From Desulfobotulus pelophilus (GTDB lineage: Bacteria > Desulfobacterota > Desulfobacteria > Desulfobacterales > ASO4-4), in NCBI RefSeq assembly GCF_026155325.1, contig NZ_JAPFPW010000001.1:124001-188000 (forward strand): a DNA stretch of 64,000 bases, written 5' to 3'. Shown piece after piece: positions 1 to 64,000 of this stretch (within the stretch, counting starts at the first letter, position 1; the number at the start of each line of letters is the position of its first letter). Made by a program: the position numbers and the translations under genes. The notes beneath the pieces are model-generated. The model saw nothing but the letters and a program-made list of their open reading frames with translations, did not search any database and was not told the origin of the DNA.

Positions 1-1867
1 CCATACTGACCCCATCCCGTACATGGGTGATAAGGATAAGAGCCGACATGGAAGGAGCCAGTTTGTCATGACTGTTTTTACCGCCACCTTGATTTTCTAT
101 AAAGTAGAGAGGTTTGGATAGCTTGCCGATGTCATGGTAATAGCCGCCCACACGGGCCAGGAGCGAGTGAGCACCAATTTCAGATGCGGCTGCTTCTGCC
201 AGCGTGCCTACAATCATGGCGTGGTTATAGGTCCCGGGAGCCTCCAGCATGAGACGCCGGAGCAGGGGTTGTTCGGGATTGGCCAGCTCCAGCAGTTTAA
301 TGTCTGTTGTGTAATCAAAGATAATTTCAAGAAGCGGGACGAGTCCAGCTGTAAGAATACCCGAGAGCATGCCACCCGTAAAGGCCAGGATAAGCATCCA
401 GAAGAAGAGGGACAAGGAAATATTTTCCATCTGCAGCAAAAGGGCAAGGGCGAGAAAGATATGGAAAAGCCCCAGTTTCCATCCTGCCTTCACAAAAACT
501 TTCCGTTCCTTGCAGTCCTGCATCCAGTATGCGCCCATGGCCCCGCTCAGGATAAAGAAAAGAGCCAGCGCAAGGTCCGCTTTCAGCACAATGGCTGTCA
601 GGCTGCCCATGACCAGTGCAAAGGGCAGTGCCTGGGTCATGGTAAAAAAGAGACAGATAAGCATGGCGGCTCCGGCTACAGGCAGAACGATGAGCAGGGG
701 CGTGGGAGAAGTAAAGCTGGCTGCTTCGCTGACCATGGGCAGGGTGAGAACCTGAAAGCCCTTAGCCATGGCAAGTACAGAAAGGAGCACTGTGGTTAGC
801 AGAAACATGTTTTTGTTAGGATTGCGGCTCTGGGATAGGGGACGACGGAAGCATAGGCAGTAAGCCGTAAGAAGAATGAGGAGTGAAAGAAATACGTTTC
901 CTGCATTGCTTCGGAAGATGTCCTGAGTGCGGATCTGAGAGGCTAGTGCGTCAAGTTTTATTTTGTGCACTGGCGTTACTCGTTCACCTTCCCGGAGAAG
1001 CATTTCTCCAGCCTTAATCTGGTACAGAACCGGTTTTACCGTGCTGGTAGCCTCTCTGGTTCTTTTCTGGGTCTCACTGCGGTTAAGGGTGATATTGGGC
1101 CGTATGAGACGTTGGCTGAGATCCACAATGAGATTGATCTGGTTGTAATGCATGCCCCGCAGCAGGGGTTCTCCCACAATGCGCACCATGGTTCGGGCCT
1201 GATCCGGTCCATAAAAGCGGCGGAGATTGGTTTCGGTGGTTTCTTTATCGCTTTCAAGGGTACGAAGGGTGACCCCTCTGTCCTGTTCATCCAGAAGAAC
1301 GGTTTTGTTGGCTACCACACCGTTTTCATAAATTGCCCGCAGGATTTCCGTTATTTTGTCTTCGATGTTTTGAGAAAAGGCTTCTCTTTCCAAAAGCCGA
1401 AAAGCGCCTTCGCTGACGGGGATTCCGAGGAGATTTTCGAAGCGTGGTTTGGCTGTCCATACCTTTTGGGAACGCAGAGCATCCATGGAAAGAGGTGCGG
1501 TTTCTCCGGAGGGCAGGGGGACGGGTTCTTCCAGAAGCTGGCGCATTTCATGGAACCCTGCTTGAACATTGGCAATGACCTTGGGTCCCAGGCCTTCATC
1601 CAGATCATAGACTACGCGTACAGAGGCAGCGGCAAGCTGTCGGCTGGTTTCCGTGGCCTCACTGTTTTCAATGATAAAATTCCTGGGAGCCTTGATATTA
1701 CGGGGAGCCACATCACCAACGTCCAGGTGGTACTGGAGGGATGGCATATCGGGGACCATGAAAAGGGAAAGGGATACAAGTATGATGCAAAGCAGGCCCA
1801 GTCGGATACCCGTGTGGGTGACGAGGAAACGGGTTATGGCTTTTTTCTGATGGGAGAAGTTTCTCAT
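1..1867 (-). CDS. 7TM-HD family phosphohydrolase (PgpH-like), 3' end outside window
   Basis: Membrane phosphohydrolase of the 7TMR-HD family; characterised members such as Listeria PgpH hydrolyse the second messenger c-di-AMP. The 622 visible codons start MRNFSHQKKA. They show one N-terminal membrane segment (about residues 12-35), a large extracytoplasmic 7TMR-HDED-type region, a run of hydrophobic helices from about residue 325 to 500, and the start of a cytoplasmic HD domain with GTYNHAMIVG and the metal-binding YYHDIGK motif. The stop lies beyond the left edge. The start overlaps the phoH stop by 4 nt (ATGA), so the two are co-transcribed; ybeY commonly follows in this arrangement. Family assignment is firm. 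The substrate is inferred from the family. Confidence 0.9.
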   Translation of the reverse strand, partial: MRNFSHQKKAITRFLVTHTGIRLGLLCIILVSLSLFMVPDMPSLQYHLDVGDVAPRNIKAPRNFIIENSEATETSRQLAAASVRVVYDLDEGLGPKVIANVQAGFHEMRQLLEEPVPLPSGETAPLSMDALRSQKVWTAKPRFENLLGIPVSEGAFRLLEREAFSQNIEDKITEILRAIYENGVVANKTVLLDEQDRGVTLRTLESDKETTETNLRRFYGPDQARTMVRIVGEPLLRGMHYNQINLIVDLSQRLIRPNITLNRSETQKRTREATSTVKPVLYQIKAGEMLLREGERVTPVHKIKLDALASQIRTQDIFRSNAGNVFLSLLILLTAYCLCFRRPLSQSRNPNKNMFLLTTVLLSVLAMAKGFQVLTLPMVSEAASFTSPTPLLIVLPVAGAAMLICLFFTMTQALPFALVMGSLTAIVLKADLALALFFILSGAMGAYWMQDCKERKVFVKAGWKLGLFHIFLALALLLQMENISLSLFFWMLILAFTGGMLSGILTAGLVPLLEIIFDYTTDIKLLELANPEQPLLRRLMLEAPGTYNHAMIVGTLAEAAASEIGAHSLLARVGGYYHDIGKLSKPLYFIENQGGGKNSHDKLAPSMSALILITHVRDGVSM

Positions 1868-2874
1868 GATTGTTCCGGAGGGAGAGTCTCCGTACCGGTC
1901 TCCTTTGCCTGAAGTTTTTCATAGGCATCGATGATGCGCCGGACAATATGATGACGAACCACATCTTTTTGATGGAAAAAGGTAAAGGCTATGCCTTCCG
2001 TACCCTGGAGAATGTCCATGGCCTGGAGGAGGCCGGATTTTTTTCTTGAGGGAAGATCAATCTGAGTGACATCTCCCGTAACGATGGTTCTGGAGTTGAA
2101 GCCGATGCGGGTAAGAAACATTTTCATCTGCTCTGCTGTTGTATTCTGGGCTTCATCCAGAATAATAAAGGCATCGTTCAGAGTCCGGCCCCGCATGAAG
2201 GCAAGGGGAGCCACTTCAATAACACCCTGCTGGATAAAGGCTTCTGCCTTTTCAAATTTCATCATGTCATGCAGGGCATCATAAAGTGGCCGGAGGTAGG
2301 GATCTATTTTTTCCGCCAGATCACCGGGAAGAAAGCCCAGGGATTCGCCGGCTTCCACAGCGGGCCGGGTGAGAATGATCCGGCTGACTTCCCCCTTTGT
2401 CAGGGCTGCTACGGCCATGGCCATGGCAAGATAGGTTTTTCCGGTGCCGGCAGGGCCGATGCCAAAGACAATATCATGGGAACGAATGGCGTCGATGTAG
2501 CTTTTCTGACTGGGGTTTTTGGGTGTGACACAGCGTTTTTTTGCTGTAATATAAATGGTGTCCAGAAAAATTTTTTTGAGATCCACTTTGTCGTTGGCCT
2601 GGATAGCCTGCACGGCATAGTCGATGTCGTTGGGGTAAACAGGGTAGCCACTGCGCATGAGTCCATAGAGCTGGTCCAACACCTGTCGGGCCAGCTCTAT
2701 CTGACTGGGCTCTCCTTCCAGTATCAGTTTATCTCCTCTGGAATGAAGTGAGATGGCAAGGCTGGAAGCAATACGGTGGAGGTTGCGGTTTTGTTCACCA
2801 AACAGCTGGCGTGCCAGCAGGGGATCATCAAAGGAATGGCTTGCCTGGGTCTGCTCGTTCTTTTGGTTTTTCAT
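1864..2874 (-). CDS. phoH: PhoH family ATPase
   Basis: PhoH-like P-loop ATPase of 336 residues. It has an N-terminal KH-like segment (about 30-75), a Walker A GPAGTGKT near residues 140-147, and a Walker B FIILDEAQ near 237-243. PhoH-like proteins of this length are usually encoded with ybeY and a 7TM-HD gene and are linked to RNA metabolism and ribosome maturation. The reading frame stays open upstream to 3066, but I chose the ATG at 2874 because the homologous region (MKNQKNEQ) begins there and the upstream translation is Pro/Arg-rich and unlike the family. The Shine-Dalgarno sequence is weak (ACAGG). It is first in an operon with the 7TM-HD gene. Confidence 0.9.
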   Translation of the reverse strand: MKNQKNEQTQASHSFDDPLLARQLFGEQNRNLHRIASSLAISLHSRGDKLILEGEPSQIELARQVLDQLYGLMRSGYPVYPNDIDYAVQAIQANDKVDLKKIFLDTIYITAKKRCVTPKNPSQKSYIDAIRSHDIVFGIGPAGTGKTYLAMAMAVAALTKGEVSRIILTRPAVEAGESLGFLPGDLAEKIDPYLRPLYDALHDMMKFEKAEAFIQQGVIEVAPLAFMRGRTLNDAFIILDEAQNTTAEQMKMFLTRIGFNSRTIVTGDVTQIDLPSRKKSGLLQAMDILQGTEGIAFTFFHQKDVVRHHIVRRIIDAYEKLQAKETGTETLPPEQS

Positions 2875-3227
2875 ACCTGTTCGGCGGTGTGCGCCGTCCT
2901 GTGTTGATGAGTGCCGGGGGCAGAAAGCACACGGCCCCAATCCCCGCGAAACTTTAGGGGGTGGGGCTGGGTGGGTCTGGCAATCCGGCCAGAGTCGTCT
3001 CTGCGACACTCCTTTCATAGCATATTCTGTTTTCCAAAGGCAAACACGAGAAGCCAGGAAAAGCAAAGCCCTGTTATTGACGCCACATGGGGGATCTGTT
3101 ACGAAAATATGGCTGTTTTCCGATATCTTCGTATTTAAAATTGAAAGGTTGCCAGGTGTTTCATGGCGTTTTATAAAGCAGGTAAGCGTATGGTTTTTTA
3201 ACCCTCTGGGCAGAAAGATGAGGCAGG
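2875..3227. other. Intergenic region between divergent phoH and cvpA
   Basis: About 350 bp between divergent genes, with no convincing ORF. The part next to phoH (2890-3010) is GC-rich with several short complementary tracts and could form a structured phoH leader, but I recognise no known riboswitch. A possible sigma-70 promoter for cvpA is TTGACG at 3077-3082 with a 17-bp spacer and TACGAA at 3100-3105. Its -10 is poor, so this is tentative. Confidence 0.35.
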
Positions 3228-3773
3228 ATGAATCCGCTTGATATGGGTATTCTTTGTATTGTGGGATTTTGTCTGATCCGCGGTATTTTTCGCGGTCTGA
3301 TCCGGGAGGCCTCCTCCATAGTCGGTGTTCTTGCTGGGTTTTATGCGGCCTTTACCTATTACCCCTTATTAACAGATAAAATAGCGACCTGGTTTGCCGA
3401 GCCTGATATGGCAAGAATGTTGGCTTTTCTGGCTATCTTCCTTGGTGTTTTTATGACGGTTGCCCTTCTGGGAGCTCTGCTCCGTACGGTTCTTTCCGTG
3501 GTCTTTCTGGGTTGGGTGGATCGTCTGGCCGGAGGCGGTTTTGGTTTTGTAAAAGGGATTCTCATTGTTTCTGTTCTTCTTGTGGCGCTGGCGTCCTTTC
3601 TGCCAAGGGAGAATCGTCTTCTGGCAGAGTCAGGTCTGGCTCCCCGTGCCATGGTAATTTCTGAAGGGCTTGTGTCCATGGTGCCGCAGGAATTAAAAGA
3701 TCAGTTTCATGATAAAGTCAGCTCGCTGAGAAATGCATGGCCGGAAAAGGAAAAGGGACGTTTTGAAAAATGA
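3228..3773 (+). CDS. cvpA: CvpA family membrane protein
   Basis: Integral membrane protein of 181 residues, the usual CvpA length. It starts MNPLDMGILCIVGFCLIRGIFRG, where the short GxxRG(I/L)xRE motif after the first helix is typical of CvpA/colicin V production proteins. Four hydrophobic helices follow, at about residues 5-25, 30-50, 60-85 and 100-125, before a charged C-terminal tail. The role of CvpA is poorly defined; in enterobacteria it affects colicin V release and envelope stress tolerance. It overlaps the downstream mazG start and so heads a cvpA-mazG-hisHF operon. The start ATG has a modest upstream AGGCAGG. Confidence 0.85.
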   Translation: MNPLDMGILCIVGFCLIRGIFRGLIREASSIVGVLAGFYAAFTYYPLLTDKIATWFAEPDMARMLAFLAIFLGVFMTVALLGALLRTVLSVVFLGWVDRLAGGGFGFVKGILIVSVLLVALASFLPRENRLLAESGLAPRAMVISEGLVSMVPQELKDQFHDKVSSLRNAWPEKEKGRFEK

Positions 3774-4581
3774 ACTGAGTGACGTGTGGAGTGCAGAATG
3801 CTCGCTGGTGTCTTTATGGCAGATTCTCAAGCGTCTGCGGGGTGAAGGTGGGTGCCCATGGGATCAGAAACAGACTCCTGAGTCTATGATTTCATACTTT
3901 TTCGGTGAAAGCTATGAGCTGGCCGATGCCGTTGACGAGGGCCGTCCGCAGGAGGTATGTGAGGAGTTGGGAGATGTTTTGTTCCAGCTCCTTTTCATTG
4001 CCTTTCTTTATGAAGAAAAAGGAGCGTTCCGCTTACAGGATGTGTTGAGAGCCATTGAAACCAAGCTGATCCGGCGTCATCCCCATGTGTTTGGCGAAGA
4101 AAAACTGGATACCGTGGAAGCGGTGGCACAGCGATGGGAAGAAATCAAGGGTGTGGAAAAGATGGAAAACAGCCGTCAATTTTCTGTTCTGTCTGGTATC
4201 CCCCGCAGTCAGCCATCCCTTGCCCTTGCCATGGAAGTTTCCCGAAAAGTGGCTACGGTTGGTTTTGACTGGCAGAAAGAAGAGCAGGTCTGGGAAAAGG
4301 TGAACGAAGAGATGGCGGAATTCCGTCAGTCTCTTGATCAGAATGACCCGGATCAGGCGGCTATGGAGTTTGGAGATCTGCTGTTTTCTCTGGTGAATGT
4401 GGCCCGTTTCCGGGCAATCGATCCTGAGCAGTCCCTTACGAATATGGTGGTCAAATTTACCCGTCGTTTCCAGCATATGGAGGCGGCACTTCTGGATGCA
4501 GGAAAACAGGCCGCCGATCAAGGCCCGCAAGAACTGGAACGCTTATGGCAGGCGGCTAAGGCCTGTGAGCTGAAGGAATAA
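3763..4581 (+). CDS. mazG: MazG nucleoside triphosphate pyrophosphohydrolase
   Basis: Two-domain all-alpha NTP pyrophosphohydrolase of about 272 residues, which converts (d)NTPs to (d)NMP and PPi. The N-terminal domain carries CPWDQKQTPESM and the metal-binding helices GESYELADAVDEG and EELGDVLFQLLF. The second domain repeats the fold with EKVNEEMAEF and EFGDLLFSLVN. I prefer the TTG at 3763 because GGAAAAGGGACG lies just before it. The in-frame ATG at 3733 would overlap cvpA by 41 nt and lacks a ribosome site. hisH starts 4 nt after the stop. MazG cleans the nucleotide pool and belongs to the same fold superfamily as HisE; any link to the adjacent his genes is speculative. Confidence 0.9.
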   Translation: MKNELSDVWSAECSLVSLWQILKRLRGEGGCPWDQKQTPESMISYFFGESYELADAVDEGRPQEVCEELGDVLFQLLFIAFLYEEKGAFRLQDVLRAIETKLIRRHPHVFGEEKLDTVEAVAQRWEEIKGVEKMENSRQFSVLSGIPRSQPSLALAMEVSRKVATVGFDWQKEEQVWEKVNEEMAEFRQSLDQNDPDQAAMEFGDLLFSLVNVARFRAIDPEQSLTNMVVKFTRRFQHMEAALLDAGKQAADQGPQELERLWQAAKACELKE

Positions 4582-4584
4582 AAC

Positions 4585-5217
4585 ATGATTGCTGTGGTGG
4601 ATTATGATGCAGGAAACCTGACCAGTGTGGGCAGAGCCCTTGCCCATCTTGGCCAGAAGTATGTGATTACCCGGAACCATGATGAAATTATGGGGGCTGA
4701 CAGGGTCGTATTTCCCGGGGTGGGGGCAGCGGCTTCCGCCATGGAGAGCCTGCGCAGGTATGGCCTTGCTGATGTGTTGAAAAGGGTGCTGGCTTCGGGC
4801 CGACCGCTGCTGGGTATCTGCCTGGGAACCCAGATCATAACCGGTTACAGTGAAGAAGGGAGTGTCCCTTGTCTGGATCTGATTCCGGGAAGAGTGAGAG
4901 CCTTTCCCCTTGCCATGACAGAGGATGGAGGCAGGCCGTTAAAGATTCCCCATATGGGATGGAATACGGTGGTTGTCCGGAAGCCTCATCCCGTTCTGCA
5001 GGATATGGAAGAGGGGGATGCCTTTTATTTTGTCCATGGCTACTATCCGGAGCCTGAAAACAGGGAGCATATTCTGGCCACCACGGCCTACGGCATTGAT
5101 TTTGTTTCCGCCATGGGATTCGAAAACCTTGTGGCTACTCAGTTCCATCCGGAAAAAAGTGGGGAGCCCGGCCTGAGGCTGTTGGATCACTTCTGCCGCT
5201 GGGAGGGGCGTCCATGA
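4585..5217 (+). CDS. hisH: Imidazole glycerol phosphate synthase, glutaminase subunit
   Basis: Class I glutamine amidotransferase of 210 residues. It releases ammonia from glutamine and channels it to HisF for imidazole ring closure in histidine synthesis. The N-terminus [16 protein letters not shown] is characteristic. The nucleophile is Cys79 in LLGICLGTQ, and the catalytic His188/Glu190 lie in QFHPEKSG near the C-terminus. The oxyanion-region motif FPGVGAA is at about 43-49. The gene sits between mazG (3-nt gap) and hisF (4-nt ATGA overlap), so subunit production is translationally coupled. No other his gene is present in the window, so the pathway genes are dispersed. Confidence 0.95.
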
Positions 5218-6002
5218 AAAGTACCATGACCAAGCGTATCATTCCCTGTCTTGATGTGCGTGAAGGCAGAACCACCAAAGGTGTGAAGTTTGAAAACAAT
5301 GTGGATATCGGCGATCCGGTTGAAATGGCCCGTCATTATTATGAAACCGGTGCCGATGAGCTGGTTTTTTATGATATTACGGCATCCCATGAAAAACGGG
5401 GTATCATGATTGATGTGGTGCGCAGGGTGGCGGAAACCATTTTTATTCCCTTTTCTGTGGGCGGTGGCATTGCGTCTGTGGCGGATATGAGGGATGTCCT
5501 GCTGGCAGGTGCAGAAAAGGTCAGTGTCAATTCTGCTGCCATCCGGAGTCCGGAGATTATTGCCAAAGGTGCTGATGCCTTTGGCAGTCAGTGTATTGTG
5601 GTGGGAATGGATGTGAAAAAAGTTGAGAAGAGCGAAACCATCCCTTCCGGATATGAGATGGTGATCCATGGAGGAAGAACCTTTACGGGTATGGACGCCC
5701 TTTTCTGGGCAAAGGAAGTCCATCGCCTGGGAGCAGGAGAAATCTGCCTGAACTCCATTGATGCGGACGGAACCCGTGATGGGTATGAATTAGCACTGAC
5801 CGCCATGATCTCCGGGGCTGTTTCCATTCCGGTGATTGCTTCCGGCGGAGGCGGTACTCCTTTACACCTGGAAAAGGTGTTGACCGAAGGCAGGGCGGAC
5901 GCGGCACTGATTGCTTCCATGGTCCATTATGGGGATTACACCCTGCCCGGCATCAAAGATCATCTCCATGCTGCCGGTATTCCCGTCCGGCGGCGGTGGT
6001 AA
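5214..6002 (+). CDS. hisF: Imidazole glycerol phosphate synthase, cyclase subunit
   Basis: A (beta/alpha)8-barrel of 262 residues. It uses HisH-derived ammonia and PRFAR to make imidazole glycerol phosphate and AICAR. The catalytic aspartates fit D14 in IIPCLDV and D133 in VVGMDVKK. Phosphate-binding loops PFSVGGGI and VIASGGGG are intact. The start ATG overlaps hisH and follows GGAGGGGCG. The HisF-specific [18 protein letters not shown] segment and complete catalytic residues argue for true HisF rather than the PseA/WbuZ-type paralogues of surface-sugar clusters. A short GC stem with four T residues follows the stop. Confidence 0.95.
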
Positions 6003-6014
6003 CACCCCGCATCC

Positions 6015-6034
6015 GGCATGGAGATGCCGTTTTC
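6015..6034 (+). terminator. Short intrinsic terminator after hisF
   Basis: Six-base-pair stem CGGCAT/ATGCCG (6015-6020 and 6025-6030) with a GGAG loop, followed by TTTT. It lies 12 nt after the hisF stop and before the convergent minus-strand gene. The stem is short, so strength is uncertain. Confidence 0.5.
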
Positions 6035-6083
6035 TGAGGTATGAGTCTTCTATGGCTGTCTGGCGGTTAGCAAGGCAGTCATG

Positions 6084-6539
6084 TCAGAAGAAATCTCCCC
6101 TTCGGAATTTTTCCACTTCCACTCTTGCCAGAAGGGCCGTTCGGCGGGCAAGGGTCTGTGCCGGGTCTTCTTCTGTTTCAGCGCTTTCCTTGAAAAGGGA
6201 TTCCGCATCCCGGCCCAGCTTTTCCACCATGGGTTCCAGATCTTTCAGATCCTGAATGGGATTCAGGAGGGCTGAGCTGAAATGATCCATAAGACTGACA
6301 AGATTCCGGGTACGATCTTCCACGGAAGAATCAAAAAGAGTACCCATTCCCATGGCTCTGGGAGGAGGCAGGGGCGTTTGTGCTTTCAGAGTCTGCATGC
6401 TGGAAGATGTCATGGGATTCATGGCCGTTTTAAGGGCATCCTGAAAATCTGTGCCCTGGGTTTTATGGCGCAGATCTGTTTCCGTATTCCGGATATCAGG
6501 GGCCGGTGTATATTCGGGGCGGTTTGTAATGCGGTCCAT
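6084..6539 (-). CDS. Unknown protein with sigma-54 promoter, probably flagellar
   Basis: Hydrophilic 151-residue protein that I do not recognise. It has no signal peptide or membrane segment. The N-terminal 70 residues are rich in Thr/Pro/Gln and look disordered, with DFQDALKTAM. Residues 80-150 are predicted helical (LVSLMDHFSSALL, LKDLEPMVEKLG) and end RRGDFF. AAGGAGG precedes the ATG by 4 nt. A near-perfect sigma-54 promoter lies 46 nt upstream, and flgM lies beyond. Sigma-54 drives middle flagellar genes in many proteobacteria, so a flagellar assembly, export or chaperone role is a reasonable inference, but nothing in the sequence proves it. Confidence 0.75.
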   Translation of the reverse strand: MDRITNRPEYTPAPDIRNTETDLRHKTQGTDFQDALKTAMNPMTSSSMQTLKAQTPLPPPRAMGMGTLFDSSVEDRTRNLVSLMDHFSSALLNPIQDLKDLEPMVEKLGRDAESLFKESAETEEDPAQTLARRTALLARVEVEKFRRGDFF

Positions 6540-6584
6540 ACGGCCTCCTTGGTCAAAGGAAAATCATGTTCGTTTGATAATTTA

Positions 6585-6599
6585 GCAAATGTGGTGCCA
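6585..6599 (-). promoter_or_regulatory. Sigma-54 (-24/-12) promoter
   Basis: On the minus strand the sequence reads TGGCAC-N5-TTGC followed by T. GG and GC are separated by exactly 10 nt, matching the RpoN consensus TGGCACG-N4-TTGCW at all but one informative position. It points at the 151-residue gene starting at 6539. Transcription would begin near 6573. The activator site was not identified. Confidence 0.75.
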
Positions 6600-6763
6600 G
6601 AGTAAAAGCCTTTGGGCCTGCCGCCTCTGTTTTTTGGGTTCCGTTGATAACATGAGCCCTGATAAAGCAAGAGGTACCGCGTAGAGTTTTTTCTGTAGTT
6701 TATAGGTCATGGTTATCAGAAAAGGTCTGTGAGTGTACCCGTGGGGAGGAAGGGGAAGCGAAC

Positions 6764-6788
6764 CCGGTAGGAAAAAAGTTCCTACCGG
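6764..6788 (-). terminator. Hairpin downstream of flgM
   Basis: Perfect 10-bp stem CCGGTAGGAA/TTCCTACCGG with a 5-nt loop, 34 nt past the flgM stop. On the minus strand the U-rich stretch is in the loop rather than after the stem. It may therefore be a factor-dependent terminator or an mRNA-stabilising end rather than a classic intrinsic terminator. Confidence 0.5.
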
Positions 6789-6821
6789 TAAGGCATGAGT
6801 AGAAAGGAGGGGAAGTTTTTT

Positions 6822-7127
6822 CTATATCATGGAATCTCTGTGGGCAGAAAGCATGGCTTTGGCAATTCGTTCAGGATCCGGTGTATAAGTACCGCTTTGG
6901 ATCTGATGTTTCAGCCGTTCAATACGTTCCGACCGGAAATCCTCCACTGATGAGGCTTTTGTCTCGCGGATCTCCATCCGTTCCCGTGAGTTGGAGGAAA
7001 GGCTTACTTTGTCAGCTCGGTTTTCTGCTCCTGCCTTTTGGTTTTCTTTTGTTTTTTCACGAACCTGCTGCGTTTCTTTTGACAGCGAGGCACTTTTTAT
7101 GCCTGAGAGCATGGTATGGATTTTCAT
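6822..7127 (-). CDS. flgM: Negative regulator of flagellin synthesis (anti-sigma-28)
   Basis: FlgM of 101 residues, the usual size. It binds sigma-28 (FliA) until the hook-basal body is complete and is then exported through the flagellar secretion channel. The N-terminal half is polar and disordered (KETQQVREKTKENQKAG). The C-terminal half carries the sigma-28-binding helices with the diagnostic pattern RSERIERLKHQIQSGTYTPDPERIAKAML. The ATG at 7127 follows GGGGGGAAATT. It lies 117 nt downstream of a small gene with a sigma-28 promoter, which suggests late-class expression and autoregulation. Confidence 0.9.
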   Translation of the reverse strand: MKIHTMLSGIKSASLSKETQQVREKTKENQKAGAENRADKVSLSSNSRERMEIRETKASSVEDFRSERIERLKHQIQSGTYTPDPERIAKAMLSAHRDSMI

Positions 7128-7244
7128 AATTTCCCCCCTTCCTTTCCTTATTTGCCATGTATGCCCGAAAACCGTTTTTATAATTCTGGTATGAAAATCA
7201 TACGGGATACAGAGAAAAACAGCTTTTGGCCAGACACTACCACG

Positions 7245-7667
7245 TTATATTCGGCGGTTTTGGGTCTCCGCGGTTGTGCCTGCCAGACGTTTCAGCACAA
7301 TATCCGCATCTTTCAGTGAAACACTCCGTGTTGTCTTCCGGTTCCGGTCATCCAGCGTATTGTAAACAAACTTTTGCTCGCTGTCTTCTCTGACAGAAGA
7401 GCTGGTTTTCCAGCTTTCTTCTTCCGGAAGGGGGTATCTGTTTGTACCCGTGGAATCCTGGGGACCGTCTTTGGTTATTCTTTCAACAATATCCGATGTG
7501 ATTTTCTGGATCATGCTTTCCCTCTTGCCTTCGGCGGAGAGAAGGGTCGGATCTTCCTTGGTCTCAAGGGGCTGTGACGGAGAAGAGTCGTCAGCCAGCC
7601 GCTTACGGGTGATCTGCTGACTGTAAAGCTTCAGGACATTGTGTATCTGATAGCCGGGTACATGCAT
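7245..7667 (-). CDS. Small conserved protein upstream of flgM, function unknown
   Basis: Polar 140-residue protein beginning MHVPGYQIHNVLKLYSQQITRKR. Short proteins with this kind of N-terminus (a predicted helix HNVLKLYSQQI) occur beside flgM in Desulfovibrio-type bacteria; this is from memory and not a search result. The middle is low-complexity and charged, and the C-terminus SVSLKDADIVLKRL is helical. There is no signal peptide or membrane segment. Strong TAAGGAG ribosome site; a sigma-28-type promoter sits 27 nt before the ATG. Context implies late flagellar expression, possibly as a flagellar chaperone or regulatory partner. Confidence 0.75.
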   Translation of the reverse strand: MHVPGYQIHNVLKLYSQQITRKRLADDSSPSQPLETKEDPTLLSAEGKRESMIQKITSDIVERITKDGPQDSTGTNRYPLPEEESWKTSSSVREDSEQKFVYNTLDDRNRKTTRSVSLKDADIVLKRLAGTTAETQNRRI

Positions 7668-7693
7668 GGCCTTCTCCTTATAGTCTGTTGTCC

Positions 7694-7721
7694 CTATCGG
7701 CGTCTGAAAAGGAGAGCTTTA
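7694..7721 (-). promoter_or_regulatory. Sigma-28 (FliA) promoter for the flgM operon
   Basis: On the minus strand: TAAAG, then GCCGATAG, with 16 nt between TAAA and GCCGAT. The consensus is TAAAGTTT-N11-GCCGATAA. Seven of eight -10 positions match. It fires toward the 140-residue gene and flgM, giving FlgM a feedback loop on sigma-28. Confidence 0.7.
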
Positions 7722-7777
7722 GATTTTTTTTAAAGGAATTCTTCCGGACAGATAGTAGGAGAAATTGTTGCAGAAAG

Positions 7778-8281
7778 TCAAGCCATGTAGAGATCCCGGT
7801 AGATACGGACGAAACGCTCGTGGCTGTCAAAGGCCAGAGGAGGGAGGGCCGTCATGGGAAAAAATGCCAGATCCATGGCATCATCTCCGGAGGCAGGTTC
7901 CCCTGAAAAGGTTCGGATAAGAAAGCCTGTGATGAGAACCGCACCGTACATGGCGCTGGGGTGGGCCGTCACTCCGATGAGTTTATGGATTTTGCCACGG
8001 AGGCCTGTTTCTTCAAAAAGCTCTCGTAAAGCTGTGTCTTCGGGGCTTTCTTCCAGTTCCATGAAGCCCCCTGGCAGGCACCACTCCCCTTTTTTAGGGG
8101 GGACGGCACGGCGGACCAGCAGAAGACGGTTCTCTGTATCGATAACCAGAGTACAGGCCGCAGGTATGGGGTTTTCATAGAGAATTTTGCCGCATTCACG
8201 GCAGCAGGAACGGATACGGCCCTCCGTTGTTCGTTGCTCCAGAAGACCAGAGCAAAAAGGGCAGAATTTTTTGGCTGGCAT
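7778..8281 (-). CDS. Nudix hydrolase with N-terminal zinc ribbon
   Basis: 167-residue hydrolase of nucleoside diphosphate-linked compounds. Residues 1-35 form a zinc ribbon with CPFC (Cys7/Cys10) and CREC (Cys27/Cys30), as in NudC-like NADH pyrophosphatases. The Nudix box at about residues 71-93 is complete: GGFMELEESPEDTALRELFEETG fits GX5EX7REUXEEXGU. The C-terminal NudC signature SQPWPFPxS is absent, so substrate is not assigned. It belongs to a common family of about 170-180 residues with probable ADP-ribose/NADH-type activity. It is read as a single gene, with a hairpin 31 nt before its start. Confidence 0.85.
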   Translation of the reverse strand: MPAKKFCPFCSGLLEQRTTEGRIRSCCRECGKILYENPIPAACTLVIDTENRLLLVRRAVPPKKGEWCLPGGFMELEESPEDTALRELFEETGLRGKIHKLIGVTAHPSAMYGAVLITGFLIRTFSGEPASGDDAMDLAFFPMTALPPLAFDSHERFVRIYRDLYMA

Positions 8282-8310
8282 GACTTTTCCCCGATGATTG
8301 ATAAAGCCAT

Positions 8311-8333
8311 GCCGGGAGGGAGTTACTCCCGGC
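8311..8333 (-). terminator. Hairpin between aldolase and Nudix genes
   Basis: Perfect 8-bp stem GCCGGGAG/CTCCCGGC with a 7-nt loop, 174 nt after the aldolase stop and just upstream of the Nudix start. On the minus strand it is followed by ATGGCTTTAT, so the U-tract is poor. It is either the aldolase terminator or a leader hairpin. Confidence 0.4.
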
Positions 8334-8506
8334 GGCTAGTGGGCTGACTAAATAAAGCATGGCAGGGCTGCAAGGCTGTGAACAGAGGTAAGTTTTCTGT
8401 TACTACCGGTTTGTATCCGTCATAGCGTTCTGATTCTCATGGCCAGGCAGGTTGCAGCACGGCGCCAGGTGGAGGGAGGCAGCCATACGGAAACGATAGC
8501 AAGGGA

Positions 8507-9790
8507 TTACTCGTCAAAGTCGCCTTCAGGTCCCTTGTCTGTGTCCATGAGGGAGGCTTTGTGAATGATTTTTTCTTTTGTCCAGTTTAAAGGGTCCTCT
8601 ATGCGTTCGGCTTTGGGACCGGGATCGAAGCTCTGTTTTTCAAGAATTTCTTCCATGACCAGGTTTGCCGTGTCTTTTGCATTGAAAACATTGACCAAAA
8701 GATCATAGGTGAAGGCTTCAATGCGTGCGACCATGCGGTCCCGGATTTCCTTTGGCTGTCCGAGGATTTTGTTTTCAAAGGGAAGATTGAGTTTTTTAAA
8801 GTTGCTTCCCTTGATATCCCTTTCATCAGCATAGGCTTTCATTTCCGTCCAGAGGCTGTCATCAAGCCCCTCACCGGCAAGTTTTCTGACATCTCCTTTT
8901 TCATCCATCACCGCATTACCAAAGGGATTGACCTCCATACCCCAGCCGATCATCTGCAGGGCTGTGGCTACATTGGCTTTGGTGGTGGCGGTTTCCTTTG
9001 CGATGCGACGGAGTTTTTCCGCATCATTGCCAGAAGTGCCGTGCTGAGCACCGGAAATTTTGTAGGGAGCAAGGGCCTTGTGAATTTTTTCGGTCAGTTC
9101 GATCTGTATGCCGTCTTCACTGGCCTCTATGCCATGGGTGGTGCCGTTATTCAGGGCGATCCAGTTGGGGAAAATACCGTGTGCGTTGAGCCCCTGAATA
9201 AGGAACAGTGCTTCTTCGGGTGTGGAGAGTCCTTGATTCCCCTTGATTTCTCCTACTTCCGTTTCCAGTCCTGCCCAGGAGGGGATGAGGTCGGCAACGG
9301 CAATATTTGTCAGAAGATTGAGATCATCGGGCATGTGAGAGGCATCAATGGCAATGGATGTGATGCCAGCTTCAAACAGGGACGGGATTTCCCTGCGGGC
9401 ACCGGGGAGGTCTTCTTCTTTTTTGATGCCGTAGTGGTCGGCGTGTATGGCCACGGGGATGGTAATGTTCAGCTCGTTGGCAATGGCATCCACCTGCCGG
9501 GCCATGTTCCACAGGCTTACGGGGCAGTAGGCATCTGCTCCTCCTTCGGATCGGGCGATTTCTATAATGATAGCTGCATTGGCCTTCTGGGCTGCCAGCA
9601 GTACACCCCGGATGATGATATGGCTTCTGGCATTGGCAGCGATGGTCATGCACTGGCCTTTTCGAATCATGGCATTGTCAATGTATTTACCACTGACCAG
9701 AAGCGCTTTGGAATTGGGGAAAAGGCGGGTGATATTCGGCGGACGGCCTACTTTGACGGCCTTTTCAAAATCCGCATTGTACAGGGTCAT
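8507..9790 (-). CDS. fba: Class II fructose-bisphosphate aldolase-type enzyme
   Basis: Zinc-dependent class II aldolase of 427 residues, which would cleave or form fructose 1,6-bisphosphate in glycolysis/gluconeogenesis. Motifs include HADHYG (metal-binding His), the acidic DASHM, GLETEVGEI, NNGTTHG and the phosphate-loop region GAQHGTSG. It is longer than the E. coli enzyme (359 aa) and belongs to the approximately 430-residue subgroup seen in Deltaproteobacteria and relatives. The frame is open to 9922, but the ATG at 9790 has AAGGAG at good spacing and begins the conserved part (MTLYNADFEK). A different ketose-bisphosphate substrate cannot be excluded. The upstream neighbour is the split LysO pair. 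Confidence 0.8.
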   Translation of the reverse strand: MTLYNADFEKAVKVGRPPNITRLFPNSKALLVSGKYIDNAMIRKGQCMTIAANARSHIIIRGVLLAAQKANAAIIIEIARSEGGADAYCPVSLWNMARQVDAIANELNITIPVAIHADHYGIKKEEDLPGARREIPSLFEAGITSIAIDASHMPDDLNLLTNIAVADLIPSWAGLETEVGEIKGNQGLSTPEEALFLIQGLNAHGIFPNWIALNNGTTHGIEASEDGIQIELTEKIHKALAPYKISGAQHGTSGNDAEKLRRIAKETATTKANVATALQMIGWGMEVNPFGNAVMDEKGDVRKLAGEGLDDSLWTEMKAYADERDIKGSNFKKLNLPFENKILGQPKEIRDRMVARIEAFTYDLLVNVFNAKDTANLVMEEILEKQSFDPGPKAERIEDPLNWTKEKIIHKASLMDTDKGPEGDFDE

Positions 9791-9918
9791 GGAAATCTCC
9801 TTGGGGTTGGGTTGCTTTCCCATTTTGGCAAAGGGGTTATGGAAAGGCAGGCAGGGTGCCTGCTTTATTATGTAAAAAAGCCAGTCAGGTTTCTTTATAA
9901 GGAAGAATGCTTTGAATA

Positions 9919-10524
9919 TCAAGCACCGCAGGAGAGAATGCTTGTTACCAGCACAGGGGTTAAAAAGGTGAGAATCACTCCTGAAAAAAGAGCAACGAGG
10001 GCATACTCTTTTCCAGTGAAGCGTACAATAACGGGCAGTGTGGTATCCATGGCCGTGGCCCCGCCTGCCGCTATGCCCGAAAACCTGCCGCAGTAGCGCA
10101 CCAGAAGGGGGGTGGCCGTGAGAGCCACAATTTCACGAATGATATTGGAGAGAAGGGCAATGAGACCAAGGGTTTCTCCGGCCATCTGTGAAATGAGAAT
10201 GCTGGACAGAGAGTAATATCCCAGACCGGCCCCTATGGCGGCGCCTTCCTGAAAGGTAAGGGGCAGGAAAAGGGCGGCTACCATTCCCGGAAAAAGAATG
10301 GAGCCAGTGGCGATGGCAAGGGGCAGGAGGAGAAGGGTGGGCCGGATACGGCGTACCATGCTCATGGTTTCCTTTTTGCTGCCAATTCCTGCTCCCACAA
10401 GAAAAAGGAGGAGGTACAATGCCGCAAGGGACAGCTGTTCCGCCGGTATGGTGTGGGAAAATGGTAGAAAAAGGGCTGCGGTTAGCCCAAGGATAAAGGC
10501 GGCAATGATTTTCAGGCTACCCAT
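9919..10524 (-). CDS. LysO-type exporter, C-terminal (core) subunit
   Basis: Hydrophobic 201-residue protein with about six transmembrane helices. It corresponds to the C-terminal DUF340/LysO domain of the E. coli L-lysine exporter LysO (YbjE, about 299 aa). Features include PFSHTIPAEQ, the FLVGAGIGSKKE loop and GLGYYSLSSILISQMAGETLGLIALLSNIIRE, with ATAMDTTLPVI near the end. The start at 10524 is the first residue of the domain; an upstream in-frame extension overlaps the preceding gene and lacks family similarity. It overlaps the N-terminal subunit gene by 8 nt, so translation is coupled. Substrate is inferred from the family. Confidence 0.8.
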   Translation of the reverse strand: MGSLKIIAAFILGLTAALFLPFSHTIPAEQLSLAALYLLLFLVGAGIGSKKETMSMVRRIRPTLLLLPLAIATGSILFPGMVAALFLPLTFQEGAAIGAGLGYYSLSSILISQMAGETLGLIALLSNIIREIVALTATPLLVRYCGRFSGIAAGGATAMDTTLPVIVRFTGKEYALVALFSGVILTFLTPVLVTSILSCGA

Positions 10525-10822
10525 TATCAGCCTTTTGGGTCCGCGGATGGGATCCGGTTCTGAAAAGAAAGTGGTAGAGCGGCCAGACAAGAATGATGCT
10601 GCCCGCTGTGGCCGCAAGGCTGAGAACAAGGGCAAAGAAACCGGTGGTCCCTGCCATGGAAAGAATTTCCGGCTGCAACCCGGTGGAAGCTCCTAGAAAA
10701 AACAGTAGAAGATAAACTGCCCAGGAGGCAGCATGGTCAGACGCTTTCAGCAGGTGGGTTCTGTTCCGGAGAAGAAAACCAGCCACAAGTCCTGTGCTGA
10801 GAAAAAAAAGAACATTTTCCAT
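10517..10822 (-). CDS. LysO-type exporter, N-terminal subunit
   Basis: 101-residue membrane protein with about three helices. It matches the N-terminal segment of LysO (SWAVYLLLFFLGASTGLQPEI), and with the next gene (201 aa) sums to the length of a single-chain LysO. The two ORFs overlap by 8 nt (ATGGGTAG). The overlap and separate starts suggest a two-component arrangement known in some LysO relatives rather than a sequencing error, but a natural or artefactual frameshift is possible. The initiation region at 10822 has AGGAGGCC close by. Confidence 0.7.
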   Translation of the reverse strand: MENVLFFLSTGLVAGFLLRNRTHLLKASDHAASWAVYLLLFFLGASTGLQPEILSMAGTTGFFALVLSLAATAGSIILVWPLYHFLFRTGSHPRTQKADNG

Positions 10823-11240
10823 AAAAAGCGGTAAGGCCTCCTGTCAACGGGTTCGGTGTATGGTACCACATGATGGTGAATGAAAATCTCACTTCTTGTT
10901 CAGGGCCATACACGAGGCATGAATCCATGTCAACGGAGTTGCATTTCTGAGGTCCAGTAAGGGTTTTCTGGCGGCAGAAGGCAAAAATCCATTGAGGGCC
11001 AGGGTCTGCAGAAGGAGTGGCTTGGGTGGAGTGCCATAGCAAGGAAAGAAAAGCTTTATATTGAAGCAGGAGATGGGGCGGATCGGATACAGCATTGTTG
11101 AATTCGTACGGACAGTCATTCCATAAGGATGTCATTTTGGTTATATAGTCAGAATAAGAGTAGGGTGAATTTATCGTATACCATATATCAGAAAACCGGA
11201 GAGAGCAAAAAAACGTCAGGTAGATTAAGGAAGGAGTTGC
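10823..11240. other. Intergenic region between the LysO pair and the TonB2 operon
   Basis: About 420 bp between divergent units. ORFs here on the minus strand (up to 76 codons) have no recognisable features or ribosome sites. The last 80 bp before 11241 are AT-rich and must hold the operon promoter, but I could not assign clear -35/-10 boxes. No Fur-like box is evident. Confidence 0.4.
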
Positions 11241-11993
11241 ATGCAGCTTAGAAAATTGATTGGTGGAATGGTTGTGGGTTTTGGGCTTTGCTGGGGCATA
11301 TCCCTCCGTCCCGGCTGGGCAGGGGATGCCGCCATGGCTCTTCAGGAGGCGCATCAGGCCCAGGCAGCCATGGATATTCTCATGGAGGAGATGGCTGTGG
11401 CTCGGGCGGATTTCAGGCGCTTGCAGATGGAGGCGGAAGTCCTTGTCTATGAAAACCGCATTCTGGACGAACGTCTGGATGTGCAGGAGAAGAAGCGGAA
11501 GCAACGGAAGGCTGTAGGTGGGGATACTCTGCGTTTTACCCGTCATGTGGAATGGGTTATGGGTGAGCTTGCTGAACGGATGGGGTTGCGTATGGATTTT
11601 CTTCCTCCCTTTCGTATGGAAAGTCGCATAGAGCGGCTGGATGCCTTTCGCTCTATGCTGGTAAATGCTGAAAAATCAACGGAAGAACGGTTTTATGCGG
11701 CCCTTGATCTTCTGGAAGCAGAACTGAATGTAGGGATTTTTCCGGATGTGGTTTCCGGATCCATGGAGCAGGAAGGTGAGGTTGTGCGGGGTAGTCTGCT
11801 GCATTTGGGGGCAGCAGGACTTTTCTTCCTCAGCCCGGATGAGAGAAGGGCTGCCAGATGGTGCGCGGATAAAAAGACTTTTCTGATGTTGGACCGGAGC
11901 GAAGCAAGGCTTGTCAGTCAGGCCTTTGCCATGGTGGAACGCCGTATGCCTGCAGAAGTGGTGTTGCTTCCTGTCATGTCCGAGGTGCCCTGA
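11241..11993 (+). CDS. DUF3450 periplasmic protein of TonB2-type operon
   Basis: 250-residue exported protein with a signal peptide (cleavage near PGWAG/DAA, residues 26-29). A coiled coil spans about residues 30-95 (MEEMAVARADFRRLQMEAEVLVYENRILDERLDVQEKKRK). A globular C-terminal domain has VRGSLLHLGAAGLFFLSPDERRAARW. This layout is DUF3450, a family typically encoded first in Vibrio-type TonB2 loci followed by TtpC. It probably acts in the periplasm with the TonB complex. AAGGAGTTGC precedes the ATG. It overlaps the ttpC-like start by 1 nt (TGATG) in a six-gene operon. Confidence 0.85.
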   Translation: MQLRKLIGGMVVGFGLCWGISLRPGWAGDAAMALQEAHQAQAAMDILMEEMAVARADFRRLQMEAEVLVYENRILDERLDVQEKKRKQRKAVGGDTLRFTRHVEWVMGELAERMGLRMDFLPPFRMESRIERLDAFRSMLVNAEKSTEERFYAALDLLEAELNVGIFPDVVSGSMEQEGEVVRGSLLHLGAAGLFFLSPDERRAARWCADKKTFLMLDRSEARLVSQAFAMVERRMPAEVVLLPVMSEVP

Positions 11994-13381
11994 TGTGCTT
12001 CCTGTGGAGATGGGGCCTTTGGCTTATGATCTGTATGATGGCTGGGAACCTGTACGCTTCACCCCAGGATGGGCCGTTGCTGCGCCTTAAAGAGGATGCC
12101 GCCATGCAAAGGGTGTTGCTGGAACAGGAAAAAAAGGCGCTTGGGGAACGGCGAAGTCTCCTTGAGGAGACGGTGTATCGGCTGGAGGTGGAAAACCGGA
12201 AAAAGAAGCAGGCTCTGGATCTTCTTGTGGCGGAGACCCGCAGGGCGGAAGAGGAAAGGGCCGCGCTGCGCAGTACGGAAACCGCGGTGATGGCATCCAT
12301 GGCCGAAGCAAGGGAGCGTTTTGTCACTCTGTTGGGCGCTGGTATTACCTTGCCCCTGAGGCCTCTGGATCCGAAGGGTGAAGACCCGGAGGAAGAGGTT
12401 CGTTTTTTCATTGAATCCCTGTTATTTCACCTTGACGCTGCCGATGGCATTGGGCGTGAGGTTCACTCTTTCACCGCTGGAGATGGCATGACGGAGGAGG
12501 CTTTTGTGACCCGGGTGGGCGCTCTGGCTCTGCTGGGTCATAACGGTGAGGGCCGTTTTTTTTTCCTGACTCCACGGGAAGATCAGAGACAATACATGGA
12601 GGCGCAGCGGGTGCCTGGGTTCCGGGAACGCCGCATCGTCAGGCAGTTTATGGAAGGGCAGGGCTTCCTTTTGCCGGTGGATCTTTCCGGTGGCAGCGTT
12701 TTGTCCGGCTCTTCGGGCCATGTGGCTTTTGCCGACCGACTGCGTGAGGGCGGCCTCCTGATCTGGCCCATTGTCCTGCTGGGAGTAACGGGCGGGCTGC
12801 TTTTTGTGCAGAGGGCCTTTTTTCTTTTCAGGCTTTCTTTCTCCCATGGCCGGACGGAAGATCTGATTGGCCTTGCCCTTGAAGGAGACCGGAATCACCG
12901 GAATGGGAAAAGCCGGAGAAGCCCGGCTTTTGATGTGGTGGCAAAGGCTGTGAAGATGCGCCATGAGCCTCCTGCCGTGAGGGAACAGGCCGTGGAAGGC
13001 GCGGTGGCATCCTGGGCGGATAGCATGGAGAAAGGGCTTGCCAGTCTGGGGGTTATGGCAGCTCTGGCACCCATGCTCGGGCTTCTGGGAACGGTTACGG
13101 GCATGATGGCCTCCTTCAGGGTGATGAGCCGTATGGGAGCGGGAGATATCCGGCTTATGTCCGGAGGAATTTCAGAGGCTCTGGTGACAACCCAGTGGGG
13201 ACTTGCCGTTGCCGTACCTCTGATGCTGGCCCATCATCTCCTTGCCCGCAGGGCGGAAAGACTGGCTCTGGAGGCGGAAGACAGAGGTGCCGAAGCTCTG
13301 GTTCTGCTGGAAAATGACTGTCACAGAGGGGCAGGGAAGCCTGCCCGGACAACCGGAAACGGCAGCGAGGAGTCATGCTGA
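11993..13381 (+). CDS. ttpC: TtpC-like ExbB/TolQ proton channel with periplasmic N-terminal domain
   Basis: 462-residue inner-membrane protein. It starts with a signal sequence (1-22) and a coiled coil (about 30-105), then a domain resembling the upstream DUF3450 protein (ALALLGHNGEGRFFFLTPREDQRQY). A membrane helix at about 250-275 (LLIWPIVLLGVTGGLLFVQRAFF) follows, and then a MotA/TolQ/ExbB core with LGVMAALAPMLGLLGTVTGMMASF and GGISEALVTTQWGLAVAVPLML. In Vibrio, TtpC is an essential extra component of the TonB2 complex. It is followed by a second, short ExbB. The symbol is by analogy of architecture and gene order. Confidence 0.85.
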   Translation: MCFLWRWGLWLMICMMAGNLYASPQDGPLLRLKEDAAMQRVLLEQEKKALGERRSLLEETVYRLEVENRKKKQALDLLVAETRRAEEERAALRSTETAVMASMAEARERFVTLLGAGITLPLRPLDPKGEDPEEEVRFFIESLLFHLDAADGIGREVHSFTAGDGMTEEAFVTRVGALALLGHNGEGRFFFLTPREDQRQYMEAQRVPGFRERRIVRQFMEGQGFLLPVDLSGGSVLSGSSGHVAFADRLREGGLLIWPIVLLGVTGGLLFVQRAFFLFRLSFSHGRTEDLIGLALEGDRNHRNGKSRRSPAFDVVAKAVKMRHEPPAVREQAVEGAVASWADSMEKGLASLGVMAALAPMLGLLGTVTGMMASFRVMSRMGAGDIRLMSGGISEALVTTQWGLAVAVPLMLAHHLLARRAERLALEAEDRGAEALVLLENDCHRGAGKPARTTGNGSEESC

Positions 13382-13800
13382 TGATGCCGGATTGGATAAG
13401 CGCATTCTGGCATGCATGGCTTGAAGGCGGATTCTGGATCTGGCCGCTGGCTCTGATGGCTTCATCCATATGGGCTCTGGGACTGAAAACACTGTGGGAT
13501 ATGAGGTTTTCCCAAAGAGATGATTTCCCGCCGGATTTTCCGGGATATCGTATACGGGCGATCCGTGTACTGTCTGCGGCAGCTCCCCTTCTGGGACTTC
13601 TGGGTACGGTTTCTGCCATGACAGGTATCTTTACGGGGCTGGAGGCGGGAGGTTTTGCAGGGGATCGTGCCATGGCAGGAGGCATTGCCCAGGCCCTTGT
13701 CAGTACCCAGGCCGGATTGTTGACCGCCATACCGGGAGTTTTTCTGGCTCATGTGCTGGAGTTGCGCCAGCGGTCTGAAAAAGGGAGAATGTGGGAATGA
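13381..13800 (+). CDS. exbB: ExbB-family biopolymer transport proton channel
   Basis: Short ExbB/TolQ-family protein of about 139 residues with three membrane helices. The conserved core LSAAAPLLGLLGTVSAMTGIF and GGIAQALVSTQAGLLTAIPGVFLAHVLE is intact. It lacks the long cytoplasmic loop of classical ExbB, as is normal for ExbB2 of TtpC-containing systems. With ExbD it harvests the proton gradient to energise TonB. The ORF opens at 13375, but the ribosome site GAGGAG is only 2 nt from that ATG. The ATG at 13381 is better spaced and gives a 1-nt overlap with ttpC. Confidence 0.85.
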   Translation: MMPDWISAFWHAWLEGGFWIWPLALMASSIWALGLKTLWDMRFSQRDDFPPDFPGYRIRAIRVLSAAAPLLGLLGTVSAMTGIFTGLEAGGFAGDRAMAGGIAQALVSTQAGLLTAIPGVFLAHVLELRQRSEKGRMWE

Positions 13801-14207
13801 AACGGGCATTGCGTCAGCGTCGGAACCGAAATGTACCGGGATTGGACATGGCGCCTCTTCTGGATATGATTTTTATTTTGCTGATTTTTTTTGTGGTACA
13901 TGCCAGCTTTATCCGGGAGACAGCCGTACCCATCGAAAGGCCTTCTGCCCGGAGTGCGGTCAATTCGGATCAGGTCCGGCTGGTGCTCACTGTCGATGCG
14001 GCGGGAACCGTCTATCTGGAGGACAGGGCGGTGGATCCGGGAGTTCTTCGAGGACGGATGCAGGATTTTGCTTCTAAAAATCCGGGAGCCGTTGTGGTGG
14101 TGGCTGCCGACAGGGATGCGGCTTCCGGAGCCCTGATCCGGGTGCTGGATATCTGTCGGCTGGCTGGGGTCCAGCATCTTGCCCTTGCGGCAAGGAGGCC
14201 TCTGTGA
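13797..14207 (+). CDS. exbD: ExbD-family biopolymer transport protein
   Basis: 136-residue ExbD. It has a short cytoplasmic N-terminus rich in Arg, then the signature LDMAPLLDMIFILLIFFVVHASF with the protonatable Asp (LLDMIF) in the single membrane helix, then a periplasmic domain (VRLVLTVDAAGTVYLEDRAV and VVVAADRDAASGALIRVLDICRLAG). The ATG at 13797 forms an ATGA overlap with exbB and is well spaced from GGGAGA. A GTG six bases upstream is a poorer alternative. Confidence 0.9.
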   Translation: MKRALRQRRNRNVPGLDMAPLLDMIFILLIFFVVHASFIRETAVPIERPSARSAVNSDQVRLVLTVDAAGTVYLEDRAVDPGVLRGRMQDFASKNPGAVVVVAADRDAASGALIRVLDICRLAGVQHLALAARRPL

Positions 14208-14896
14208 AACAGGTGGTTGTCTGGCTGGTGTGCTGGTTGCTGGGGCTGGGGCTGGCCCTTGTTGTTTTCGGTGTGTTTCTTCTGTCTGGAGGGCACCGGG
14301 CTTCCGTGCCCGTATGGGAGGGAACTCCCTTTCTTCTTCAGACGGATTTGTCCCCTTTCATGGAGGAGTCCGCTGTCAGGCGCTCGGAATCTCCTCCCGC
14401 CGTGCCGGAGCTGGGTGAAGATCTTCCGGATATTCAGGGTTTTACCCTGCCTCCGGCCTTCGACCCCGCCTTACCTGAAGTTTCCCTGAATTGGATGGAT
14501 ACGGAAAGCAGAGTATTGTTGCCCGATGCAGCAGATCTGCCTGTTTTCCCGGCCGGGAACAGTGCCTCTGGAGAGAAGGGGCTGTCTGGTTCGATTGTGT
14601 ACGGTCCTGGAGAGCTGGATGAGATTCCCTATCCCGTTCACCGGGTGATTCCTCCTTTTCCCCAAGCTGCTAGAAGGCAGGGTATCCGTCAGGGAAGGGT
14701 ACGATTGCTGCTTGAAGTGGACAGCAGTGGCCGGGTACGGGAGATTCAGGTACTGGAGGCGGATCCGCCCGGTTATTTTGAAGGTGTTTCCGTGGATGCG
14801 GTGAAAAGGTGGCGCTTTACACCTGGCAAAGTGGACGGGTTGGATGTGCGTACCCGTTTTGAGCTGCCCATACAGTTTGGAGATGAGAAATCGTGA
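14204..14896 (+). CDS. tonB: TonB-family energy transducer
   Basis: 230-residue TonB-like protein with a single N-terminal membrane anchor (residues 4-29) and a moderately Pro-rich periplasmic spacer lacking long Lys-Pro repeats. Its C-terminal TonB domain (about 135-226) has the usual IPPFPQAARRQGIRQGRVRL, DSSGRVREIQVLEADP and SVDAVKRWRFTP. It would connect the ExbBD/TtpC motor to TonB-dependent outer-membrane receptors. The short spacer is typical of TonB2 proteins. The start is a GTG with AAGGAGG five bases upstream and a GTGA overlap with exbD. Confidence 0.9.
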   Translation: MKQVVVWLVCWLLGLGLALVVFGVFLLSGGHRASVPVWEGTPFLLQTDLSPFMEESAVRRSESPPAVPELGEDLPDIQGFTLPPAFDPALPEVSLNWMDTESRVLLPDAADLPVFPAGNSASGEKGLSGSIVYGPGELDEIPYPVHRVIPPFPQAARRQGIRQGRVRLLLEVDSSGRVREIQVLEADPPGYFEGVSVDAVKRWRFTPGKVDGLDVRTRFELPIQFGDEKS

Positions 14897-16002
14897 AAAA
14901 AGGCCGAAGCTTTCTGACTGCAGTGCTTGCAGTATGGTTCGGTTTGTGGAGTCTGCCTCCCTTGGCTTCTGAATTCCGTGCGGGTGATGTTCTGGAGCAG
15001 GTCAGGCAGCAGCTGGAGTCCGGAGAGAATGAAAAGGCTCTGGAGCGGCTGCTGGTATTGGAAGCGGAACGGAAGGGGCAGTCTTTTTTCTGGCAGCTTC
15101 TCGGGATTGCCCGGCTCCGCATGCAGGACAGGGAAGGGGCTGCAGCAGCCTTTGCCAAAGGGCTGGAAAGGGATGACACGGATGCCCTTCTCTGGCGGAA
15201 CCTGGGCTGGGCTTTTCATGGTATGGAACGCTGGGCAGATGGAAGAGAAGCTTTTGAACGTGCCCTTTCATTTTCGGGTGAAGGGGAAGATGCCTATGGT
15301 ATGGCCCTTTGTCTGTACGGGGAAAAACGATTCCGGGAGGCCATGAACATTCTCATTCCATGGATGGAAGAGGACGGTGACGGAAGCAGAACCCGTCTTT
15401 TTCTCCATGCGGCCCTTGCGGCAGGTATTCCGGAGAAGGAGATTCTGGGAAGGGCCAGGGCGTTTACCCGGAATGGTGGGCATGCTTCAGACTGGCAGTT
15501 TCTTGCTCAGGTGGAGCATCTGGCGGGCAATCCGGGCAGGGCTGCCCTGGCCATGGAGACAGCCTTGGGAATGGGGCCTTCAGAGCCGGATGGCTGGGTG
15601 CAGGTGGCCAGGCTGTATGCAAGGGAGGGGCTTTTTGCTTCCGCGGCCAGAAGTCTTCAGAATGCAGGATCGGGGTGGGAGCAGGAAAGGGTGGGCTATC
15701 TCCTTGCAGCGGGAATTTACGGGGAAGCTCTGGATCTTCTGGAAAAGACCGGTGGCACGGAGGCGGGAATGCTGGAGGTCCGTATCCGTATACAGCAGGG
15801 AGATCCCCGTGCGGCCCTTGCCCGTTTGAACCGCATGGAAGAAAATCCGGAAGTCCATTACGCGAGGGGGCTTTGTTACTGGGAGTTGGGGGAATATGAA
15901 AAAGCCGGACTGTATTTTTCCAGGCTGTTGGAAAATCCCGCATGGAAAGAAGCTGTGCAGGGTCTTTCTGATCGTATGAAGAGACTGGAAAGCAATCCTT
16001 AA
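14893..16002 (+). CDS. TPR protein of the TonB2-type operon
   Basis: 369-residue exported protein with a signal peptide (1-26, ending near PPLAS/EF). Tetratricopeptide-like repeats run through most of the chain, for example FFWQLLGIARLRMQDREGAAAAFAKGLERD, ALLWRNLGWAFHGMERWADGREAFERAL and VHYARGLCYWELGEYEKAGLYFSRLLE. A TPR protein commonly closes TtpC-type TonB2 operons; it probably scaffolds the complex in the periplasm. The start is a GTG overlapping the tonB stop by 4 nt. The specific role is unknown. Confidence 0.85.
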   Translation: MKKGRSFLTAVLAVWFGLWSLPPLASEFRAGDVLEQVRQQLESGENEKALERLLVLEAERKGQSFFWQLLGIARLRMQDREGAAAAFAKGLERDDTDALLWRNLGWAFHGMERWADGREAFERALSFSGEGEDAYGMALCLYGEKRFREAMNILIPWMEEDGDGSRTRLFLHAALAAGIPEKEILGRARAFTRNGGHASDWQFLAQVEHLAGNPGRAALAMETALGMGPSEPDGWVQVARLYAREGLFASAARSLQNAGSGWEQERVGYLLAAGIYGEALDLLEKTGGTEAGMLEVRIRIQQGDPRAALARLNRMEENPEVHYARGLCYWELGEYEKAGLYFSRLLENPAWKEAVQGLSDRMKRLESNP

Positions 16003-16050
16003 AATGGAAGCCTGTGTGCGTGCAGGCAAAAACAATAACAGGGGGGATGT

Positions 16051-18897
16051 ATGCGAATCCGTATTCTTTCTGGGGTATGGTTTCTGATCCTATTACTGCA
16101 TGGCAGTCCGTGGGCTCTGGCGGAAAAAGAGGGAGTGGACTGGCCGTGGCAGAACAGCGACCTGACTCCGGATCCGGCTTTGATTTATGGAAAGCTGGAA
16201 AACGGGTTCCGTTACCTGCTTTATCCGAATGATCATCCCGCAGGCCGGGTGCATATGCATCTGCTGGTCCGGTCCGGTTCCCGCCATGAAGCGGAGGGAC
16301 AGCAGGGTCTGGCTCATTATCTGGAACATATGGCCTTTAACGGGTCCACCCATTTCCCGCCGGGAAGTCTTGTACCCTTTTTTCAGGAAATCGGTATGAA
16401 TTTTGGCGGCGACACCAATGCGCATACAGCATTTGACCGAACGGTCTATGACATTGTGCTTCCGGAAGGACGGCCGGAAACCATTGCGAAAGGCTTACGA
16501 ATCATGGCGGATTACGCAGGTAAACTCCTGTTTCTTCCCGAGGAAATTGACCGGGAACGGTGGATTATTCTTGCGGAGAAAAGGGACAGGGATTCTGCAG
16601 CCTATCGCCTTCATCAGGCGAAGCAGGCCTTTTTTCTGGAAGGGAGCCGCATACCGGAGAGGCCCCCCATTGGTCATCGTTCTGTGATACTGTCCGCTGG
16701 CCCGGACGATTTCAGGGCTTTTTATGACAACTGGTACAGACCGGATCGTATGGTGCTTCTCGTGGTGGGGGATATGGATCCGGCAGCCGTGAAGAAGGAA
16801 ATGTACCCTGCCTTTGGTTTCCCTGAAAGGGGGCTGCCGGCTCCTGAAGAGCCTCCTGTGGGGATTCCGTTTCATGAGGGACTGCGGTTTTTCTGCCACC
16901 AGGAAGTGGGAAGCGGTGAGCTGAATATGGGGGTTTCAACGGTTGTTCCCATGGAAGTCCGCAGTCACACTTCAGAGACCGAACAGGAGGAGGTGCTGCG
17001 TTATATAGGTATGCGCATTCTGGGTTTCCGGCTGGAAAGGCTGAAGGAGGAAGGCCATTTGCCCGCATTGGCCACAGCAGCTTTTACCTATGATTTATAT
17101 GGGCGTATTCGCATGACAGATATGCGGGTGATCTGCCGGGACGGGAATTGGGAGGACGCCCTGGAAGTGAGTGTCCGCACCCTGCGGGATGCACTGGTTC
17201 ATGGCTTTGCACCGGCGGAGCTGGAAAGGGTGCGCAGGGAACTCATTGCCTGGTATGAAGACCGGTCTGATGCAGCGGCAAGGCAGAGCAGCCGGGAGCT
17301 GGCTGATGAGCTGCTCGAAGCTCTTTACAGCCATCGGGTTCCTGTGGCTGCTCCGGCCATGGCAGTTCATATGATTCCCTTTGTAAAAGGCGTGGGCCTT
17401 GATCAGGTCAACCGGGTATTCAGGGAACTCTGGTCCGGTAACCATCGTCTGGTATGGGTGACGGGAGAAGGGATGGGGGCCGGTCCGGATGTGGTGAAAA
17501 GCCGGATGCGGCAGCGGTATCTGGCTGCTGGCGATGGTTTTCCGCCAAAAATACCCTGGGAGGACGGGGCTGTTTTCCCTTATCTCCCGTCTCCGGAGGA
17601 AAGGGGCCGGGTGGAAAAGGTCTGGGAGGATCCGGCACTGGGTATCCGGGATGTGCTTTTCGAGGACGGGACCCTTCTGCATGTGAAGGCAACGGATTTT
17701 GAAGCAGGTCGTGTCAGGATGCGGGTGCGGTTGGGAACGGGTCGCAGCGGTGAACCGTGGCCGGGTCTTTCTTTTGTTGCGGCGGAGACACTCAATCTTT
17801 CAGGGACGGCTGCCCTTACCCGGGAGGATCTGGATGGGGCTTTGGCTGGTAAACGGATTTCTCTGCGTATGGGCATGGAGGTTGACCACCATTATTTTGA
17901 CGGGGAGGCCCGTAAGGCGGAACTTGAAAATTTGATACACCTTCTCCGTGCACGGCTGGAGGATCCGGGATTCCGGCAGGAAGCACTGGATCTGGCCAGA
18001 GACCGCTATATTAGAAGTCTTGATCAGGCAAAGGGGAGTGTGGAAAGAACTTTTCGGCGGGAAAGTTCCTGCTTTTTTACCGGTGGTGATACGCGAATCT
18101 GTCCACCGGAAGCGGAGGCGGCGGGTGCATGGTCCCTGGATGCCATACGGGGGTGGCTGGCACCTTCTCTGAAAGGCGATTCTCTGGAAATATCCGTGGT
18201 GGGTGATGTGGACCCTCCTACGGTGGAGCTGCTGGTGGCCCGTATTCTGGGTCCAAGGTCTCTGCAATTCGGGCAGAATGCGGGTATGATGAGGGAGGCT
18301 CCGGAATTTGTGGAGGGATCATTCAGAAAACAAAGCGTGTCCGCCAGCCCCCCATCCAGCATGGTGCAGTGGGGGTTCCCCACGGGTGGAATTTCCTCCT
18401 CCCTGCAGCACAGAGGGGTTAATCTTCTCTCCGCCATTATGGACGAGCGGCTCAGGGAAGAAATCCGGGAGAATATGGCCGTAGCCTATGCTCCCTTTGC
18501 ATGGCACTGGAGCCATCCGGCATGGCCGGAGTGGGGAGGGGTCATGGCGGCAGTGTCCGTAGCACCCGAGGCTGCCGATGAGGTGACAGGGCGCATTCGG
18601 GCCCTTGCCGCCGAACTCGGCAGCACCGGAGTGGAGCCGGCGTTGCTGGAAAGGGTGAGGGGGCCGCTGATCAACAGCCTGAAAACCCGGCAGCAGGATA
18701 ACCGCTACTGGCTCCTGGCTGTTCTGGATGGTTCCGGGGCAAGGCCAGAGGTGCGCCAATGGGCCAGAACCCTCATATCCGATTACAGAACATGGAACGT
18801 GGAGGATCTGAGTGCCCTTGCGAACAGGATTCTGGATCCTGAAAAGGCCTCCTTTCTGCGCATGGATACGGAGAACGGAGAGAGGCATTTCTGGTAG
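16051..18897 (+). CDS. Periplasmic M16 (pitrilysin/PqqL-like) zinc peptidase
   Basis: 948-residue M16 metallopeptidase with a signal peptide (1-24, WALA/EKEG). It carries the inverted zinc motif HXXEH (His89, Glu92, His93, in LAHYLEHMAFNG) and a distal Glu near residue 169 (DRERWIILAEKR). The size and two-half architecture (a second, inactive M16 half from about 540) match PqqL/FusC periplasmic proteases, which cut proteins imported by TonB-dependent receptors. It lies 48 nt downstream of the TonB2 operon with its own AGGGGGGAT ribosome site and is probably co-transcribed. Substrate unknown; a role tied to TonB-driven import is inference from context. Confidence 0.85.
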   Translation: MRIRILSGVWFLILLLHGSPWALAEKEGVDWPWQNSDLTPDPALIYGKLENGFRYLLYPNDHPAGRVHMHLLVRSGSRHEAEGQQGLAHYLEHMAFNGSTHFPPGSLVPFFQEIGMNFGGDTNAHTAFDRTVYDIVLPEGRPETIAKGLRIMADYAGKLLFLPEEIDRERWIILAEKRDRDSAAYRLHQAKQAFFLEGSRIPERPPIGHRSVILSAGPDDFRAFYDNWYRPDRMVLLVVGDMDPAAVKKEMYPAFGFPERGLPAPEEPPVGIPFHEGLRFFCHQEVGSGELNMGVSTVVPMEVRSHTSETEQEEVLRYIGMRILGFRLERLKEEGHLPALATAAFTYDLYGRIRMTDMRVICRDGNWEDALEVSVRTLRDALVHGFAPAELERVRRELIAWYEDRSDAAARQSSRELADELLEALYSHRVPVAAPAMAVHMIPFVKGVGLDQVNRVFRELWSGNHRLVWVTGEGMGAGPDVVKSRMRQRYLAAGDGFPPKIPWEDGAVFPYLPSPEERGRVEKVWEDPALGIRDVLFEDGTLLHVKATDFEAGRVRMRVRLGTGRSGEPWPGLSFVAAETLNLSGTAALTREDLDGALAGKRISLRMGMEVDHHYFDGEARKAELENLIHLLRARLEDPGFRQEALDLARDRYIRSLDQAKGSVERTFRRESSCFFTGGDTRICPPEAEAAGAWSLDAIRGWLAPSLKGDSLEISVVGDVDPPTVELLVARILGPRSLQFGQNAGMMREAPEFVEGSFRKQSVSASPPSSMVQWGFPTGGISSSLQHRGVNLLSAIMDERLREEIRENMAVAYAPFAWHWSHPAWPEWGGVMAAVSVAPEAADEVTGRIRALAAELGSTGVEPALLERVRGPLINSLKTRQQDNRYWLLAVLDGSGARPEVRQWARTLISDYRTWNVEDLSALANRILDPEKASFLRMDTENGERHFW

Positions 18898-19019
18898 AGA
18901 GTTTGTCCGAAAATAAAAGTTTGCAGCCAATAGTGCACAATATATGACAATGATAGGTTGGCAATGCAGGAAAATATTGTGTGCCGAGTTGTTCGGATAG
19001 GGATTTTTAGACAGGCTCT
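18898..19019. mobile_element. 122-bp palindromic MITE-like element
   Basis: Imperfect terminal inverted repeats: left AGAGTTTGTCCGAAAAT, right (reverse complement) AGAGCCTGTCTAAAAAT. Internal complementary segments CACAATAT (18936-18943) and ATATTGTG (18974-18981), TCCGAA/TTCGGA, and TTGGCAATGCA facing TTGCAGCC make the whole unit a long imperfect hairpin. There is no coding capacity. It begins directly after the M16 peptidase stop codon. A clear target duplication was not seen, and I found no second copy in the window, so the mobile-element call is tentative. Confidence 0.45.
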
Positions 19020-19251
19020 AAAGGGAGTGTCTGCTTTGAAGGGAGAAGGGCAGGGAACCGGCGTTGACATCTTCTGCCCCTGATTTTTTTGCCAGTTTAT
19101 AGACATGGTGACCTGAAGCAGCTTTCCTTTTCTGGCAGTTGTTATGGAAAGCCTGTTTATGGTCCTGGCTTTTGGATGCTAAATGATGGGAGGCGTGCTA
19201 AGGTGACTTCATTTCTCCCTGCTAGTAAGGGTTGTTTGAAAGGTGGCACAG
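19020..19251 (+). other. Upstream region of the yej operon
   Basis: About 230 bp between the palindromic element and yejA. No gene is supported. The region must carry the yejA translation signals (AAAGGTGG before the ATG at 19252); I could not name a promoter. Confidence 0.35.
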
Positions 19252-21054
19252 ATGCGGGAATGGCGCACAAGGAGCAGAGTCTTTTTTTTATTTCTATGGC
19301 TTGCGCTCTGGGCCGGTGCCTGGGCGGATGATGGTTCAAGACACGCCCTTTCCCTGGGTGACAGCCCTATGTATGGCCCTGATTTCAGTCACTTTGCCTA
19401 TGCCAACCCCAAGGCCCCAAAGGGCGGGACCCTGCGTATGGAAGCCTTGGGCAGCTTTGACAGTTTTCACCCTTTTATTCTCCGTGGCATGGCAGCCTCC
19501 GGTCTCAGCCTTCTTTTTGATACCCTCATGACCTCATCGGAAGATGAACCATTTGCCATGTACCCTCTTCTGGCCGACAGTGTAACGCTGGCGAAGGATG
19601 GCAGCTGGGTACGCTTTTCCCTCCATCCGGAAGCCCGCTTTCATGACGGGAGTCCGGTAAGGGCTTCGGATGTGGCCTTTTCCTTCAGAAAGCTGGTGTC
19701 GGAAGGCAGGCCCCATTATGCCAAATACTACAGGGATGTGACCGGTGTGGTGGTGGAAGATGAAAGGAGAATCCGTTTTGACTTCAGGGCTTCGGATAAC
19801 CCTGAGCTGCCCCTGATCCTCGGGCAGTTTCCTGTTTTGTCGGAAAAGGACTGGGAAGGGGTGGACTTCGGGCGATCGGGTTTTCGGGTTCCCCTGGGAA
19901 GCGGTCCTTACAAGCTGGAAAGCCATGTGCCGGGAAGGCGGGTTGTGTATGTCCGGGATCCGGATTACTGGGGGCGGGATCTTCCTGTGAACCGGGGGCA
20001 GTATAATTTTGATGAGGTCAGTTATGAATATTTCAGGGATGCAACGGTGTCTCTTGAGGCCTTCAAGGCGGGATATTATGATCTGCGTCAGGAGTATACG
20101 GCGAGGATATGGGCTACCCAATATACGGGCGCTCCTTTCCGGGACGGACGCATTGTGAAAAAGGAAAGGAAGCACAGACTTCCTGCAGGGATGCAGGGCT
20201 TTGCCATGAATACCCGGCGTCCTCTGTTTCAGGATGCGCGGGTACGCAAAGCCTTACATCTTGCCTTTGATTTTGAGTGGAGCAATCGGGCTCTTTTTTA
20301 TGATCAGTATACCCGTTCGGATAGCTATTTCAGTAATTCTGATATGGAAGCCAGTGGTTGGCCTTCGGAAGGTGAGCTGCGCTATCTGAAACCTCTGAAA
20401 GAGTTTTTGCCGGAAAAAGTTTTTGGAACCGTACCTCTGCCGCCTGGAAGTGACGGCACGGGATTCATGCGGGGCCATCTTCTTCATGCGGCAGCCCTTC
20501 TGGAAGAGGCGGGATACACCCTGCAGGGAGGACAGCTCCAGACACCGGAAGGAACACCCTTCCGTTTTGAAATTCTCCTCAGTAATCCGGCATTTGAAAG
20601 GGTGATGCTTCCCTATGTGCAGCATCTGCGGCGTTTGGGAATCCATGCGAGGGTGCGGGTAGTGGATCCTTCCCAGTATATTCATCGTATGCGCCGTTTT
20701 GATTTTGACATGACCGTTGCCGTTTTCCCCCAGTCCCTCTATCCGGGGAATGAGCAGCAGGATTTCTGGAGCTGTAAGGCGGCGGATACCCCGGGATCCC
20801 GCAATGTGGCAGGAATCTGCGATCCGGCCGTGGATGCTCTGGTGCAGGCCATAGCCACGGCCCCGGACCGGGATACTCTGGTGGATGCCTGCCGCAGTCT
20901 GGACCGGGTGCTGCGCCACGGTTATTATGTAGTGCCCAACTGGCACACCTCTTTTTTTCGGCTGGCCTACCGCAGTCATATTGCCATGCCCTATGAATAT
21001 CCTCCTTATGGTCTGGGACTGTGGACCTGGTGGGACAGGAATGCCGGGTCATGA
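19252..21054 (+). CDS. yejA: Peptide ABC transporter substrate-binding protein (YejA-like)
   Basis: Periplasmic SBP_bac_5-family protein of about 600 residues with a signal peptide (VFFLFLWLALWAGAWA/DD). The N-terminal ALSLGDSPMYGPDFSHFAYANPKAPKGGTLRM is a YejA hallmark. FHDGSPVRASDVAFSF and GSGPYKLESHVPGRRVVYVRDPDYWGRDLPVNRGQYNFD are typical of oligopeptide-binding proteins. In enterobacteria the YejABEF system imports oligopeptides, including microcin C and some antimicrobial peptides. The frame opens at a GTG (19243); the ATG at 19252 is better spaced from AAAGGTGG. It is followed after 144 nt by the permease genes. Confidence 0.9.
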   Translation: MREWRTRSRVFFLFLWLALWAGAWADDGSRHALSLGDSPMYGPDFSHFAYANPKAPKGGTLRMEALGSFDSFHPFILRGMAASGLSLLFDTLMTSSEDEPFAMYPLLADSVTLAKDGSWVRFSLHPEARFHDGSPVRASDVAFSFRKLVSEGRPHYAKYYRDVTGVVVEDERRIRFDFRASDNPELPLILGQFPVLSEKDWEGVDFGRSGFRVPLGSGPYKLESHVPGRRVVYVRDPDYWGRDLPVNRGQYNFDEVSYEYFRDATVSLEAFKAGYYDLRQEYTARIWATQYTGAPFRDGRIVKKERKHRLPAGMQGFAMNTRRPLFQDARVRKALHLAFDFEWSNRALFYDQYTRSDSYFSNSDMEASGWPSEGELRYLKPLKEFLPEKVFGTVPLPPGSDGTGFMRGHLLHAAALLEEAGYTLQGGQLQTPEGTPFRFEILLSNPAFERVMLPYVQHLRRLGIHARVRVVDPSQYIHRMRRFDFDMTVAVFPQSLYPGNEQQDFWSCKAADTPGSRNVAGICDPAVDALVQAIATAPDRDTLVDACRSLDRVLRHGYYVVPNWHTSFFRLAYRSHIAMPYEYPPYGLGLWTWWDRNAGS

Positions 21055-21198
21055 AGGGGCTCGGTTTGGAGAGCCGGTGCAGCGCAAGGGTCATGTGCAG
21101 ACGGACTGAATAAGGGGCAGGGGTTGCGGATATGGCCGTACCTGTATGGGGGCTGGCTGAAAGATACTCCTGCCTGAGACTGAACCGCGGAGGTACGG

Positions 21199-22290
21199 AT
21201 GGGTTCCTATATCACACGAAGGCTGCTGCTGATCATCCCCACACTGCTGGGCATTCTGACCATTAATTTTTTTGTGATTCAGGCTGCACCCGGTGGACCG
21301 GTGGAGCAGATGATCCATCAGCTGGAGGAGGGGGGAACTTCCCTCACATCACGGATTTCCGGTGTGGGAAGCTCTGAGGTGAGGGCGGCTACGGGCAGCC
21401 ACGAATCGCGTTATCGGGGCGGGCAAGGCCTGGATTCTGATCTGGTGGAGCGTATTGAGGCCATGTATGGTTTTGACCAGCCCCTTCATGTCCGTTACGT
21501 TCGCATGTTGAAGGATTATCTCCTGTTTGATTTTGGAGAGAGCTTTTTTCGCAGTACCCCGGTGCTGAAACTCATTGGAGAAAAATTGCCCGTATCCATA
21601 TCACTGGGTTTGTGGAGTACGCTGATTATTTATTTTGTTTCCATACCTCTGGGAGTGGTGAAAGCCCTGCGCCACGGATCCCGTTTTGACATATGGACTT
21701 CTTCCCTCATCGTGCTGGGCAATGCTGTGCCCGTTTTTCTTTTTGCCGTTCTTCTGGTGGTTCTGTTTGCAGGTGGTGCATGGTTGCAGATTTTTCCTCT
21801 GCGGGGATTGACCTCGCCCCATTTTTCGGACCTTTCGTTCTGGGGTAAAGTCGTCGATTATTTCTGGCATCTGGCCCTGCCCGTCACCTCCCTTGTCATT
21901 GGTGGTTTTGCCACCCTTACCCTTTTAACCAAAAATGCCTTTCTGGATGAAATCCATAAACAGTACGTGGTTACGGCCCGGGCAAAGGGGCTTTGCGAGC
22001 GCAGGGTGCTGGTGGGGCACGTGTTCCGCAATGCCATGCTGATTGTGATTGCTGGGTTTCCCGCTGCATTTGTGTCCATGTTCTTTACGGGCTCTCTTCT
22101 GGTTGAGGTGATTTTCTCCCTGGATGGACTGGGACTTTTGGGCTTTGAGGCTACCATGGGCAGAGATTATCCCGTTATGTTCGGAACTCTTTATATCTTT
22201 ACCCTTCTGGGGCTCCTGCTCGGTCTCATCAGCGACATCACCTACTCTCTGGTGGATCCCAGAATTGACTTTGAAAGCAGGGAGGTTTGA
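21199..22290 (+). CDS. yejB: Peptide ABC transporter permease (YejB-like)
   Basis: 363-residue inner-membrane permease of the DppB/OppB class with six helices and the N-terminal [34 protein letters not shown]. The EAA loop that contacts the ATPase is present ([26 protein letters not shown]). An insertion of about 40 residues after the first helix ([14 protein letters not shown] and following) is normal for YejB. GGAGG lies 5 nt before the ATG. It overlaps yejE by 1 nt. Confidence 0.92.
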
Positions 22291-23330
22291 TGGCCGGATC
22301 AGGTTTTGTATCCGAAGGTTCTGCCGGTGTGCGACGCTGGCAGCAGTTCCGCTCGAATAGAAGGGGGTACGGGTCTCTGTGGATTTTTACGGTTCTTTTT
22401 GTTCTGACCCTTGGGGCCGAGCTGGTTGCCAATGACAGGCCCCTTTATATCTATTTTCAGGGAGAGCACTTTTTCCCCGTTGTGATTTCTTACCCTGAAA
22501 CCCGTTTTGGCGGTGACTTTGCCACAGAAGCGGTGTACAGGGATCCGCATGTGCGGAAACTGATTGAAAAGGGTGGCTTCATGCTGTGGCCGCTCATTCC
22601 ATTTTCCTATGAAACCGTTCATTTCGGCAGGAGTCATGCGTTTCCTGCGCCGCCTTCCTCCGAAAACTGGCTGGGAACGGATGATCAGGGCCGCGACGTG
22701 ATGGCCCGACTGATATACGGGTTCCGGGTGTCTGTTCTGTTCGGCATCTGCCTGGCTGGCCTTGGCTCTGCCATGGGTATTCTTGTGGGTGCCGTGCAGG
22801 GGTATTTCGGGGGCTGGGTGGATCTTGCGGGGCAGCGCATGGTGGAAATATGGTCCGGTCTTCCCGTTTTGTATCTTCTTATTCTTTTATCCAGCCTCAT
22901 TATGCCGGATTTCTGGTGGCTTCTCGGTATCATGCTGCTGTTCGGCTGGATGAACCTGGTGGGCCTGGTCCGGGCCGAATTTCTGAAGGGCAGGAATCTT
23001 GAGTATGTACGGGCGGCCAGAGCTCTTGGCATGGGACACGGTCGGGTCATGTATCGGCACATCCTGCCCAATGCCATGGTTGCGGCCCTGACCTTCCTTC
23101 CCTTCCAGGTGAGTGCGGCCATCGGTTCCCTTACGGCCCTGGATTTTCTGGGGTTTGGCCTGCCACCGGGTTCGCCTTCCCTGGGCGAGTTGCTGGCACA
23201 GGGCAAGGCCAATTTACATGCTCCCTGGCTGGGTATGGCTGCTTTTATGGTGCTGGCGCTTCTTTTAAGTCTCCTTGTTTTTATCGGTGAGGCCGTACGG
23301 GATGCCTTTGATCCCAGGCTGGAAGGATAA
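22290..23330 (+). CDS. yejE: Peptide ABC transporter permease (YejE-like)
   Basis: 346-residue DppC/OppC-class permease. The long periplasmic loop after the first helix, with NDRPLYIYFQGEHFFPVVISYPETRFGGDF, is distinctive for YejE. GTDDQGRDVMARLIYGFRVSVLFG and the EAA motif EYVRAARALGMGHGRVMYRHILPNA are present. The ATG at 22290 shares its A with the yejB stop and follows GGGAGG. A TTG three bases earlier is possible but less likely. Confidence 0.92.
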   Translation: MAGSGFVSEGSAGVRRWQQFRSNRRGYGSLWIFTVLFVLTLGAELVANDRPLYIYFQGEHFFPVVISYPETRFGGDFATEAVYRDPHVRKLIEKGGFMLWPLIPFSYETVHFGRSHAFPAPPSSENWLGTDDQGRDVMARLIYGFRVSVLFGICLAGLGSAMGILVGAVQGYFGGWVDLAGQRMVEIWSGLPVLYLLILLSSLIMPDFWWLLGIMLLFGWMNLVGLVRAEFLKGRNLEYVRAARALGMGHGRVMYRHILPNAMVAALTFLPFQVSAAIGSLTALDFLGFGLPPGSPSLGELLAQGKANLHAPWLGMAAFMVLALLLSLLVFIGEAVRDAFDPRLEG

Positions 23331-23332
23331 GT

Positions 23333-24931
23333 ATGCATGCTCCCCTGCTCTCCATACAGGATCTCCGCATTGCTTTTCATAGAAAAGAACTTTCCCCACA
23401 GGAAGTGGTGAAGGGGATAAGTCTGGATATTCATCCATCGGAAACCCTCGGTCTTGTGGGGGCCTCCGGTTCGGGCAAGTCCCTTACGGCCCATGCCATT
23501 ATGCGGCTTCTTCCTCCTCCTCCCGGGTGCAGGGTTTCCGGCTGTATACGTTTCCGTGACCGTGATGTGTTGTCCATGGATGCTCCGGAGCTGAAGGCCA
23601 TCAGAGGCAACCGTATTGCCATGATTTTTCAGGAGCCCATGACGGCCTTGAATCCCTTGCATCGGGTTGGAAAGCAGATCGGCGAAGCATTGGACGTCCA
23701 TGGCACGGTTTCAGGGAAAAAAAAGATTCAGTGCCGTGTACAGGAACTTCTTGATTATGTGGGTATTTCCGAACCCCACCGCCGTATGCAGGCCTGGCCC
23801 CATGAGCTTTCCGGCGGTCAGCGCCAGCGGGTGATGATAGCCATGGCCATTGCCAATAAACCGGATCTTCTCATTGCTGATGAGCCCACCACAGCTCTTG
23901 ATGTGACGGTTCAGGCTCAGATTCTGGAACTCCTTGTACGGCTTCAGAAGGAAATGGGGATGGCCATTCTGATGATTTCCCACGATCTGGGTGTGATCCG
24001 CCATGTGGCCGACCGAATGGCTGTGGTGGAGGATGGGCGTATCGTGGAAGAAGGGAAGACACGGGATATTTTCAATGGGGGCGGGGATCATGCCTGTACC
24101 CGGAATCTTTTGATTGCTGAAGTCATCGATCCCCTTCCTTTTTCAGAGTCCGGTGGGAATCCTGTACTGGAAACCTCCGGTATTACTGTGCGATTCCCTT
24201 TGAGAAGGGGATGGTTTGGGAAAAAAAAATGGTTTGAAGCGGTTTGTGGTGCCGGTTTTACCCTGCATCGAGGGCAGACGCTGGGACTGGTGGGGGAATC
24301 TGGATCGGGCAAAACCAGTCTGGGGCTTGCTGTTCTCAGGCTTTTGGCCTGTGAGGGGCGAATTTTTCTGAACGGAAAGCCCATCCATGGGTTGGCTCAG
24401 AAGGAGATGCGCCCTTTGCGCCGCTCCTTTCAGGTGGTTTTTCAGGATCCCTTTGCAAGCTTGAGTCCCAGAATGAGTGTGGGCGAAATTATCAGTGAAG
24501 GACTGGCCGTACACCGTATCGGGGACAGAAAAAAACAAGATGATAAAGTGGTAAAAGTGCTCGGTGAAGTGGGGCTGGATCCTGATATGCGTTTCCGTTA
24601 TCCGCATGAGTTCTCCGGAGGCCAGCGTCAGCGCATAGCCATCGCAAGGGCGCTGGTTCTGGACCCGGATGTGCTTGTGCTGGATGAACCAACATCTTCG
24701 CTGGATCGGGCCGTTCAGTTCCGGGTGCTGGCACTTCTCAGGGAGTTGCAGCAGAAACGGGGACTTGCCTATCTTTTTATATCCCATGATCTCAAGCTGA
24801 TTCGTGCCATCAGTCATCAAATAGCGGTAATGAAAGACGGGTGTATCGTGGAGCAGGGAGAGGCGGAGTCCATTTTTGAAGCACCCCGGCATGGATATAC
24901 GCGCAGTCTTTTGTCCGCTGTTCTGACTTGA
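23333..24931 (+). CDS. yejF: Peptide ABC transporter, double ATP-binding protein (YejF-like)
   Basis: 532-residue fusion of two ABC ATPase domains. Domain 1 has Walker A GASGSGKS, signature LSGGQRQRV and Walker B LLIADEPTT. Domain 2 has Walker A GESGSGKT, signature FSGGQRQRI and Walker B VLVLDEPTS. Each half ends with the oligopeptide transporter C-terminal region (HACTRNLL, HGYTRSLL). It powers the YejBE channel. It starts 2 nt after yejE. Last gene of the unit; I see no strong intrinsic terminator after it. Confidence 0.93.
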   Translation: MHAPLLSIQDLRIAFHRKELSPQEVVKGISLDIHPSETLGLVGASGSGKSLTAHAIMRLLPPPPGCRVSGCIRFRDRDVLSMDAPELKAIRGNRIAMIFQEPMTALNPLHRVGKQIGEALDVHGTVSGKKKIQCRVQELLDYVGISEPHRRMQAWPHELSGGQRQRVMIAMAIANKPDLLIADEPTTALDVTVQAQILELLVRLQKEMGMAILMISHDLGVIRHVADRMAVVEDGRIVEEGKTRDIFNGGGDHACTRNLLIAEVIDPLPFSESGGNPVLETSGITVRFPLRRGWFGKKKWFEAVCGAGFTLHRGQTLGLVGESGSGKTSLGLAVLRLLACEGRIFLNGKPIHGLAQKEMRPLRRSFQVVFQDPFASLSPRMSVGEIISEGLAVHRIGDRKKQDDKVVKVLGEVGLDPDMRFRYPHEFSGGQRQRIAIARALVLDPDVLVLDEPTSSLDRAVQFRVLALLRELQQKRGLAYLFISHDLKLIRAISHQIAVMKDGCIVEQGEAESIFEAPRHGYTRSLLSAVLT

Positions 24932-25095
24932 CAGCAGGCCCGGAAGGCGTTTGTCGCCGTGTTTCTCACCGTACAGCATAGGCCATTTTGATCTCCGTAT
25001 TTTTTCCCCTTTGACTGACGGAGGGCAAGAGAAGGGCCGTTTTCTTTTCCCGCGAAAAACATCGTTCTCTATAGGGTTTTACGATTATAAAAGTC

Positions 25096-25124
25096 TTGAC
25101 AGTTCCTGTTTATGATTGTTATTT
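25096..25124 (+). promoter_or_regulatory. Sigma-70-type promoter upstream of TetR regulator
   Basis: TTGACA (25096-25101), a 17-bp spacer, then TTATTT (25119-25124). The -35 is perfect and the -10 weak, as expected for a regulated promoter. It faces the TetR and acyl-CoA dehydrogenase genes. Confidence 0.55.
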
Positions 25125-25137
25125 GAAGGTATCTTCA
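25124..25137. promoter_or_regulatory. Palindromic operator candidate
   Basis: TGAAG-GTAT-CTTCA, a perfect 5-bp inverted repeat with a 4-bp centre. It overlaps the end of the -10 box and the expected transcription start. The location fits autorepression by the TetR protein encoded just downstream. Confidence 0.4.
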
Positions 25138-25222
25138 TTTTTAAAAATTGGTGGGGCCATTCAATGGAACCCTTGTTTTGTTACCTTATTTTAGTGTGGC
25201 TACGGATTGAAACAGTGTTCTC

Positions 25223-25837
25223 TTGGTGAGGGAGGTTCTTATTTCTCGGATCGATAAGCAGGATAAGTACCAGCGGATTCTGCAGGCAGGCATAACGGTG
25301 TTCGCCCGGCGGGGAGTGTTCCGGGCGACCATATCGGAGATTGCCAGAGAAGCCGGTGTGGCTGACGGAACGATTTATCTCTATTTTAAAAATAAAGACG
25401 ATATTTTAGCCCGTTTTTTTGAGGCAAGGGCTGATGATATTTTTTTGCGTTTCCGCAAGGCCATTGATGGGGCTGGCACGGCAAGGGAAAAATTTGCGCG
25501 TTTGATTACCTGCCACCTGGAAGCCTTTCAGGAAGACAGGGAAATGGCCGTGGTCTTTCAGGCCGAAAGCCGGAAAATTCATGCCATGGCAGAGCAGGTG
25601 AATGCCATCTCATCCCGTTACAGGGAGCTTATCGCGGAAATAATTGAAGAAGGTCAGGCGGAAGGTCTTATCCGGAAAGACCTGTACCTGGCCCTTGTGA
25701 AAAGATTCATTCTTGGTGCTGTGGATGAGGTGGTCAGTACCTGGGTGCTTGCCGAAGGGAAGTATGATCTGGTCAGCATGGCAGACCCTCTTGTGGACCT
25801 TTTTATTCGGGGCATTGGTGCTGGTTCCGAGGACTGA
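25223..25837 (+). CDS. TetR/AcrR family regulator, FadR-like
   Basis: Transcription factor of up to 204 residues. The N-terminal helix-turn-helix is clear (ILQAGITVFARRGVFRATISEIAREAGVADGTIYLYFKNKDDIL), followed by an all-helical ligand domain. The sequence resembles TetR-type FadR repressors that sense long-chain acyl-CoA, and the next gene is an acyl-CoA dehydrogenase. The start is unclear: TTG 25223 and GTG 25226 have no ribosome site, whereas AGGGAGG at 25229-25235 lies within the frame, 5 nt before an ATT codon at 25241. Initiation at ATT would give about 198 residues. Acyl-CoA as ligand is inference. Confidence 0.85.
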   Translation: MVREVLISRIDKQDKYQRILQAGITVFARRGVFRATISEIAREAGVADGTIYLYFKNKDDILARFFEARADDIFLRFRKAIDGAGTAREKFARLITCHLEAFQEDREMAVVFQAESRKIHAMAEQVNAISSRYRELIAEIIEEGQAEGLIRKDLYLALVKRFILGAVDEVVSTWVLAEGKYDLVSMADPLVDLFIRGIGAGSED

Positions 25838-25913
25838 TGCGTCGATTGAATTACAATTTTTTTTATGCCTAACCTGAAAAACCAACACACACAACCAGCA
25901 AGGAGACCGGAAG

Positions 25914-27716
25914 ATGGCGCAGCTGATTTCTGAAAGACGGGATGTGGACTTTGTTCTGCATGAACAGCTTGAAGTAGGCAAATTTGCCGAACAGGAAAAG
26001 TTTGCGGATTTTAACAAAAAAACCGTGGACATGATTGTCAACGAGGCAAGAAACCTTGCCATTAAAGAACTTCTCCCCACCTGGAAGGATGGAGATACTA
26101 TTGGCTGTACCTTTGAGAACGGTAAGGTACGGATTCCTGAATCATTTGAACGTGCCTATGATCTTTTGAAAAAGGGTGAATGGACAGCCATGAGCGAGGA
26201 CCCCGAGTGGGGTGGGCAGGGCATGCCGAAAACCGTAGCCCTTGCAGCCAGTGAATTTTTCAACGGGGCTAATTATCCGTTTATGATGTATCCGGGACTG
26301 ACCCATGGCGCAGGCAAGCTGGTGGAAACCTTTGGCACGGATAAACAGAAGCAGCTTTTTCTTAAAAAAATTTATACCGGGGAGTGGTGTGGCACTATGC
26401 TTCTCACGGAAGCCTGTGCCGGTTCGGACGTGGGAGCCCTTGAAACCATGGCTTACCCCCAGTCCGATGGAACCTACAGGATTGTAGGTAACAAGATCTT
26501 TATATCCGGAGGTGAGCAGGACCAGCTTTCTGAGAACATTGTTCACCCGGTGCTGGCACGCATTGAAGGTGCTCCAGCGGGTACCAAAGGCATTTCTCTC
26601 TTCCTTGTTCCCAAATATCGCGTCAATGACGATGGCAGCCTGGGTGCTTTCAATGATGTGGTTTGCACAGGTATCGAGCACAAAATGGGTATCCATGGCA
26701 ACTGCACCTGTTCCCTTGCCCTTGGAGGTAAGGATGACTGTGTTGGTGAACTTCTTGGTGAGCCCAACAAGGGAATGGCTCACATGTTCCTCATGATGAA
26801 TGAGGCCCGCCAACTGGTGGGAATGCAGGGTTTTGCCTGTGCATCCGCAGCATATATGTACTCGTTGAATTATGCGAAAGAGCGCGTTCAGGGTGCTCTT
26901 CTGACCAATCCCAAGGCCGGTGGCGTTCCTATTATCCAGCATCCGGATGTGCGGCGTCAGCTTATGATGATGAAAAGTTATACCGAAGCCATGCGTTCCA
27001 TCCTTTATTATCTGGCTTACTGTGATGATATGGCTCATCTGGCGACAGATCCGGAAGAAAAAGAGCTGTATGAAGGGCTTGTTGAAGTACTGACGCCCAT
27101 TGGTAAGGGATATGTGACGGACCGTAGTTTTGATGTGGTTTCTCAGGGTATGCAGGTATACGGAGGGTATGGGTTTATTGAGGAATATCCGTTGGCCCAG
27201 CTGCTTCGTGATGTGCGCATCACCCTGATTTATGAAGGGACCAACGGTATTCAGGCCATGGATCTTCTGGGGCGCAAGCTGGGTATGAAAAAAGGTAAAA
27301 TTTTTATGTCGCTCCTGCAGAAGATCGGTGCTGCCGTTGCCGAGGCCAAAGGCGTTGATGCCTTGGCACCCCTGGCTGTCCAGACCGAAGCCAGCCTGAA
27401 CAAACTGGGCGAAGTGGCCATGCACATGGGGAAAACCGCCATGAGTGAAAAGGTCATGACCGCCTTCAGTTTTGCTCATCCTTTTCTCGATGTGGTGGGA
27501 GACCTCACCGCCGCATGGATGCTTCTGTGGCGGGCTACCATCGCTCAGTCAAAGCTGGGGAAGAAGAAAAAGGAAGATGCCTTTTATAACGGTATTATTA
27601 AATCTGCAGAGTTCTTTATTTTTAATCAGCTCCCGGTGGCCGATGGGAAAATGAATGCCATTCTTCGCATGGCGGATGCTTCCGTTTCCATTGAAGAAGA
27701 CTCTTTCCTTTCCTGA
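25914..27716 (+). CDS. Acyl-CoA dehydrogenase (about 600 aa, FadE/DmdC-like)
   Basis: FAD enzyme oxidising acyl-CoA to 2-enoyl-CoA in beta-oxidation. The 600-residue length matches the large subgroup with an extra N-terminal segment and a C-terminal four-helix domain. The substrate region AMSEDPEWGGQGMP, the FAD motif MLLTEACAGSDVG, and the catalytic Glu in TLIYEGTNGIQAMDLLGRKL (about residue 440) are all present. It lies 76 nt downstream of the TetR gene with AAGGAGACC before the ATG. Electrons would pass to EtfBA and the membrane Fe-S reductase encoded just downstream. Chain-length preference cannot be read from the sequence. Confidence 0.93.
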   Translation: MAQLISERRDVDFVLHEQLEVGKFAEQEKFADFNKKTVDMIVNEARNLAIKELLPTWKDGDTIGCTFENGKVRIPESFERAYDLLKKGEWTAMSEDPEWGGQGMPKTVALAASEFFNGANYPFMMYPGLTHGAGKLVETFGTDKQKQLFLKKIYTGEWCGTMLLTEACAGSDVGALETMAYPQSDGTYRIVGNKIFISGGEQDQLSENIVHPVLARIEGAPAGTKGISLFLVPKYRVNDDGSLGAFNDVVCTGIEHKMGIHGNCTCSLALGGKDDCVGELLGEPNKGMAHMFLMMNEARQLVGMQGFACASAAYMYSLNYAKERVQGALLTNPKAGGVPIIQHPDVRRQLMMMKSYTEAMRSILYYLAYCDDMAHLATDPEEKELYEGLVEVLTPIGKGYVTDRSFDVVSQGMQVYGGYGFIEEYPLAQLLRDVRITLIYEGTNGIQAMDLLGRKLGMKKGKIFMSLLQKIGAAVAEAKGVDALAPLAVQTEASLNKLGEVAMHMGKTAMSEKVMTAFSFAHPFLDVVGDLTAAWMLLWRATIAQSKLGKKKKEDAFYNGIIKSAEFFIFNQLPVADGKMNAILRMADASVSIEEDSFLS

Positions 27717-27771
27717 AAAAAGCCGTATATGAAAAATGAGGGCGGGTTCCTCGGGAATCCTGCCGGTATTC

Positions 27772-27800
27772 AACCGGGGCTTTGTCCCCGGTTTTTTTTT
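27772..27800 (+). terminator. Intrinsic terminator after acyl-CoA dehydrogenase
   Basis: Stem AACCGGGG/CCCCGGTT with a 6-nt loop and an uninterrupted run of nine T residues. It separates the dehydrogenase transcript from the quinone-reductase/Etf transcript. Confidence 0.85.
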
Positions 27801-28097
27801 AAAAGAACTGTTTTTTTCGGGGGCACGGAGTGGAGGGCACGGGGAAGTGGCAGGGACCACCACCCATGGATGTCTCTGCGGAAAAAGATTCGCAAAAAAA
27901 GACGGAGAGTACCGAAAAACAAGGAAGGGCCGGAAGCTGTTTGCCGTTTTTTTACTTGACGGAACCGCATTTTCTTTATTAAGTGTGTTCCGATCCATAT
28001 ACCCAGCGATACTGCGGAAATAAATTCGCATCATAAAAGTTTTTGGTCTGTAACCATTTATCAATTTCAGGACTTAGTCAGGGGAAGGAATGATTCC
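27801..28097 (+). promoter_or_regulatory. Promoter region of the quinone reductase/etfBA unit
   Basis: About 300 bp with no supported gene. A TTGACG at 27956-27961 followed by TATTAA at 27977-27982 (15-bp spacer) is the best promoter candidate, although the spacer is short. The palindrome seen upstream of the TetR gene is not repeated here. Confidence 0.35.
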
Positions 28098-30161
28098 ATG
28101 GAACCATTGATTGCGCCCGCGCAGTACACGTTTTTAGGCATCCCCACGGTATTGTTTTCCGTGCTGATACCAATCGTGGGTATTGCTTTGTTTACTTACA
28201 TCATGGCCAAGCGGATAGCGCCGCTGACCAGAGCCCGCAAGGATGATCGTTTCGACGCCATCCCCCAGCGCATCTGGAATGTGGCTTTGATCTGGCTTGG
28301 TCAGATCCGTCAGCCCCGTTACATGATGGGCGGCGTGCTGCACATTCTTATCTTTTTCGGTTTCCTTGTGCTGGCTCTTCGGTCCATGAGCCTTGTGGTG
28401 ATTGGTGTGATTCCCGATTTTGCCCTGCCGGGATTCGGCCATGATCAGATTATCGGCATGGTATACAATGTTGCTAAGGATTATGCGGCAACCATTGTCT
28501 TCATTGCCTGCTTTGTGGCTGCCATCCGCCGTGGTATTTTCCGGCCTGAGCGCTATGAGGTTCCCGCACGCTTTGGAAAAGATCATACTGCTGAAGCTGT
28601 ATTTGTTCTCTGCATCATCATGACCCTTATGGTTTCCGAGTCTCTTTTTGAGGCTGCCATTGTTGCTGCCCAGATCCAGACCGGTGCCCATGCCCACTTT
28701 CTGCCTCCGGGAAGTCTTCCCTGGTTCCTGAAGAACAGCCTGCTGACTACACCCATGGAGACTCTGCAGACTCTGCATGTGGCGGCTTACTTCATTCACG
28801 ATTTCACCTTCTTTTTCTTTCTCTGCTTTTTGCCTTTGGGCAAGCACTTCCATGTTATCACCTCACTTTTCAACGTCTACTTCATGCGGATCCGGAGAGG
28901 GAATATCAAGCCCATCGAGTATGGTCTGAGTGCCGAGGAGATGGAAAACCTGAAGTCCATTGGTGTGAAAAAACTGGAAGATTTCACCTGGAAGCACATC
29001 CTTGATTTTTACACCTGTGCTGATTGTGGCCGCTGTTCTGATCAGTGCCCGGCGAATACCGTAGGTCGTGCCCTGTCTCCCCGCTTTATCTCTATTAAAG
29101 GTCGTGAAGCGGTCTTCAATACCTATCCTCTGTCCGGTCCCATTCTGAAGAGTGAAAACCTGATGGGCAATGTCTATGAAGAGGATGAAATCTGGAGCTG
29201 TACCACATGTGGTGCCTGTGAGCAGGAATGCCCCATTGGTATTGAATACATAGATAAGATTGTGGATTTACGCCGGGGCCTTGTTGATGATGGTGAGGTT
29301 CCCCAGACCCTTCAGAAGCCCATGCAGGCTCTTGCCAAACGCGGGAATGCCTGGGGTAAAATGGAGAAGAAGCGTGCTGACTGGACCAAAGACATTGCGG
29401 AGGAATGTCCGGTCAAGGTTGTGGAAGGAGAAACGGTCAACACGCTGTATTTTGTGGACTCCATTACATCCTTTGACGACCGCATGGTGAATATTGCCAA
29501 GAGCACATCCAAGCTGCTGCAGGCTGCCGGTGAAGATTTCGGCATTCTTGGCAAGGCGGAAAAGGATTCCGGCAATGAGGTAGTCCGTTTTGGTGAGGAA
29601 TTCCTGTATCAGGATTTGAAAAACCATAACATGGAGCAGATCCAGGAGTCCGGTGCCAAGCGTATCGTAACGGCAGATCCCCATGCTTTCAATGCCCTTA
29701 AAAACGATTATAACCTGTCCATTCCGGTGGAGCACATCAGTTCCGTTATCACCCGCGCCGTGAAATCCGGAAAAATCAAGCTGAAGCCCGTTGAAGATGC
29801 AACAAAGGTTTACACCTACCATGATCCCTGTTATCTGGGACGTCATAATGGCGTGTATGAGGATCCCCGTGCAGCCCTCAACGCAATTCCGGGTATCCGT
29901 ACCGTTGAGATGCTGAAAAGCGGAGATCGTTCATTCTGTTGTTCCGGTGGTGGTCTGATGCTGTTCTATGAACCCCACGAAGAAGAGCGTATGGCTGTTC
30001 TCCGTGTGAAGATGGCAGCCAAGGCAGGGGCGAGTGTGATTGTTACGGCCTGTCCTTTCTGTCTGGTTAATATGGAAGATGCCATTAAGGTTGCCGGTTA
30101 TGAAGGTAAGATGGAAGCTCTGGATCTGGCGGAGCTCATTGAGCAGCATATGGTACGATAA
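28098..30161 (+). CDS. Membrane Fe-S ETF:(mena)quinone oxidoreductase, HdrD/GlpC-like
   Basis: 687-residue membrane protein linking EtfBA to the quinone pool. The N-terminal 260 residues hold about six helices of a NarI-like cytochrome b type domain with several His (residues 1-265). Two [4Fe-4S] motifs follow: CADCGRCSDQCPAN (about 307-320) and CTTCGACEQECPIG (about 368-381). The C-terminal CCG domain (HDPCYLGRH, CCSGGG, CPFC) binds a non-cubane cluster. The first CCG repeat has lost its cysteines (DSGNEVVRFGEE near 490, TADPHAF). This architecture is the EMO type found beside etfBA in fatty-acid and butyrate oxidisers. It is followed by etfB. Confidence 0.88.
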   Translation: MEPLIAPAQYTFLGIPTVLFSVLIPIVGIALFTYIMAKRIAPLTRARKDDRFDAIPQRIWNVALIWLGQIRQPRYMMGGVLHILIFFGFLVLALRSMSLVVIGVIPDFALPGFGHDQIIGMVYNVAKDYAATIVFIACFVAAIRRGIFRPERYEVPARFGKDHTAEAVFVLCIIMTLMVSESLFEAAIVAAQIQTGAHAHFLPPGSLPWFLKNSLLTTPMETLQTLHVAAYFIHDFTFFFFLCFLPLGKHFHVITSLFNVYFMRIRRGNIKPIEYGLSAEEMENLKSIGVKKLEDFTWKHILDFYTCADCGRCSDQCPANTVGRALSPRFISIKGREAVFNTYPLSGPILKSENLMGNVYEEDEIWSCTTCGACEQECPIGIEYIDKIVDLRRGLVDDGEVPQTLQKPMQALAKRGNAWGKMEKKRADWTKDIAEECPVKVVEGETVNTLYFVDSITSFDDRMVNIAKSTSKLLQAAGEDFGILGKAEKDSGNEVVRFGEEFLYQDLKNHNMEQIQESGAKRIVTADPHAFNALKNDYNLSIPVEHISSVITRAVKSGKIKLKPVEDATKVYTYHDPCYLGRHNGVYEDPRAALNAIPGIRTVEMLKSGDRSFCCSGGGLMLFYEPHEEERMAVLRVKMAAKAGASVIVTACPFCLVNMEDAIKVAGYEGKMEALDLAELIEQHMVR

Positions 30162-30280
30162 AGCCCATGTCCGGTACCGGAAGTCCGGTACCGGATTCGG
30201 CCAGGGGGTTTTGCTGTCATGATTCCATAGGGAACCCTGAGAAAAAGTTGGCCAAACATTATTTTAACTGGGAGGAATTC

Positions 30281-31069
30281 ATGGAAATCTTGGTATGCGT
30301 CAAGAGAGTTCCCGATACTGCGGAGAACGAAATTGAGCTCAACAGTGCGGGGAATGACATCGAGCGTGATGATCTGGTTTACTCTGTCAACGAGTGGGAC
30401 AACTATGCCGTTGAAGAAGCTATTCAGATTGTAGACAAGGTTGGCGGAACGGTTACGGTTGTAACCGTAGGTGATGAAGATGCAGACGAAGTTCTTCGCC
30501 GTGAGATGGCCATGGGTGCCCAGAACGGTATCCTTCTCAATGATGAAGCCTTTGAGGATTCCGATGCCATGGGTGTGGCCACTCTTCTGAAGGCTGCTGT
30601 GGAAAAAGGTAAGTATGACCTGATTCTGACAGGTGCCCAGGCCGATGCCGGTTATGCTGCCGTTGGTGGTATGCTGGCAGCCATGATGGATCTGCCCTAT
30701 GCTTCTCTGGTAAACATGATTGAAGTGGGTGACGGCAAGCTGACCGTTGGTCGTGAAATTGAAGGCGGCAATCAGGAAATTAATGAGATTGAGCTGCCCT
30801 GTGTGCTTTCCATTCAGACCGGTATCAATGAGCCCCGTTATGTGGGTATTAAGGGTATCCGTCAGGTTTCCGGTATTGAAATTCCGGAATATGATGCTGA
30901 CGCTCTGGGTGTGGACCCTGCCACGGTGGGTGCCGCAGGTGCCAAGACCAAGAGGGTTGATTATTTCATCCCCGAAACCGGTGAAGGTGCGGAAATGCTT
31001 ACCGGCAGTACGGAAGAAATCATTGCTAAACTCATTGACATCATGAAGGCGAATGGAGGGCTGAAGTAA
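30281..31069 (+). CDS. etfB: Electron transfer flavoprotein beta subunit
   Basis: 262-residue EtfB with the N-terminal MEILVCVKRVPDT signature, NEWDNYAVEEAI, and LILTGAQADAGYAAVGGMLA. With EtfA it forms the soluble acceptor for acyl-CoA dehydrogenases. The frame is open from 30167, but the ATG at 30281 follows GGAGG by 5 nt and begins the family homology. It overlaps etfA by 1 nt (TAATG). Neighbours indicate electron flow from acyl-CoA to the membrane Fe-S protein and quinone. Whether the ETF is bifurcating cannot be decided here, but the pairing with EMO favours the simple beta-oxidation type. Confidence 0.95.
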   Translation: MEILVCVKRVPDTAENEIELNSAGNDIERDDLVYSVNEWDNYAVEEAIQIVDKVGGTVTVVTVGDEDADEVLRREMAMGAQNGILLNDEAFEDSDAMGVATLLKAAVEKGKYDLILTGAQADAGYAAVGGMLAAMMDLPYASLVNMIEVGDGKLTVGREIEGGNQEINEIELPCVLSIQTGINEPRYVGIKGIRQVSGIEIPEYDADALGVDPATVGAAGAKTKRVDYFIPETGEGAEMLTGSTEEIIAKLIDIMKANGGLK

Positions 31070-32025
31070 TGGCAACTGTATATGCTTTCGTAGCGCATAA
31101 TGATGGCGTTCTGGATGATTCTGCAGCTGAGCTTGCCGCTGCCGCCAAGAAATTTACCGATGCACCTGTAACAGCCATTGTCAGTGGTTCCGGCGTGGAT
31201 GCAGCTGCTGCCAAGGCAGCCGAACTTTTTCCTGCTGTATGGAAGATGGATGCTGCCGAGCTGGCCTATCCCAATGCGGAAGTGGTTCGCAAGGCCCTTC
31301 TGAACAACCTGGATGCCGGTGCTGTGGTTCTGATGGCCCACAACACGTTTGGCATGGATTTGGCCCCCGGCCTTGCTGTTAAAACCGGTGGTGCTTTTGT
31401 GGCCGATGTTGTGGCTATTGAAGGCGCAGACGGAGATACCCTGAAGGTTGTCCGCCAGGAATTCGGTGGTGTGGTTTCCACTCATGTTACCGTTGATATG
31501 TCCGCAGGTGCTGTGATTACCATCCGTCCCGGTGCTATTGCTGCTGAAGAAGGTGCTGCTGCTGGTGGTGCCGTTGAAGAAAAAGCTGTTGGTGATGTTT
31601 CCGCCAAGCGTAAGTTTATCGAAGTCCGTGAGCCTGAGGCCGGTGATGTGGATATTACCAAGGCGGAAGTTCTTGTTTCTGTCGGCCGTGGTATTGAAGA
31701 TCAGGATAACATAGAGCTGGCCCATGAGCTGGCCAAGGCCATCGGTTCACAGGCAGAGGTTTCCTGTTCCCGTCCCATCGTGGATGCCAAGTGGATGGAC
31801 GCTTCCCGTCAGGTAGGTACCTCCGGTAAAACGGTTAAGCCTAAGGTTTATCTTGCCATGGGTATTTCCGGTTCCTTCCAGCACATGGGTGGTATCAAAG
31901 GTGGCTTGATCATTGCCGTCAACAAAAACCCCAATGCTCCCATCTTCCAGGTGGCTAATGTGGGTATCGAGGCAGACATTCTTGAGTTCATTCCTGAGCT
32001 GACCGAAGCCCTTGGGGAGCTGTAA
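31069..32025 (+). CDS. etfA: Electron transfer flavoprotein alpha subunit
   Basis: 318-residue EtfA. The N-terminal half has an alternating Ala/Gly-rich fold. The C-terminal FAD domain is complete: VLVSVGRGIEDQDNIELAHELAKAIG, CSRPIVDAKWMDASRQVGTSGKTVKPKVYLAMGISGSFQHMGGIKG and NKNPNAPIFQVANVGIEAD. An Ala-rich linker (AAEEGAAAGGAVEEK) at about 160-175 joins the domains. It is translationally coupled to etfB and followed after 39 nt by a strong terminator. Confidence 0.95.
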   Translation: MATVYAFVAHNDGVLDDSAAELAAAAKKFTDAPVTAIVSGSGVDAAAAKAAELFPAVWKMDAAELAYPNAEVVRKALLNNLDAGAVVLMAHNTFGMDLAPGLAVKTGGAFVADVVAIEGADGDTLKVVRQEFGGVVSTHVTVDMSAGAVITIRPGAIAAEEGAAAGGAVEEKAVGDVSAKRKFIEVREPEAGDVDITKAEVLVSVGRGIEDQDNIELAHELAKAIGSQAEVSCSRPIVDAKWMDASRQVGTSGKTVKPKVYLAMGISGSFQHMGGIKGGLIIAVNKNPNAPIFQVANVGIEADILEFIPELTEALGEL

Positions 32026-32064
32026 GAATAAGAGTCTTGTAGTCTGAGTCTTTGTGTAAGCAAG

Positions 32065-32102
32065 AAGCCGGAACCTTTTTTTGTGAGGGTTCCGGCTTTT
32101 TT
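32065..32102 (+). terminator. Intrinsic terminator after etfA
   Basis: Perfect 11-bp stem AAGCCGGAACC/GGTTCCGGCTT (32065-32075 and 32088-32098) followed by TTTT. It ends the quinone reductase-etfBA transcript. Confidence 0.9.
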
Positions 32103-32164
32103 GATAATGAAGAAAATACGGATCATGGAATGATGACTGAGGATAGTCACACAAAGGAGCGTAA

Positions 32165-32800
32165 ATGACAGATGCATCTTTGCTGCTTTTACAATATGGC
32201 CGAAAAATGCATGCGGCAGGTCTGACGACTGGTTCCGGTGGCAATCTCAGCATGCGGGTTCAGGACGGTGTTCTGATAACGCCCAGTGCCATGGATTATG
32301 GGGATATGGGAGTTGATGATCTTGTGCTGGTGGACCTTGACGGCAGGGTGCTTCAGGGCAGGAGGAAGCCCTCCAGTGAATTGGATTTTCATCTTTGCCT
32401 ATATGGCGCAAGACCGGATATCCGAGCGGTAGTGCACACCCATTCCCCATGGGTAACTACCCTTGCCTGTCTGGGCTGGCCGCTTCCTGCCGTGCATTAT
32501 CTTGTGGGCTTTGCAGAAAGAAGCGAGGTTCCCGTGGCTCCCTATGCAACTTTTGGTACCAGCGAGCTGGCGGAGCAGGTAGTTCGCGGGATGGTAGGTG
32601 GAAAAGCTCTTATTCTTGCTAACCACGGCCTGGTTGCCATCGGGACGGATTTGAAAGAAGCTTTTAATATTGCAGAAGAAATAGAGTTTGTTGCGGGGGT
32701 CTATCTTCGGGCAAAAGCGGTAGGGGAGCCGGTAATTCTGGATGAAAAGGCCATGGGGCCGGTTCTTACAAAATTTAGAAGCTACCGGAACCCCTTGTAG
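32165..32800 (+). CDS. Class II aldolase/adducin family protein (FucA-like)
   Basis: 211-residue zinc-dependent aldolase of the fuculose-phosphate aldolase type. Characteristic residues: TTGSGGNLSMR (phosphate binding), SSELDFHLCLY with the catalytic Glu (about residue 71), the zinc ligands VVHTHSPWV (His91/His93 region) and a third His in LANHGLVAIG. It is likely to cleave a ketose 1-phosphate or 5-deoxy-sugar phosphate to dihydroxyacetone phosphate and an aldehyde; the exact substrate is not evident. It stands alone after the etf terminator, with AAAGGAG before the ATG. Confidence 0.85.
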   Translation: MTDASLLLLQYGRKMHAAGLTTGSGGNLSMRVQDGVLITPSAMDYGDMGVDDLVLVDLDGRVLQGRRKPSSELDFHLCLYGARPDIRAVVHTHSPWVTTLACLGWPLPAVHYLVGFAERSEVPVAPYATFGTSELAEQVVRGMVGGKALILANHGLVAIGTDLKEAFNIAEEIEFVAGVYLRAKAVGEPVILDEKAMGPVLTKFRSYRNPL

Positions 32801-32828
32801 TACGGCAGATGAATGGGGGGGCGTTGGT

Positions 32829-33044
32829 TTATGGTTGTGGTTTTTTCCCTTTGTCCGTGACCTCATCCTCCGCCGGAAAAAGAAATTCAGAAAGTTTTTC
32901 GCAAAGATCTTCTGGCCAGACCTCGCTGTGGAGAAAGATTTCCCTTTCTTCGGGTGTAAAGCTGTTGCGAACATTGGCAGGAAGATTTTTGAAAGCCTCT
33001 TCCCGTTTTTTATATTCGCGCGTTCCGAATGTATTCTTTTGCAT
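32829..33044 (-). CDS. Small charged protein of unknown function
   Basis: 71-residue highly charged protein, MQKNTFGTREYKKREEAFKNLP with ANVRNSFTPEEREIFLHSEVWP, without signal or membrane segment. GGAG sits 8 nt before its ATG, and the composition is natural for a small soluble protein. No known domain is recognised. It is convergent with the aldolase gene and lies downstream of the helicase gene on the same strand, separated by an 11-bp hairpin. Moderate confidence that it is a real gene. Confidence 0.55.
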   Translation of the reverse strand: MQKNTFGTREYKKREEAFKNLPANVRNSFTPEEREIFLHSEVWPEDLCEKLSEFLFPAEDEVTDKGKKPQP

Positions 33045-33068
33045 GCGAAAACTCCATTGTAAAGCTGC

Positions 33069-33108
33069 AGAACCAGAGGCAACTGCATGGCAGAAGACCT
33101 CTGGTTCT
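33069..33108 (-). terminator. Hairpin downstream of helicase gene
   Basis: Perfect 11-bp inverted repeat AGAACCAGAGG/CCTCTGGTTCT with an 18-nt loop, about 50 nt after the helicase stop. No U-tract follows on the minus strand, so this may be a processed 3' end rather than an intrinsic terminator. Confidence 0.5.
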
Positions 33109-33160
33109 TATGTAATGATTTGTATAGAAGTGCTGCACAGTGATGAAAGGACGTCTTTTA

Positions 33161-34828
33161 TCAGGCGCTTTGCTTCCTGTAGTCAGGGCGTGCGTTTTTC
33201 CTTGGTGCCAGAGCCTTGACCGATACGCTGCGGGTTCCCAGAGGGATATCCCGGATATGTTTTTTCAGGAGAGCCGCAATGTCCGGTTCCACGTCCACAA
33301 AGGAGAACTCCCGGCGCATATCAATTTTACGAATACGGGTTGCCTGAATTCCGGCTGTTTTTGCAATAAAGCGGCTCATGGAAGCGGGGGTCAGCCCATC
33401 CAGTGTGCCGGCATTGACAAAGCAGCGGCACAGGCTGTTGTTGCGGCCGGAGGAAGGGGCCTGACCAGACTTCTGGAAAGGCCGGGCCGTTCTTGGTGCA
33501 TTCATGGGTGCATCCAGTTTTTCATGGGCGCCGGGCAAATTGCCAAGGGTCGGGGCATGGGCAGCAAGCAGTGCACGGATAAGGTCTTCCCTTGTGCAGG
33601 AAGCCATGTGTTTTTCTGCATCTTCCATAAGGGCCGCATCCACAGGCTGATTGTTCTGAATGGCTTCCGCAAGGTGGCAAAGCTGGCGTTCCTGGATTTC
33701 TACCGGATCGGGCAGGGGGCTTGGCACAAAGGAAAGGCCTGCTCTTCTGATAATGGCTGCCATGCGTCCCCGTTCTTCCGGAGAGATGAGGGCGACGGCA
33801 ATGCCGCTGTGCCCGGCACGGGCTGTTCGGCCCGATCTGTGGGTATAGGTTTCGGATACTTCGGGCAGCCGGTAGTGAATGACCAGAGGAAGTCCTGGGA
33901 GATCGATGCCTCGGGCTGCCACATTGGTGGCAACGAGAAGACGGAAGCGGTCCGTGCGGAAACGGTTGACCGTTGTTTCTCTCTGGGCCTGAGAAAGGTC
34001 ACCATGCAGGGCTTCGGCAGGAAAGCCCGATGCTGTCAGTCGTTCAGTCAGTTCCTGAGATTCTTTGCGTGTACGGCAGAAAATCAGGGCGCGGGCACCG
34101 GGGTGGGCCTGCAGTACACGAAGCAGTGCAGGGAAGCGGTGGCGTTCCCGTATGCAGTGGCAGATATGTTCCAGCCGGTCCGGTGATTCGGGGCTGTCTT
34201 CGGCCCGTATGACAGCCGGTTTTCTCAGGAGAGTGAAGACTTCAGACTTAATGGAGTCCGGCAAAGTGGCGGATACCATGGTACGGATATGTTCTTTTGG
34301 CAGATATTCCTGAATCTTATGAATATCTTCAAGAAAGCCGGGCGTAAGAAGTTCATCTCCTTCATCCAGAACAAGACGCTCAACGGAAGAAAGATCGGCA
34401 TCTCTGCGGGCGGCAAGATCAAGAAGCCGACCGGGCGTAGCCACAAGTATGGATGGTTTTCTGCTCAGGGCGCGGGCCTGAAGACTGATGCTGGATCCTC
34501 CGTAGGCAATGCAGACGCCAAAACCTGGAATCTGGGAAGAAAAAGCGGTAATGGCTTCGCCAACCTGAATGCATAGCTCCCTTGTCGGGACAATAACCAG
34601 GCCTCGGATGCCTTTTGTTTCGGGTGTCTCCGCGAGATGGTGGATCATGGGCAGACCGTAGGCGGCTGTCTTTCCAGTTCCTGTTGCAGCAAGAAGCAGT
34701 GCATCCTGCTCCGGGTTAGCCAGCAGATGGGGAATGGCCGAGCGCTGGATAGGGCTGGGGTCGCTGAAGTTTTGAAGGTTGAGTGCATCGAGAATACGGG
34801 GGTGAAGATTAAATTCTGAAAAAGTCAT
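33161..34828 (-). CDS. DEAD-box-family RNA helicase with DbpA RNA-binding domain
   Basis: 555-residue ATP-dependent RNA helicase. It has a Q-motif region (FSDPSPIQRSAIP), motif I AATGTGKT (47-54), PTRELCIQ, TPGRLLDL, motif II DEGD (155-158; the canonical form is DEAD), SAT (187-189), and C-terminal helicase motifs LLVATNVAARGIDLPG and YTHRSGRTARAG. After a basic linker (about 430-465) comes a DbpA-type RNA-binding domain (about 468-540: CRCFVNAGTLDGLTPASMSRFIAKTAGI, DMRREFSFVDV). This domain directs DbpA/CsdA to ribosomal RNA, so a role in ribosome assembly or cold adaptation is likely. AGGA precedes the ATG. Confidence 0.88.
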   Translation of the reverse strand: MTFSEFNLHPRILDALNLQNFSDPSPIQRSAIPHLLANPEQDALLLAATGTGKTAAYGLPMIHHLAETPETKGIRGLVIVPTRELCIQVGEAITAFSSQIPGFGVCIAYGGSSISLQARALSRKPSILVATPGRLLDLAARRDADLSSVERLVLDEGDELLTPGFLEDIHKIQEYLPKEHIRTMVSATLPDSIKSEVFTLLRKPAVIRAEDSPESPDRLEHICHCIRERHRFPALLRVLQAHPGARALIFCRTRKESQELTERLTASGFPAEALHGDLSQAQRETTVNRFRTDRFRLLVATNVAARGIDLPGLPLVIHYRLPEVSETYTHRSGRTARAGHSGIAVALISPEERGRMAAIIRRAGLSFVPSPLPDPVEIQERQLCHLAEAIQNNQPVDAALMEDAEKHMASCTREDLIRALLAAHAPTLGNLPGAHEKLDAPMNAPRTARPFQKSGQAPSSGRNNSLCRCFVNAGTLDGLTPASMSRFIAKTAGIQATRIRKIDMRREFSFVDVEPDIAALLKKHIRDIPLGTRSVSVKALAPRKNARPDYRKQSA

Positions 34829-34970
34829 GAATATTCCTGAAGATAAGATGAAGCGTGACGGGCACGCTTTCCGGTTCAGGGGAAACTCCCCTTCCGGTGG
34901 GTGAAGGGATGACCCGCACCACGTAATGGTTCCGTGGTTATGGGAGGGGTGCCATCCCCGACCTTCAGGA
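34829..34970 (-). ncRNA. Structured 5' leader of the helicase gene
   Basis: Within about 110 bp upstream of the start there are successive hairpins: AAGCGTG/CACGCTT (34851-34869); CCGG with inner AGGGGA/TCCCCT (34871-34897); CCACG/CGTGG (34919-34937); and a GGGG/CCCC hairpin (34946-34959). Similar long structured leaders occur on cold-shock and autoregulated helicase mRNAs. I recognise no known riboswitch class. Evidence is by eye only. Confidence 0.4.
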
Positions 34971-34973
34971 AAA

Positions 34974-35044
34974 GTAGTATGTTTTCAGCAAGGCCCATCC
35001 AAAACGGCATTTGGATATGTAGTATGGTTTGCATTAAAATGCAA
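34974..35044. repeat. Duplicated GTAGTATGNTTT motif and 16-bp palindrome
   Basis: GTAGTATGTTTT at 34974-34985 recurs as GTAGTATGGTTT at 35019-35030, 45 bp apart. The second copy runs into a near-perfect palindrome, TTGCATTAAAATGCAA (35029-35044). The position upstream of the helicase leader suggests promoter or regulator sites, but I could not fit good -35/-10 pairs. Confidence 0.4.
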
Positions 35045-35443
35045 GAAAAAAAGACCTGCTGATGTTGGTCTCTTTTTTAGTAAGGAGGTACGTTTTTGGA
35101 TGCGGGAGAATGAGAGATAATACTATGGGGGGCAGGGTCCGTAAAATTTTGAAAGTGAATAATTCGGCCGGTCTGGCTGGAGTGGCAGGGTTTCTTGGTA
35201 TGGCTCCGGCATAAGACAGGTTGGGATCCGGCCGGTCAAGGAGCCATTTTCTGATACGTTTTTCCCCTTACCCTTTCGCTGTGATGGGAGAGACGGTTTT
35301 ACAGGATCTGAGGGCAGGTTTCCTCGCCTTGTTTCAGGGCTAAACGAGTACGGTCAGCCCTGAAACAAGGGGTAAATGAGAAAGAGGGCCAGAGCTTTGT
35401 GGCCCTGAAATTCAACTCGATCTGAATAAAAAAGCGGGTTGGG
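35045..35443. other. Intergenic region between helicase leader and metE, with nested inverted repeats
   Basis: No gene supported. A perfect 15-bp inverted repeat (CCTTGTTTCAGGGCT/AGCCCTGAAACAAGG) occupies 35327-35341 and 35356-35370. A second hairpin, AGGGCCA/TGGCCCT (35385-35391 and 35400-35406), lies closer to metE and, read on the minus strand, is followed by CTTTCT. The GCCCTGAAA sequence is shared by both, so alternative pairings are possible. These are probably metE 3'-end signals. Confidence 0.5.
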
Positions 35444-37738
35444 TCATGAGGCCCCGAAATCTTGTCTCAGCTCGTGTGCAGCGGTCACCATGGCCCTGAG
35501 GGCAGCGTTTACTTCCTCTTCCCTGCGGGTTTTGAGTCCGCAATCGGGGTTGACCCAGAGGCGTTTCGGATCAATGACGTCGAGCAGTACCTGCAGGGTA
35601 TGAAGAATTTCATTTTTGTCTGGAACCTGAGGAGAGTGGATATCGTAGACACCCGGCCCGATATCTCTGGGATAGGGGTGCTGGCGCAGCTGATCCACAA
35701 GGCTCAAGGCGCTTCTGGATGCTTCAATGGTAATGACATCTGCATCAAGGGTATCAATGGCGTCCAGAATATCACCGAACTCACTGTAGCACATATGGGT
35801 ATGGATCTGGGTATCCGGGCGCACCCCGTCATGGCAGAGCCGGAAGGCATTGACCGCAGCTGTGAGATAACTTTCCCACTGGTTCTTTTTCAAAGGCAGT
35901 TTTTCTCTTAATGCGGCTTCATCTATCTGTATAATCGCACAACCCCGGGCTTCAAGGTCCAGAACTTCATCTCTTATGGCCAGTGCCAGCTGGAACAGGC
36001 AGTCTTGCTGACTGATGTCTTCACGGACAAATGACCAGTTTAGAATGGTGACCGGTCCCGTTAACATTCCTTTTACGGGTTTTTCCGTACAGTTCTGAGC
36101 AAATTGCCATGTGTCAACGGTCATGGGCCGGGGCCTGTTTACATCTCCTAGGAGAACGGGAGGTTTGACACACCGGGTACCATAGGACTGTACCCATCCG
36201 TTTTTTGTAAAAAGAAAGCCTTCCAGCTGTTCTCCGAAGAATTCGACCATGTCGTTGCGTTCAAATTCTCCGTGAACGAGAACATCAAGGCCCATGGATT
36301 CCTGCAACAGAATGGTATCCCGTATGCGTTGTTGAATGAATGATGTGTACTCTTCCATGCTGATGTCGCCATTTTTGAAGGCCCTGCGCCTGGAGCGTAT
36401 GTCGGCGGTCTGAGGAAAGGATCCGATGGTGGTGCAGGGAAAAAGGGGAAGCTTCAGTCGTTGAGACTGACTTGCCCTGCGGGTGGCCTCATCGGGAAAA
36501 CGGCGGAATCCTTGTCCTTTCAAGGGTTCTGTTTTGCGTCGTACATCGGGCAGGACCCGCCCCGGGATGCGGGCTGCCTGCTCCAGTCTCTGCTGATTCT
36601 GCAGGAAGAGAGGATGGAACTCCGCCTTGTCTTCGCCAAAAAGAGTGGCAATCTCTGTCAGTTCTTCGAGCTTTTCTTCAGCAAAGGCAAGTGCCCCGAG
36701 CGTTTCAGGGCTGAGGTCGGTTTCAGGTCCCAGAGAGTAGGGAAGATGCAGCAGGGAGCAGGATGGAGCCAGGACAAGACGATCGGAAGAGACGATGGCT
36801 GCAATGCGGCGGAGAAGAGCCAGACTTTTTTGATAATTATTGCGCCAGATGTTGCGGCCGTTGATGATCCCTGCGGTGAGAATTTTGTCTTCAGGAAAGC
36901 CTTCCTGCTCAAGGCTTGTGATGGTGGAGATCCCTTCCACAAAATCAAGCCCTATGCCCTGAACCGGAAGCGCATACAGGGTTTTTAACAGGGGGCTGGC
37001 ATCACCGAAATAGGTTTGTAGCTGAAGGCTGACGCCGGCATCGGGATCGGCAAGGGATTCGTACAGGGAAATAAAAAAGGCTTGGTCTTCCTCGCTTACA
37101 TCCGTAACAAGACAGGGCTCATCCAGCTGTACCCATGTGGCTCCAGCTGCGCCCAGTGCCCGTATGAGTTTCCGGTATGCTTCGATCAAGGGGGCTGCGA
37201 TTGTCTGGGCTGAGGTTTTGCCGGAGAAGCGTGTAAGGCGTAAAAGTGTGTAGGGCCCTGGAAGAACAGGCCTTGTATGGAAGCCGTATGCAAGGGCTTC
37301 TTTAAACTCCGTGAGGGGCTTGTGCCCCATAAGGCCGATGGTGCTGCTGTCGTCTACCTCAGGGACCATATAGTGGTAATTGGTTGTAAACCATTTTTTC
37401 ATGGCAAGGGCTTTGGCTTTGTGGCCGTTTTTTTCATACCCCCTTGCCATGGCAAAGGTGCGGATTATGGGGTCCTGGGGCAGGGAACGGAAACGTTCCG
37501 GGATCATGCCGAAAAGAAATGCCGTATCCAGCAGGGTGTCATAGTAGGAAAAGTCGTTGGAAGGTACGGATTGAATGCCCTTTTCATGCTGTTTCTGCCA
37601 GTGCTGCCAGCGGAGATTTTTTCCTTCCTGCAGCAGTTCATCTGCCGTGACGGATCCTTGAAAGTATCGTTCTGCGGCTTTTTTCAGCTCCCTGTTTTTC
37701 CCGATTCTTGGGTAGCCTATGGTGGTAACTGTCAACAT
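35444..37738 (-). CDS. metE: Cobalamin-independent methionine synthase
   Basis: 764-residue MetE, which transfers the methyl group of 5-methyl-THF-polyglutamate to homocysteine. Two (beta/alpha)8 barrels are present: the N-terminal half starts TTIGYPRIGKNRELKKA, and the C-terminal catalytic half carries zinc ligands in HTHMCYSEF (His, Cys), IEASRS (Glu) and NPDCGLKTR (Cys). The conserved TTIGSFPQTADIR and GPVTILNWSF are intact. AAAGGAG sits 6 nt before the ATG. A sigma-70 promoter overlapped by a TATATC-N2-GATATA palindrome lies close upstream, implying repression. I found no cobalamin or SAM riboswitch in the leader. Confidence 0.96.
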   Translation of the reverse strand: MLTVTTIGYPRIGKNRELKKAAERYFQGSVTADELLQEGKNLRWQHWQKQHEKGIQSVPSNDFSYYDTLLDTAFLFGMIPERFRSLPQDPIIRTFAMARGYEKNGHKAKALAMKKWFTTNYHYMVPEVDDSSTIGLMGHKPLTEFKEALAYGFHTRPVLPGPYTLLRLTRFSGKTSAQTIAAPLIEAYRKLIRALGAAGATWVQLDEPCLVTDVSEEDQAFFISLYESLADPDAGVSLQLQTYFGDASPLLKTLYALPVQGIGLDFVEGISTITSLEQEGFPEDKILTAGIINGRNIWRNNYQKSLALLRRIAAIVSSDRLVLAPSCSLLHLPYSLGPETDLSPETLGALAFAEEKLEELTEIATLFGEDKAEFHPLFLQNQQRLEQAARIPGRVLPDVRRKTEPLKGQGFRRFPDEATRRASQSQRLKLPLFPCTTIGSFPQTADIRSRRRAFKNGDISMEEYTSFIQQRIRDTILLQESMGLDVLVHGEFERNDMVEFFGEQLEGFLFTKNGWVQSYGTRCVKPPVLLGDVNRPRPMTVDTWQFAQNCTEKPVKGMLTGPVTILNWSFVREDISQQDCLFQLALAIRDEVLDLEARGCAIIQIDEAALREKLPLKKNQWESYLTAAVNAFRLCHDGVRPDTQIHTHMCYSEFGDILDAIDTLDADVITIEASRSALSLVDQLRQHPYPRDIGPGVYDIHSPQVPDKNEILHTLQVLLDVIDPKRLWVNPDCGLKTRREEEVNAALRAMVTAAHELRQDFGAS

Positions 37739-37763
37739 GCCTGCTCCTTTATGAGTAGTTTTT

Positions 37764-37777
37764 TATATCAGGATATA
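37764..37777. promoter_or_regulatory. Palindromic operator over the metE promoter
   Basis: TATATC-AG-GATATA, perfect 6-bp arms with a 2-bp centre, covering the -10 box of the metE promoter. The site is positioned for repression. An ArsR-type SahR or another methionine regulator is a candidate, but this assignment is inference. Confidence 0.5.
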
Positions 37778-37798
37778 TTGATTTATTGAAGTGTGCAA
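37770..37798 (-). promoter_or_regulatory. Sigma-70-type metE promoter
   Basis: On the minus strand TTGCAC (37793-37798), a 17-bp spacer and TATCCT (37770-37775). Transcription would start about 25 nt before the metE ATG, so the leader is too short for a riboswitch. Confidence 0.65.
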
Positions 37799-38507
37799 GG
37801 GTTTTCAGGTTTTGTCCCCATCATCAGAAAAATTTTGGTGTTATGGAGTGCAGAGAGAAGGGCGGTGTTCAGGGTTGTTTATGGCTGCTGGAAGAGGATG
37901 GTTCAGATGATAGCATCCTTTATGATGAAGGGTAATCCAGTGAATTCTAAAAGGAGGCCAGGTAATTTACGGAATAAAATCAGAGGTGCAGGGACGAATG
38001 GGATGGCAAAAAACACTTGCGCATGAAAATAATCTGGCTTATACCCCCTCCATGCACTGGATGTGCCTTTATGGGTTCCGATAAAAAAGCAGAGCGCTCA
38101 CTGAACCGGGTTTGATGGGCTCTTTGTGCCCCGCAGCCTTTTTACCGGCAGCAAAAGCGGGGTACGGCTTGCCACGGATATGGAAAGAAACGTGCCGTAT
38201 GGTAATTTTCTCCGGTCAGCCTTCAATGCAAAGGATCGGGCCAGAGAGAAATTTTCTTTTTCCGGATTCCGGCCTTGTGTGGGGCCTTTTATGCTGTGAG
38301 ATCAGGCAGGGGCGGAAACAGGGGCGAGCGGCCTGATTTTATAGCCAGTATCTCAGGCTGATGAACAGGATGCAATAATGTGGAATAGGCGCCGTAAAGA
38401 TTTGGATGGAGCCAGTCCTGTTGAACAAGCGGGCTGGAGCAGCCTTTGACTGGTTTGCAGGAGATCCCTGCATTAATAAGGATGAAGCAAAAGGAGAATA
38501 TGCATCT
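37799..38507. other. Intergenic region between metE and the alanine symporter
   Basis: About 700 bp. Short ORFs here (77 and 74 codons on the plus strand) have no ribosome sites or recognisable features. A CCCCGC/GCGGGG pairing around 38130-38180 could form a hairpin. I looked for a glycine riboswitch upstream of the symporter and did not find its conserved blocks. The plus-strand frame extends 34 codons upstream of the symporter start without family similarity. Confidence 0.35.
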
Positions 38508-39866
38508 ATGAACGCATCATGGTTGGACAGCCTGGAAGAGTGGGTAACCATTGCCGGCTCCTTTGTTTGGGGAGCCCCACTGCTCGTCCTTCTGGTTGGA
38601 ACAGGGTTCTGGCTGACCTGGGCATTGCGGGGCATTCAGATTTCAGCCCTTATGCATGCTCTCTATCTTGCCCTTGTCAAACGCAGGGAAGATGAGGAGG
38701 AGGATGGAGATATTTCCCATTTTCAGGCGCTGATGACGGCACTGTCCGCAACGGTTGGTACCGGTAATATTGCTGGTGTTGCAACGGCCATTGCCATTGG
38801 AGGGCCGGGGGCTCTTTTCTGGATGTGGGTGACAGGGCTTCTGGGCATGGCAACGAAATATGCCGAAGCCGTTCTGGCCGTCGTCTATCGAGAAAAGGAT
38901 GAAAAAGGTCAGATGCGCGGTGGGCCTATGTACTATATTGCCAAAGGAGTCGGCTGGAAGTGGATGGCTGTGCTTTTTGCGTTTTTTGCCAGCGTGGCAG
39001 CCTTTGGAATCGGTAATATGGTACAGTCAAATTCCGTTGCGGATGCGGTTCGCACTACTTTTGGTGTTCCTGTGTGGATTACGGGACTTGTGCTGATGGT
39101 GCTGGTGGCCACAGTGGTTCTGGGAGGCATAAAAACCATCGGAAGGGTCACCAGTATTCTGGTTCCTGTGATGATTGTTTTTTATATGGTGGCTTCCATA
39201 GCCGTACTTCTTTTGTTTGCGAGAGAGATTCCAGAGGCTTTCAGGCTGATTTTTGTCCATGCCTTTTCACCAATGGCTGCTACGGGTGGCTTTGCGGGCT
39301 CCGTTCTCATGCTCACCATACGAATGGGGGTTTCGAGGGGACTTTTTTCCAATGAATCAGGCCTCGGCAGTGCTCCCATCGCCGCTGCTGCAGCCCAGAC
39401 GGCTCATCCCGTCACACAGGCTCTGGTGTCCATGACCCAGACCTTCATCGATACACTGGTTGTATGCACCCTTACGGGTCTCGTTCTGATCCTGACGGGT
39501 GCATGGTCTTCCGGAGCCACGGGCGCTTCTCTTACGGCGGGTGCTTTTGAACTGGCACTTCCCGGACTGGGTTCCTATATTGTTACCTGCGGCCTGATAC
39601 TTTTTGCCTATTCAACCATGCTTGGATGGTGCTATTATGGTGAAAAATCCATAGAGTATCTTCTTGGAGAAAAAGCCGTACTGCCCTATCGGGTATGTTA
39701 TGTTGTGTTTGTTGCCATTGGAGCCACGCTGAAACTCGAGTTGGTATGGGGGCTTGCGGATCTTTTCAACGGGCTGATGGCTTTCCCGAACCTTGTGGCT
39801 CTTCTGGTATTAACCCCGGTGGTTGTCCGGTATACTCAGGAGTATTTTCGGGATGTGCGCCCTTGA
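38508..39866 (+). CDS. Alanine/glycine:sodium (or proton) symporter, AGCS family
   Basis: 452-residue secondary transporter with about 10-11 membrane helices. AGCS signatures are [54 protein letters not shown], and [27 protein letters not shown]. It imports alanine or glycine with Na+ (H+ in a few members). I placed the start at the ATG 38508, after AAAAGGAG, because the preceding 34 codons are not family-like. It is a single gene with its own terminator. Substrate choice between alanine and glycine is not resolved. Confidence 0.92.
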
Positions 39867-39984
39867 AAGGGCAGGAAAACCAGCTTCGGTATCCGCCCGC
39901 GCATGAATGAGGGAGTTTCGGGTGCTGTTACGTATGATGAATAAGATTATCTGCCCTGATGGAGATGCGTGAGCATCGGTGGAT

Positions 39985-40026
39985 GGGGGTGTCGTGCCGG
40001 AGACGGGATGGGACCCCCTTTTTTTA
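39985..40026 (+). terminator. Intrinsic terminator after the symporter gene
   Basis: GGGGGT (39985-39990) pairs with ACCCCC (40013-40018) across a 22-nt loop that can pair further. A run of T residues follows. It separates the symporter from the TetR-thioesterase unit. Confidence 0.7.
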
Positions 40027-40097
40027 TTTTTATTCTTGCAGATAAGTGATTTTTTTATTAAACATCCATTGAATAACTATGGGGAGGATCAATTATA

Positions 40098-40742
40098 TTG
40101 CGGAAACGACAGAATGCTCAGGAAAGAAAGCCCGTTATTCTTGATGCCTTTTATGCTGCCATACGGGAAGAGGGCATAGAAAACGCATCGGTTGCCAAGG
40201 TTGCGGCACGGGCAGGTATTCATCCCAGCCTGGTGATTCATTATTTCGGAACCAAGGAAAAAATGCTCATGGAGCTTGTGGATCAGGTTCTGGAAACCTA
40301 TGGTGCGCTCATCGGCAGTCTTCCCCGGGATGGTGCTCCGGGTGAGAGACTTCTGAGGATACTGGCAACCATATGGGGGCCATCCTGGTACGGTGCCGTG
40401 GCTCCTTCCGTTGTCTATTCCTTCCTTGCCATTGCCAGGAGAAATCAGGAGGTTGCCCGTCGTGTCGACCATCTTTATGGGAAGTACAGGCGCTTTCTGG
40501 AAAAAGAAGTTGCAGCCGCTGCCGCTGCGGGCGTGGTCTCGGTCAGGGATGTTCCGGCATCTGTTTCGGCCCTCTTGTCCCTTAGTGAGGGGTCTCATTA
40601 TTTTCGTCACCACTTTGGAGGCAGTGAAGAGGCCCACAGGCAGGCCATGATGCGCGCCGCCCTGATCATTCTCGGAGCATCACCAGAAGTTATGGTTTTA
40701 TACGAAGGAGGTTTTGGTAGTGGCGGAGTGGAGAGCTCTTAA
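40098..40742 (+). CDS. TetR/AcrR family transcriptional regulator
   Basis: 214-residue TetR protein with an N-terminal helix-turn-helix (ILDAFYAAIREEGIENASVAKVAARAGIHPSLVIHYFGTKEKML) and a helical ligand domain resembling BetI/TetR_C_6-type members (VVYSFLAIARRNQEVARRVDHLYGKYRRFL). The start is a TTG, with GGGGAGG about 10 nt upstream. It overlaps the thioesterase gene by 23 nt and probably controls the following lipid-metabolism genes. Ligand unknown. Confidence 0.85.
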   Translation: MRKRQNAQERKPVILDAFYAAIREEGIENASVAKVAARAGIHPSLVIHYFGTKEKMLMELVDQVLETYGALIGSLPRDGAPGERLLRILATIWGPSWYGAVAPSVVYSFLAIARRNQEVARRVDHLYGKYRRFLEKEVAAAAAAGVVSVRDVPASVSALLSLSEGSHYFRHHFGGSEEAHRQAMMRAALIILGASPEVMVLYEGGFGSGGVESS

Positions 40743-41211
40743 GAATATTGATCCCCATTGTTTTGCCTGTGGTCAGGGGAATTCCCATGGACTGCATATG
40801 CGTTTTTTTTCCAACGGAGAACGGGTGAAATCCCGGCTGGTGATCCCCGACCACCTGAGGGGCTGGCATACGCTGGTTCATGGGGGGGTGTTGGCTACCA
40901 TACTCGATGAAGCCATGAGCTGGGCAGCCATTCATCTTACCGGGCATTTTATTCTTACCCAGGAGATGACGGTGCGTTTTAAAAAGCCGGTTCACATTGG
41001 AGAAGAGATTCGGGTTCAAAGTTTTGTGAATGAACGTGTTTCTCCTAAGAAGGCTGGACTCAAGGCAGAAATCTGCAACATGTCCGGCGATGTCTGTGCG
41101 GAAAGTTCGGGTCTGTTTGCCCTTTTTACGACGGAAGATTTCATCCGGAAAGATCTGGTTCCGGCTCATATGCTGGAAGCCATGAATGAAAGTATGTGGA
41201 GGAGTGCATGA
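40720..41211 (+). CDS. PaaI-type hotdog thioesterase
   Basis: Acyl-CoA thioesterase-like protein of about 163 residues with the hotdog fold. HCFACGQGNSHGLHMRF is typical of the N-terminus. The helix motif LVHGGVLATILDEAMSWAA carries the His-Gly-Gly and catalytic acid positions of PaaI enzymes. The second strand TQEMTVRFKKPVHIGEEI is canonical. The GTG at 40720 is 8 nt after AAGGAGG; a TTG at 40714 is too close. It overlaps the patatin gene by 4 nt. It probably hydrolyses acyl-CoA; chain length is unknown. Confidence 0.85.
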   Translation: MAEWRALKNIDPHCFACGQGNSHGLHMRFFSNGERVKSRLVIPDHLRGWHTLVHGGVLATILDEAMSWAAIHLTGHFILTQEMTVRFKKPVHIGEEIRVQSFVNERVSPKKAGLKAEICNMSGDVCAESSGLFALFTTEDFIRKDLVPAHMLEAMNESMWRSA

Positions 41212-42281
41212 AGCCGCTTCTTTTTCTTGCCGGCCCCAGAGCCTATAAGCGTATTCGGGAGAAAGGTCTGGGGCCTGATGATGTACGCCTGGTTCTCGGA
41301 GCTTCCGGTGCCGCCAAATGGCTGGGCATCCATGGTTTGGATGTTGCCGTTTTTTCAGATTTTCTTACCGGATCGTCCCGACCGGTTCCATTTTTTGGAA
41401 CCAGTATCGGAGCATGGAAGCTGGCAGCGGCAACCCGAAAAGATCCACGGGCAGCCTTTGATTTTCTGGCCCATGCCTATATGCATCAGTTTTATAAAAA
41501 ACCTGTGCGCAGACGCCACGTAGACCAGGAAGCTCTGCGTATTGTCGATGCGTTTTTGCCTCCCGGAGCAGCCAGGGAGATCCTTTCCCATCCGAAGTTC
41601 CGGTTGCACCTCTCGGTCATTCGCTGCAATGGTGCCCTTGCTTCGGAAAATGCCATGGCACTGGCGTGGGGGCTGGGTATGGCGTTTACCGTGAATTGGA
41701 AGGGCCGGTCCCAGTATATCCGCCGTTTTGACCGGGTTATTTTTCATGACCCAAGGGAGGAAAGCCTGGTAAACGGTGCTTTTAATGGTGCTTCATCCGT
41801 TCCTTTGACTCCGGAAAATTTTCGTTCTGCCCTTCTTGCCACAGGGTCCATCCCTTTTCTGATGAGTGGTGTTCCAGAAATTCCAGGAGCCGGGGAAGGA
41901 ACGTTCAGGGATGGTGGGCTTGTGGACTATCACCCCTTGCCTCCGGAGGAGCTTGAGGAGGGTATTGTTCTGTATCCTCATTTCTATCCGGAAGTCATAC
42001 CGGGCTGGTTTGATAAAAGAATGCCACGTCGCCGGGCATCGGCAATGGATCTTGCCGATGTTCTCCTGCTGGCACCATCATCGGAATATGTGGAAAAACT
42101 TCCCTTTGGTCGGATTCCGGACAGAAGAGATTTCAAGGTTTTTGAGGGCAATGATGCCGCAAGGCTCTCCTTTTGGAAAAAGGCAGTGGCAGAGAGCCGG
42201 CGTCTCGGTGATGCCTTCCTTGAAGCTCTTGAAAATGGGCGTATCGAAGATTGTATACAGCCCATGGGCATGGATGCCTGA
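41208..42281 (+). CDS. Patatin-like phospholipase domain protein
   Basis: 357-residue protein with patatin-type serine-aspartate hydrolase motifs: GASGAAKW (oxyanion region, about 29-36), the nucleophile elbow GTSIGAWK (GXSXG, Ser about 64), and DGGLVDYHP (about 230) for the catalytic Asp. It has no signal peptide, so it is probably cytoplasmic or membrane-associated. It follows the thioesterase with an ATGA overlap and GGAGGAG upstream of ATG 41208. Context with a thioesterase and a hydroxyacyl-CoA dehydrogenase suggests turnover of lipid or storage acyl esters. Substrate not known. Confidence 0.8.
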   Translation: MKPLLFLAGPRAYKRIREKGLGPDDVRLVLGASGAAKWLGIHGLDVAVFSDFLTGSSRPVPFFGTSIGAWKLAAATRKDPRAAFDFLAHAYMHQFYKKPVRRRHVDQEALRIVDAFLPPGAAREILSHPKFRLHLSVIRCNGALASENAMALAWGLGMAFTVNWKGRSQYIRRFDRVIFHDPREESLVNGAFNGASSVPLTPENFRSALLATGSIPFLMSGVPEIPGAGEGTFRDGGLVDYHPLPPEELEEGIVLYPHFYPEVIPGWFDKRMPRRRASAMDLADVLLLAPSSEYVEKLPFGRIPDRRDFKVFEGNDAARLSFWKKAVAESRRLGDAFLEALENGRIEDCIQPMGMDA

Positions 42282-42530
42282 ATCCGACAGCTGTGCTCCC
42301 GGAGTGTGCTGGAGCACCAGAGGAGGAAAAAAGCCGTAACCCGCATAGCCCTTAGGGCTGGCCAGACATCGTAAGGTTTTCAGGCAGTACCTTGCCGATA
42401 GGTGGCCTGCATGTTAGCCCGTCGGTATGTCCGTCCACTATGGTGAAAAGGGCAGAGGTCTCGGATGAAATGGTCGTACATTGGCGTTTGCCGGTTCCGT
42501 TTTTTTTAAGAGACATAATAAGGAGGCAGT
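42282..42530 (+). other. Leader between patatin and dehydrogenase genes
   Basis: About 250 bp without a gene. A perfect 7-bp hairpin, GTGCTCC/GGAGCAC (42293-42299 and 42311-42317), follows the patatin stop. The rest contains several short GC-rich complementary tracts. No known RNA class recognised. Confidence 0.3.
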
Positions 42531-43433
42531 ATGATGCAGGTTCAGAGGGTTCTGATTGTTGGCAGCGGCACCATGGGCAGGAAAATCGCTTTCCTGTCCG
42601 CAGCAGCGGGTTTTGATACGCGTATCTATGATATTAGCGAAGGAGTTCTGTCCGATGCTCGCCAGGGTATGGAGCGCATTATTGCAAAAGCCGTTTCAAG
42701 GGGGCGTATAACATCTCAGGAAGAATCGCTCGTCCGTGGGCGGATCGCATATTTTACGGACAAGGTTCAGGCCGCTCAGGATGTGGATTTTCTCAGCGAA
42801 TCCATTCCGGAAGATCCTGTTCTGAAAGGGCAAGTTTTTGGTGAGTTTGACAAGCTTTGTCCTGAACACGCTGTCTTTACAACGAATACTTCTTCTCTGA
42901 TGCCCTCCATGTTTGCCGATGCTACAGGACGTCCGGATCGTTTCGCGGCCCTGCATTTTCATAATCCGGAGGTGGACCGAATTGTGGACATCATGCCTCA
43001 CCCGGGAACCTCCGGGGAAACCATGGGCGCCATCCGGAGGTTTGTGGAGGCTATCCACATGATACCCATTGAAATGAAAAAGGAGAATCCGGGCTATGTA
43101 TTTAATTCCATGTTTATGTCTTTGCTTGGTTCTGCTCTGACCCTTGCGGCGAGGGATGTGGCCAGTCCCGAAGATGTGGATCGCTCATGGATGGGCGTTA
43201 TGCAGATGCCCATCGGACCTTTTGGCATGATGGATCAGGTTGGACTGGAAACGGTATGGAAAATTACAGACTACTGGGCTTCCGTGACCCGGGCTTCTCA
43301 GGCCAAAGCCAATGCGGCGTATCTTCGTCCTTTTGTGGATGAGGGCAGGCTTGGAGCAAAGACGGGTGAGGGGTTTTATTCCTATCCTTCTCCTGCCTGG
43401 AGCCGGCCAGATTTTCTGGAGGGTAGCCAATAG
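42531..43433 (+). CDS. 3-hydroxyacyl-CoA dehydrogenase family protein
   Basis: 300-residue NAD-dependent dehydrogenase of the 3-hydroxybutyryl-CoA dehydrogenase type. The Rossmann motif VLIVGSGTMGRKIAF opens the chain. FLSESIPEDPVLKGQVFGEFD and TNTSSLMPS are conserved. The C-terminal domain ends FVDEGRLGAKTGEGFYSYP. The catalytic His is present (His142), but the usual LVEV glutamate is replaced by an Asp (Asp153, IVDIMPHPGTS) one residue closer. This points to a divergent subfamily, so the substrate may not be a standard acyl-CoA. AAGGAGGCAGT precedes the ATG. Confidence 0.85.
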   Translation: MMQVQRVLIVGSGTMGRKIAFLSAAAGFDTRIYDISEGVLSDARQGMERIIAKAVSRGRITSQEESLVRGRIAYFTDKVQAAQDVDFLSESIPEDPVLKGQVFGEFDKLCPEHAVFTTNTSSLMPSMFADATGRPDRFAALHFHNPEVDRIVDIMPHPGTSGETMGAIRRFVEAIHMIPIEMKKENPGYVFNSMFMSLLGSALTLAARDVASPEDVDRSWMGVMQMPIGPFGMMDQVGLETVWKITDYWASVTRASQAKANAAYLRPFVDEGRLGAKTGEGFYSYPSPAWSRPDFLEGSQ

Positions 43434-43541
43434 GCAGGTTTTCTTTGCTAATAAAACATATGTTCATTGGGCTTGGCTGGTTTCATAACGCTATCGTTTG
43501 CTGTTCCATCAGGCCTGATGAGCCCGGTTTGCTGTGATACC

Positions 43542-43565
43542 AAAGCCCTCCATGTGGAGGGCTTT
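43542..43565. terminator. Bidirectional hairpin between dehydrogenase and nrdD
   Basis: AAAGCCCTCCA/TGGAGGGCTTT, an 11-bp perfect inverted repeat with a 2-nt centre, flanked by A and T residues. It lies between the convergent genes and can terminate both transcripts. Confidence 0.7.
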
Positions 43566-43634
43566 AGCGTTCTTAGGGTATTGGAAGGTCGTTCACGGAT
43601 TCACGGCACCGGCGGTTTGGGTGGAGAAACCGGC

Positions 43635-45728
43635 TTACATGGCATCCTTGAAGGTTTTTCTCATGCGGAATTCTGTCTGTTTGCCGTTATTCCACTGGTT
43701 TACCGGTCTGAGATAGCCCACAACTCTGGAATAGACCTCCGTGGGTCCCTGGCAGGTAGTGCAGGCTTTTTTCTCTCCCCGCATATAGCCGTGGGAAGGG
43801 CATACGCTGAAGGTGGGGGTCAGGGTGAAATAAGGAAGCTTGTAATTGTTCGTTATTTTCCGGACAAGGTTGCGTGTAACAAGAGGATCCCGGATTTCTT
43901 CTCCGAGGAAGGTGTGCAGAACGGTTCCTCCCGTGTACTTGGCCTGGAGGTCATCCTGATGATCAAGGACTTCAAAAAGGTCTTCGGAGAAATTGACCGG
44001 AAGATGGGTGGAGTTGGTATAGAAGGGATCGCCTCCTTCTTTGAAATCTTCTTCATTGGCGCAAAGAATTTCAGGATACATCTTTTTATCTTTTAAAGCG
44101 AGGGAATAGGAAGTGCCTTCTGCTGGCGTGGCTTCCAGATTGAAAATATCTCCGGTTTCATTCTGGAGTTCCTCAAGCCTCATGCGGATGTGGTCCATGA
44201 TGGAAAGAGCAAAGTTCTTCCCTGTTTCTGTGGAAATATCCTCCCCGAGAAAATTGAGGCAGGCTTCGTTCATACCGTTGATGCCGATGGTGGAGAAGTG
44301 GTTTTTCCAGTAGACGCCGGTTCTTTCCTTGATGTGGCGGAGATAGAATTTGGAGTAGGGGTAGAGGCAGCCATCGGTGAAACGTTCCAGTACTTTGCGT
44401 TTGATATGAAGGGAGTCCCTTGCCAGCTCAATCGTGGTATCCAGAAGCTTTTTAAATTCCTCCTCCGTATCAGCCAGATAGGCGATGCGGGGCAGGTTGA
44501 TGGTGACAACACCGATGGAACCCGTAAGGGGATTGGCGCCAAAAAGTCCGCCGCCTCTTTTGCGGAGTTCCCGGTTATCAAGGCGCAGGCGGCAGCACAT
44601 GGACCGTGCATCATCTGGGTTCATATCGGAGTTAACAAAATTAGAGAAGTAGGGAATGCCGTATTTGCCTGTCATTTTCCATATGGCTGTCATACGGGGG
44701 TTTTCCCAGTCAAAGTCTTTGGTGATGTTGTAGGTGGGTATGGGGAAGGTGAAAACGCGCCCCCGTGCATCCCCTTCCATCATGACTTCTGCAAAGGCCT
44801 GATTGAGCAGGTCCATTTCAGCCTGAAAATCTCCGTAGCTTATATCCATATCCCTGCCACCGATAATCACAGGCACATCTTTCAGAATGGAAGGGACATT
44901 GAGATCCATGGTGATGTTGGTGAAAGGTGTCTGAAAACCTACCCTTGTGGGTATATTGATGTTGAATACAAATTCCTGGAGAGCCTGCTTGATATCGGCA
45001 TAGTCGAGTTCGTCGTAACGGATAAAGGGGGCCAGGAGGGTATCAAAATTGGATACGGCCTGAGCACCGGCGGCTTCGCCCTGGAGGGTATAGAAAAAAT
45101 TGACCAGTTGCCCTAAAGCTGTCCGGAAATGACGGGGAGGAGCACTTTCCACCTTGCCGGCAACTCCTTTGAAGCCCTGACGCAGCAGATCCTGCAGATC
45201 CCAGCCCACACAGTAAACGGAAAGGAGGCTCAGGTCATGGATGTGAATATCCCCCTGCTTGTGGGCTCTGCGTATTTCCGGGGGATAGATGCGGTTCAAC
45301 CAGTATTCAGCCGTGATGTCGGAGGAAATGTAGTTGTTCAGCCCCTGAAGCGAGTAGCTCATGTTGCTGTTTTCCCGGATTTTCCAGTCCATCTGCTTCA
45401 GATAGTTGTCCACGAGGTCACCGTTGACCCGGGTGACGATGTTGCGTAGCTGGCTGCGCTGCTCCCTGTAAATAATATAGGCTTTGGCCGTCTGCAGGTA
45501 AGGAGAATCCAGCAGCACCCTTTCCACTATATCCTGAATGGATTCCACATCCGGAGAAGGGCCAAGGCGCATGTCCTTGATCAGTGTGAGCGCCCGGAGG
45601 GTAAGTTTGCGGGCCTCGCGCTCTCCGAATTCGGCCGTTGCTTTACCAGCCTTGGTAATGGCTGCTGTGATTTTGGAGGAGTCGAACTCAACAATGCGAC
45701 CGTTGCGTTTTTTAATACTTTCGAGCAT
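43635..45728 (-). CDS. nrdD: Anaerobic ribonucleoside-triphosphate reductase
   Basis: 697-residue class III glycyl-radical ribonucleotide reductase, which makes dNTPs without oxygen. An ATP-cone allosteric domain occupies residues 1-90 (IKKRNGRIVEFDSSKITAAITKA). The barrel includes GDIHIHDLSL and INLPRIAY. The zinc site uses CPSHGYMRGEKKACTTC, with His in place of the second Cys as in several NrdD proteins. The radical glycine is about Gly671 in SRVVGYLRPV near the C-terminus. The activase gene nrdG is not next to it in the window. It confirms an anaerobic lifestyle. No NrdR box pair was recognised upstream. Confidence 0.95.
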   Translation of the reverse strand: MLESIKKRNGRIVEFDSSKITAAITKAGKATAEFGEREARKLTLRALTLIKDMRLGPSPDVESIQDIVERVLLDSPYLQTAKAYIIYREQRSQLRNIVTRVNGDLVDNYLKQMDWKIRENSNMSYSLQGLNNYISSDITAEYWLNRIYPPEIRRAHKQGDIHIHDLSLLSVYCVGWDLQDLLRQGFKGVAGKVESAPPRHFRTALGQLVNFFYTLQGEAAGAQAVSNFDTLLAPFIRYDELDYADIKQALQEFVFNINIPTRVGFQTPFTNITMDLNVPSILKDVPVIIGGRDMDISYGDFQAEMDLLNQAFAEVMMEGDARGRVFTFPIPTYNITKDFDWENPRMTAIWKMTGKYGIPYFSNFVNSDMNPDDARSMCCRLRLDNRELRKRGGGLFGANPLTGSIGVVTINLPRIAYLADTEEEFKKLLDTTIELARDSLHIKRKVLERFTDGCLYPYSKFYLRHIKERTGVYWKNHFSTIGINGMNEACLNFLGEDISTETGKNFALSIMDHIRMRLEELQNETGDIFNLEATPAEGTSYSLALKDKKMYPEILCANEEDFKEGGDPFYTNSTHLPVNFSEDLFEVLDHQDDLQAKYTGGTVLHTFLGEEIRDPLVTRNLVRKITNNYKLPYFTLTPTFSVCPSHGYMRGEKKACTTCQGPTEVYSRVVGYLRPVNQWNNGKQTEFRMRKTFKDAM

Positions 45729-46287
45729 GGCATCTCTCTGGGAATAGGGGTTAGGCTGCGGTGATTGCAGGACAAGGTATCAGAGGCTTGTTTGATCAGC
45801 AGGCTCCCGTTTTGCGGGGAGGAAGAAGTCCTTTTCTTTGCCAAGATAGGGAAGAGACCACGGGAAGTCAAGTCTGTATATTGGTGTTTGGAATATTTTT
45901 TTCCTTTATGTTGTGGTGCGATTGGGATCTATGTGGTTTTTTTGAATAAAAAAAAGCTGGTACAGGCGGAAGGGAAAAAAATCTGACGGCCATGCCATGG
46001 CTGAAGAGATGGCTCACCCCATCTTGTTTTTTTACTGCGTGAGTCCCTTAATTCGTTCTGGGCGGATCCGTTGTATGAGCTCTTTGGTGTGGAGGGGATG
46101 GTGGGTTGGGAAAAAGGGTTTCTCCTGCTTGAAAAAGGTTTTGGAATGGTTCATGCTGACCATTTGCGGAGCTGCTGATTCCGGCCATGTTCAGGTTGCT
46201 TTTTTCGTGCATGGACTTGCATTCTGGTTCATGGGCGGCCGCGTAACAGGGGGAGCAGTTGAGGATCATATTCATGGAGGAGGCCTC
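45729..46287. other. Intergenic region between nrdD and a small membrane gene
   Basis: About 560 bp. A plus-strand frame runs through its second half from 45997 and continues into the small membrane protein, but the upstream part is Cys/Trp-rich, has no ribosome site, and does not look coding. AT-rich tracts around 45890-45960 may hold nrdD promoter elements. Nothing else is recognised. Confidence 0.4.
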
Positions 46288-46554
46288 ATGGGATGGGAAA
46301 GAAAACCGGTACACCGGCAGCATATGATACCCTGGTATGATACGGGTTTTGTATGTCGGGTGGTCTTCTGGCTGCTGTTGCCGGTTCTGATTTTTGGTAT
46401 GGTGGGGGTGCTGGAAGCACTGAAACGTGAAGCGTGGCCCCTTTATATAGGGATGCCTTTGTCCATGAGTATGATCAGTGGGTGGATCATGGTGCGGATG
46501 ACCTTGAGGGTCTTCCGGCGGAAAATGTCAGGAGATGGCTGTCAGGGGAAATGA
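46288..46554 (+). CDS. Small membrane protein, function unknown
   Basis: 88-residue protein starting MGWERKPVHRQHMIPWYDTGF, with two membrane helices (about 22-44 and 52-72) and a basic cytoplasmic tail. GGAGGAGGCCTC gives an ideal ribosome site for the ATG at 46288. The same frame is open further upstream, but without a start signal. Its 3' end overlaps the convergent Nudix gene by 68 bp. No family recognised. Confidence 0.55.
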   Translation: MGWERKPVHRQHMIPWYDTGFVCRVVFWLLLPVLIFGMVGVLEALKREAWPLYIGMPLSMSMISGWIMVRMTLRVFRRKMSGDGCQGK

Positions 46555-47104
46555 GGCATTCCATGAAGTGGTGGATGATCCGGGCTGTTGCTCCCCAGAT
46601 AACCGCATCATCCAGAGGGTAGCGCAGTTCTGTCCAGTCGGGCTCCCGTCCTGCAAAACCCTTTTCTAAATGAATTTCCATGAGATGGGTTAATGAAATA
46701 TCCAAAACTCTGCTGATTTCTGAAGGATCAGGGTGGATGGGGCCTGATCCATTCCACCAGCCGGCCAGGACTTCAATGCAGACATTGTTCAAGGTCATGA
46801 AGTGCCCCATGGAGCCGATGATTGTTACCTGATCAGCCGGTATGGCCAGTTCTTCTTTCAATTCGCGAAGGGCCGTGTGGGTTGGGCTTTGGTCTTCAGG
46901 ATCCACATGCCCTCCGGGAAGAGCCACCTGACCTGCCCATGTGTAGCCGGGATGAGCCGCCTTCTGTATGGCCAGAAGGCGGTTCTCTTTTTCTCCGGGG
47001 GTGATGAGAAAGGAAACGGCTGCAGGCCGTGTCCGTTGAGCCGGTGGAGCGGGATGGGGCTGGTTCAGTACGATATCTCTGTAAAAATTGCCAAAAGAAT
47101 TCAT
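46487..47104 (-). CDS. Nudix hydrolase, CoA pyrophosphatase (NudL) type
   Basis: 205-residue Nudix enzyme. The segment LLAIQKAAHPGYTWAGQVALPGGHVDPEDQSPTHTALRELKEEL contains the CoA-diphosphatase pre-motif (xxxGQVALPGG) and a complete Nudix box. This suggests hydrolysis of CoA or acyl-CoA to phosphopantetheine and 3',5'-ADP. Family enzymes use Mn2+ or Mg2+. It overlaps the upstream thioredoxin-like gene by 4 nt (ATGA), so it is the last gene of a ccdA-trx-nudix unit. Specificity is a family inference. Confidence 0.85.
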   Translation of the reverse strand: MNSFGNFYRDIVLNQPHPAPPAQRTRPAAVSFLITPGEKENRLLAIQKAAHPGYTWAGQVALPGGHVDPEDQSPTHTALRELKEELAIPADQVTIIGSMGHFMTLNNVCIEVLAGWWNGSGPIHPDPSEISRVLDISLTHLMEIHLEKGFAGREPDWTELRYPLDDAVIWGATARIIHHFMECLISPDSHLLTFSAGRPSRSSAP

Positions 47105-47520
47105 TGTCCATGTCTTCCGGTATGGATTATTTGCAGTATGCGCAGAAATGTTTCTGGAGGAATATGACCGGGCCTATTGAAAAGTCCCTGCCCTTCCGGG
47201 GATAGAAATATATTGGCGGGAATGCCATTTACTTTGAACTTGTCAGCGAGTGCCTGGTTTCGGTCCACATGAATGCTCACGGGTATAAAATGGGCGTTCA
47301 GGTATGCCCTGACGTCTTCATTGGCGAGGGTCTTTGTTTCCATGGTGCGGCACCAGGAGCATTGAGGGCTGTGGAAGTAAAGGTAGATGTGCTTATTCTC
47401 GGAAGCTGCTTTGGTTTTGGCGTCCTCATAGGATGTCCATGTAAGAGGTTCGGCAGCACTGGCCGCTGAGACTGAAAGAAGGAAAAGAAGGCAGATGCAG
47501 AGCGTGCGGACCGTAGGCAT
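47101..47520 (-). CDS. Periplasmic thioredoxin-fold protein (DsbD-gamma-like)
   Basis: 139-residue exported protein with a signal peptide (1-22, SAASA/AEP) and a thioredoxin-like domain with the redox motif CSWC (Cys54/Cys57, in YFHSPQCSWCRTME) and the cis-proline segment VNGIPANIFLSP. It resembles Thioredoxin_7/DUF255-like proteins and the C-terminal domain of DsbD. It is encoded 33 nt after ccdA, so it probably takes electrons from CcdA to keep periplasmic cysteines reduced. Confidence 0.85.
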   Translation of the reverse strand: MPTVRTLCICLLFLLSVSAASAAEPLTWTSYEDAKTKAASENKHIYLYFHSPQCSWCRTMETKTLANEDVRAYLNAHFIPVSIHVDRNQALADKFKVNGIPANIFLSPEGQGLFNRPGHIPPETFLRILQIIHTGRHGQ

Positions 47521-47553
47521 GAATGTCTCCTTGCAACATAGGGTTGGGTGAAG

Positions 47554-48261
47554 TCAGGGGATGAAAACCAGTTTTCCCATCTGATTGGTCATGAGCAAAA
47601 TGCCCGTAGCTACCAGCAGAATACCGCCTGTTACGTTGGCAGCCTTGACAAAGGGCTTGGCCTTGCGGACGAATGCCATCAGTCTGGCGGCGGCAAAGGA
47701 CAGAAGGAGAAAGGGCATGGCCAGCCCGGCAGCGTAGACGGACAGGAGCACAACTCCATGATAAATACTTTCTTTTGTACCTGCAATGACAAGAATAGAG
47801 CCGAGCAGGGGGCCGATGCAGGGACTCCAGCCGGCGGCAAAGGCCATGCCGATAAAAAAAGCGGCTAAGGCGTGCACGGGGCGGCTGCGCAGATGAATGC
47901 GTTTTTCGGTATGAAGAAGGGGTATTCGTATCAGGCCCATAAGGTGAAGACCGAAAATAAGAACGGCACTCCCACCGGTAAGGCGAAGCCAGGTGCCGTT
48001 CCCTGAAACCAGCTGCCCGAGAAAGCTGGCGGAAGCGCCGAGCGCAATAAAAACAACGGAAAAACCAGCGATAAAGCCCAGGGTGGAAACCTGTATTCTG
48101 CGCTGCGCTGCGTATGAAGGACCCTGGGAAAATTCTTCAATGGAAACACCGGAAATGAAGCTGAAATATGCCGGTATTAAGGGCAGGATGCAGGGGGAAA
48201 GAAAGGAAAGAAGTCCTGCGGTGAAGGCGGCGGCAAGGGATACGGGCTCCACAAAAGGCAT
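47554..48261 (-). CDS. ccdA: CcdA/DsbD-beta family thiol-disulfide membrane protein
   Basis: 235-residue protein with six membrane helices. It contains the two functional cysteine motifs LLSFLSPCILPLIPAYFSF and AAGWSPCIGPLLGSIL. CcdA passes reducing equivalents from cytoplasmic thioredoxin across the membrane, commonly for cytochrome c maturation or periplasmic disulfide reduction. The frame opens at 48453, but ATG 48261 follows GGAG and begins the conserved MPFVEPVSLAAAFTAG. It is partnered with the downstream thioredoxin-like gene, forming a split DsbD. Confidence 0.9.
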   Translation of the reverse strand: MPFVEPVSLAAAFTAGLLSFLSPCILPLIPAYFSFISGVSIEEFSQGPSYAAQRRIQVSTLGFIAGFSVVFIALGASASFLGQLVSGNGTWLRLTGGSAVLIFGLHLMGLIRIPLLHTEKRIHLRSRPVHALAAFFIGMAFAAGWSPCIGPLLGSILVIAGTKESIYHGVVLLSVYAAGLAMPFLLLSFAAARLMAFVRKAKPFVKAANVTGGILLVATGILLMTNQMGKLVFIP

Positions 48262-48482
48262 GAAAACTCCATGGTTTGAAAAATGTTGACGGCTGTTATT
48301 CTTCTGAGAGGAAGAATCCCGGATGGATGTGTACATTTTCAGGGTTCCCCTTGAAAGAATCCGGGAGGGGCTACCGTATGGCTCCGTTGATGATAGTGTC
48401 CCGGTCAGGTACGCATGCAGCAGGATATCTGTCCTTGCACAGACATTGAGCACTGTCTGGTAAAAAGGTTACAGAAAAAGCA

Positions 48483-49361
48483 TCACGGTGTTTCCGGTTC
48501 CCGGCTGGAAAGTTCCCGGGAACGGTCTCTTGCAGCGGTAATGGCCCGGGTCACAAGATCCGTAAAGCCCCCCTCTTCCAGTATGGCCAGGGCCGCAGCG
48601 GTGGTTCCGCCGGGAGAGGTAACCCGTTGTCGGAGCGTGGCTGTATCTGCCCCGCCGTTTTCCATAAGGGCTATGGCTCCTTTCAGGGTCTGCACGGTGA
48701 GTGTAAGGGCATCATCATTGGAGATTCCAAGGGTTGTTCCTGCCTGTATCATGGCTTCAGCGAGCAGGAAAAGATAGGCCGGCCCGGAACCGGAAAGGGC
48801 TGTGAGCGCATCCATGAGAGTTTCCGGGAGAACACAGACTTTGCCCATAGAACCTGCCATGGTCATGGCAAGTTCCATGTCCTCATCCCGGACTCCCGGA
48901 CCACGGCTGAGACCGGACATGCCGCATCCCACAAGGGCGGGTGTGTTGGGCATGATGCGTATGGGTACAATGAGCTCTTTGGCATGGGCCGTGAGGGATG
49001 CTGTGAGATGGTGTTCTAGTGTGGGAAGTGGTATGCCTGCAGCAATGGATATAATCAGTTTTCTCGACCTGTTCTCCGTGTATCTCGGATCCTGGGTGAG
49101 TTCATGAATGACGGAGGGGAGCTGTTGAGGTTTGACAGCCAGAATTACAATGTCTGACTTATCAAAAACCTCTGCGTTGTCTGTGACAGAACGGATCTGA
49201 AATTTGCTGGCAACAAGATTGCGCTGGTGCTCCCCCGGATCGGCGGCAAGAATCTGATCTGCGGAGATACCTGAGTTATGGCGCAGGGCCTGGATCATGG
49301 CCTGGGCCATGTTACCTGCACCGATAAAACCGATGGTTTTTTGGGAAAGAATGGAGGGCAC
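48483..49361 (-). CDS. proC: Pyrroline-5-carboxylate reductase
   Basis: 292-residue NAD(P)H-dependent enzyme of the last step of proline synthesis. The Rossmann motif TIGFIGAGNMAQAMIQAL, the AVKPQQL and IRIMPNTPALVGCGMSG segments, and the C-terminal ALSGSGPAYLFLLAEAMIQAG and VTSPGGTTAAAL are all standard ProC. The start is a GTG with AAAGGAC 8 nt upstream. It is divergent from yggT, a frequent neighbour of proC. Confidence 0.95.
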   Translation of the reverse strand: MPSILSQKTIGFIGAGNMAQAMIQALRHNSGISADQILAADPGEHQRNLVASKFQIRSVTDNAEVFDKSDIVILAVKPQQLPSVIHELTQDPRYTENRSRKLIISIAAGIPLPTLEHHLTASLTAHAKELIVPIRIMPNTPALVGCGMSGLSRGPGVRDEDMELAMTMAGSMGKVCVLPETLMDALTALSGSGPAYLFLLAEAMIQAGTTLGISNDDALTLTVQTLKGAIALMENGGADTATLRQRVTSPGGTTAAALAILEEGGFTDLVTRAITAARDRSRELSSREPETP

Positions 49362-49427
49362 GGAAAAAGTCCTTTCGATGGGTAATGGCGTTGGAGTTCG
49401 GTTTCGTTTGACAATGTGGATGGGAAG

Positions 49428-49468
49428 ACTGACAAAAAAAGGCGGTTTTTTTGACTTTTTTTGTCAGT
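49428..49468. repeat. 13-bp inverted repeat in the proC-yggT spacer
   Basis: ACTGACAAAAAAA/TTTTTTTGTCAGT, perfect arms (49428-49440 and 49456-49468) separated by 15 nt. It sits about 67 bp before the proC start. It could be an operator or a very AT-rich hairpin in the proC promoter region. Confidence 0.5.
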
Positions 49469-49769
49469 TCCCGGTACGGCGATGTAAAATAGTTCCATTG
49501 TCTCATTTATTATCTGACTGCACCATGCACTTTCTGTCAATACCTGCCATGCATCGGGTACAGGGAAAGTCAGGGGAGTTTTCCGGATTCTTGACGGTTT
49601 CGGGGGGATGCCGTATGGTAATAGTCCCATGCGGTTATCTGAAAAAGAGTATCCCGTTTCCTCCCCTGAAGTTGTTGCAAGGGTAAAGACAGAAATCTTC
49701 CGGGAAGAATGTTTGTGCCGGAATACCGGAATCCTTCCCTGACAAAGACACAGACGATGAGGTAGAAAA

Positions 49770-50072
49770 ATGTTTTTGCTGGGCAATTTTTTTATGGCTC
49801 TTGCCAGAATCACGGAAATGATACTGACCATTTATGTCTGGATTCTCATTGCCAGGGCACTGCTTTCCTGGGTGAACCCGGATCCTTACAATCCCATTGT
49901 ACGCTTTTTGCATCAGGTAACAGATCCTGTGATGGACAGGGTCCGGAGATTGATTCCGCTGCAGTTTGGCGGAATTGATTTTTCTCCCATTATCATCATT
50001 CTCGGTATTGTTTTTCTTCAGCAGATGCTGGTGTCCTCACTGTATAACATGGCGAAAATGATGGGCGGATAA
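49770..50072 (+). CDS. YggT family membrane protein
   Basis: 100-residue membrane protein with two helices flanking the conserved loop LSWVNPDPYNPIVRFLHQVTDPVMDRVRRLIP. YggT proteins are widespread beside proC; roles in osmotic or division-linked membrane functions are proposed, but not firmly established. It is divergent from proC and 60 nt upstream of pilT. Confidence 0.9.
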   Translation: MFLLGNFFMALARITEMILTIYVWILIARALLSWVNPDPYNPIVRFLHQVTDPVMDRVRRLIPLQFGGIDFSPIIIILGIVFLQQMLVSSLYNMAKMMGG

Positions 50073-50132
50073 CAAAGCAGGAGGGGAAGCCCGGAGCCTG
50101 CATGAACCTTTTTACGGAGCAGAAACAGAAAT

Positions 50133-51215
50133 ATGGCAAGAATTGATGCTTTTTTCAAACTCATGCACGATCAGGGTGCTTCGGATTTACATCTTGTGGC
50201 TGGTCAGCCCCCGGCCCTGCGTATCAATGGAGAGATGGAGCGGATAAAGTATAAGGTCCTTGAGAATGACGAGCTCCGCTCCATGCTGTATGAAATATGC
50301 CCGGAAGATAAGATCAAAGCTTTTGAAGAAGCCGGAGATGTGGATTTTGGTTATGAAATTCAAGGTCTTGCTCGTTACAGGGCGAACTTTTTTATGCAAA
50401 GGAATGGTGTGGGTTCGGTTTTCAGGGAAATTCCCACAACCATTCTGACTGCGGAACAGCTGGGCCTGCCAGCGGTGATTTCAAAACTGGCTCTGTTGCC
50501 CCGGGGGCTGGTGCTGGTGACAGGGCCCACAGGTTCCGGTAAGTCCACAACTCTTGCCGCTATTCTGGATGTGGCCAATCGTCACCGTAAAGACCATATT
50601 ATCACGGTGGAAGATCCCATAGAATTTGTACACAAAAGCCAGAGTGCCCTGGTGAACCACAGAGAGGTGGGAACCCATACCAGGAGTTTTTCTGCCGCGC
50701 TGAGGGGAGCCCTGCGTGAAGACCCGGATGTCATTCTGGTGGGTGAAATGAGGGATCTCGAAACCATATCCCTTGCCATAGAAGCTGCGAGTACGGGACA
50801 TCTGGTGTTGGCTACCCTGCATACAAACAGTGCGGCGAAAACCATTGACCGTATTATTGAAGTGTTTCCCGCCAACCAGCAGGCTCAGGTTCGTTCCACC
50901 CTGGCAGACAGCATAAGGGCAGTGATTTCCCAGACTCTTTTTAAAAGAGTGGATCAGAAAGGTCGCATTGCAGCCATGGAGATTCTCATAGCCAATCCGG
51001 CGGTGAGGAATTTGATCCGGGAAGGCAAGACCTATCAGATTGCTTCCATGGTTCAGACCGGTAAGAAATATGGCATGCAGCTTCTGGATGATGCCATCAT
51101 GAACCTTTATACAAAGGGCTTGATTTCTGCCGATGACGCGTATGCCAAAGCCAATGAAAAAGCCCGTTTTGTCAATTTTCTCAAAAATCCACCTTTGGAT
51201 TTTACAGAGGTGTGA
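50133..51215 (+). CDS. pilT: Type IV pilus retraction ATPase
   Basis: 360-residue hexameric secretion-superfamily ATPase that powers pilus retraction and twitching. Motifs: N-terminal SDLHLVAGQPPALRINGE, Walker A GPTGSGKS (131-138), the Asp box (ITVEDPIEFVHKS), Walker B VILVGEMRD, the His box TGHLVLATLHTNSA, and the PilT-type AIRNLIRE motif (here AVRNLIREGKTYQI), which is required for retraction. It is followed by a second ATPase of the PilU group. Confidence 0.95.
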   Translation: MARIDAFFKLMHDQGASDLHLVAGQPPALRINGEMERIKYKVLENDELRSMLYEICPEDKIKAFEEAGDVDFGYEIQGLARYRANFFMQRNGVGSVFREIPTTILTAEQLGLPAVISKLALLPRGLVLVTGPTGSGKSTTLAAILDVANRHRKDHIITVEDPIEFVHKSQSALVNHREVGTHTRSFSAALRGALREDPDVILVGEMRDLETISLAIEAASTGHLVLATLHTNSAAKTIDRIIEVFPANQQAQVRSTLADSIRAVISQTLFKRVDQKGRIAAMEILIANPAVRNLIREGKTYQIASMVQTGKKYGMQLLDDAIMNLYTKGLISADDAYAKANEKARFVNFLKNPPLDFTEV

Positions 51216-51251
51216 CGGGTAAAAGAGGTTGCCGGAAAGGGGTTCGCATCC

Positions 51252-52427
51252 ATGAGAAAGCAGGAAATAGATCATATACTGACACAGATGCTGGATTATC
51301 GCCAGAATGTGTCGGATCTGAATTTTACCGCCGGTCGTCCACCTCAGGTGGAAAGTGATGGCAGGCTTATGGGAGTGCCCATGGAGCCGGCTCTGCCATC
51401 TCTGACGCCCTATCAGACGGAAGTGCTGGCACTGACCCTGATAGGTAGAAACCGTCGTATGGCGCGTCAGTTGGTCCAGGAAGGTTCCTGCGATCTTTCC
51501 TACGGCCTTCCGGGCAAGGCAAGATTCCGTGTGAACGTATTTTCCCAGTCCGGTGGCAATTATTCAACCGTACTGCGGAAACTGGAAGCCCGGATTCCAA
51601 CCATTGACAGCCTTAGACTGCCGGAGGTTTTTCACAGGATAGCGGCTGAAAAAAACGGTTTGATTTTTGTTACCGGCGCCACGGGTTCCGGTAAGTCAAC
51701 CAGTCTTGCCGCCATGCTCGATGCCATCAATAATACCCAGGAAGTGCATGTGGTTACCCTTGAGGATCCTGTTGAGTACCAGCACCCCCAGAAAAAATCT
51801 ACCTTCAACCAGCGGGAATATGGTTTGGATTTTCCTGACTATATCACGGGGCTACGGGCAGCTTTGCGTCAGGCTCCCAAAGTGATTCTTGTGGGAGAGA
51901 TGCGGGACCGTGAGTCTGTTGAAATTGGTCTCCGAGCCTCGGAAACGGGGCATCTTGTTCTGACGACTCTGCATACGGTGGATGCGGGAAAAACCATTAA
52001 CCGTATTATTGGTATGTTTGAAAGTGAAGAAGAGCGGCAGATGAGGATTCGCCTTGCGGATTCGGTGAAGTGGATAGTGTGTCAGCGTCTTCTCCCTAAA
52101 GTTGGCGGGGGGCGCGTGGCTGCTTTCGAGATTCTTGGCACCAGTCTTCGGGTTAAAGACGTTATCATGAATGGTGAGTCCGAAGGTAAGACTTTTTATG
52201 AAATGATTCAGGCCGGTCGTCACCGCGGCATGTGTACGTTTGATGATTCCATCATTGAGTTGTACGAGAGGGGTCTGATTACGGAAACAACGGCACTGGC
52301 CTATGCCTCCAAGCGGGAGGTGGTTGCCCGGGGGATTGACAGGGTGAAAGCTGCCCGTGGAGAGAAAACAACGGACATCGACAACCTGGAAATTGACCGG
52401 GGGTATGGCCGGCGGGAGGGCTTCTGA
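51252..52427 (+). CDS. PilT/PilU-family ATPase (PilU-like)
   Basis: 391-residue paralogue of PilT. Walker A GATGSGKS (142-149), VTLEDPVEYQHP, Walker B VILVGEMRDRESVE and the His box TGHLVLTTLHTVDA are intact, so it should hydrolyse ATP. The AIRNLIRE segment is changed to RVKDVIMNGESEGKTFYEM, and the C-terminus is extended (about residues 355-391, charged), both as in PilU-type accessory motors. It probably works with PilT in retraction. It overlaps the next gene by 1 nt. Confidence 0.88.
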   Translation: MRKQEIDHILTQMLDYRQNVSDLNFTAGRPPQVESDGRLMGVPMEPALPSLTPYQTEVLALTLIGRNRRMARQLVQEGSCDLSYGLPGKARFRVNVFSQSGGNYSTVLRKLEARIPTIDSLRLPEVFHRIAAEKNGLIFVTGATGSGKSTSLAAMLDAINNTQEVHVVTLEDPVEYQHPQKKSTFNQREYGLDFPDYITGLRAALRQAPKVILVGEMRDRESVEIGLRASETGHLVLTTLHTVDAGKTINRIIGMFESEEERQMRIRLADSVKWIVCQRLLPKVGGGRVAAFEILGTSLRVKDVIMNGESEGKTFYEMIQAGRHRGMCTFDDSIIELYERGLITETTALAYASKREVVARGIDRVKAARGEKTTDIDNLEIDRGYGRREGF

Positions 52428-53143
52428 TGGTTGCCGAAGAAGGGGTGATAGTTGTGGTATGTGATGGGTGTGCAGCGTCATTTCGTATACCCGAAGACAA
52501 GATCCCGGCGGGAAAAACAGTGGGCCTCACCTGCCCGAAATGTGGTCATCGATCTTCTTTTACCGCATCGGCTGATGACGTGGAAACAAAGGCTTCCGCA
52601 GAAAGCGTAAGCAAGAGTTGTGAACATACAGAGCAGGGAAGTTCTTTTTTACCGGATCCGATGGCAGGTGAGATGGAGAGACCCTCCGCATCACTGGTAT
52701 TTGCTGAGGAAGAGGGAGACCTGGCACTGGTTTGTGTGGAGGACCTCAATCTGCAGAAGCAGCTTCGGATGGCATTGGAACTCATGGAGTATCAGGTACT
52801 TGTGGCAGCTGCTCCCCATGAGGCGTTGAAGAATCTCCGTATGCATACATGTCGGCTGGTCCTTGTTCATGAGACCTTCGGAGGAGGGGATGAAACACGC
52901 AATCCCGTTCTTTTGTATCTGGAACGACTTTCTATGTCCATCCGCAGGGAGATGTTCGTGCTCATGCTGTCGGAAGGCCACAGTACTCTGGATTCTCTTG
53001 TGGCTTTTGTGAGGAGCGTGAATCTGGTCCTGAATGTACGGCACCTGCCGGAGATGGAGCGTCTTCTGGGGCAGGGTCTGGCCGATCACCAGCGTTTTTA
53101 TGAGGTTTTTCTGGATGCCATGAAAGAGTATGGGCGGCGTTGA
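52427..53143 (+). CDS. Zinc-finger protein with degenerate receiver-like domain
   Basis: 238-residue protein. Residues 12-40 form an MJ0042-type zinc ribbon with two Cys pairs (VVCDGCAASF, LTCPKCGHRS). A polar linker follows. Residues about 95-235 look like a response-regulator receiver fold (LALVCVEDLNLQKQLRMALELMEYQVLVAAAPHEAL, RLVLVHETFGG), but the phosphoacceptor Asp is replaced (LVHETF), so it is probably not phosphorylated. It is coupled to the pilU-like gene, with GGAGGG upstream of the ATG. A regulatory or localisation role in pilus motor function is inference from context. Confidence 0.75.
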   Translation: MVAEEGVIVVVCDGCAASFRIPEDKIPAGKTVGLTCPKCGHRSSFTASADDVETKASAESVSKSCEHTEQGSSFLPDPMAGEMERPSASLVFAEEEGDLALVCVEDLNLQKQLRMALELMEYQVLVAAAPHEALKNLRMHTCRLVLVHETFGGGDETRNPVLLYLERLSMSIRREMFVLMLSEGHSTLDSLVAFVRSVNLVLNVRHLPEMERLLGQGLADHQRFYEVFLDAMKEYGRR

Positions 53144-53168
53144 GATGTTTTTCTGATTATGAAGGGGT

Positions 53169-53202
53169 AAAGGCCACGGGTGGAAAGTCACCCATGGCCT
53201 TT
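53169..53202. terminator. Bidirectional terminator between pilus unit and coaX
   Basis: Fourteen-position stem AAAGGCCACGGGTG/CACCCATGGCCTTT with one mismatch and a 6-nt loop, flanked by A/T-rich sequence on both sides. It sits between convergent genes. Confidence 0.75.
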
Positions 53203-53207
53203 CGGTT

Positions 53208-53984
53208 TTAAAGGGGGGCTCTTTCACTTAGAAGCCGTAGTCCTTCAAGGGTAAGGGTGCTGTCCACGATTTCTATGGTTCGGGAAACTTCCTGCATGAG
53301 CGGAGCAAGGCCTCCCGTGGCAATAATTTTGACAGAGCCTGTCATTTCTGAACGTATTTTGTCCACCATACCGTCCACAAGAGCGGCATAGCCATGAATG
53401 ATGCCTGACTTGAGACTGGTTTCGGTATCTTTGCCGATGATGCTGGCTGGCGGATTGAAAAGGGCAACCCTTGGGAGCTTGGAGGCCCGTTGAAAGAGGG
53501 CGTCTGCGGCAATGGCAATGCCGGGTGAGATGGCCCCACCGAGGTAGGCTCCTTCCGGGGAGATGACATCAAAGGTGGTGGCGGTTCCAAAGTCGATGAC
53601 GATAAGTGCCTGCGGGTAACGGTGGTAGGCCGCAACGGCATTGACAATCCGGTCTGCACCGACTTCCAATGGGTTGGTGTAGAGGATGGGCATCCAGCCT
53701 TTAACGGATGCAGGTCCCACCCAGTGCGGAGCAGGGCCGGGTATATGACGGCGGCAGAAGGCATCCAGAACAGGAATCATGGGTGGCACAACGCAGGACA
53801 CTATGGTCTTGCTGATGGCCGTGAGTGGGATGTCGGCATCCTGAAACAGATTTCTTGCCAGAACGTGAAATTCATCCGGAGTGGTATCCCGCCGGGATGG
53901 GATCCGCCAGTCTTTCCGAAGTGTCTCACCCTGAAAAATTCCGATGACAGTATTGGTGTTGCCAACGTCAATGACCAGCAGCAT
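53208..53984 (-). CDS. coaX: Type III pantothenate kinase
   Basis: 258-residue kinase of the first step of CoA synthesis. It shows CoaX motifs: the phosphate-binding DVGNTNTVIGIF at the N-terminus, GADRIVNAVAAYH, and IDFGTATTFDVI with GAYLGGAISPG. The type III enzymes are not inhibited by CoA and need a monovalent cation. The stop is very close to the bidirectional terminator. It follows folP on the plus-strand coordinate, with about 60 bp between them on the same strand, so folP and coaX are probably co-transcribed. Confidence 0.95.
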   Translation of the reverse strand: MLLVIDVGNTNTVIGIFQGETLRKDWRIPSRRDTTPDEFHVLARNLFQDADIPLTAISKTIVSCVVPPMIPVLDAFCRRHIPGPAPHWVGPASVKGWMPILYTNPLEVGADRIVNAVAAYHRYPQALIVIDFGTATTFDVISPEGAYLGGAISPGIAIAADALFQRASKLPRVALFNPPASIIGKDTETSLKSGIIHGYAALVDGMVDKIRSEMTGSVKIIATGGLAPLMQEVSRTIEIVDSTLTLEGLRLLSERAPL

Positions 53985-54046
53985 GGTGCCTCCTCACAGT
54001 GGTAGGAAAAAAAGCGTGGAAACATTCCGGCATACGAAGCGTTTTG

Positions 54047-54955
54047 TCAAGAAAGATCTGCGGGAAGGATTCCCGCGTTTCTTTCACAAGGCTGCCCCGC
54101 AAGGGTAATGGCGCGGTTTACTTCCAGAGCGGCGCGGGTGGCAGCCACATCGTGAACCCGAAGTACCTTCGCTCCGCTCTGCACGCCAAGGATGGCTGTT
54201 GTCAGGGTACCGGCAAGGACTTCTGGAGAAAGAGTGTCCGGTTCTCTGCCATTGCGGGCGGTGATGGTCCGGATAAAGCGTTTGCGTGAAGTACCCAGCA
54301 GTAATGGGCAGCCAAGCTCTTTCAGATCGTTAAGATGAGCCATCAGTTTCAGGTTGTCTTCCAGCGTCTTTCCGAAACCGATGCCCGGATCAATGAGAAT
54401 GCGGTCTGCTGCGATGCCACCTTTTACGGCCAGCTCAACTTTTATCCGGAGAAAATTTTTCACTTCTTTTACAACATGTTTGTACTGAGGAGCAATCTGC
54501 ATGGTCTGGGGGTCGTTCTGCATATGCATGAGCACCACATGAACCCCTGCTTCAGCACATAGGGACAGCATATCCGGATCTGCCAGTGCGGATATGTCGT
54601 TGACCATGTCGATACCGGCTTCAATGGCAGCTTTGGCAACGCTGGCCTTGCGGGTATCGATGGAGAGGGGAATCGTGCTTTCTTTTCTCAGCTCACGGAG
54701 GAGAGGAATGACCCGTCGGCATTCTTCTTCCGAAGAAACGGGACTGGCAAAGGGGCGGGTGGATTCTCCTCCGATGTCCAGTATGCCTGCTCCCTCATCC
54801 ATGAGCCGACGGGCATGATCAAGGGCTTTTTCCAAGGCAAGAAAACGGCCTCCATCGGAAAATGAGTCAGGGGTACAGTTCACGATTCCCATAAGGGTAC
54901 ATTGATCCGGCAGGATCAGGCGGGCAGAATCCGGGTCTGGTATGCGGTTTGTCAT
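54047..54955 (-). CDS. folP: Dihydropteroate synthase
   Basis: 302-residue DHPS, which condenses p-aminobenzoate with the pterin pyrophosphate in folate synthesis and is the sulfonamide target. The signatures are MGIVNCTPDSFSDGG, ILDIGGESTRP, LSIDTRKASVA, DMVNDISAL, LIDPGIGFGKT, LLGTSRKRFI and VLRVHDV. It lies downstream of ftsH, as in many bacteria, but a strong terminator stands between them, so folP probably has its own promoter or depends on read-through. Confidence 0.95.
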   Translation of the reverse strand: MTNRIPDPDSARLILPDQCTLMGIVNCTPDSFSDGGRFLALEKALDHARRLMDEGAGILDIGGESTRPFASPVSSEEECRRVIPLLRELRKESTIPLSIDTRKASVAKAAIEAGIDMVNDISALADPDMLSLCAEAGVHVVLMHMQNDPQTMQIAPQYKHVVKEVKNFLRIKVELAVKGGIAADRILIDPGIGFGKTLEDNLKLMAHLNDLKELGCPLLLGTSRKRFIRTITARNGREPDTLSPEVLAGTLTTAILGVQSGAKVLRVHDVAATRAALEVNRAITLAGQPCERNAGILPADLS

Positions 54956-54971
54956 GGGTGGCTCCCTGCTG

Positions 54972-55017
54972 AAAAAAGACGGGTCTTTTTCTACCGCAAG
55001 GGAAGAAAAAGACCCGT
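54972..55017 (-). terminator. Intrinsic terminator of ftsH
   Basis: Perfect 14-bp stem ACGGGTCTTTTTCT/AGAAAAAGACCCGT, followed on the minus strand by a C and six T residues. It lies between ftsH and folP. Confidence 0.85.
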
Positions 55018-55084
55018 AACAATCATGTGCTGCGTCAGGCTCGGTGAAGCTCTGAAGAATTTTCTGCCCGGGTATCAGGTTCTG

Positions 55085-57091
55085 TCAGGATTTGCGGTCT
55101 TCAGAGGAGCTGTTTTTGTCTGACTCCGGCCTTTCATTTTCCTCTTCAGGCCCTGAATCAGTTTCTGGCTCAGGCATGTTAAGGTTGTCTTCCGCCCCCG
55201 CATCGTTGTCGCCATCGGAAGGAGTGAAGCCTTCCTGCTGGGGAGGATCGAAGAGGGAGTCTTCTTCATCGATTTCAGGCAGGTGCGATGGAAACTCAAT
55301 GTCCGGACGCAGTGAAAGGATCAGTTCATCCAGTTCTTTGCCGGATACGGTTTCTTTGTCGAGGAGCATCTCCGCAAGTTTGTGCAGAATCTCCAGATTG
55401 TCTGTGAGAACATCCAAAGCCCGGTGATAGGCTCCGTGGATGAAAGCAGATATTTCCGTATCAATTTTACGCGCGGTTTCATCGGAATAATCCCGGTTCT
55501 GACCGATGTCACGGCCAAGAAAAATCTGTTCATCTCCTTTGGCATAGGAGATGGGGCCGAGGTCATCGCTCATGCCCCAGGAGCGGACCATGCGTTGGGC
55601 CACATCCGTTGCCTGTTTGATATCATTGGCAGCACCCGTGCTGATGCGTTTGAAGATAATTTCTTCGGCAGCTCTGCCGCCAAAGGCTACGGAAAGGCCG
55701 CTAACCAGCTGATCTTTATATCTGAAAACGCTTTCGTCCGGCAGAAACCAGGTGATGCCTGCAGCTCTACCCCTTGGAATGATGGTTATTTTATTTACCG
55801 GATCGGTGAAAGGCAGCAGCCGTGCCACAAGGGCATGGCCTGCTTCATGGTAGGCAGTGACCCTTTTTTCTTCTTCGCTCATGACATTGGATTTGCGCTC
55901 AAGACCCATGTATACTTTATCTTTGGCATCTTCAAAATCTTTCATGTCAAGGGCGTCTTTGTTGCGTTTGGCTGCAATAAGAGCTGCTTCGTTGACCATA
56001 TTTTCTAGGTCTGCACCGGAAAAGCCCGGTGTCCCCTTGGCAAGGCTTTTTATATTGACGTCCCTTGCTATGGGAGATTTCTTCATGTGAACGCGGAGTA
56101 TGGCTTCCCTGCCTGCAATATCGGGGAGTGGAACCACTACCTGCCTGTCAAAACGTCCGGGTCGAAGGAGGGCGGGGTCGAGAACATCAGGCCGGTTGGT
56201 GGCAGCGATGAGGATAACCCCTTCATTGGATTCGAAACCGTCCATTTCTACAAGCATCTGGTTCAGGGTCTGTTCCCGCTCGTCATGACCGCCGCCGAGA
56301 CCTGCACCGCGCTGCCTGCCTACGGCATCAATTTCATCGATAAAGATAATGCAGGGGGCATTTTTTTTGCCCTGGTTAAAGAGATCGCGGACGCGGGAGG
56401 CACCTACGCCCACGAACATTTCCACAAAGTCTGAGCCGGAAATACTGAAAAAGGGAACGCCTGCCTCACCTGCCACAGCACGGGCCAGAAGAGTTTTTCC
56501 TGTGCCGGGAGAGCCTGTGAGAAGAACCCCCTTGGGGATACGCCCGCCCAGACGGGTAAATTTTTTAGGATCTTTCAGGAAATCAACAATTTCCTGAAGT
56601 TCTTCCTTGGCTTCCTCCACACCCGCCACGTCTGTGAAGGTGACACGGGTTGTATTTTCGTCCATAAGGCGTGCTTTGCTTTTTCCAAAGCTCATGGCTT
56701 TGCCGCCGCCACCCTGCATCTGTCTCATGAAAAAAATCCAGACACCGATCAGAAGCAGCATGGGGAGCCAGGAAACCAGAACAGAAACAAACCAAGGTGA
56801 TTCTGCGGGTGGTTTGGCTTTGATGGCAACGCCTTTAGCCCGGAGCATGGGAATGAGATCCGGATCATCGGGGGTAAAGACTTTGAAACGCTGATTCGTT
56901 TGGGTGACCACTAGCAGGTCGTTGCCCTGTATGGTGACATTGGCGATCTGTTCTCTGTCCACCATGGTCAAAAAGTCAGAGTAGCCAATGTTTTCCTCGG
57001 CATACTGAGGCTGGTTGAAGATGTTATAGAGCATGATCATCATAAGAATGATAACGAGCCACAGAGATAAATTTTTATAAAATGGGTTCAA
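55085..57091 (-). CDS. ftsH: ATP-dependent zinc metalloprotease FtsH
   Basis: 668-residue membrane-anchored AAA+ protease. It has two N-terminal membrane helices (about 6-24 and 102-121) flanking a periplasmic domain. The AAA domain has Walker A GSPGTGKT (193-200), Walker [16 protein letters not shown] and the second region of homology. The protease domain carries HEAGH (about 418-422). The C-terminus is a long acidic tail (about 615-668, Asp/Glu/Pro-rich), longer than in E. coli FtsH. The start is a TTG with GGAGGGCGCA upstream. It degrades misfolded membrane proteins and regulators. Confidence 0.95.
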
Positions 57092-57449
57092 TGCGCCCTC
57101 CTGGAGCGTGGAAGTTTGTCCGTAAACGTGGTGGACGAAAACCGTGTTTCTTTTGAATCAGGTGCCTGATTGCTGATAGTGCATCGGGTACGGATCTGTG
57201 TCAGAATTTACGGCATCCTGATGCGGATACAATACGGTTGTTCGGCCAGGCACTGAATGAGGTGCGGGCAAAACGTCCTGCACATAGTAACCATGATCCT
57301 GCAGCAGGCAAGTCAGACAGGACAGATATCTGCTGTGCTGCTTTTTCACGGTGACCTTTTATTCCGTTGAGGCAGGAAAATCAAGGACCGTAAAATAATA
57401 TGAATCTTATAGCATATCCTTGGGAGCTTCGTGAAGACTCTTCGTATTT
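57092..57449 (-). other. Intergenic region between tilS and ftsH, with a possible small ORF
   Basis: About 360 bp. A GTG-initiated 63-codon frame (57158-57349, starting VKKQHSRYLSCL) follows AAAAGGT, but it has no recognisable features and may be chance. The tilS-ftsH arrangement itself is common, and the two may share a transcript. Confidence 0.3.
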
Positions 57450-58892
57450 TCATACCGGATCTTCTTTCTGCCACAGCAGCCAGAGGCTGGTGTTTTTTTC
57501 TGTCGCAAAAGCGATGCGGATATCCGGCGGCAGTCCCGGTACCCAGATAACGGCTTCCTGATGTATGATGACAGGCCTTTGTCTTCGAAGTTCTTTGGGA
57601 ATAAAGGACTCGGAGAGGAGGCGGAAAATTTTTCTGGATCCGCCCCTTCCTGAAGGTCGCATACGGTCTCCGGGCAGGGGAACGCGCACAATAAGGGGAA
57701 ACAGAGTGTGGGGTATGGCTGTGAAAGGGTCCTTGCAAGAGTTTTCCGGAGGGTCTGACTGGATGAGAAGGCGTCCAAAACCGTTGGGAAGGAGGACTGT
57801 GGCGGGAAGACTTTTGGGGAGGGCAATGTCACAGGAAAAAGAAGGCAGCTGTTTGTTTATACGGAGGGAGTGGGGCATGTGTCTGAGCTCAAGGATTCCC
57901 ATGGAATAGCGGGCACGAATTCTTCCGGGAAGGTGGCATTCCACGGATTCGCTGGAGTGCAGGAGCTGCTGAATGCTCTGCAGATGTCGCTGGCCAAAGG
58001 CCTGGAGATTCCCCCGGAGGTGACAGAGAGCATGGCGTAGAATACGGGCCTGCAGGGCCGGAGGCTGGCTGCTAAGTTTTTTTCCCCTTAGGGAGACCTT
58101 GTCTGAGGTTTCTTCCAGTAACAACTCCAGATAGGCATTTTTTGAGGTGTTTTCCAGCCACTGATTTTCGTTTTCTGCAATGGCAGCTGTACGCAGTAGA
58201 GTGCGGCGGATAGATGGATTGAATTCTTTTTCCAGGAAGGGAAGAAGTTTATGACGGATACGGTTTCGCAAGAAAACCGTATCTTTATTGGAGGAATCTT
58301 CTTTCCATGGGATTCCTCTCTCCATAAGGAAATGAATGAGTTCGGATTTCTGCATATGGATGAGAGGACGGACAATGACTCCCCGGCGTATGGGTGGAAT
58401 GCCTTCAAGTCCGTCTGGTCCGCAACCTCGGATGAGGTTCATGAGAACCTGTTCCGCTCTGTCGTCGGCATGGTGAGCCGTAGCTATGTGGGTATAGCCC
58501 CGCTCCTTTTGCAGCTGATCGAAGAAAGCATACCGTGCCATGCGCCCGGCTTCTTCGGTACTGCAGTCGGGGTATTCCATGGACAGAGAGGCTTTTCTGC
58601 TGTGAAATGGAAGGGCCAGGGTTCGGGCATGGTCAGCCACAAAGGTTTCTTCTTCCGAGGCTTCGGGTCTCAGGCCATGATGGAGATGGGCAATGCCAAG
58701 GGAAGCTCCGTGAAAAGGGCAAAGTTCCATAAGCGCGTGGAGGAGGGCCATGGAATCCGCTCCACCGGATACGGCAATGAGTACCCGTGCATTGTCGGGC
58801 CACATGCTATATTCCCGTATGGTTTGCAGAACTTTTTTGAGAAAGGGTGATGGCGGATACAAGGGTTTTTTTATGTTTTCTTTTTTCAACAT
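57450..58892 (-). CDS. tilS: tRNA(Ile)-lysidine synthetase
   Basis: 480-residue TilS, which converts cytidine 34 of the minor tRNA-Ile anticodon to lysidine so that it reads AUA. The PP-loop SGGADSMALLHAL is near residue 43, with HLHHGLRPEASEEE, TAHHADDRAEQVLMNL and EDSSNKDTVFLRNRIRH all standard. The C-terminal TilS domain (about 380-460) contains RMRPSGRGGSRKIFRLLSESFIPKELR. It is essential in most bacteria. It is divergent from the SRP RNA gene, and the promoter of that RNA lies 12 bp beyond the tilS start. Confidence 0.94.
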   Translation of the reverse strand: MLKKENIKKPLYPPSPFLKKVLQTIREYSMWPDNARVLIAVSGGADSMALLHALMELCPFHGASLGIAHLHHGLRPEASEEETFVADHARTLALPFHSRKASLSMEYPDCSTEEAGRMARYAFFDQLQKERGYTHIATAHHADDRAEQVLMNLIRGCGPDGLEGIPPIRRGVIVRPLIHMQKSELIHFLMERGIPWKEDSSNKDTVFLRNRIRHKLLPFLEKEFNPSIRRTLLRTAAIAENENQWLENTSKNAYLELLLEETSDKVSLRGKKLSSQPPALQARILRHALCHLRGNLQAFGQRHLQSIQQLLHSSESVECHLPGRIRARYSMGILELRHMPHSLRINKQLPSFSCDIALPKSLPATVLLPNGFGRLLIQSDPPENSCKDPFTAIPHTLFPLIVRVPLPGDRMRPSGRGGSRKIFRLLSESFIPKELRRQRPVIIHQEAVIWVPGLPPDIRIAFATEKNTSLWLLWQKEDPV

Positions 58893-58904
58893 GGCAAGAA
58901 TACC

Positions 58905-58933
58905 TTGTCAAGAAGGGCCAGTATCTGTATATT
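58905..58933 (+). promoter_or_regulatory. Strong sigma-70 promoter of SRP RNA
   Basis: TTGTCA (58905-58910), a 17-bp spacer, and TATATT (58928-58933). Both boxes match the consensus at five of six positions, suiting constitutive expression of the downstream stable RNA. Start is predicted near 58940. Confidence 0.75.
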
Positions 58934-58939
58934 CGCCCA

Positions 58940-59087
58940 GTAAATGAGCCTCCAGGGGTATCCTGGCCGGCCGCTGCGTAACACATTCTCGTGAACCTCG
59001 TCAGATCCGGAAGGAAGCAGCGATAAGCGAAGCGGTGTGTGTCGTGGTTCGACCCCGGCCAGGATACCCTTGGGGGTTTGTTTTTTT
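58940..59087 (+). ncRNA. ffs: Bacterial signal recognition particle RNA (4.5S-type)
   Basis: The apical domain is diagnostic: GTCAGATCCGGAAGGAAGCAGC (59000-59021) with the GGAA tetraloop and the asymmetric loop that binds Ffh. The ends pair over a long helix: GGGTATCCTGGCCGG (58956-58970) with CCGGCCAGGATACCC (59055-59069). The RNA is about 130-140 nt and ends at a T-run after TGGGGG. It has no Alu domain, so it is of the small bacterial type. It guides ribosome-bound membrane proteins to the translocon with Ffh and FtsY. Confidence 0.93.
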
Positions 59088-60171
59088 ATACCTCCCTGAA
59101 GGAGGGCTCCTTTCCGTCTTCCTGGTTCCAGGAGGACGCAGCATTTTTACGGCCTCTTTTGACACGGTACATAGCGCGGTCTGCCAGGAGAAGCAGGTCT
59201 TTTTTGGTTCGGGCATCATCGGGATAAATGGCAAAACCGATGCTTGCCGTTACCCGTATGCCTGGCTGGTTTGTGAATGCAGCAAGATAAAGGGTGTTTC
59301 TTACCGCAGTGAGCACAGAGGAACATTTTTCCTGAGCCTGTTCCCTTCCGCAGTCAGAAAAAATCATAACATATTCGTCTCCTCCATACTTGGCAACAAT
59401 GTCCCCATGTCCCAGATTTTCTTTCAGGGTCTGCCCTACTTCCCGTAGTACCCGTGATCCCATCAGGTGCCCTCTGCTGTCCACAACGCTTTTAAAGTGG
59501 TCCATATCCATGAAAGCAACAGCCAGTTTTGTGCCACAACTCTCTGCTTTAAGGATGAGGGTTTCCAGAATTTGGTGCATATAGCGGGCATTGTAGAGCC
59601 CTGTGTATTCATCGGTGATACTGAGAAGGCGGATTTTGTCCAGAAACTGGGCATTGCGTATGGCGATGGCAGCATAGTCGGCCAGAAGGGTGAGGATGGG
59701 AAGATGGCGTGTTTCAAAAGTCCGGATATCTTCCAGATTGATAATTTCAATGACACCGAGAACTTTGCCATGGATGCAAAGGGGCAGGCAGAATACGGAT
59801 TTTGTCTCAAAGCCAGTTGTCTGGTCGATACCGGGAAAAAAATGGGGGTCTTCCTGAGCGTTTTCCACAAAAAGAGTCCGGCAGGTTTCGGCTGCATGGC
59901 CTGCAATTCCTTTTCCACGCTCAATCCGTACGCCAAGCAGCTTATCGTTTTCCACTCCAACAACAATTGTAAAATGTAACTCCCCTGTTTCCTCGTCCCG
60001 TAGCAGGAGGGACCAGTGGTCTGCCATCACAAAGGTACATATTTTTTCCATAATGAGCTGCAGGATTTCATTGAGATCAAGGGTTGACGTGAGTCGTTTG
60101 CCAACCTCAAGGCAGGCGAGAAGTGCTTTGGATTCCAGCTCCTGAACAGTTTCTTCTGTGATGGGGGCCAT
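59086..60171 (-). CDS. GAF-GGDEF diguanylate cyclase
   Basis: 361-residue protein that would synthesise c-di-GMP. An N-terminal GAF sensor domain (about 25-175) includes GERIERGKGIAGHAAET-like sequence (VRIERGKGIAGHAA, QTTGFETKSVFCLPL, GVIEIINLED). The GGDEF domain (about 190-350) has LSITDEYTGLYNARYM, LAVAFMDMDHFKSV and the active-site loop AKYGGDEYVMIF, where the last Phe is Tyr. The inhibitory RxxD site is not conserved (GHGD). The frame is open to 60609, but ATG 60171 with GAGGCG upstream begins the protein; the upstream translation is Pro/Arg-rich and not protein-like. Confidence 0.88.
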   Translation of the reverse strand: MAPITEETVQELESKALLACLEVGKRLTSTLDLNEILQLIMEKICTFVMADHWSLLLRDEETGELHFTIVVGVENDKLLGVRIERGKGIAGHAAETCRTLFVENAQEDPHFFPGIDQTTGFETKSVFCLPLCIHGKVLGVIEIINLEDIRTFETRHLPILTLLADYAAIAIRNAQFLDKIRLLSITDEYTGLYNARYMHQILETLILKAESCGTKLAVAFMDMDHFKSVVDSRGHLMGSRVLREVGQTLKENLGHGDIVAKYGGDEYVMIFSDCGREQAQEKCSSVLTAVRNTLYLAAFTNQPGIRVTASIGFAIYPDDARTKKDLLLLADRAMYRVKRGRKNAASSWNQEDGKEPSFREV

Positions 60172-60890
60172 TGATCGCCTCGTTTTTGAGTAAGAAAAAA
60201 AACAGTTGAGCATAAACCATACCTTATAGTCAGGGAAAGCAGGACAAGTCAAAGAAGAAGGGCATGGAAGGAAGCGGTCTTTTGAGAGGCGTTTTTGCAA
60301 GGTTGCGATTTTGAATGAAACCAGTTGTCGTAGAAAGGGGGGGGGAATACCACCGGGTGTCCTGGTCGAAGGGACACCCGGTATGGCAGGGAATTGATGA
60401 GAAGTAGACGGGGACCGGAAAGCCGGTTTTTTGTAGTGGGATCGGTTGCGCCATGGGCGAAACCCGACCGGGGTGGGACTTTGAATCCGCATGTAATCAC
60501 GCGGACTCTGGTTTGGGTAATATGCACTCTGCGTGCCAATGTGGTCGGGTGTGGATTGTTTTTTTGGTTGTGTTTTGATTTTATTGTTTTTTATGGGGGC
60601 TGGCGGCAAATTACGGCCAGTTGCATTTCGAAGCGAAAAAGGGAATCCGGGAGATTTTGTTTCGGTAAGCGCAAAAAGACCGGGTAAAAAAGAACCACAC
60701 CGTGGAGGTGCGGGTATAAAAGAGTCGGTATTCAGTATCGCCGAACCTTATTTCGGCAGGGCAAAAAAGGAAGTAGCCTCCGTACCATTGGGAAAAAGCC
60801 AGGACCCGGACGGCATCGAACTCTTATGCCGTGAATGGTGGCTGTTCAGCGGTAAATACCGCTGAACAGATAGTCCAGAAAGGGAAGGTT
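60172..60890. other. 720-bp intergenic region with several perfect hairpins
   Basis: No protein gene is supported. Structures seen: an 11-bp stem ACCGGGTGTCC/GGACACCCGGT (60352-60382); a short terminator-like ACCGG-AAAG-CCGGT followed by six T in all (60414-60432, plus strand); GCCGAA/TTCGGC near 60750-60768; ACGGCAT/ATGCCGT near 60810-60830; and a 13-bp palindrome close to the agmatinase gene. A plus-strand 110-codon frame (60533-60865) has no family features. A small RNA gene is possible. Confidence 0.4.
60842..60869. repeat. Perfect 13-bp inverted repeat after the agmatinase gene
   Basis: CTGTTCAGCGGTA/TACCGCTGAACAG with a 2-nt centre, about 20 bp past the agmatinase-family stop. It probably marks the end of the polyamine operon transcript, although no T-run follows on the minus strand. 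Confidence 0.55.
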
Positions 60891-61769
60891 TCAGGGAAGT
60901 CTGGATAGGCGTCCGATAAGTCCCATGGTTTGGTAAACGAGATGGGCAGCAGAAAAATCAGCATGAAAAAACCCGTTCATGGGAGCCAGTTCCACGCAGT
61001 CCATGCCTATGATTCTACGGCCCGTGACGGCTTTAGCGATCACATCCAGGGTTTGATACCAGCTCAGCCCTCCGGGGACAGGGGTTCCCGTTGCTGGTAT
61101 CACGGAGGGGTCCATGCCATCCACATCAATGGTGAGCCAGATTCGTTCCGGAAAATCATGGGGGAGAAGGTTGGCAGGAATCCCGGAAAGGGCAATGGCA
61201 GATGCATCCAGGTGCGGTACGGGAAAAGTCTCCCTGAAGTCTGCTTCTTCGGAAGAGAGAGCCCGGACACCTACCTGAAAAACATGATGGCCCATGTCCA
61301 ATGCCCTGCGCATGACCGATGCATGGCTGTAGGGGTTTCCTCCATAAGCATCCCTGAGATCCGCATGGGCATCAATCTGTACGATGCCGATTTTTCCGAA
61401 ACGCTCTTTGGCAGCCATGAGTCCGCCCAGTGTCACGGTGTGTTCGCCTCCCAGAAGTACGGGAATGCTGTATTTCGAAAAAACGCTGTCACAGACCCGG
61501 GCTATTCGGGAGAGCACCTTGGCGGGTGAAGACTCGCAGGCTACGGGTGGGTGGGTCCATATGCCAAGATTGGCAGGTTCATCCACACCGTCAAAGCGTT
61601 CCAGCTGCTCGGAGGCTTTCAGTATGGCCGAAGGCCCTTTGGCTGTCCCCCCACCATAGGATACGCTGGCTTCCCATGGTGCTGGAATAACATGAAAAAG
61701 ACATTTATCCGGGTTTTCACCCGGATTTTCACTGGCCAGAAAAAAGGGATAGGCATTGTTCGTGTCCAT
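60891..61769 (-). CDS. speB: Agmatinase/ureohydrolase family protein
   Basis: 292-residue binuclear Mn2+ ureohydrolase, most likely agmatinase (agmatine to putrescine plus urea). Metal-binding motifs: VLLGGEHTVTLGG, IVQIDAHADLRD, HASVMRRALDMGH and LTIDVDGMDPSVIPATGTPVPGGLSW. The frame opens at 61841; ATG 61769 follows AAGGAA and begins the homologous region. It is encoded on the same strand and downstream of nspC and carboxynorspermidine synthase, which fits supply of putrescine for that pathway. Some homologues act on other guanidines, so the symbol is provisional. Confidence 0.85.
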   Translation of the reverse strand: MDTNNAYPFFLASENPGENPDKCLFHVIPAPWEASVSYGGGTAKGPSAILKASEQLERFDGVDEPANLGIWTHPPVACESSPAKVLSRIARVCDSVFSKYSIPVLLGGEHTVTLGGLMAAKERFGKIGIVQIDAHADLRDAYGGNPYSHASVMRRALDMGHHVFQVGVRALSSEEADFRETFPVPHLDASAIALSGIPANLLPHDFPERIWLTIDVDGMDPSVIPATGTPVPGGLSWYQTLDVIAKAVTGRRIIGMDCVELAPMNGFFHADFSAAHLVYQTMGLIGRLSRLP

Positions 61770-62158
61770 CAAAACGTTCCTTGTCAGAGAGGATATGCCA
61801 ACACAGTACCCCAAAAGACTTTTTGTCAGGATAAGGCACACATGGCTTTTGTGAGTGACATGGTTTCACATTCAAGACCCATCCGTATTTCTGGTTACCA
61901 TGACATGGCAGCATTAGGAACCCGGGGCTGGCAGACGGCGGGGGAAGGCCTTACGGGTGTCCTGTCATCCGAGCTGTGAAAGTGCTCTGTAATACCTTTC
62001 GGTAGTGTACAGAACCGTGACCAGAAAATAATGGCTGCGCCAGAGTGGTAATCAGATACGTATTTTGCTCCTGTGAAGGGCCTGGGGTTTTTAGCTTGAG
62101 TGCCGGATGTCTGAATTTACAAAGGACCTTTGTGCTGTATGGTAACAGAATCCAAGAA
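61770..62158. other. Intergenic region between nspC and agmatinase genes
   Basis: About 390 bp without a supported gene; long frames on both strands are composition effects. I see no clear terminator after nspC and no obvious promoter before the agmatinase gene. The two may be co-transcribed despite the gap. Confidence 0.3.
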
Positions 62159-63313
62159 TCATCCCAGTCTGGTTTTAAAGTCCTGATATTCGAATTCTCG
62201 TTCCAGATGCAGCCTTCCTTCCATGTCAATGCGATAGATGGAAGGAAGGGGAATGCCGTTGAAGGTGTTGGTTTTAACCATGGAGTAGTGGGCCATGTCC
62301 GTAAAAACAAGACGATCACCCACGGTAAGGGGGGTGTCAAAGCTGTAACTGCCGATACGATCACCCGCAAGGCAGGAAAGGCCCCCCAGCTGGTAGGTAT
62401 GGGCTTTTTCTCCCTCATCTCCGCTGCCTATAATATCCGGTCTGTAAGGCATTTCCAGCACATCGGGCATGTGGCAGGTGGCGGAAGTGTTCAGAATGGC
62501 ATGGGGCCATCCTTCTGAGCCGGTAATATCCAGAACTTCCGCCACGAGAAAGCCCGTGTTCAGTGCAATGGCTTCGCCAGGCTCCAGATAGACGGGAATT
62601 CCCCGGAACTCTTTTCTGAAATCAAGAATCAGCTGGCAGAGTCTGTCCATGTCATAGTCGTCCCTTGTGATGTGGTGGCCTCCGCCGAAGTTTATCCAGT
62701 GCATGGATGGGATAAATTCTCCAAAGTTCGTCACAAAGGCTTCCAGCACCAGAGCCAGTTCATGGCTGTTTTGCTCGCACAGGGCATGGAAGTGCAGCCC
62801 TTCTATGCCGCCCAGCAGATCCGGCCTGAAATCCCTGCGCCTGACTCCCAGCCGGGAACCGGGGGCGCAGGGATCATAGATGGCCACTTTCCCCACGGAT
62901 CGTTCTGGATTCACCCGTATGCCGCAGCTGATTTTTCTGGGGGCTGACAGCGTCATGGGTCTGAATTTTTCCCAAAGTGAAAAGGAGTTGAAGACCAGAT
63001 GATCACAGAGTCCGAGAAAATTCTCCATATCCTCCGGGCTGAAAGCAGCGGCAAAGGCGTGGACTTCTCCTCCGAAGGTTTCCCTGCCAAGGCGGGCTTC
63101 ATGCACGGAGCTGGCACAGGTGCCGTCCAGGGTTTTTCTGATGAGCCTGAAGGTGGAAAACATGGAAAAACCTTTAAGAGCCAGAAGAATACGGCATCCC
63201 GTGCGCTCTTTTATCTCACCTAGGCGGGCAAGATTTTTGGCAATGAGCCTTTCATCCACCACAAAGGCCGGAGTTTTCAGGGCATAGGGGTCGAAATTCA
63301 GGGGCCGGGTCAT
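62159..63313 (-). CDS. nspC: Carboxynorspermidine/carboxyspermidine decarboxylase
   Basis: 384-residue PLP-dependent alanine-racemase-fold decarboxylase, which converts carboxy(nor)spermidine to (nor)spermidine. PLP lysine about Lys47 in RILLALKGFSMFS; GLHFHALCEQNSHEL and WINFGGGHHITRDDYD are family hallmarks; PVYLEPGEAIALNTGFLV, NTSATCHMPDVLEMPYRP and the active-site Cys/Asp region LGGLSCLAGD are present. The start ATG 63313 overlaps the stop of the synthase gene (ATGA); the open frame upstream is not family-like. It indicates the alternative spermidine pathway that uses aspartate semialdehyde instead of decarboxylated SAM. Confidence 0.94.
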   Translation of the reverse strand: MTRPLNFDPYALKTPAFVVDERLIAKNLARLGEIKERTGCRILLALKGFSMFSTFRLIRKTLDGTCASSVHEARLGRETFGGEVHAFAAAFSPEDMENFLGLCDHLVFNSFSLWEKFRPMTLSAPRKISCGIRVNPERSVGKVAIYDPCAPGSRLGVRRRDFRPDLLGGIEGLHFHALCEQNSHELALVLEAFVTNFGEFIPSMHWINFGGGHHITRDDYDMDRLCQLILDFRKEFRGIPVYLEPGEAIALNTGFLVAEVLDITGSEGWPHAILNTSATCHMPDVLEMPYRPDIIGSGDEGEKAHTYQLGGLSCLAGDRIGSYSFDTPLTVGDRLVFTDMAHYSMVKTNTFNGIPLPSIYRIDMEGRLHLEREFEYQDFKTRLG

Positions 63314-64000
63314 TGGCTGATGATTTCCTTCCATGGCAGTCCGTGAAGATTGAGGGCTTCCATGAAGGGATCGGGATCCAGTTCTTCCATATTGAAAACC
63401 CCCCTTCCTGTCCATTTGCCGCTGAGCATCATTTTGGCTCCTATCATGGCCGGAACCCCTGTGGTGTAAGAGATGGCCTGGGACCCCACTTCTGCATAAG
63501 CTTCTTCATGGCTGCAGATGTTGTAAATATAAACGGTTCTTTCCTTTCCGTCTTTTACGCCTTTCATGAGGCAGCCGATGCAGGTGCGTCCCTTGGTCAG
63601 AGGCCCAAGGCTTCCCGGATCGGGGAGAACCGCTTTTAAAAATTCAATGGGGGCAATCTGCTGGCCCCTGATTTCCACCGGATCGATGCGTGTCATTCCC
63701 ACATTTTCAAGGACTTTCAGGTGGGTGAGGTAGGCATCGGAGAAGGTCATCCAGAAGCGGGCTCTTTTCAGGCCTTTCAGATGTTTCACCAAAGATTCCA
63801 GCTCTTCGTGGTAGAGAAGAAAGCATTTTTTAGGGCCGATACCTTCCGGAAAATCATAGGTCATGGACCAGGAAAGGGGATCGGTTTCCACCCATTCGCC
63901 CTGCTCCCAGTAACGGCCCCTCTGGGTGATTTCCCTGATATTGATTTCCGGGTTGAAATTGGTGGCAAAGGGCTGGCCATGGTCGCCTGCGTTGCAGTCG
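63310..64000 (-). CDS. Carboxynorspermidine/carboxyspermidine synthase, 5' end outside window
   Basis: C-terminal 229 codons of a saccharopine-dehydrogenase-like enzyme, which reductively condenses aspartate beta-semialdehyde with putrescine or diaminopropane. Visible segments are DCNAGDHGQPFATNFNPEINIREI, GRYWEQGEWVETDPLSWSM, FPEGIGPKKCFLLYHEELESLVKHL, MTFSDAYLTHLKVLENVGM, and SYTTGVPAMIGAKMMLSGKWTGRGVFNMEELDPDPFM, all typical of CANSDH. The frame continues through the right edge. It is coupled to nspC by a 4-nt overlap. Confidence 0.92.
   Translation of the reverse strand, partial: DCNAGDHGQPFATNFNPEINIREITQRGRYWEQGEWVETDPLSWSMTYDFPEGIGPKKCFLLYHEELESLVKHLKGLKRARFWMTFSDAYLTHLKVLENVGMTRIDPVEIRGQQIAPIEFLKAVLPDPGSLGPLTKGRTCIGCLMKGVKDGKERTVYIYNICSHEEAYAEVGSQAISYTTGVPAMIGAKMMLSGKWTGRGVFNMEELDPDPFMEALNLHGLPWKEIISQ

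Follow-up and report, generated by a model that had tools for sequence, protein, structure and literature searches.

A flagellum-linked gene beside flgM in Desulfobotulus pelophilus is probably a distant relative of fliX

What is the role of a short gene that lies beside flgM, appears to carry a sigma-54 promoter of its own and yet goes unnamed in the family libraries searched? This question is raised by a gene, designated X, in the 64-kb stretch of Desulfobotulus pelophilus DNA analysed here (referred to as the window). The original prediction, made from sequence, placed an exact TGGCAC-N5-TTGC motif 46 nt before an unrecognised 151-residue gene, with flagellar regulators as its neighbours and a sigma-28 promoter ahead of the adjoining unit. 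Each of these elements was recovered (Table 1), the only correction being that TGGCACCACATTTGC is separated from the ATG of X by 45 nt rather than 46. Orthologues of the same length occur in two congeners, with 70% and 67% identity to the X protein. Scans of the single window protein against Pfam and NCBIfam gave no family that names it; matches to ArlX/FlaX (about 14 bits) and DUF2884 (14 bits) fell far below the cut-offs of these libraries and were rejected. Beyond the stop codon of X lies a convergent gene that we take from its translation to be hisF (5214-6002, (+)). A further set of open reading frames at 11993-14896 presumably encodes ExbB/ExbD/TonB-type proteins, followed by a TPR protein.

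Table 1. Features of the X locus, in window coordinates.
Feature	Position	Strand	Evidence
X, 151-aa FliX-like gene	6084..6539	(-)	ORF of 151 codons from ATG; profile match; hhalign to FliX; AlphaFold2 model
Predicted sigma-54 promoter TGGCACCACATTTGC of X	6585..6599	(-)	exact match to TGGCAC-N5-TTGC; conserved in congeners and orthologues
Perfect 10-bp inverted repeat CCGGTAGGAA-N5-TTCCTACCGG between flgM and X	6764..6788	(-)	read from sequence; conserved in both congeners
flgM, anti-sigma-28 factor	6822..7127	(-)	TIGR03824 61.6 bits, PF04316 60.4 bits
DVU0524-family FlgM-associated protein	7245..7667	(-)	NF041863 55.7 bits, cut-off 40
Sigma-28 promoter TAAAG-N15-GCCGATA of the DVU0524-flgM unit	7695..7721	(-)	exact match

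A profile built from 30 members of the X family was searched against 96 genomes, and a match was obtained in 45 of these, the window genome included. FlhA (PF00771) is encoded in 52 of the same 96 genomes. In all 45 cases X is accompanied by flhA; the 44 genomes lacking flhA are without X, as are seven of those that contain flhA. In a larger draw of 395 genomes from the phylum, 133 contain X, 249 contain FlhA and 128 contain both, and 121 genomes with FlhA gave no X at E<=0.001. X is hence common but not universal among flagellated members of the phylum. Five genomes of this draw have X without FlhA. Rod genes are present in two of these (G165 and G204), and in G139 a flgB-flgC-fliE-fliF series lies beside X; the flgB and flgC genes of G139 were seen by similarity and missed by the rod-family search, so absence as judged by family search is imperfect. 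The original prediction had regarded orthologues in non-flagellated species as evidence against it, and the search for these returned nothing beyond two weak matches, of 20.1 and 31 bits in G217 and G453 respectively, both in genomes for which the family search gave no rod-gene match. The 31 X loci that bear a name include Desulfotignum, Desulfosudis, Desulfamplus, Desulfospira and Desulfobacula, with four assigned only to Proteobacteria/Deltaproteobacteria. The matches are spread over the Desulfobacterota, and those named to genus fall in genera of sulfate reducers (e.g. Desulfamplus, of the order Desulfobacterales). X is thus a real, flagellum-linked gene, and its family is widespread in this phylum.

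The AlphaFold2 model of X (based on 32 sequences; mean pLDDT 71.7, pTM 0.48) predicts a loose N-terminus, a helix at residues 30-40 and a three-helix bundle spanning residues 71-147. A fold search of the PDB returned 469 matches at E<=10, none of which reached E<=0.001. When the PDB was searched by sequence, the best match (E 0.042) was a designed coiled coil, which was rejected.

Comparison at the profile level was more informative. An hhalign comparison of the X profile with two FliX sequences gave 88.3% over 111 columns for the 30-member alignment and 95.9% over 135 columns for a wider alignment of 46 members. The latter comprises 46 of 51 listed sequences, five having been dropped by hand (three over-long or with unsettled starts, one weak match and one containing an N run). 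The FliX pair, only two sequences, consists of the annotated Erythrobacter aureus protein (77 bits) and an unannotated Niveispirillum protein (125 bits for PF10768). The nine control sets from other flagellar families (three consisting of a single sequence) reached at most 1.9%, and neither the reversed FliX pair nor any of 39 column-shuffled FliX pairs exceeded 0.9%. Family scans point in the same direction. FliX (PF10768) was the most frequent Pfam family among the 30 members at E<=0.1, with five members matched (best E 3e-8), followed by AAA_27 and ArlX with three members each; the NCBIfam FliX models matched four, two and one of the 30. For the 46 wider members at E<=0.01, Pfam FliX matched four and the NCBIfam FliX models six, three and one (best 2.4e-5), and no family other than FliX was matched more than once.

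Scans of ten single members returned FliX for two, both below the cut-off (17.7 and 13.4 bits). The X member of G076 scores 33.7 bits against a PF10768 cut-off of 25, over positions 1-134 of 135, and is the only one in the 96 genomes to exceed that cut-off. At E<=1, a PF10768 search of these genomes gave a match in 21, four of them on X (G076, G088, G029 and G037) and 17 elsewhere; of the seven best matches, four fall on X genes, the top one included. Given the 17 matches outside X, and three archaeal controls that also match at E<=1, FliX matches below the cut-off carry little weight alone. Neither the window protein nor any other protein of its genome matches FliX at E<=1 in Pfam, and as the window protein falls below Pfam's rule for FliX it is filed here as FliX-like. 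A plasmid tblastn search with an X family member found no FliX (three matches, E 0.5 to 3).

A joint alignment of 76 X sequences with the two FliX proteins identifies residues common to both families. The Phe at FliX position 25 is found in 76 of 76 X sequences and in both FliX, as are Glu at 131 (73 of 76 X) and Lys/Arg at 134 (75 of 76 X). Replacement of FliX L85 by Lys abolishes FlbD binding, according to excerpts of PMC3096577. At the position of X that would best correspond to L85 by offset, 56 of the 76 sequences have Leu and 13 have Met, the window protein having Met84; this tentative fit is anchored on the DD pair and presupposes an ungapped match, the Caulobacter sequence itself lying outside the alignment. 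Judged by the profile comparison, the X family is probably distantly homologous to FliX, which regulates a sigma-54 activator in trans.

Could the likeness to FliX reflect no more than a short, helical flagellar protein? X would then be an export substrate or an assembly factor (of the rod, hook or filament class, or a chaperone) made with the middle class. The disordered N-terminus with its F-x-x-x-L motif ahead of a helical bundle would fit such a role, as would the rod-type gene found beside X in G165, G298 and G224 and the weak matches of single X members to coiled-coil families. We nevertheless regard this as rather unlikely, since FlgN, FlgM, FliS, FliE, FlgB, FlgJ, FliJ and FliT all fall within the 1.9% limit of the controls against 88-96% for FliX, and shuffling of the FliX columns, which keeps the composition and loses the order, also abolishes the match. 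The suggestion of an undescribed flagellar component stands in its link to the flagellum, as judged by co-occurrence with flhA, but probably not as a structural component, the profile comparison pointing instead to a FliX-like regulator.

The position of X behind flgM offers a second possibility. Among the 45 genomes that contain X, there are 21 in which it is the next gene after flgM, read from the same strand, and a DVU0524-family gene is present in the same neighbourhood at all five annotated flgM-linked loci. X might accordingly act on the sigma-28 side, modulating the stability or export of FlgM or the release of FliA (a fliA gene was found by similarity in the window genome). However, in the other 24 genomes X was not found beside flgM, which is located elsewhere or on another contig in 21 and gave no match in three, and X may there adjoin sigma-54 activators or HDOD genes. 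Furthermore, the sigma-54 promoter predicted for X is conserved and separate from the one of sigma-28 type that precedes the flgM unit. An action on FlgM is thus improbable. The sigma-28 promoter is the sole match in the window at no more than one mismatch (0.13 expected), and the sequence therefore offers two promoters, that of sigma-28 type for DVU0524-flgM and that of sigma-54 type for X. The inverted repeat that separates flgM from X is absent from the terminator scan list, and with no T run following it, one can only guess that it serves as a terminator.

To what extent can the sigma-54 promoter be relied upon? A single exact TGGCAC-N5-TTGC match is present in the window against 0.21 expected, and the complete 3.66-Mb genome has 11 compared to two for a reversed control pattern. 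An exact motif in 64 kb is not overwhelming by itself, and it is conservation that makes the predicted promoter convincing. In an alignment of the window genome with the two congeners, the sigma-54 core has retained its bases where most of the surrounding sequence has drifted, as have the start-codon region and the inverted repeat. Conservation was quantified in the 200 nt upstream of X, with 200 dinucleotide shuffles as control, for 42 of the 45 genomes with X (G047, G087 and G090 being left out, and MKI-type starts used where settled). Sites matching at least 8 of 10 positions with GG and GC intact were found in 23 of the 42 regions, compared to 1.15 ± 1.1 expected (maximum 6). At thresholds of at least 7, 8 and 9 of 10, the counts were 28, 23 and 13 regions, with 4.3, 1.15 and 0.2 in the shuffles and 2, 0 and 0 on the reverse strand. 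A smaller set of 39 regions behaved similarly (25, 21 and 12 at the same thresholds; at the threshold of 8, 0.99 shuffled and 0 reverse). The -24/-12 GG and GC elements are thus conserved with the right spacing in X orthologues. The promoter of X is a conserved, predicted sigma-54 type, and its use would be expected to depend on RpoN. That the motif is a chance match and X unrelated to flagella is scarcely credible, for although at least one exact motif arose in 18 of 100 shuffles of the window, such a reading is contradicted by conservation over the 42 upstream regions and by the finding that, in 96 genomes, X occurs only where flhA is present. Five genomes in which X is linked to HDOD genes (G029, G088, G076, G055 and G031) have no site of at least 8 with GG/GC intact upstream of X, and the sigma-54 wiring hence belongs to part of the X family.

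Other flagellar loci of the D. pelophilus genome deserve brief comment. Sigma-54-like sites matching 9 of 10 positions occur just before a flagellin-like open reading frame (L165:5721, (-)) and before the TPR-activator-flgB stretch (L164:16076, (-)). Both are to be expected if a class of flagellar genes is under sigma-54 here; an 8 of 10 scan also yields many intragenic sites. Several flagellar proteins, recognised by open reading frame and similarity, are very large (L165:1826-5686 and 6554-10396, L162:10304-17585 and L163:13391-16153). The flagellin-like (1286 and 1280 aa), FlgK-like (1372 aa), FlgL-like (1052 aa) and FlgE-like (920 aa) open reading frames far exceed the lengths of their E. 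coli references.

If X is a regulator of the FliX kind, a sigma-54 activator would be its presumed partner, and the surroundings of X in relatives offer a candidate. The order X-activator-TPR-activator-flgB is found in G094, G073 and G379, and X-activator-activator-flgB in G139; an activator-like open reading frame also lies beside X in G321. HDOD genes are found beside X in G029 and G076 (by Pfam) and in G088, G031 and G055 (by similarity). Relatives' loci L143, L151, L142, L149 and L161 combine X with HDOD-domain genes, and not with flgM or activators. In the window genome, the activator-TPR-activator-flgB cluster is located on another contig (C7) than X. A TPR protein of about 850-880 aa is encoded between the paired sigma-54 activators that precede flgB, here and in many relatives (L164:13408-15954 in the window genome, L145:6744-9395 and L160:7511-10165); in some genomes a histidine kinase adjoins the flgB-linked activator in its place.

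The activator linked to flgB in the window genome has kept its AAA+ and Fis HTH domains, with a receiver that is degenerate. Response_reg scores 22.4 bits against a cut-off of 30.2, and inspection by eye reveals Val in place of the phosphoacceptor Asp and Leu in place of the conserved Lys. The second activator of the cluster has no receiver match in Pfam. The flgB-linked receiver of both congeners likewise looks unfit for phosphorylation. More widely, the Asp is lost in 21 and kept in 16 of 37 evaluable genomes with X (G087 being at a contig end, and the flgB region not covered in G037, G045, G047, G049, G069, G076 and G091), the receiver columns being taken from one automatic alignment with only those of the window genome read by eye. 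G379 and G139, which lie outside the 96 genomes and the 37, both keep the Asp. Five of the seven genomes with flhA but without X were evaluated: the Asp is lost in G084 and kept in G014 and G042, and G046 and G050 gave no receiver. A histidine kinase is encoded beside the activator with intact receiver in G086, G088, G029 and in G014, which lacks X, an arrangement we take to be as in FlrBC. No kinase is found at this position in G055 (no convincing Pfam match) or G054 (another activator). A rule that X accompanies only activators without the phosphoacceptor Asp is thus unsupported by the 21 lost and 16 kept of 37. As X also occurs in genomes that keep the Asp, at least three of them with an adjoining kinase, it is not tied to the loss of phosphorylation. 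In addition, the activator without a receiver in the window genome has as its neighbour a gene for a free CheY-like protein whose Asp is intact (L164:17498-17875), so phosphorylation may still matter there.

Taken together, we favour, with somewhat better than even confidence, a model in which X is a small FliX-like flagellar regulator. Its binding partner would be the sigma-54 activator whose gene immediately precedes flgB, and X would couple the activity of this activator to the progress of the basal body. In Caulobacter, FliX binds FlbD and keeps it inactive until early basal-body parts have been built, and then stimulates it (excerpts of PMC3930126 and PMC7064773). By this analogy we infer both the binding and the sign of the effect, and X would make the work of the activator depend on the stage of basal-body building, as FliX does for FlbD. 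With one receiver lacking both Asp and Lys and the other activator lacking a receiver, a protein partner would be a natural substitute for a kinase in the window genome. Given its own sigma-54 promoter, X would be expressed together with the middle genes, once an activator is already at work, and would then feed back on that same activator to close a loop. Its location beside flgM would furthermore place the sigma-54 and sigma-28 checkpoints side by side.

A broader proposal is advanced tentatively and may well prove wrong. Rather than an alphaproteobacterial invention, FliX might be of older date, a partner that senses assembly on behalf of flagellar sigma-54 activators and is widespread in flagellated Desulfobacterota. 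In lineages such as this one, it might have replaced a histidine kinase whose target receiver has decayed, its gene being set beside flgM so as to couple the sigma-54 and sigma-28 checkpoints. Since X is present both in genomes with a kinase and an intact receiver and in genomes with a decayed receiver, a comparison of the two can reveal whether control of the FliX type came before phosphorylation or took its place. Excerpts of PMC7064773 and PMC3930126, which cite work done in Caulobacter, call the means by which FliX signals the assembly of the basal body not understood or unknown. A widespread relative in another phylum, in some genomes next to the activator under its possible control and in others next to flgM, provides natural variation for mapping the contact surface, and the likeness to FliX offers a lead on a gene without a name in the family libraries searched.

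How does the proposed system compare with those already described? The DVU0524 family (NF041863) resembles X in being a small protein beside flgM, in the same neighbourhood, but X does not match it (0.2 and 0.5% by hhalign) and DVU0524 is the other neighbour of flgM in the window. In Desulfovibrio vulgaris, of the same phylum, flagellar genes are under sigma-54 and the response-regulator activator DVU1063, and the main text of that regulome study does not mention FliX, FlbD or FlgM (PMC4641369). The presumed partner resembles the FlbD/FlrC/FleR activators in its combination of receiver, AAA+ and Fis-type HTH domains next to flgB in relatives; a point of difference is the kinase that adjoins the intact receiver in G086, G088, G029 and G014, in the manner of FlrBC. 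The FlbD receiver lacks key phosphorylation residues and the protein is bound by FliX (excerpts of PMC3096577); the flgB-linked activator of the window genome, a candidate counterpart of FlbD, is likened to it by its degenerate receiver.

The closest comparison is with FliX itself. The two families have a similar length, a colinear profile match, the common Phe, Glu and Lys/Arg residues and a hydrophobic residue at the position best fitting L85. Most members of the wider X family have an MKI start, a further point of likeness, and X is flagellar and in some genomes lies beside sigma-54 activators. The families differ in the RGDY-type tail conserved at the C-terminus of X, which is missing from both FliX in the joint alignment. 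They also differ in context, X being found beside flgM and the annotated Erythrobacter FliX gene beside flgI. Excerpts of PMC3096577 state FliX for polarly flagellated Alphaproteobacteria, whereas X occurs in Desulfobacterota; no account of FliX in the latter was found in the open-licence papers searched. X has a predicted sigma-54 promoter, in contrast to Caulobacter fliX, which is early and CtrA-driven, and Caulobacter builds its flagellum without FliA (excerpts of PMC3930126). The FliX-like kind of regulator is therefore already known; what appears to be new is that it occurs in this phylum and is wired in this way, with a sigma-54 promoter and a place beside flgM.
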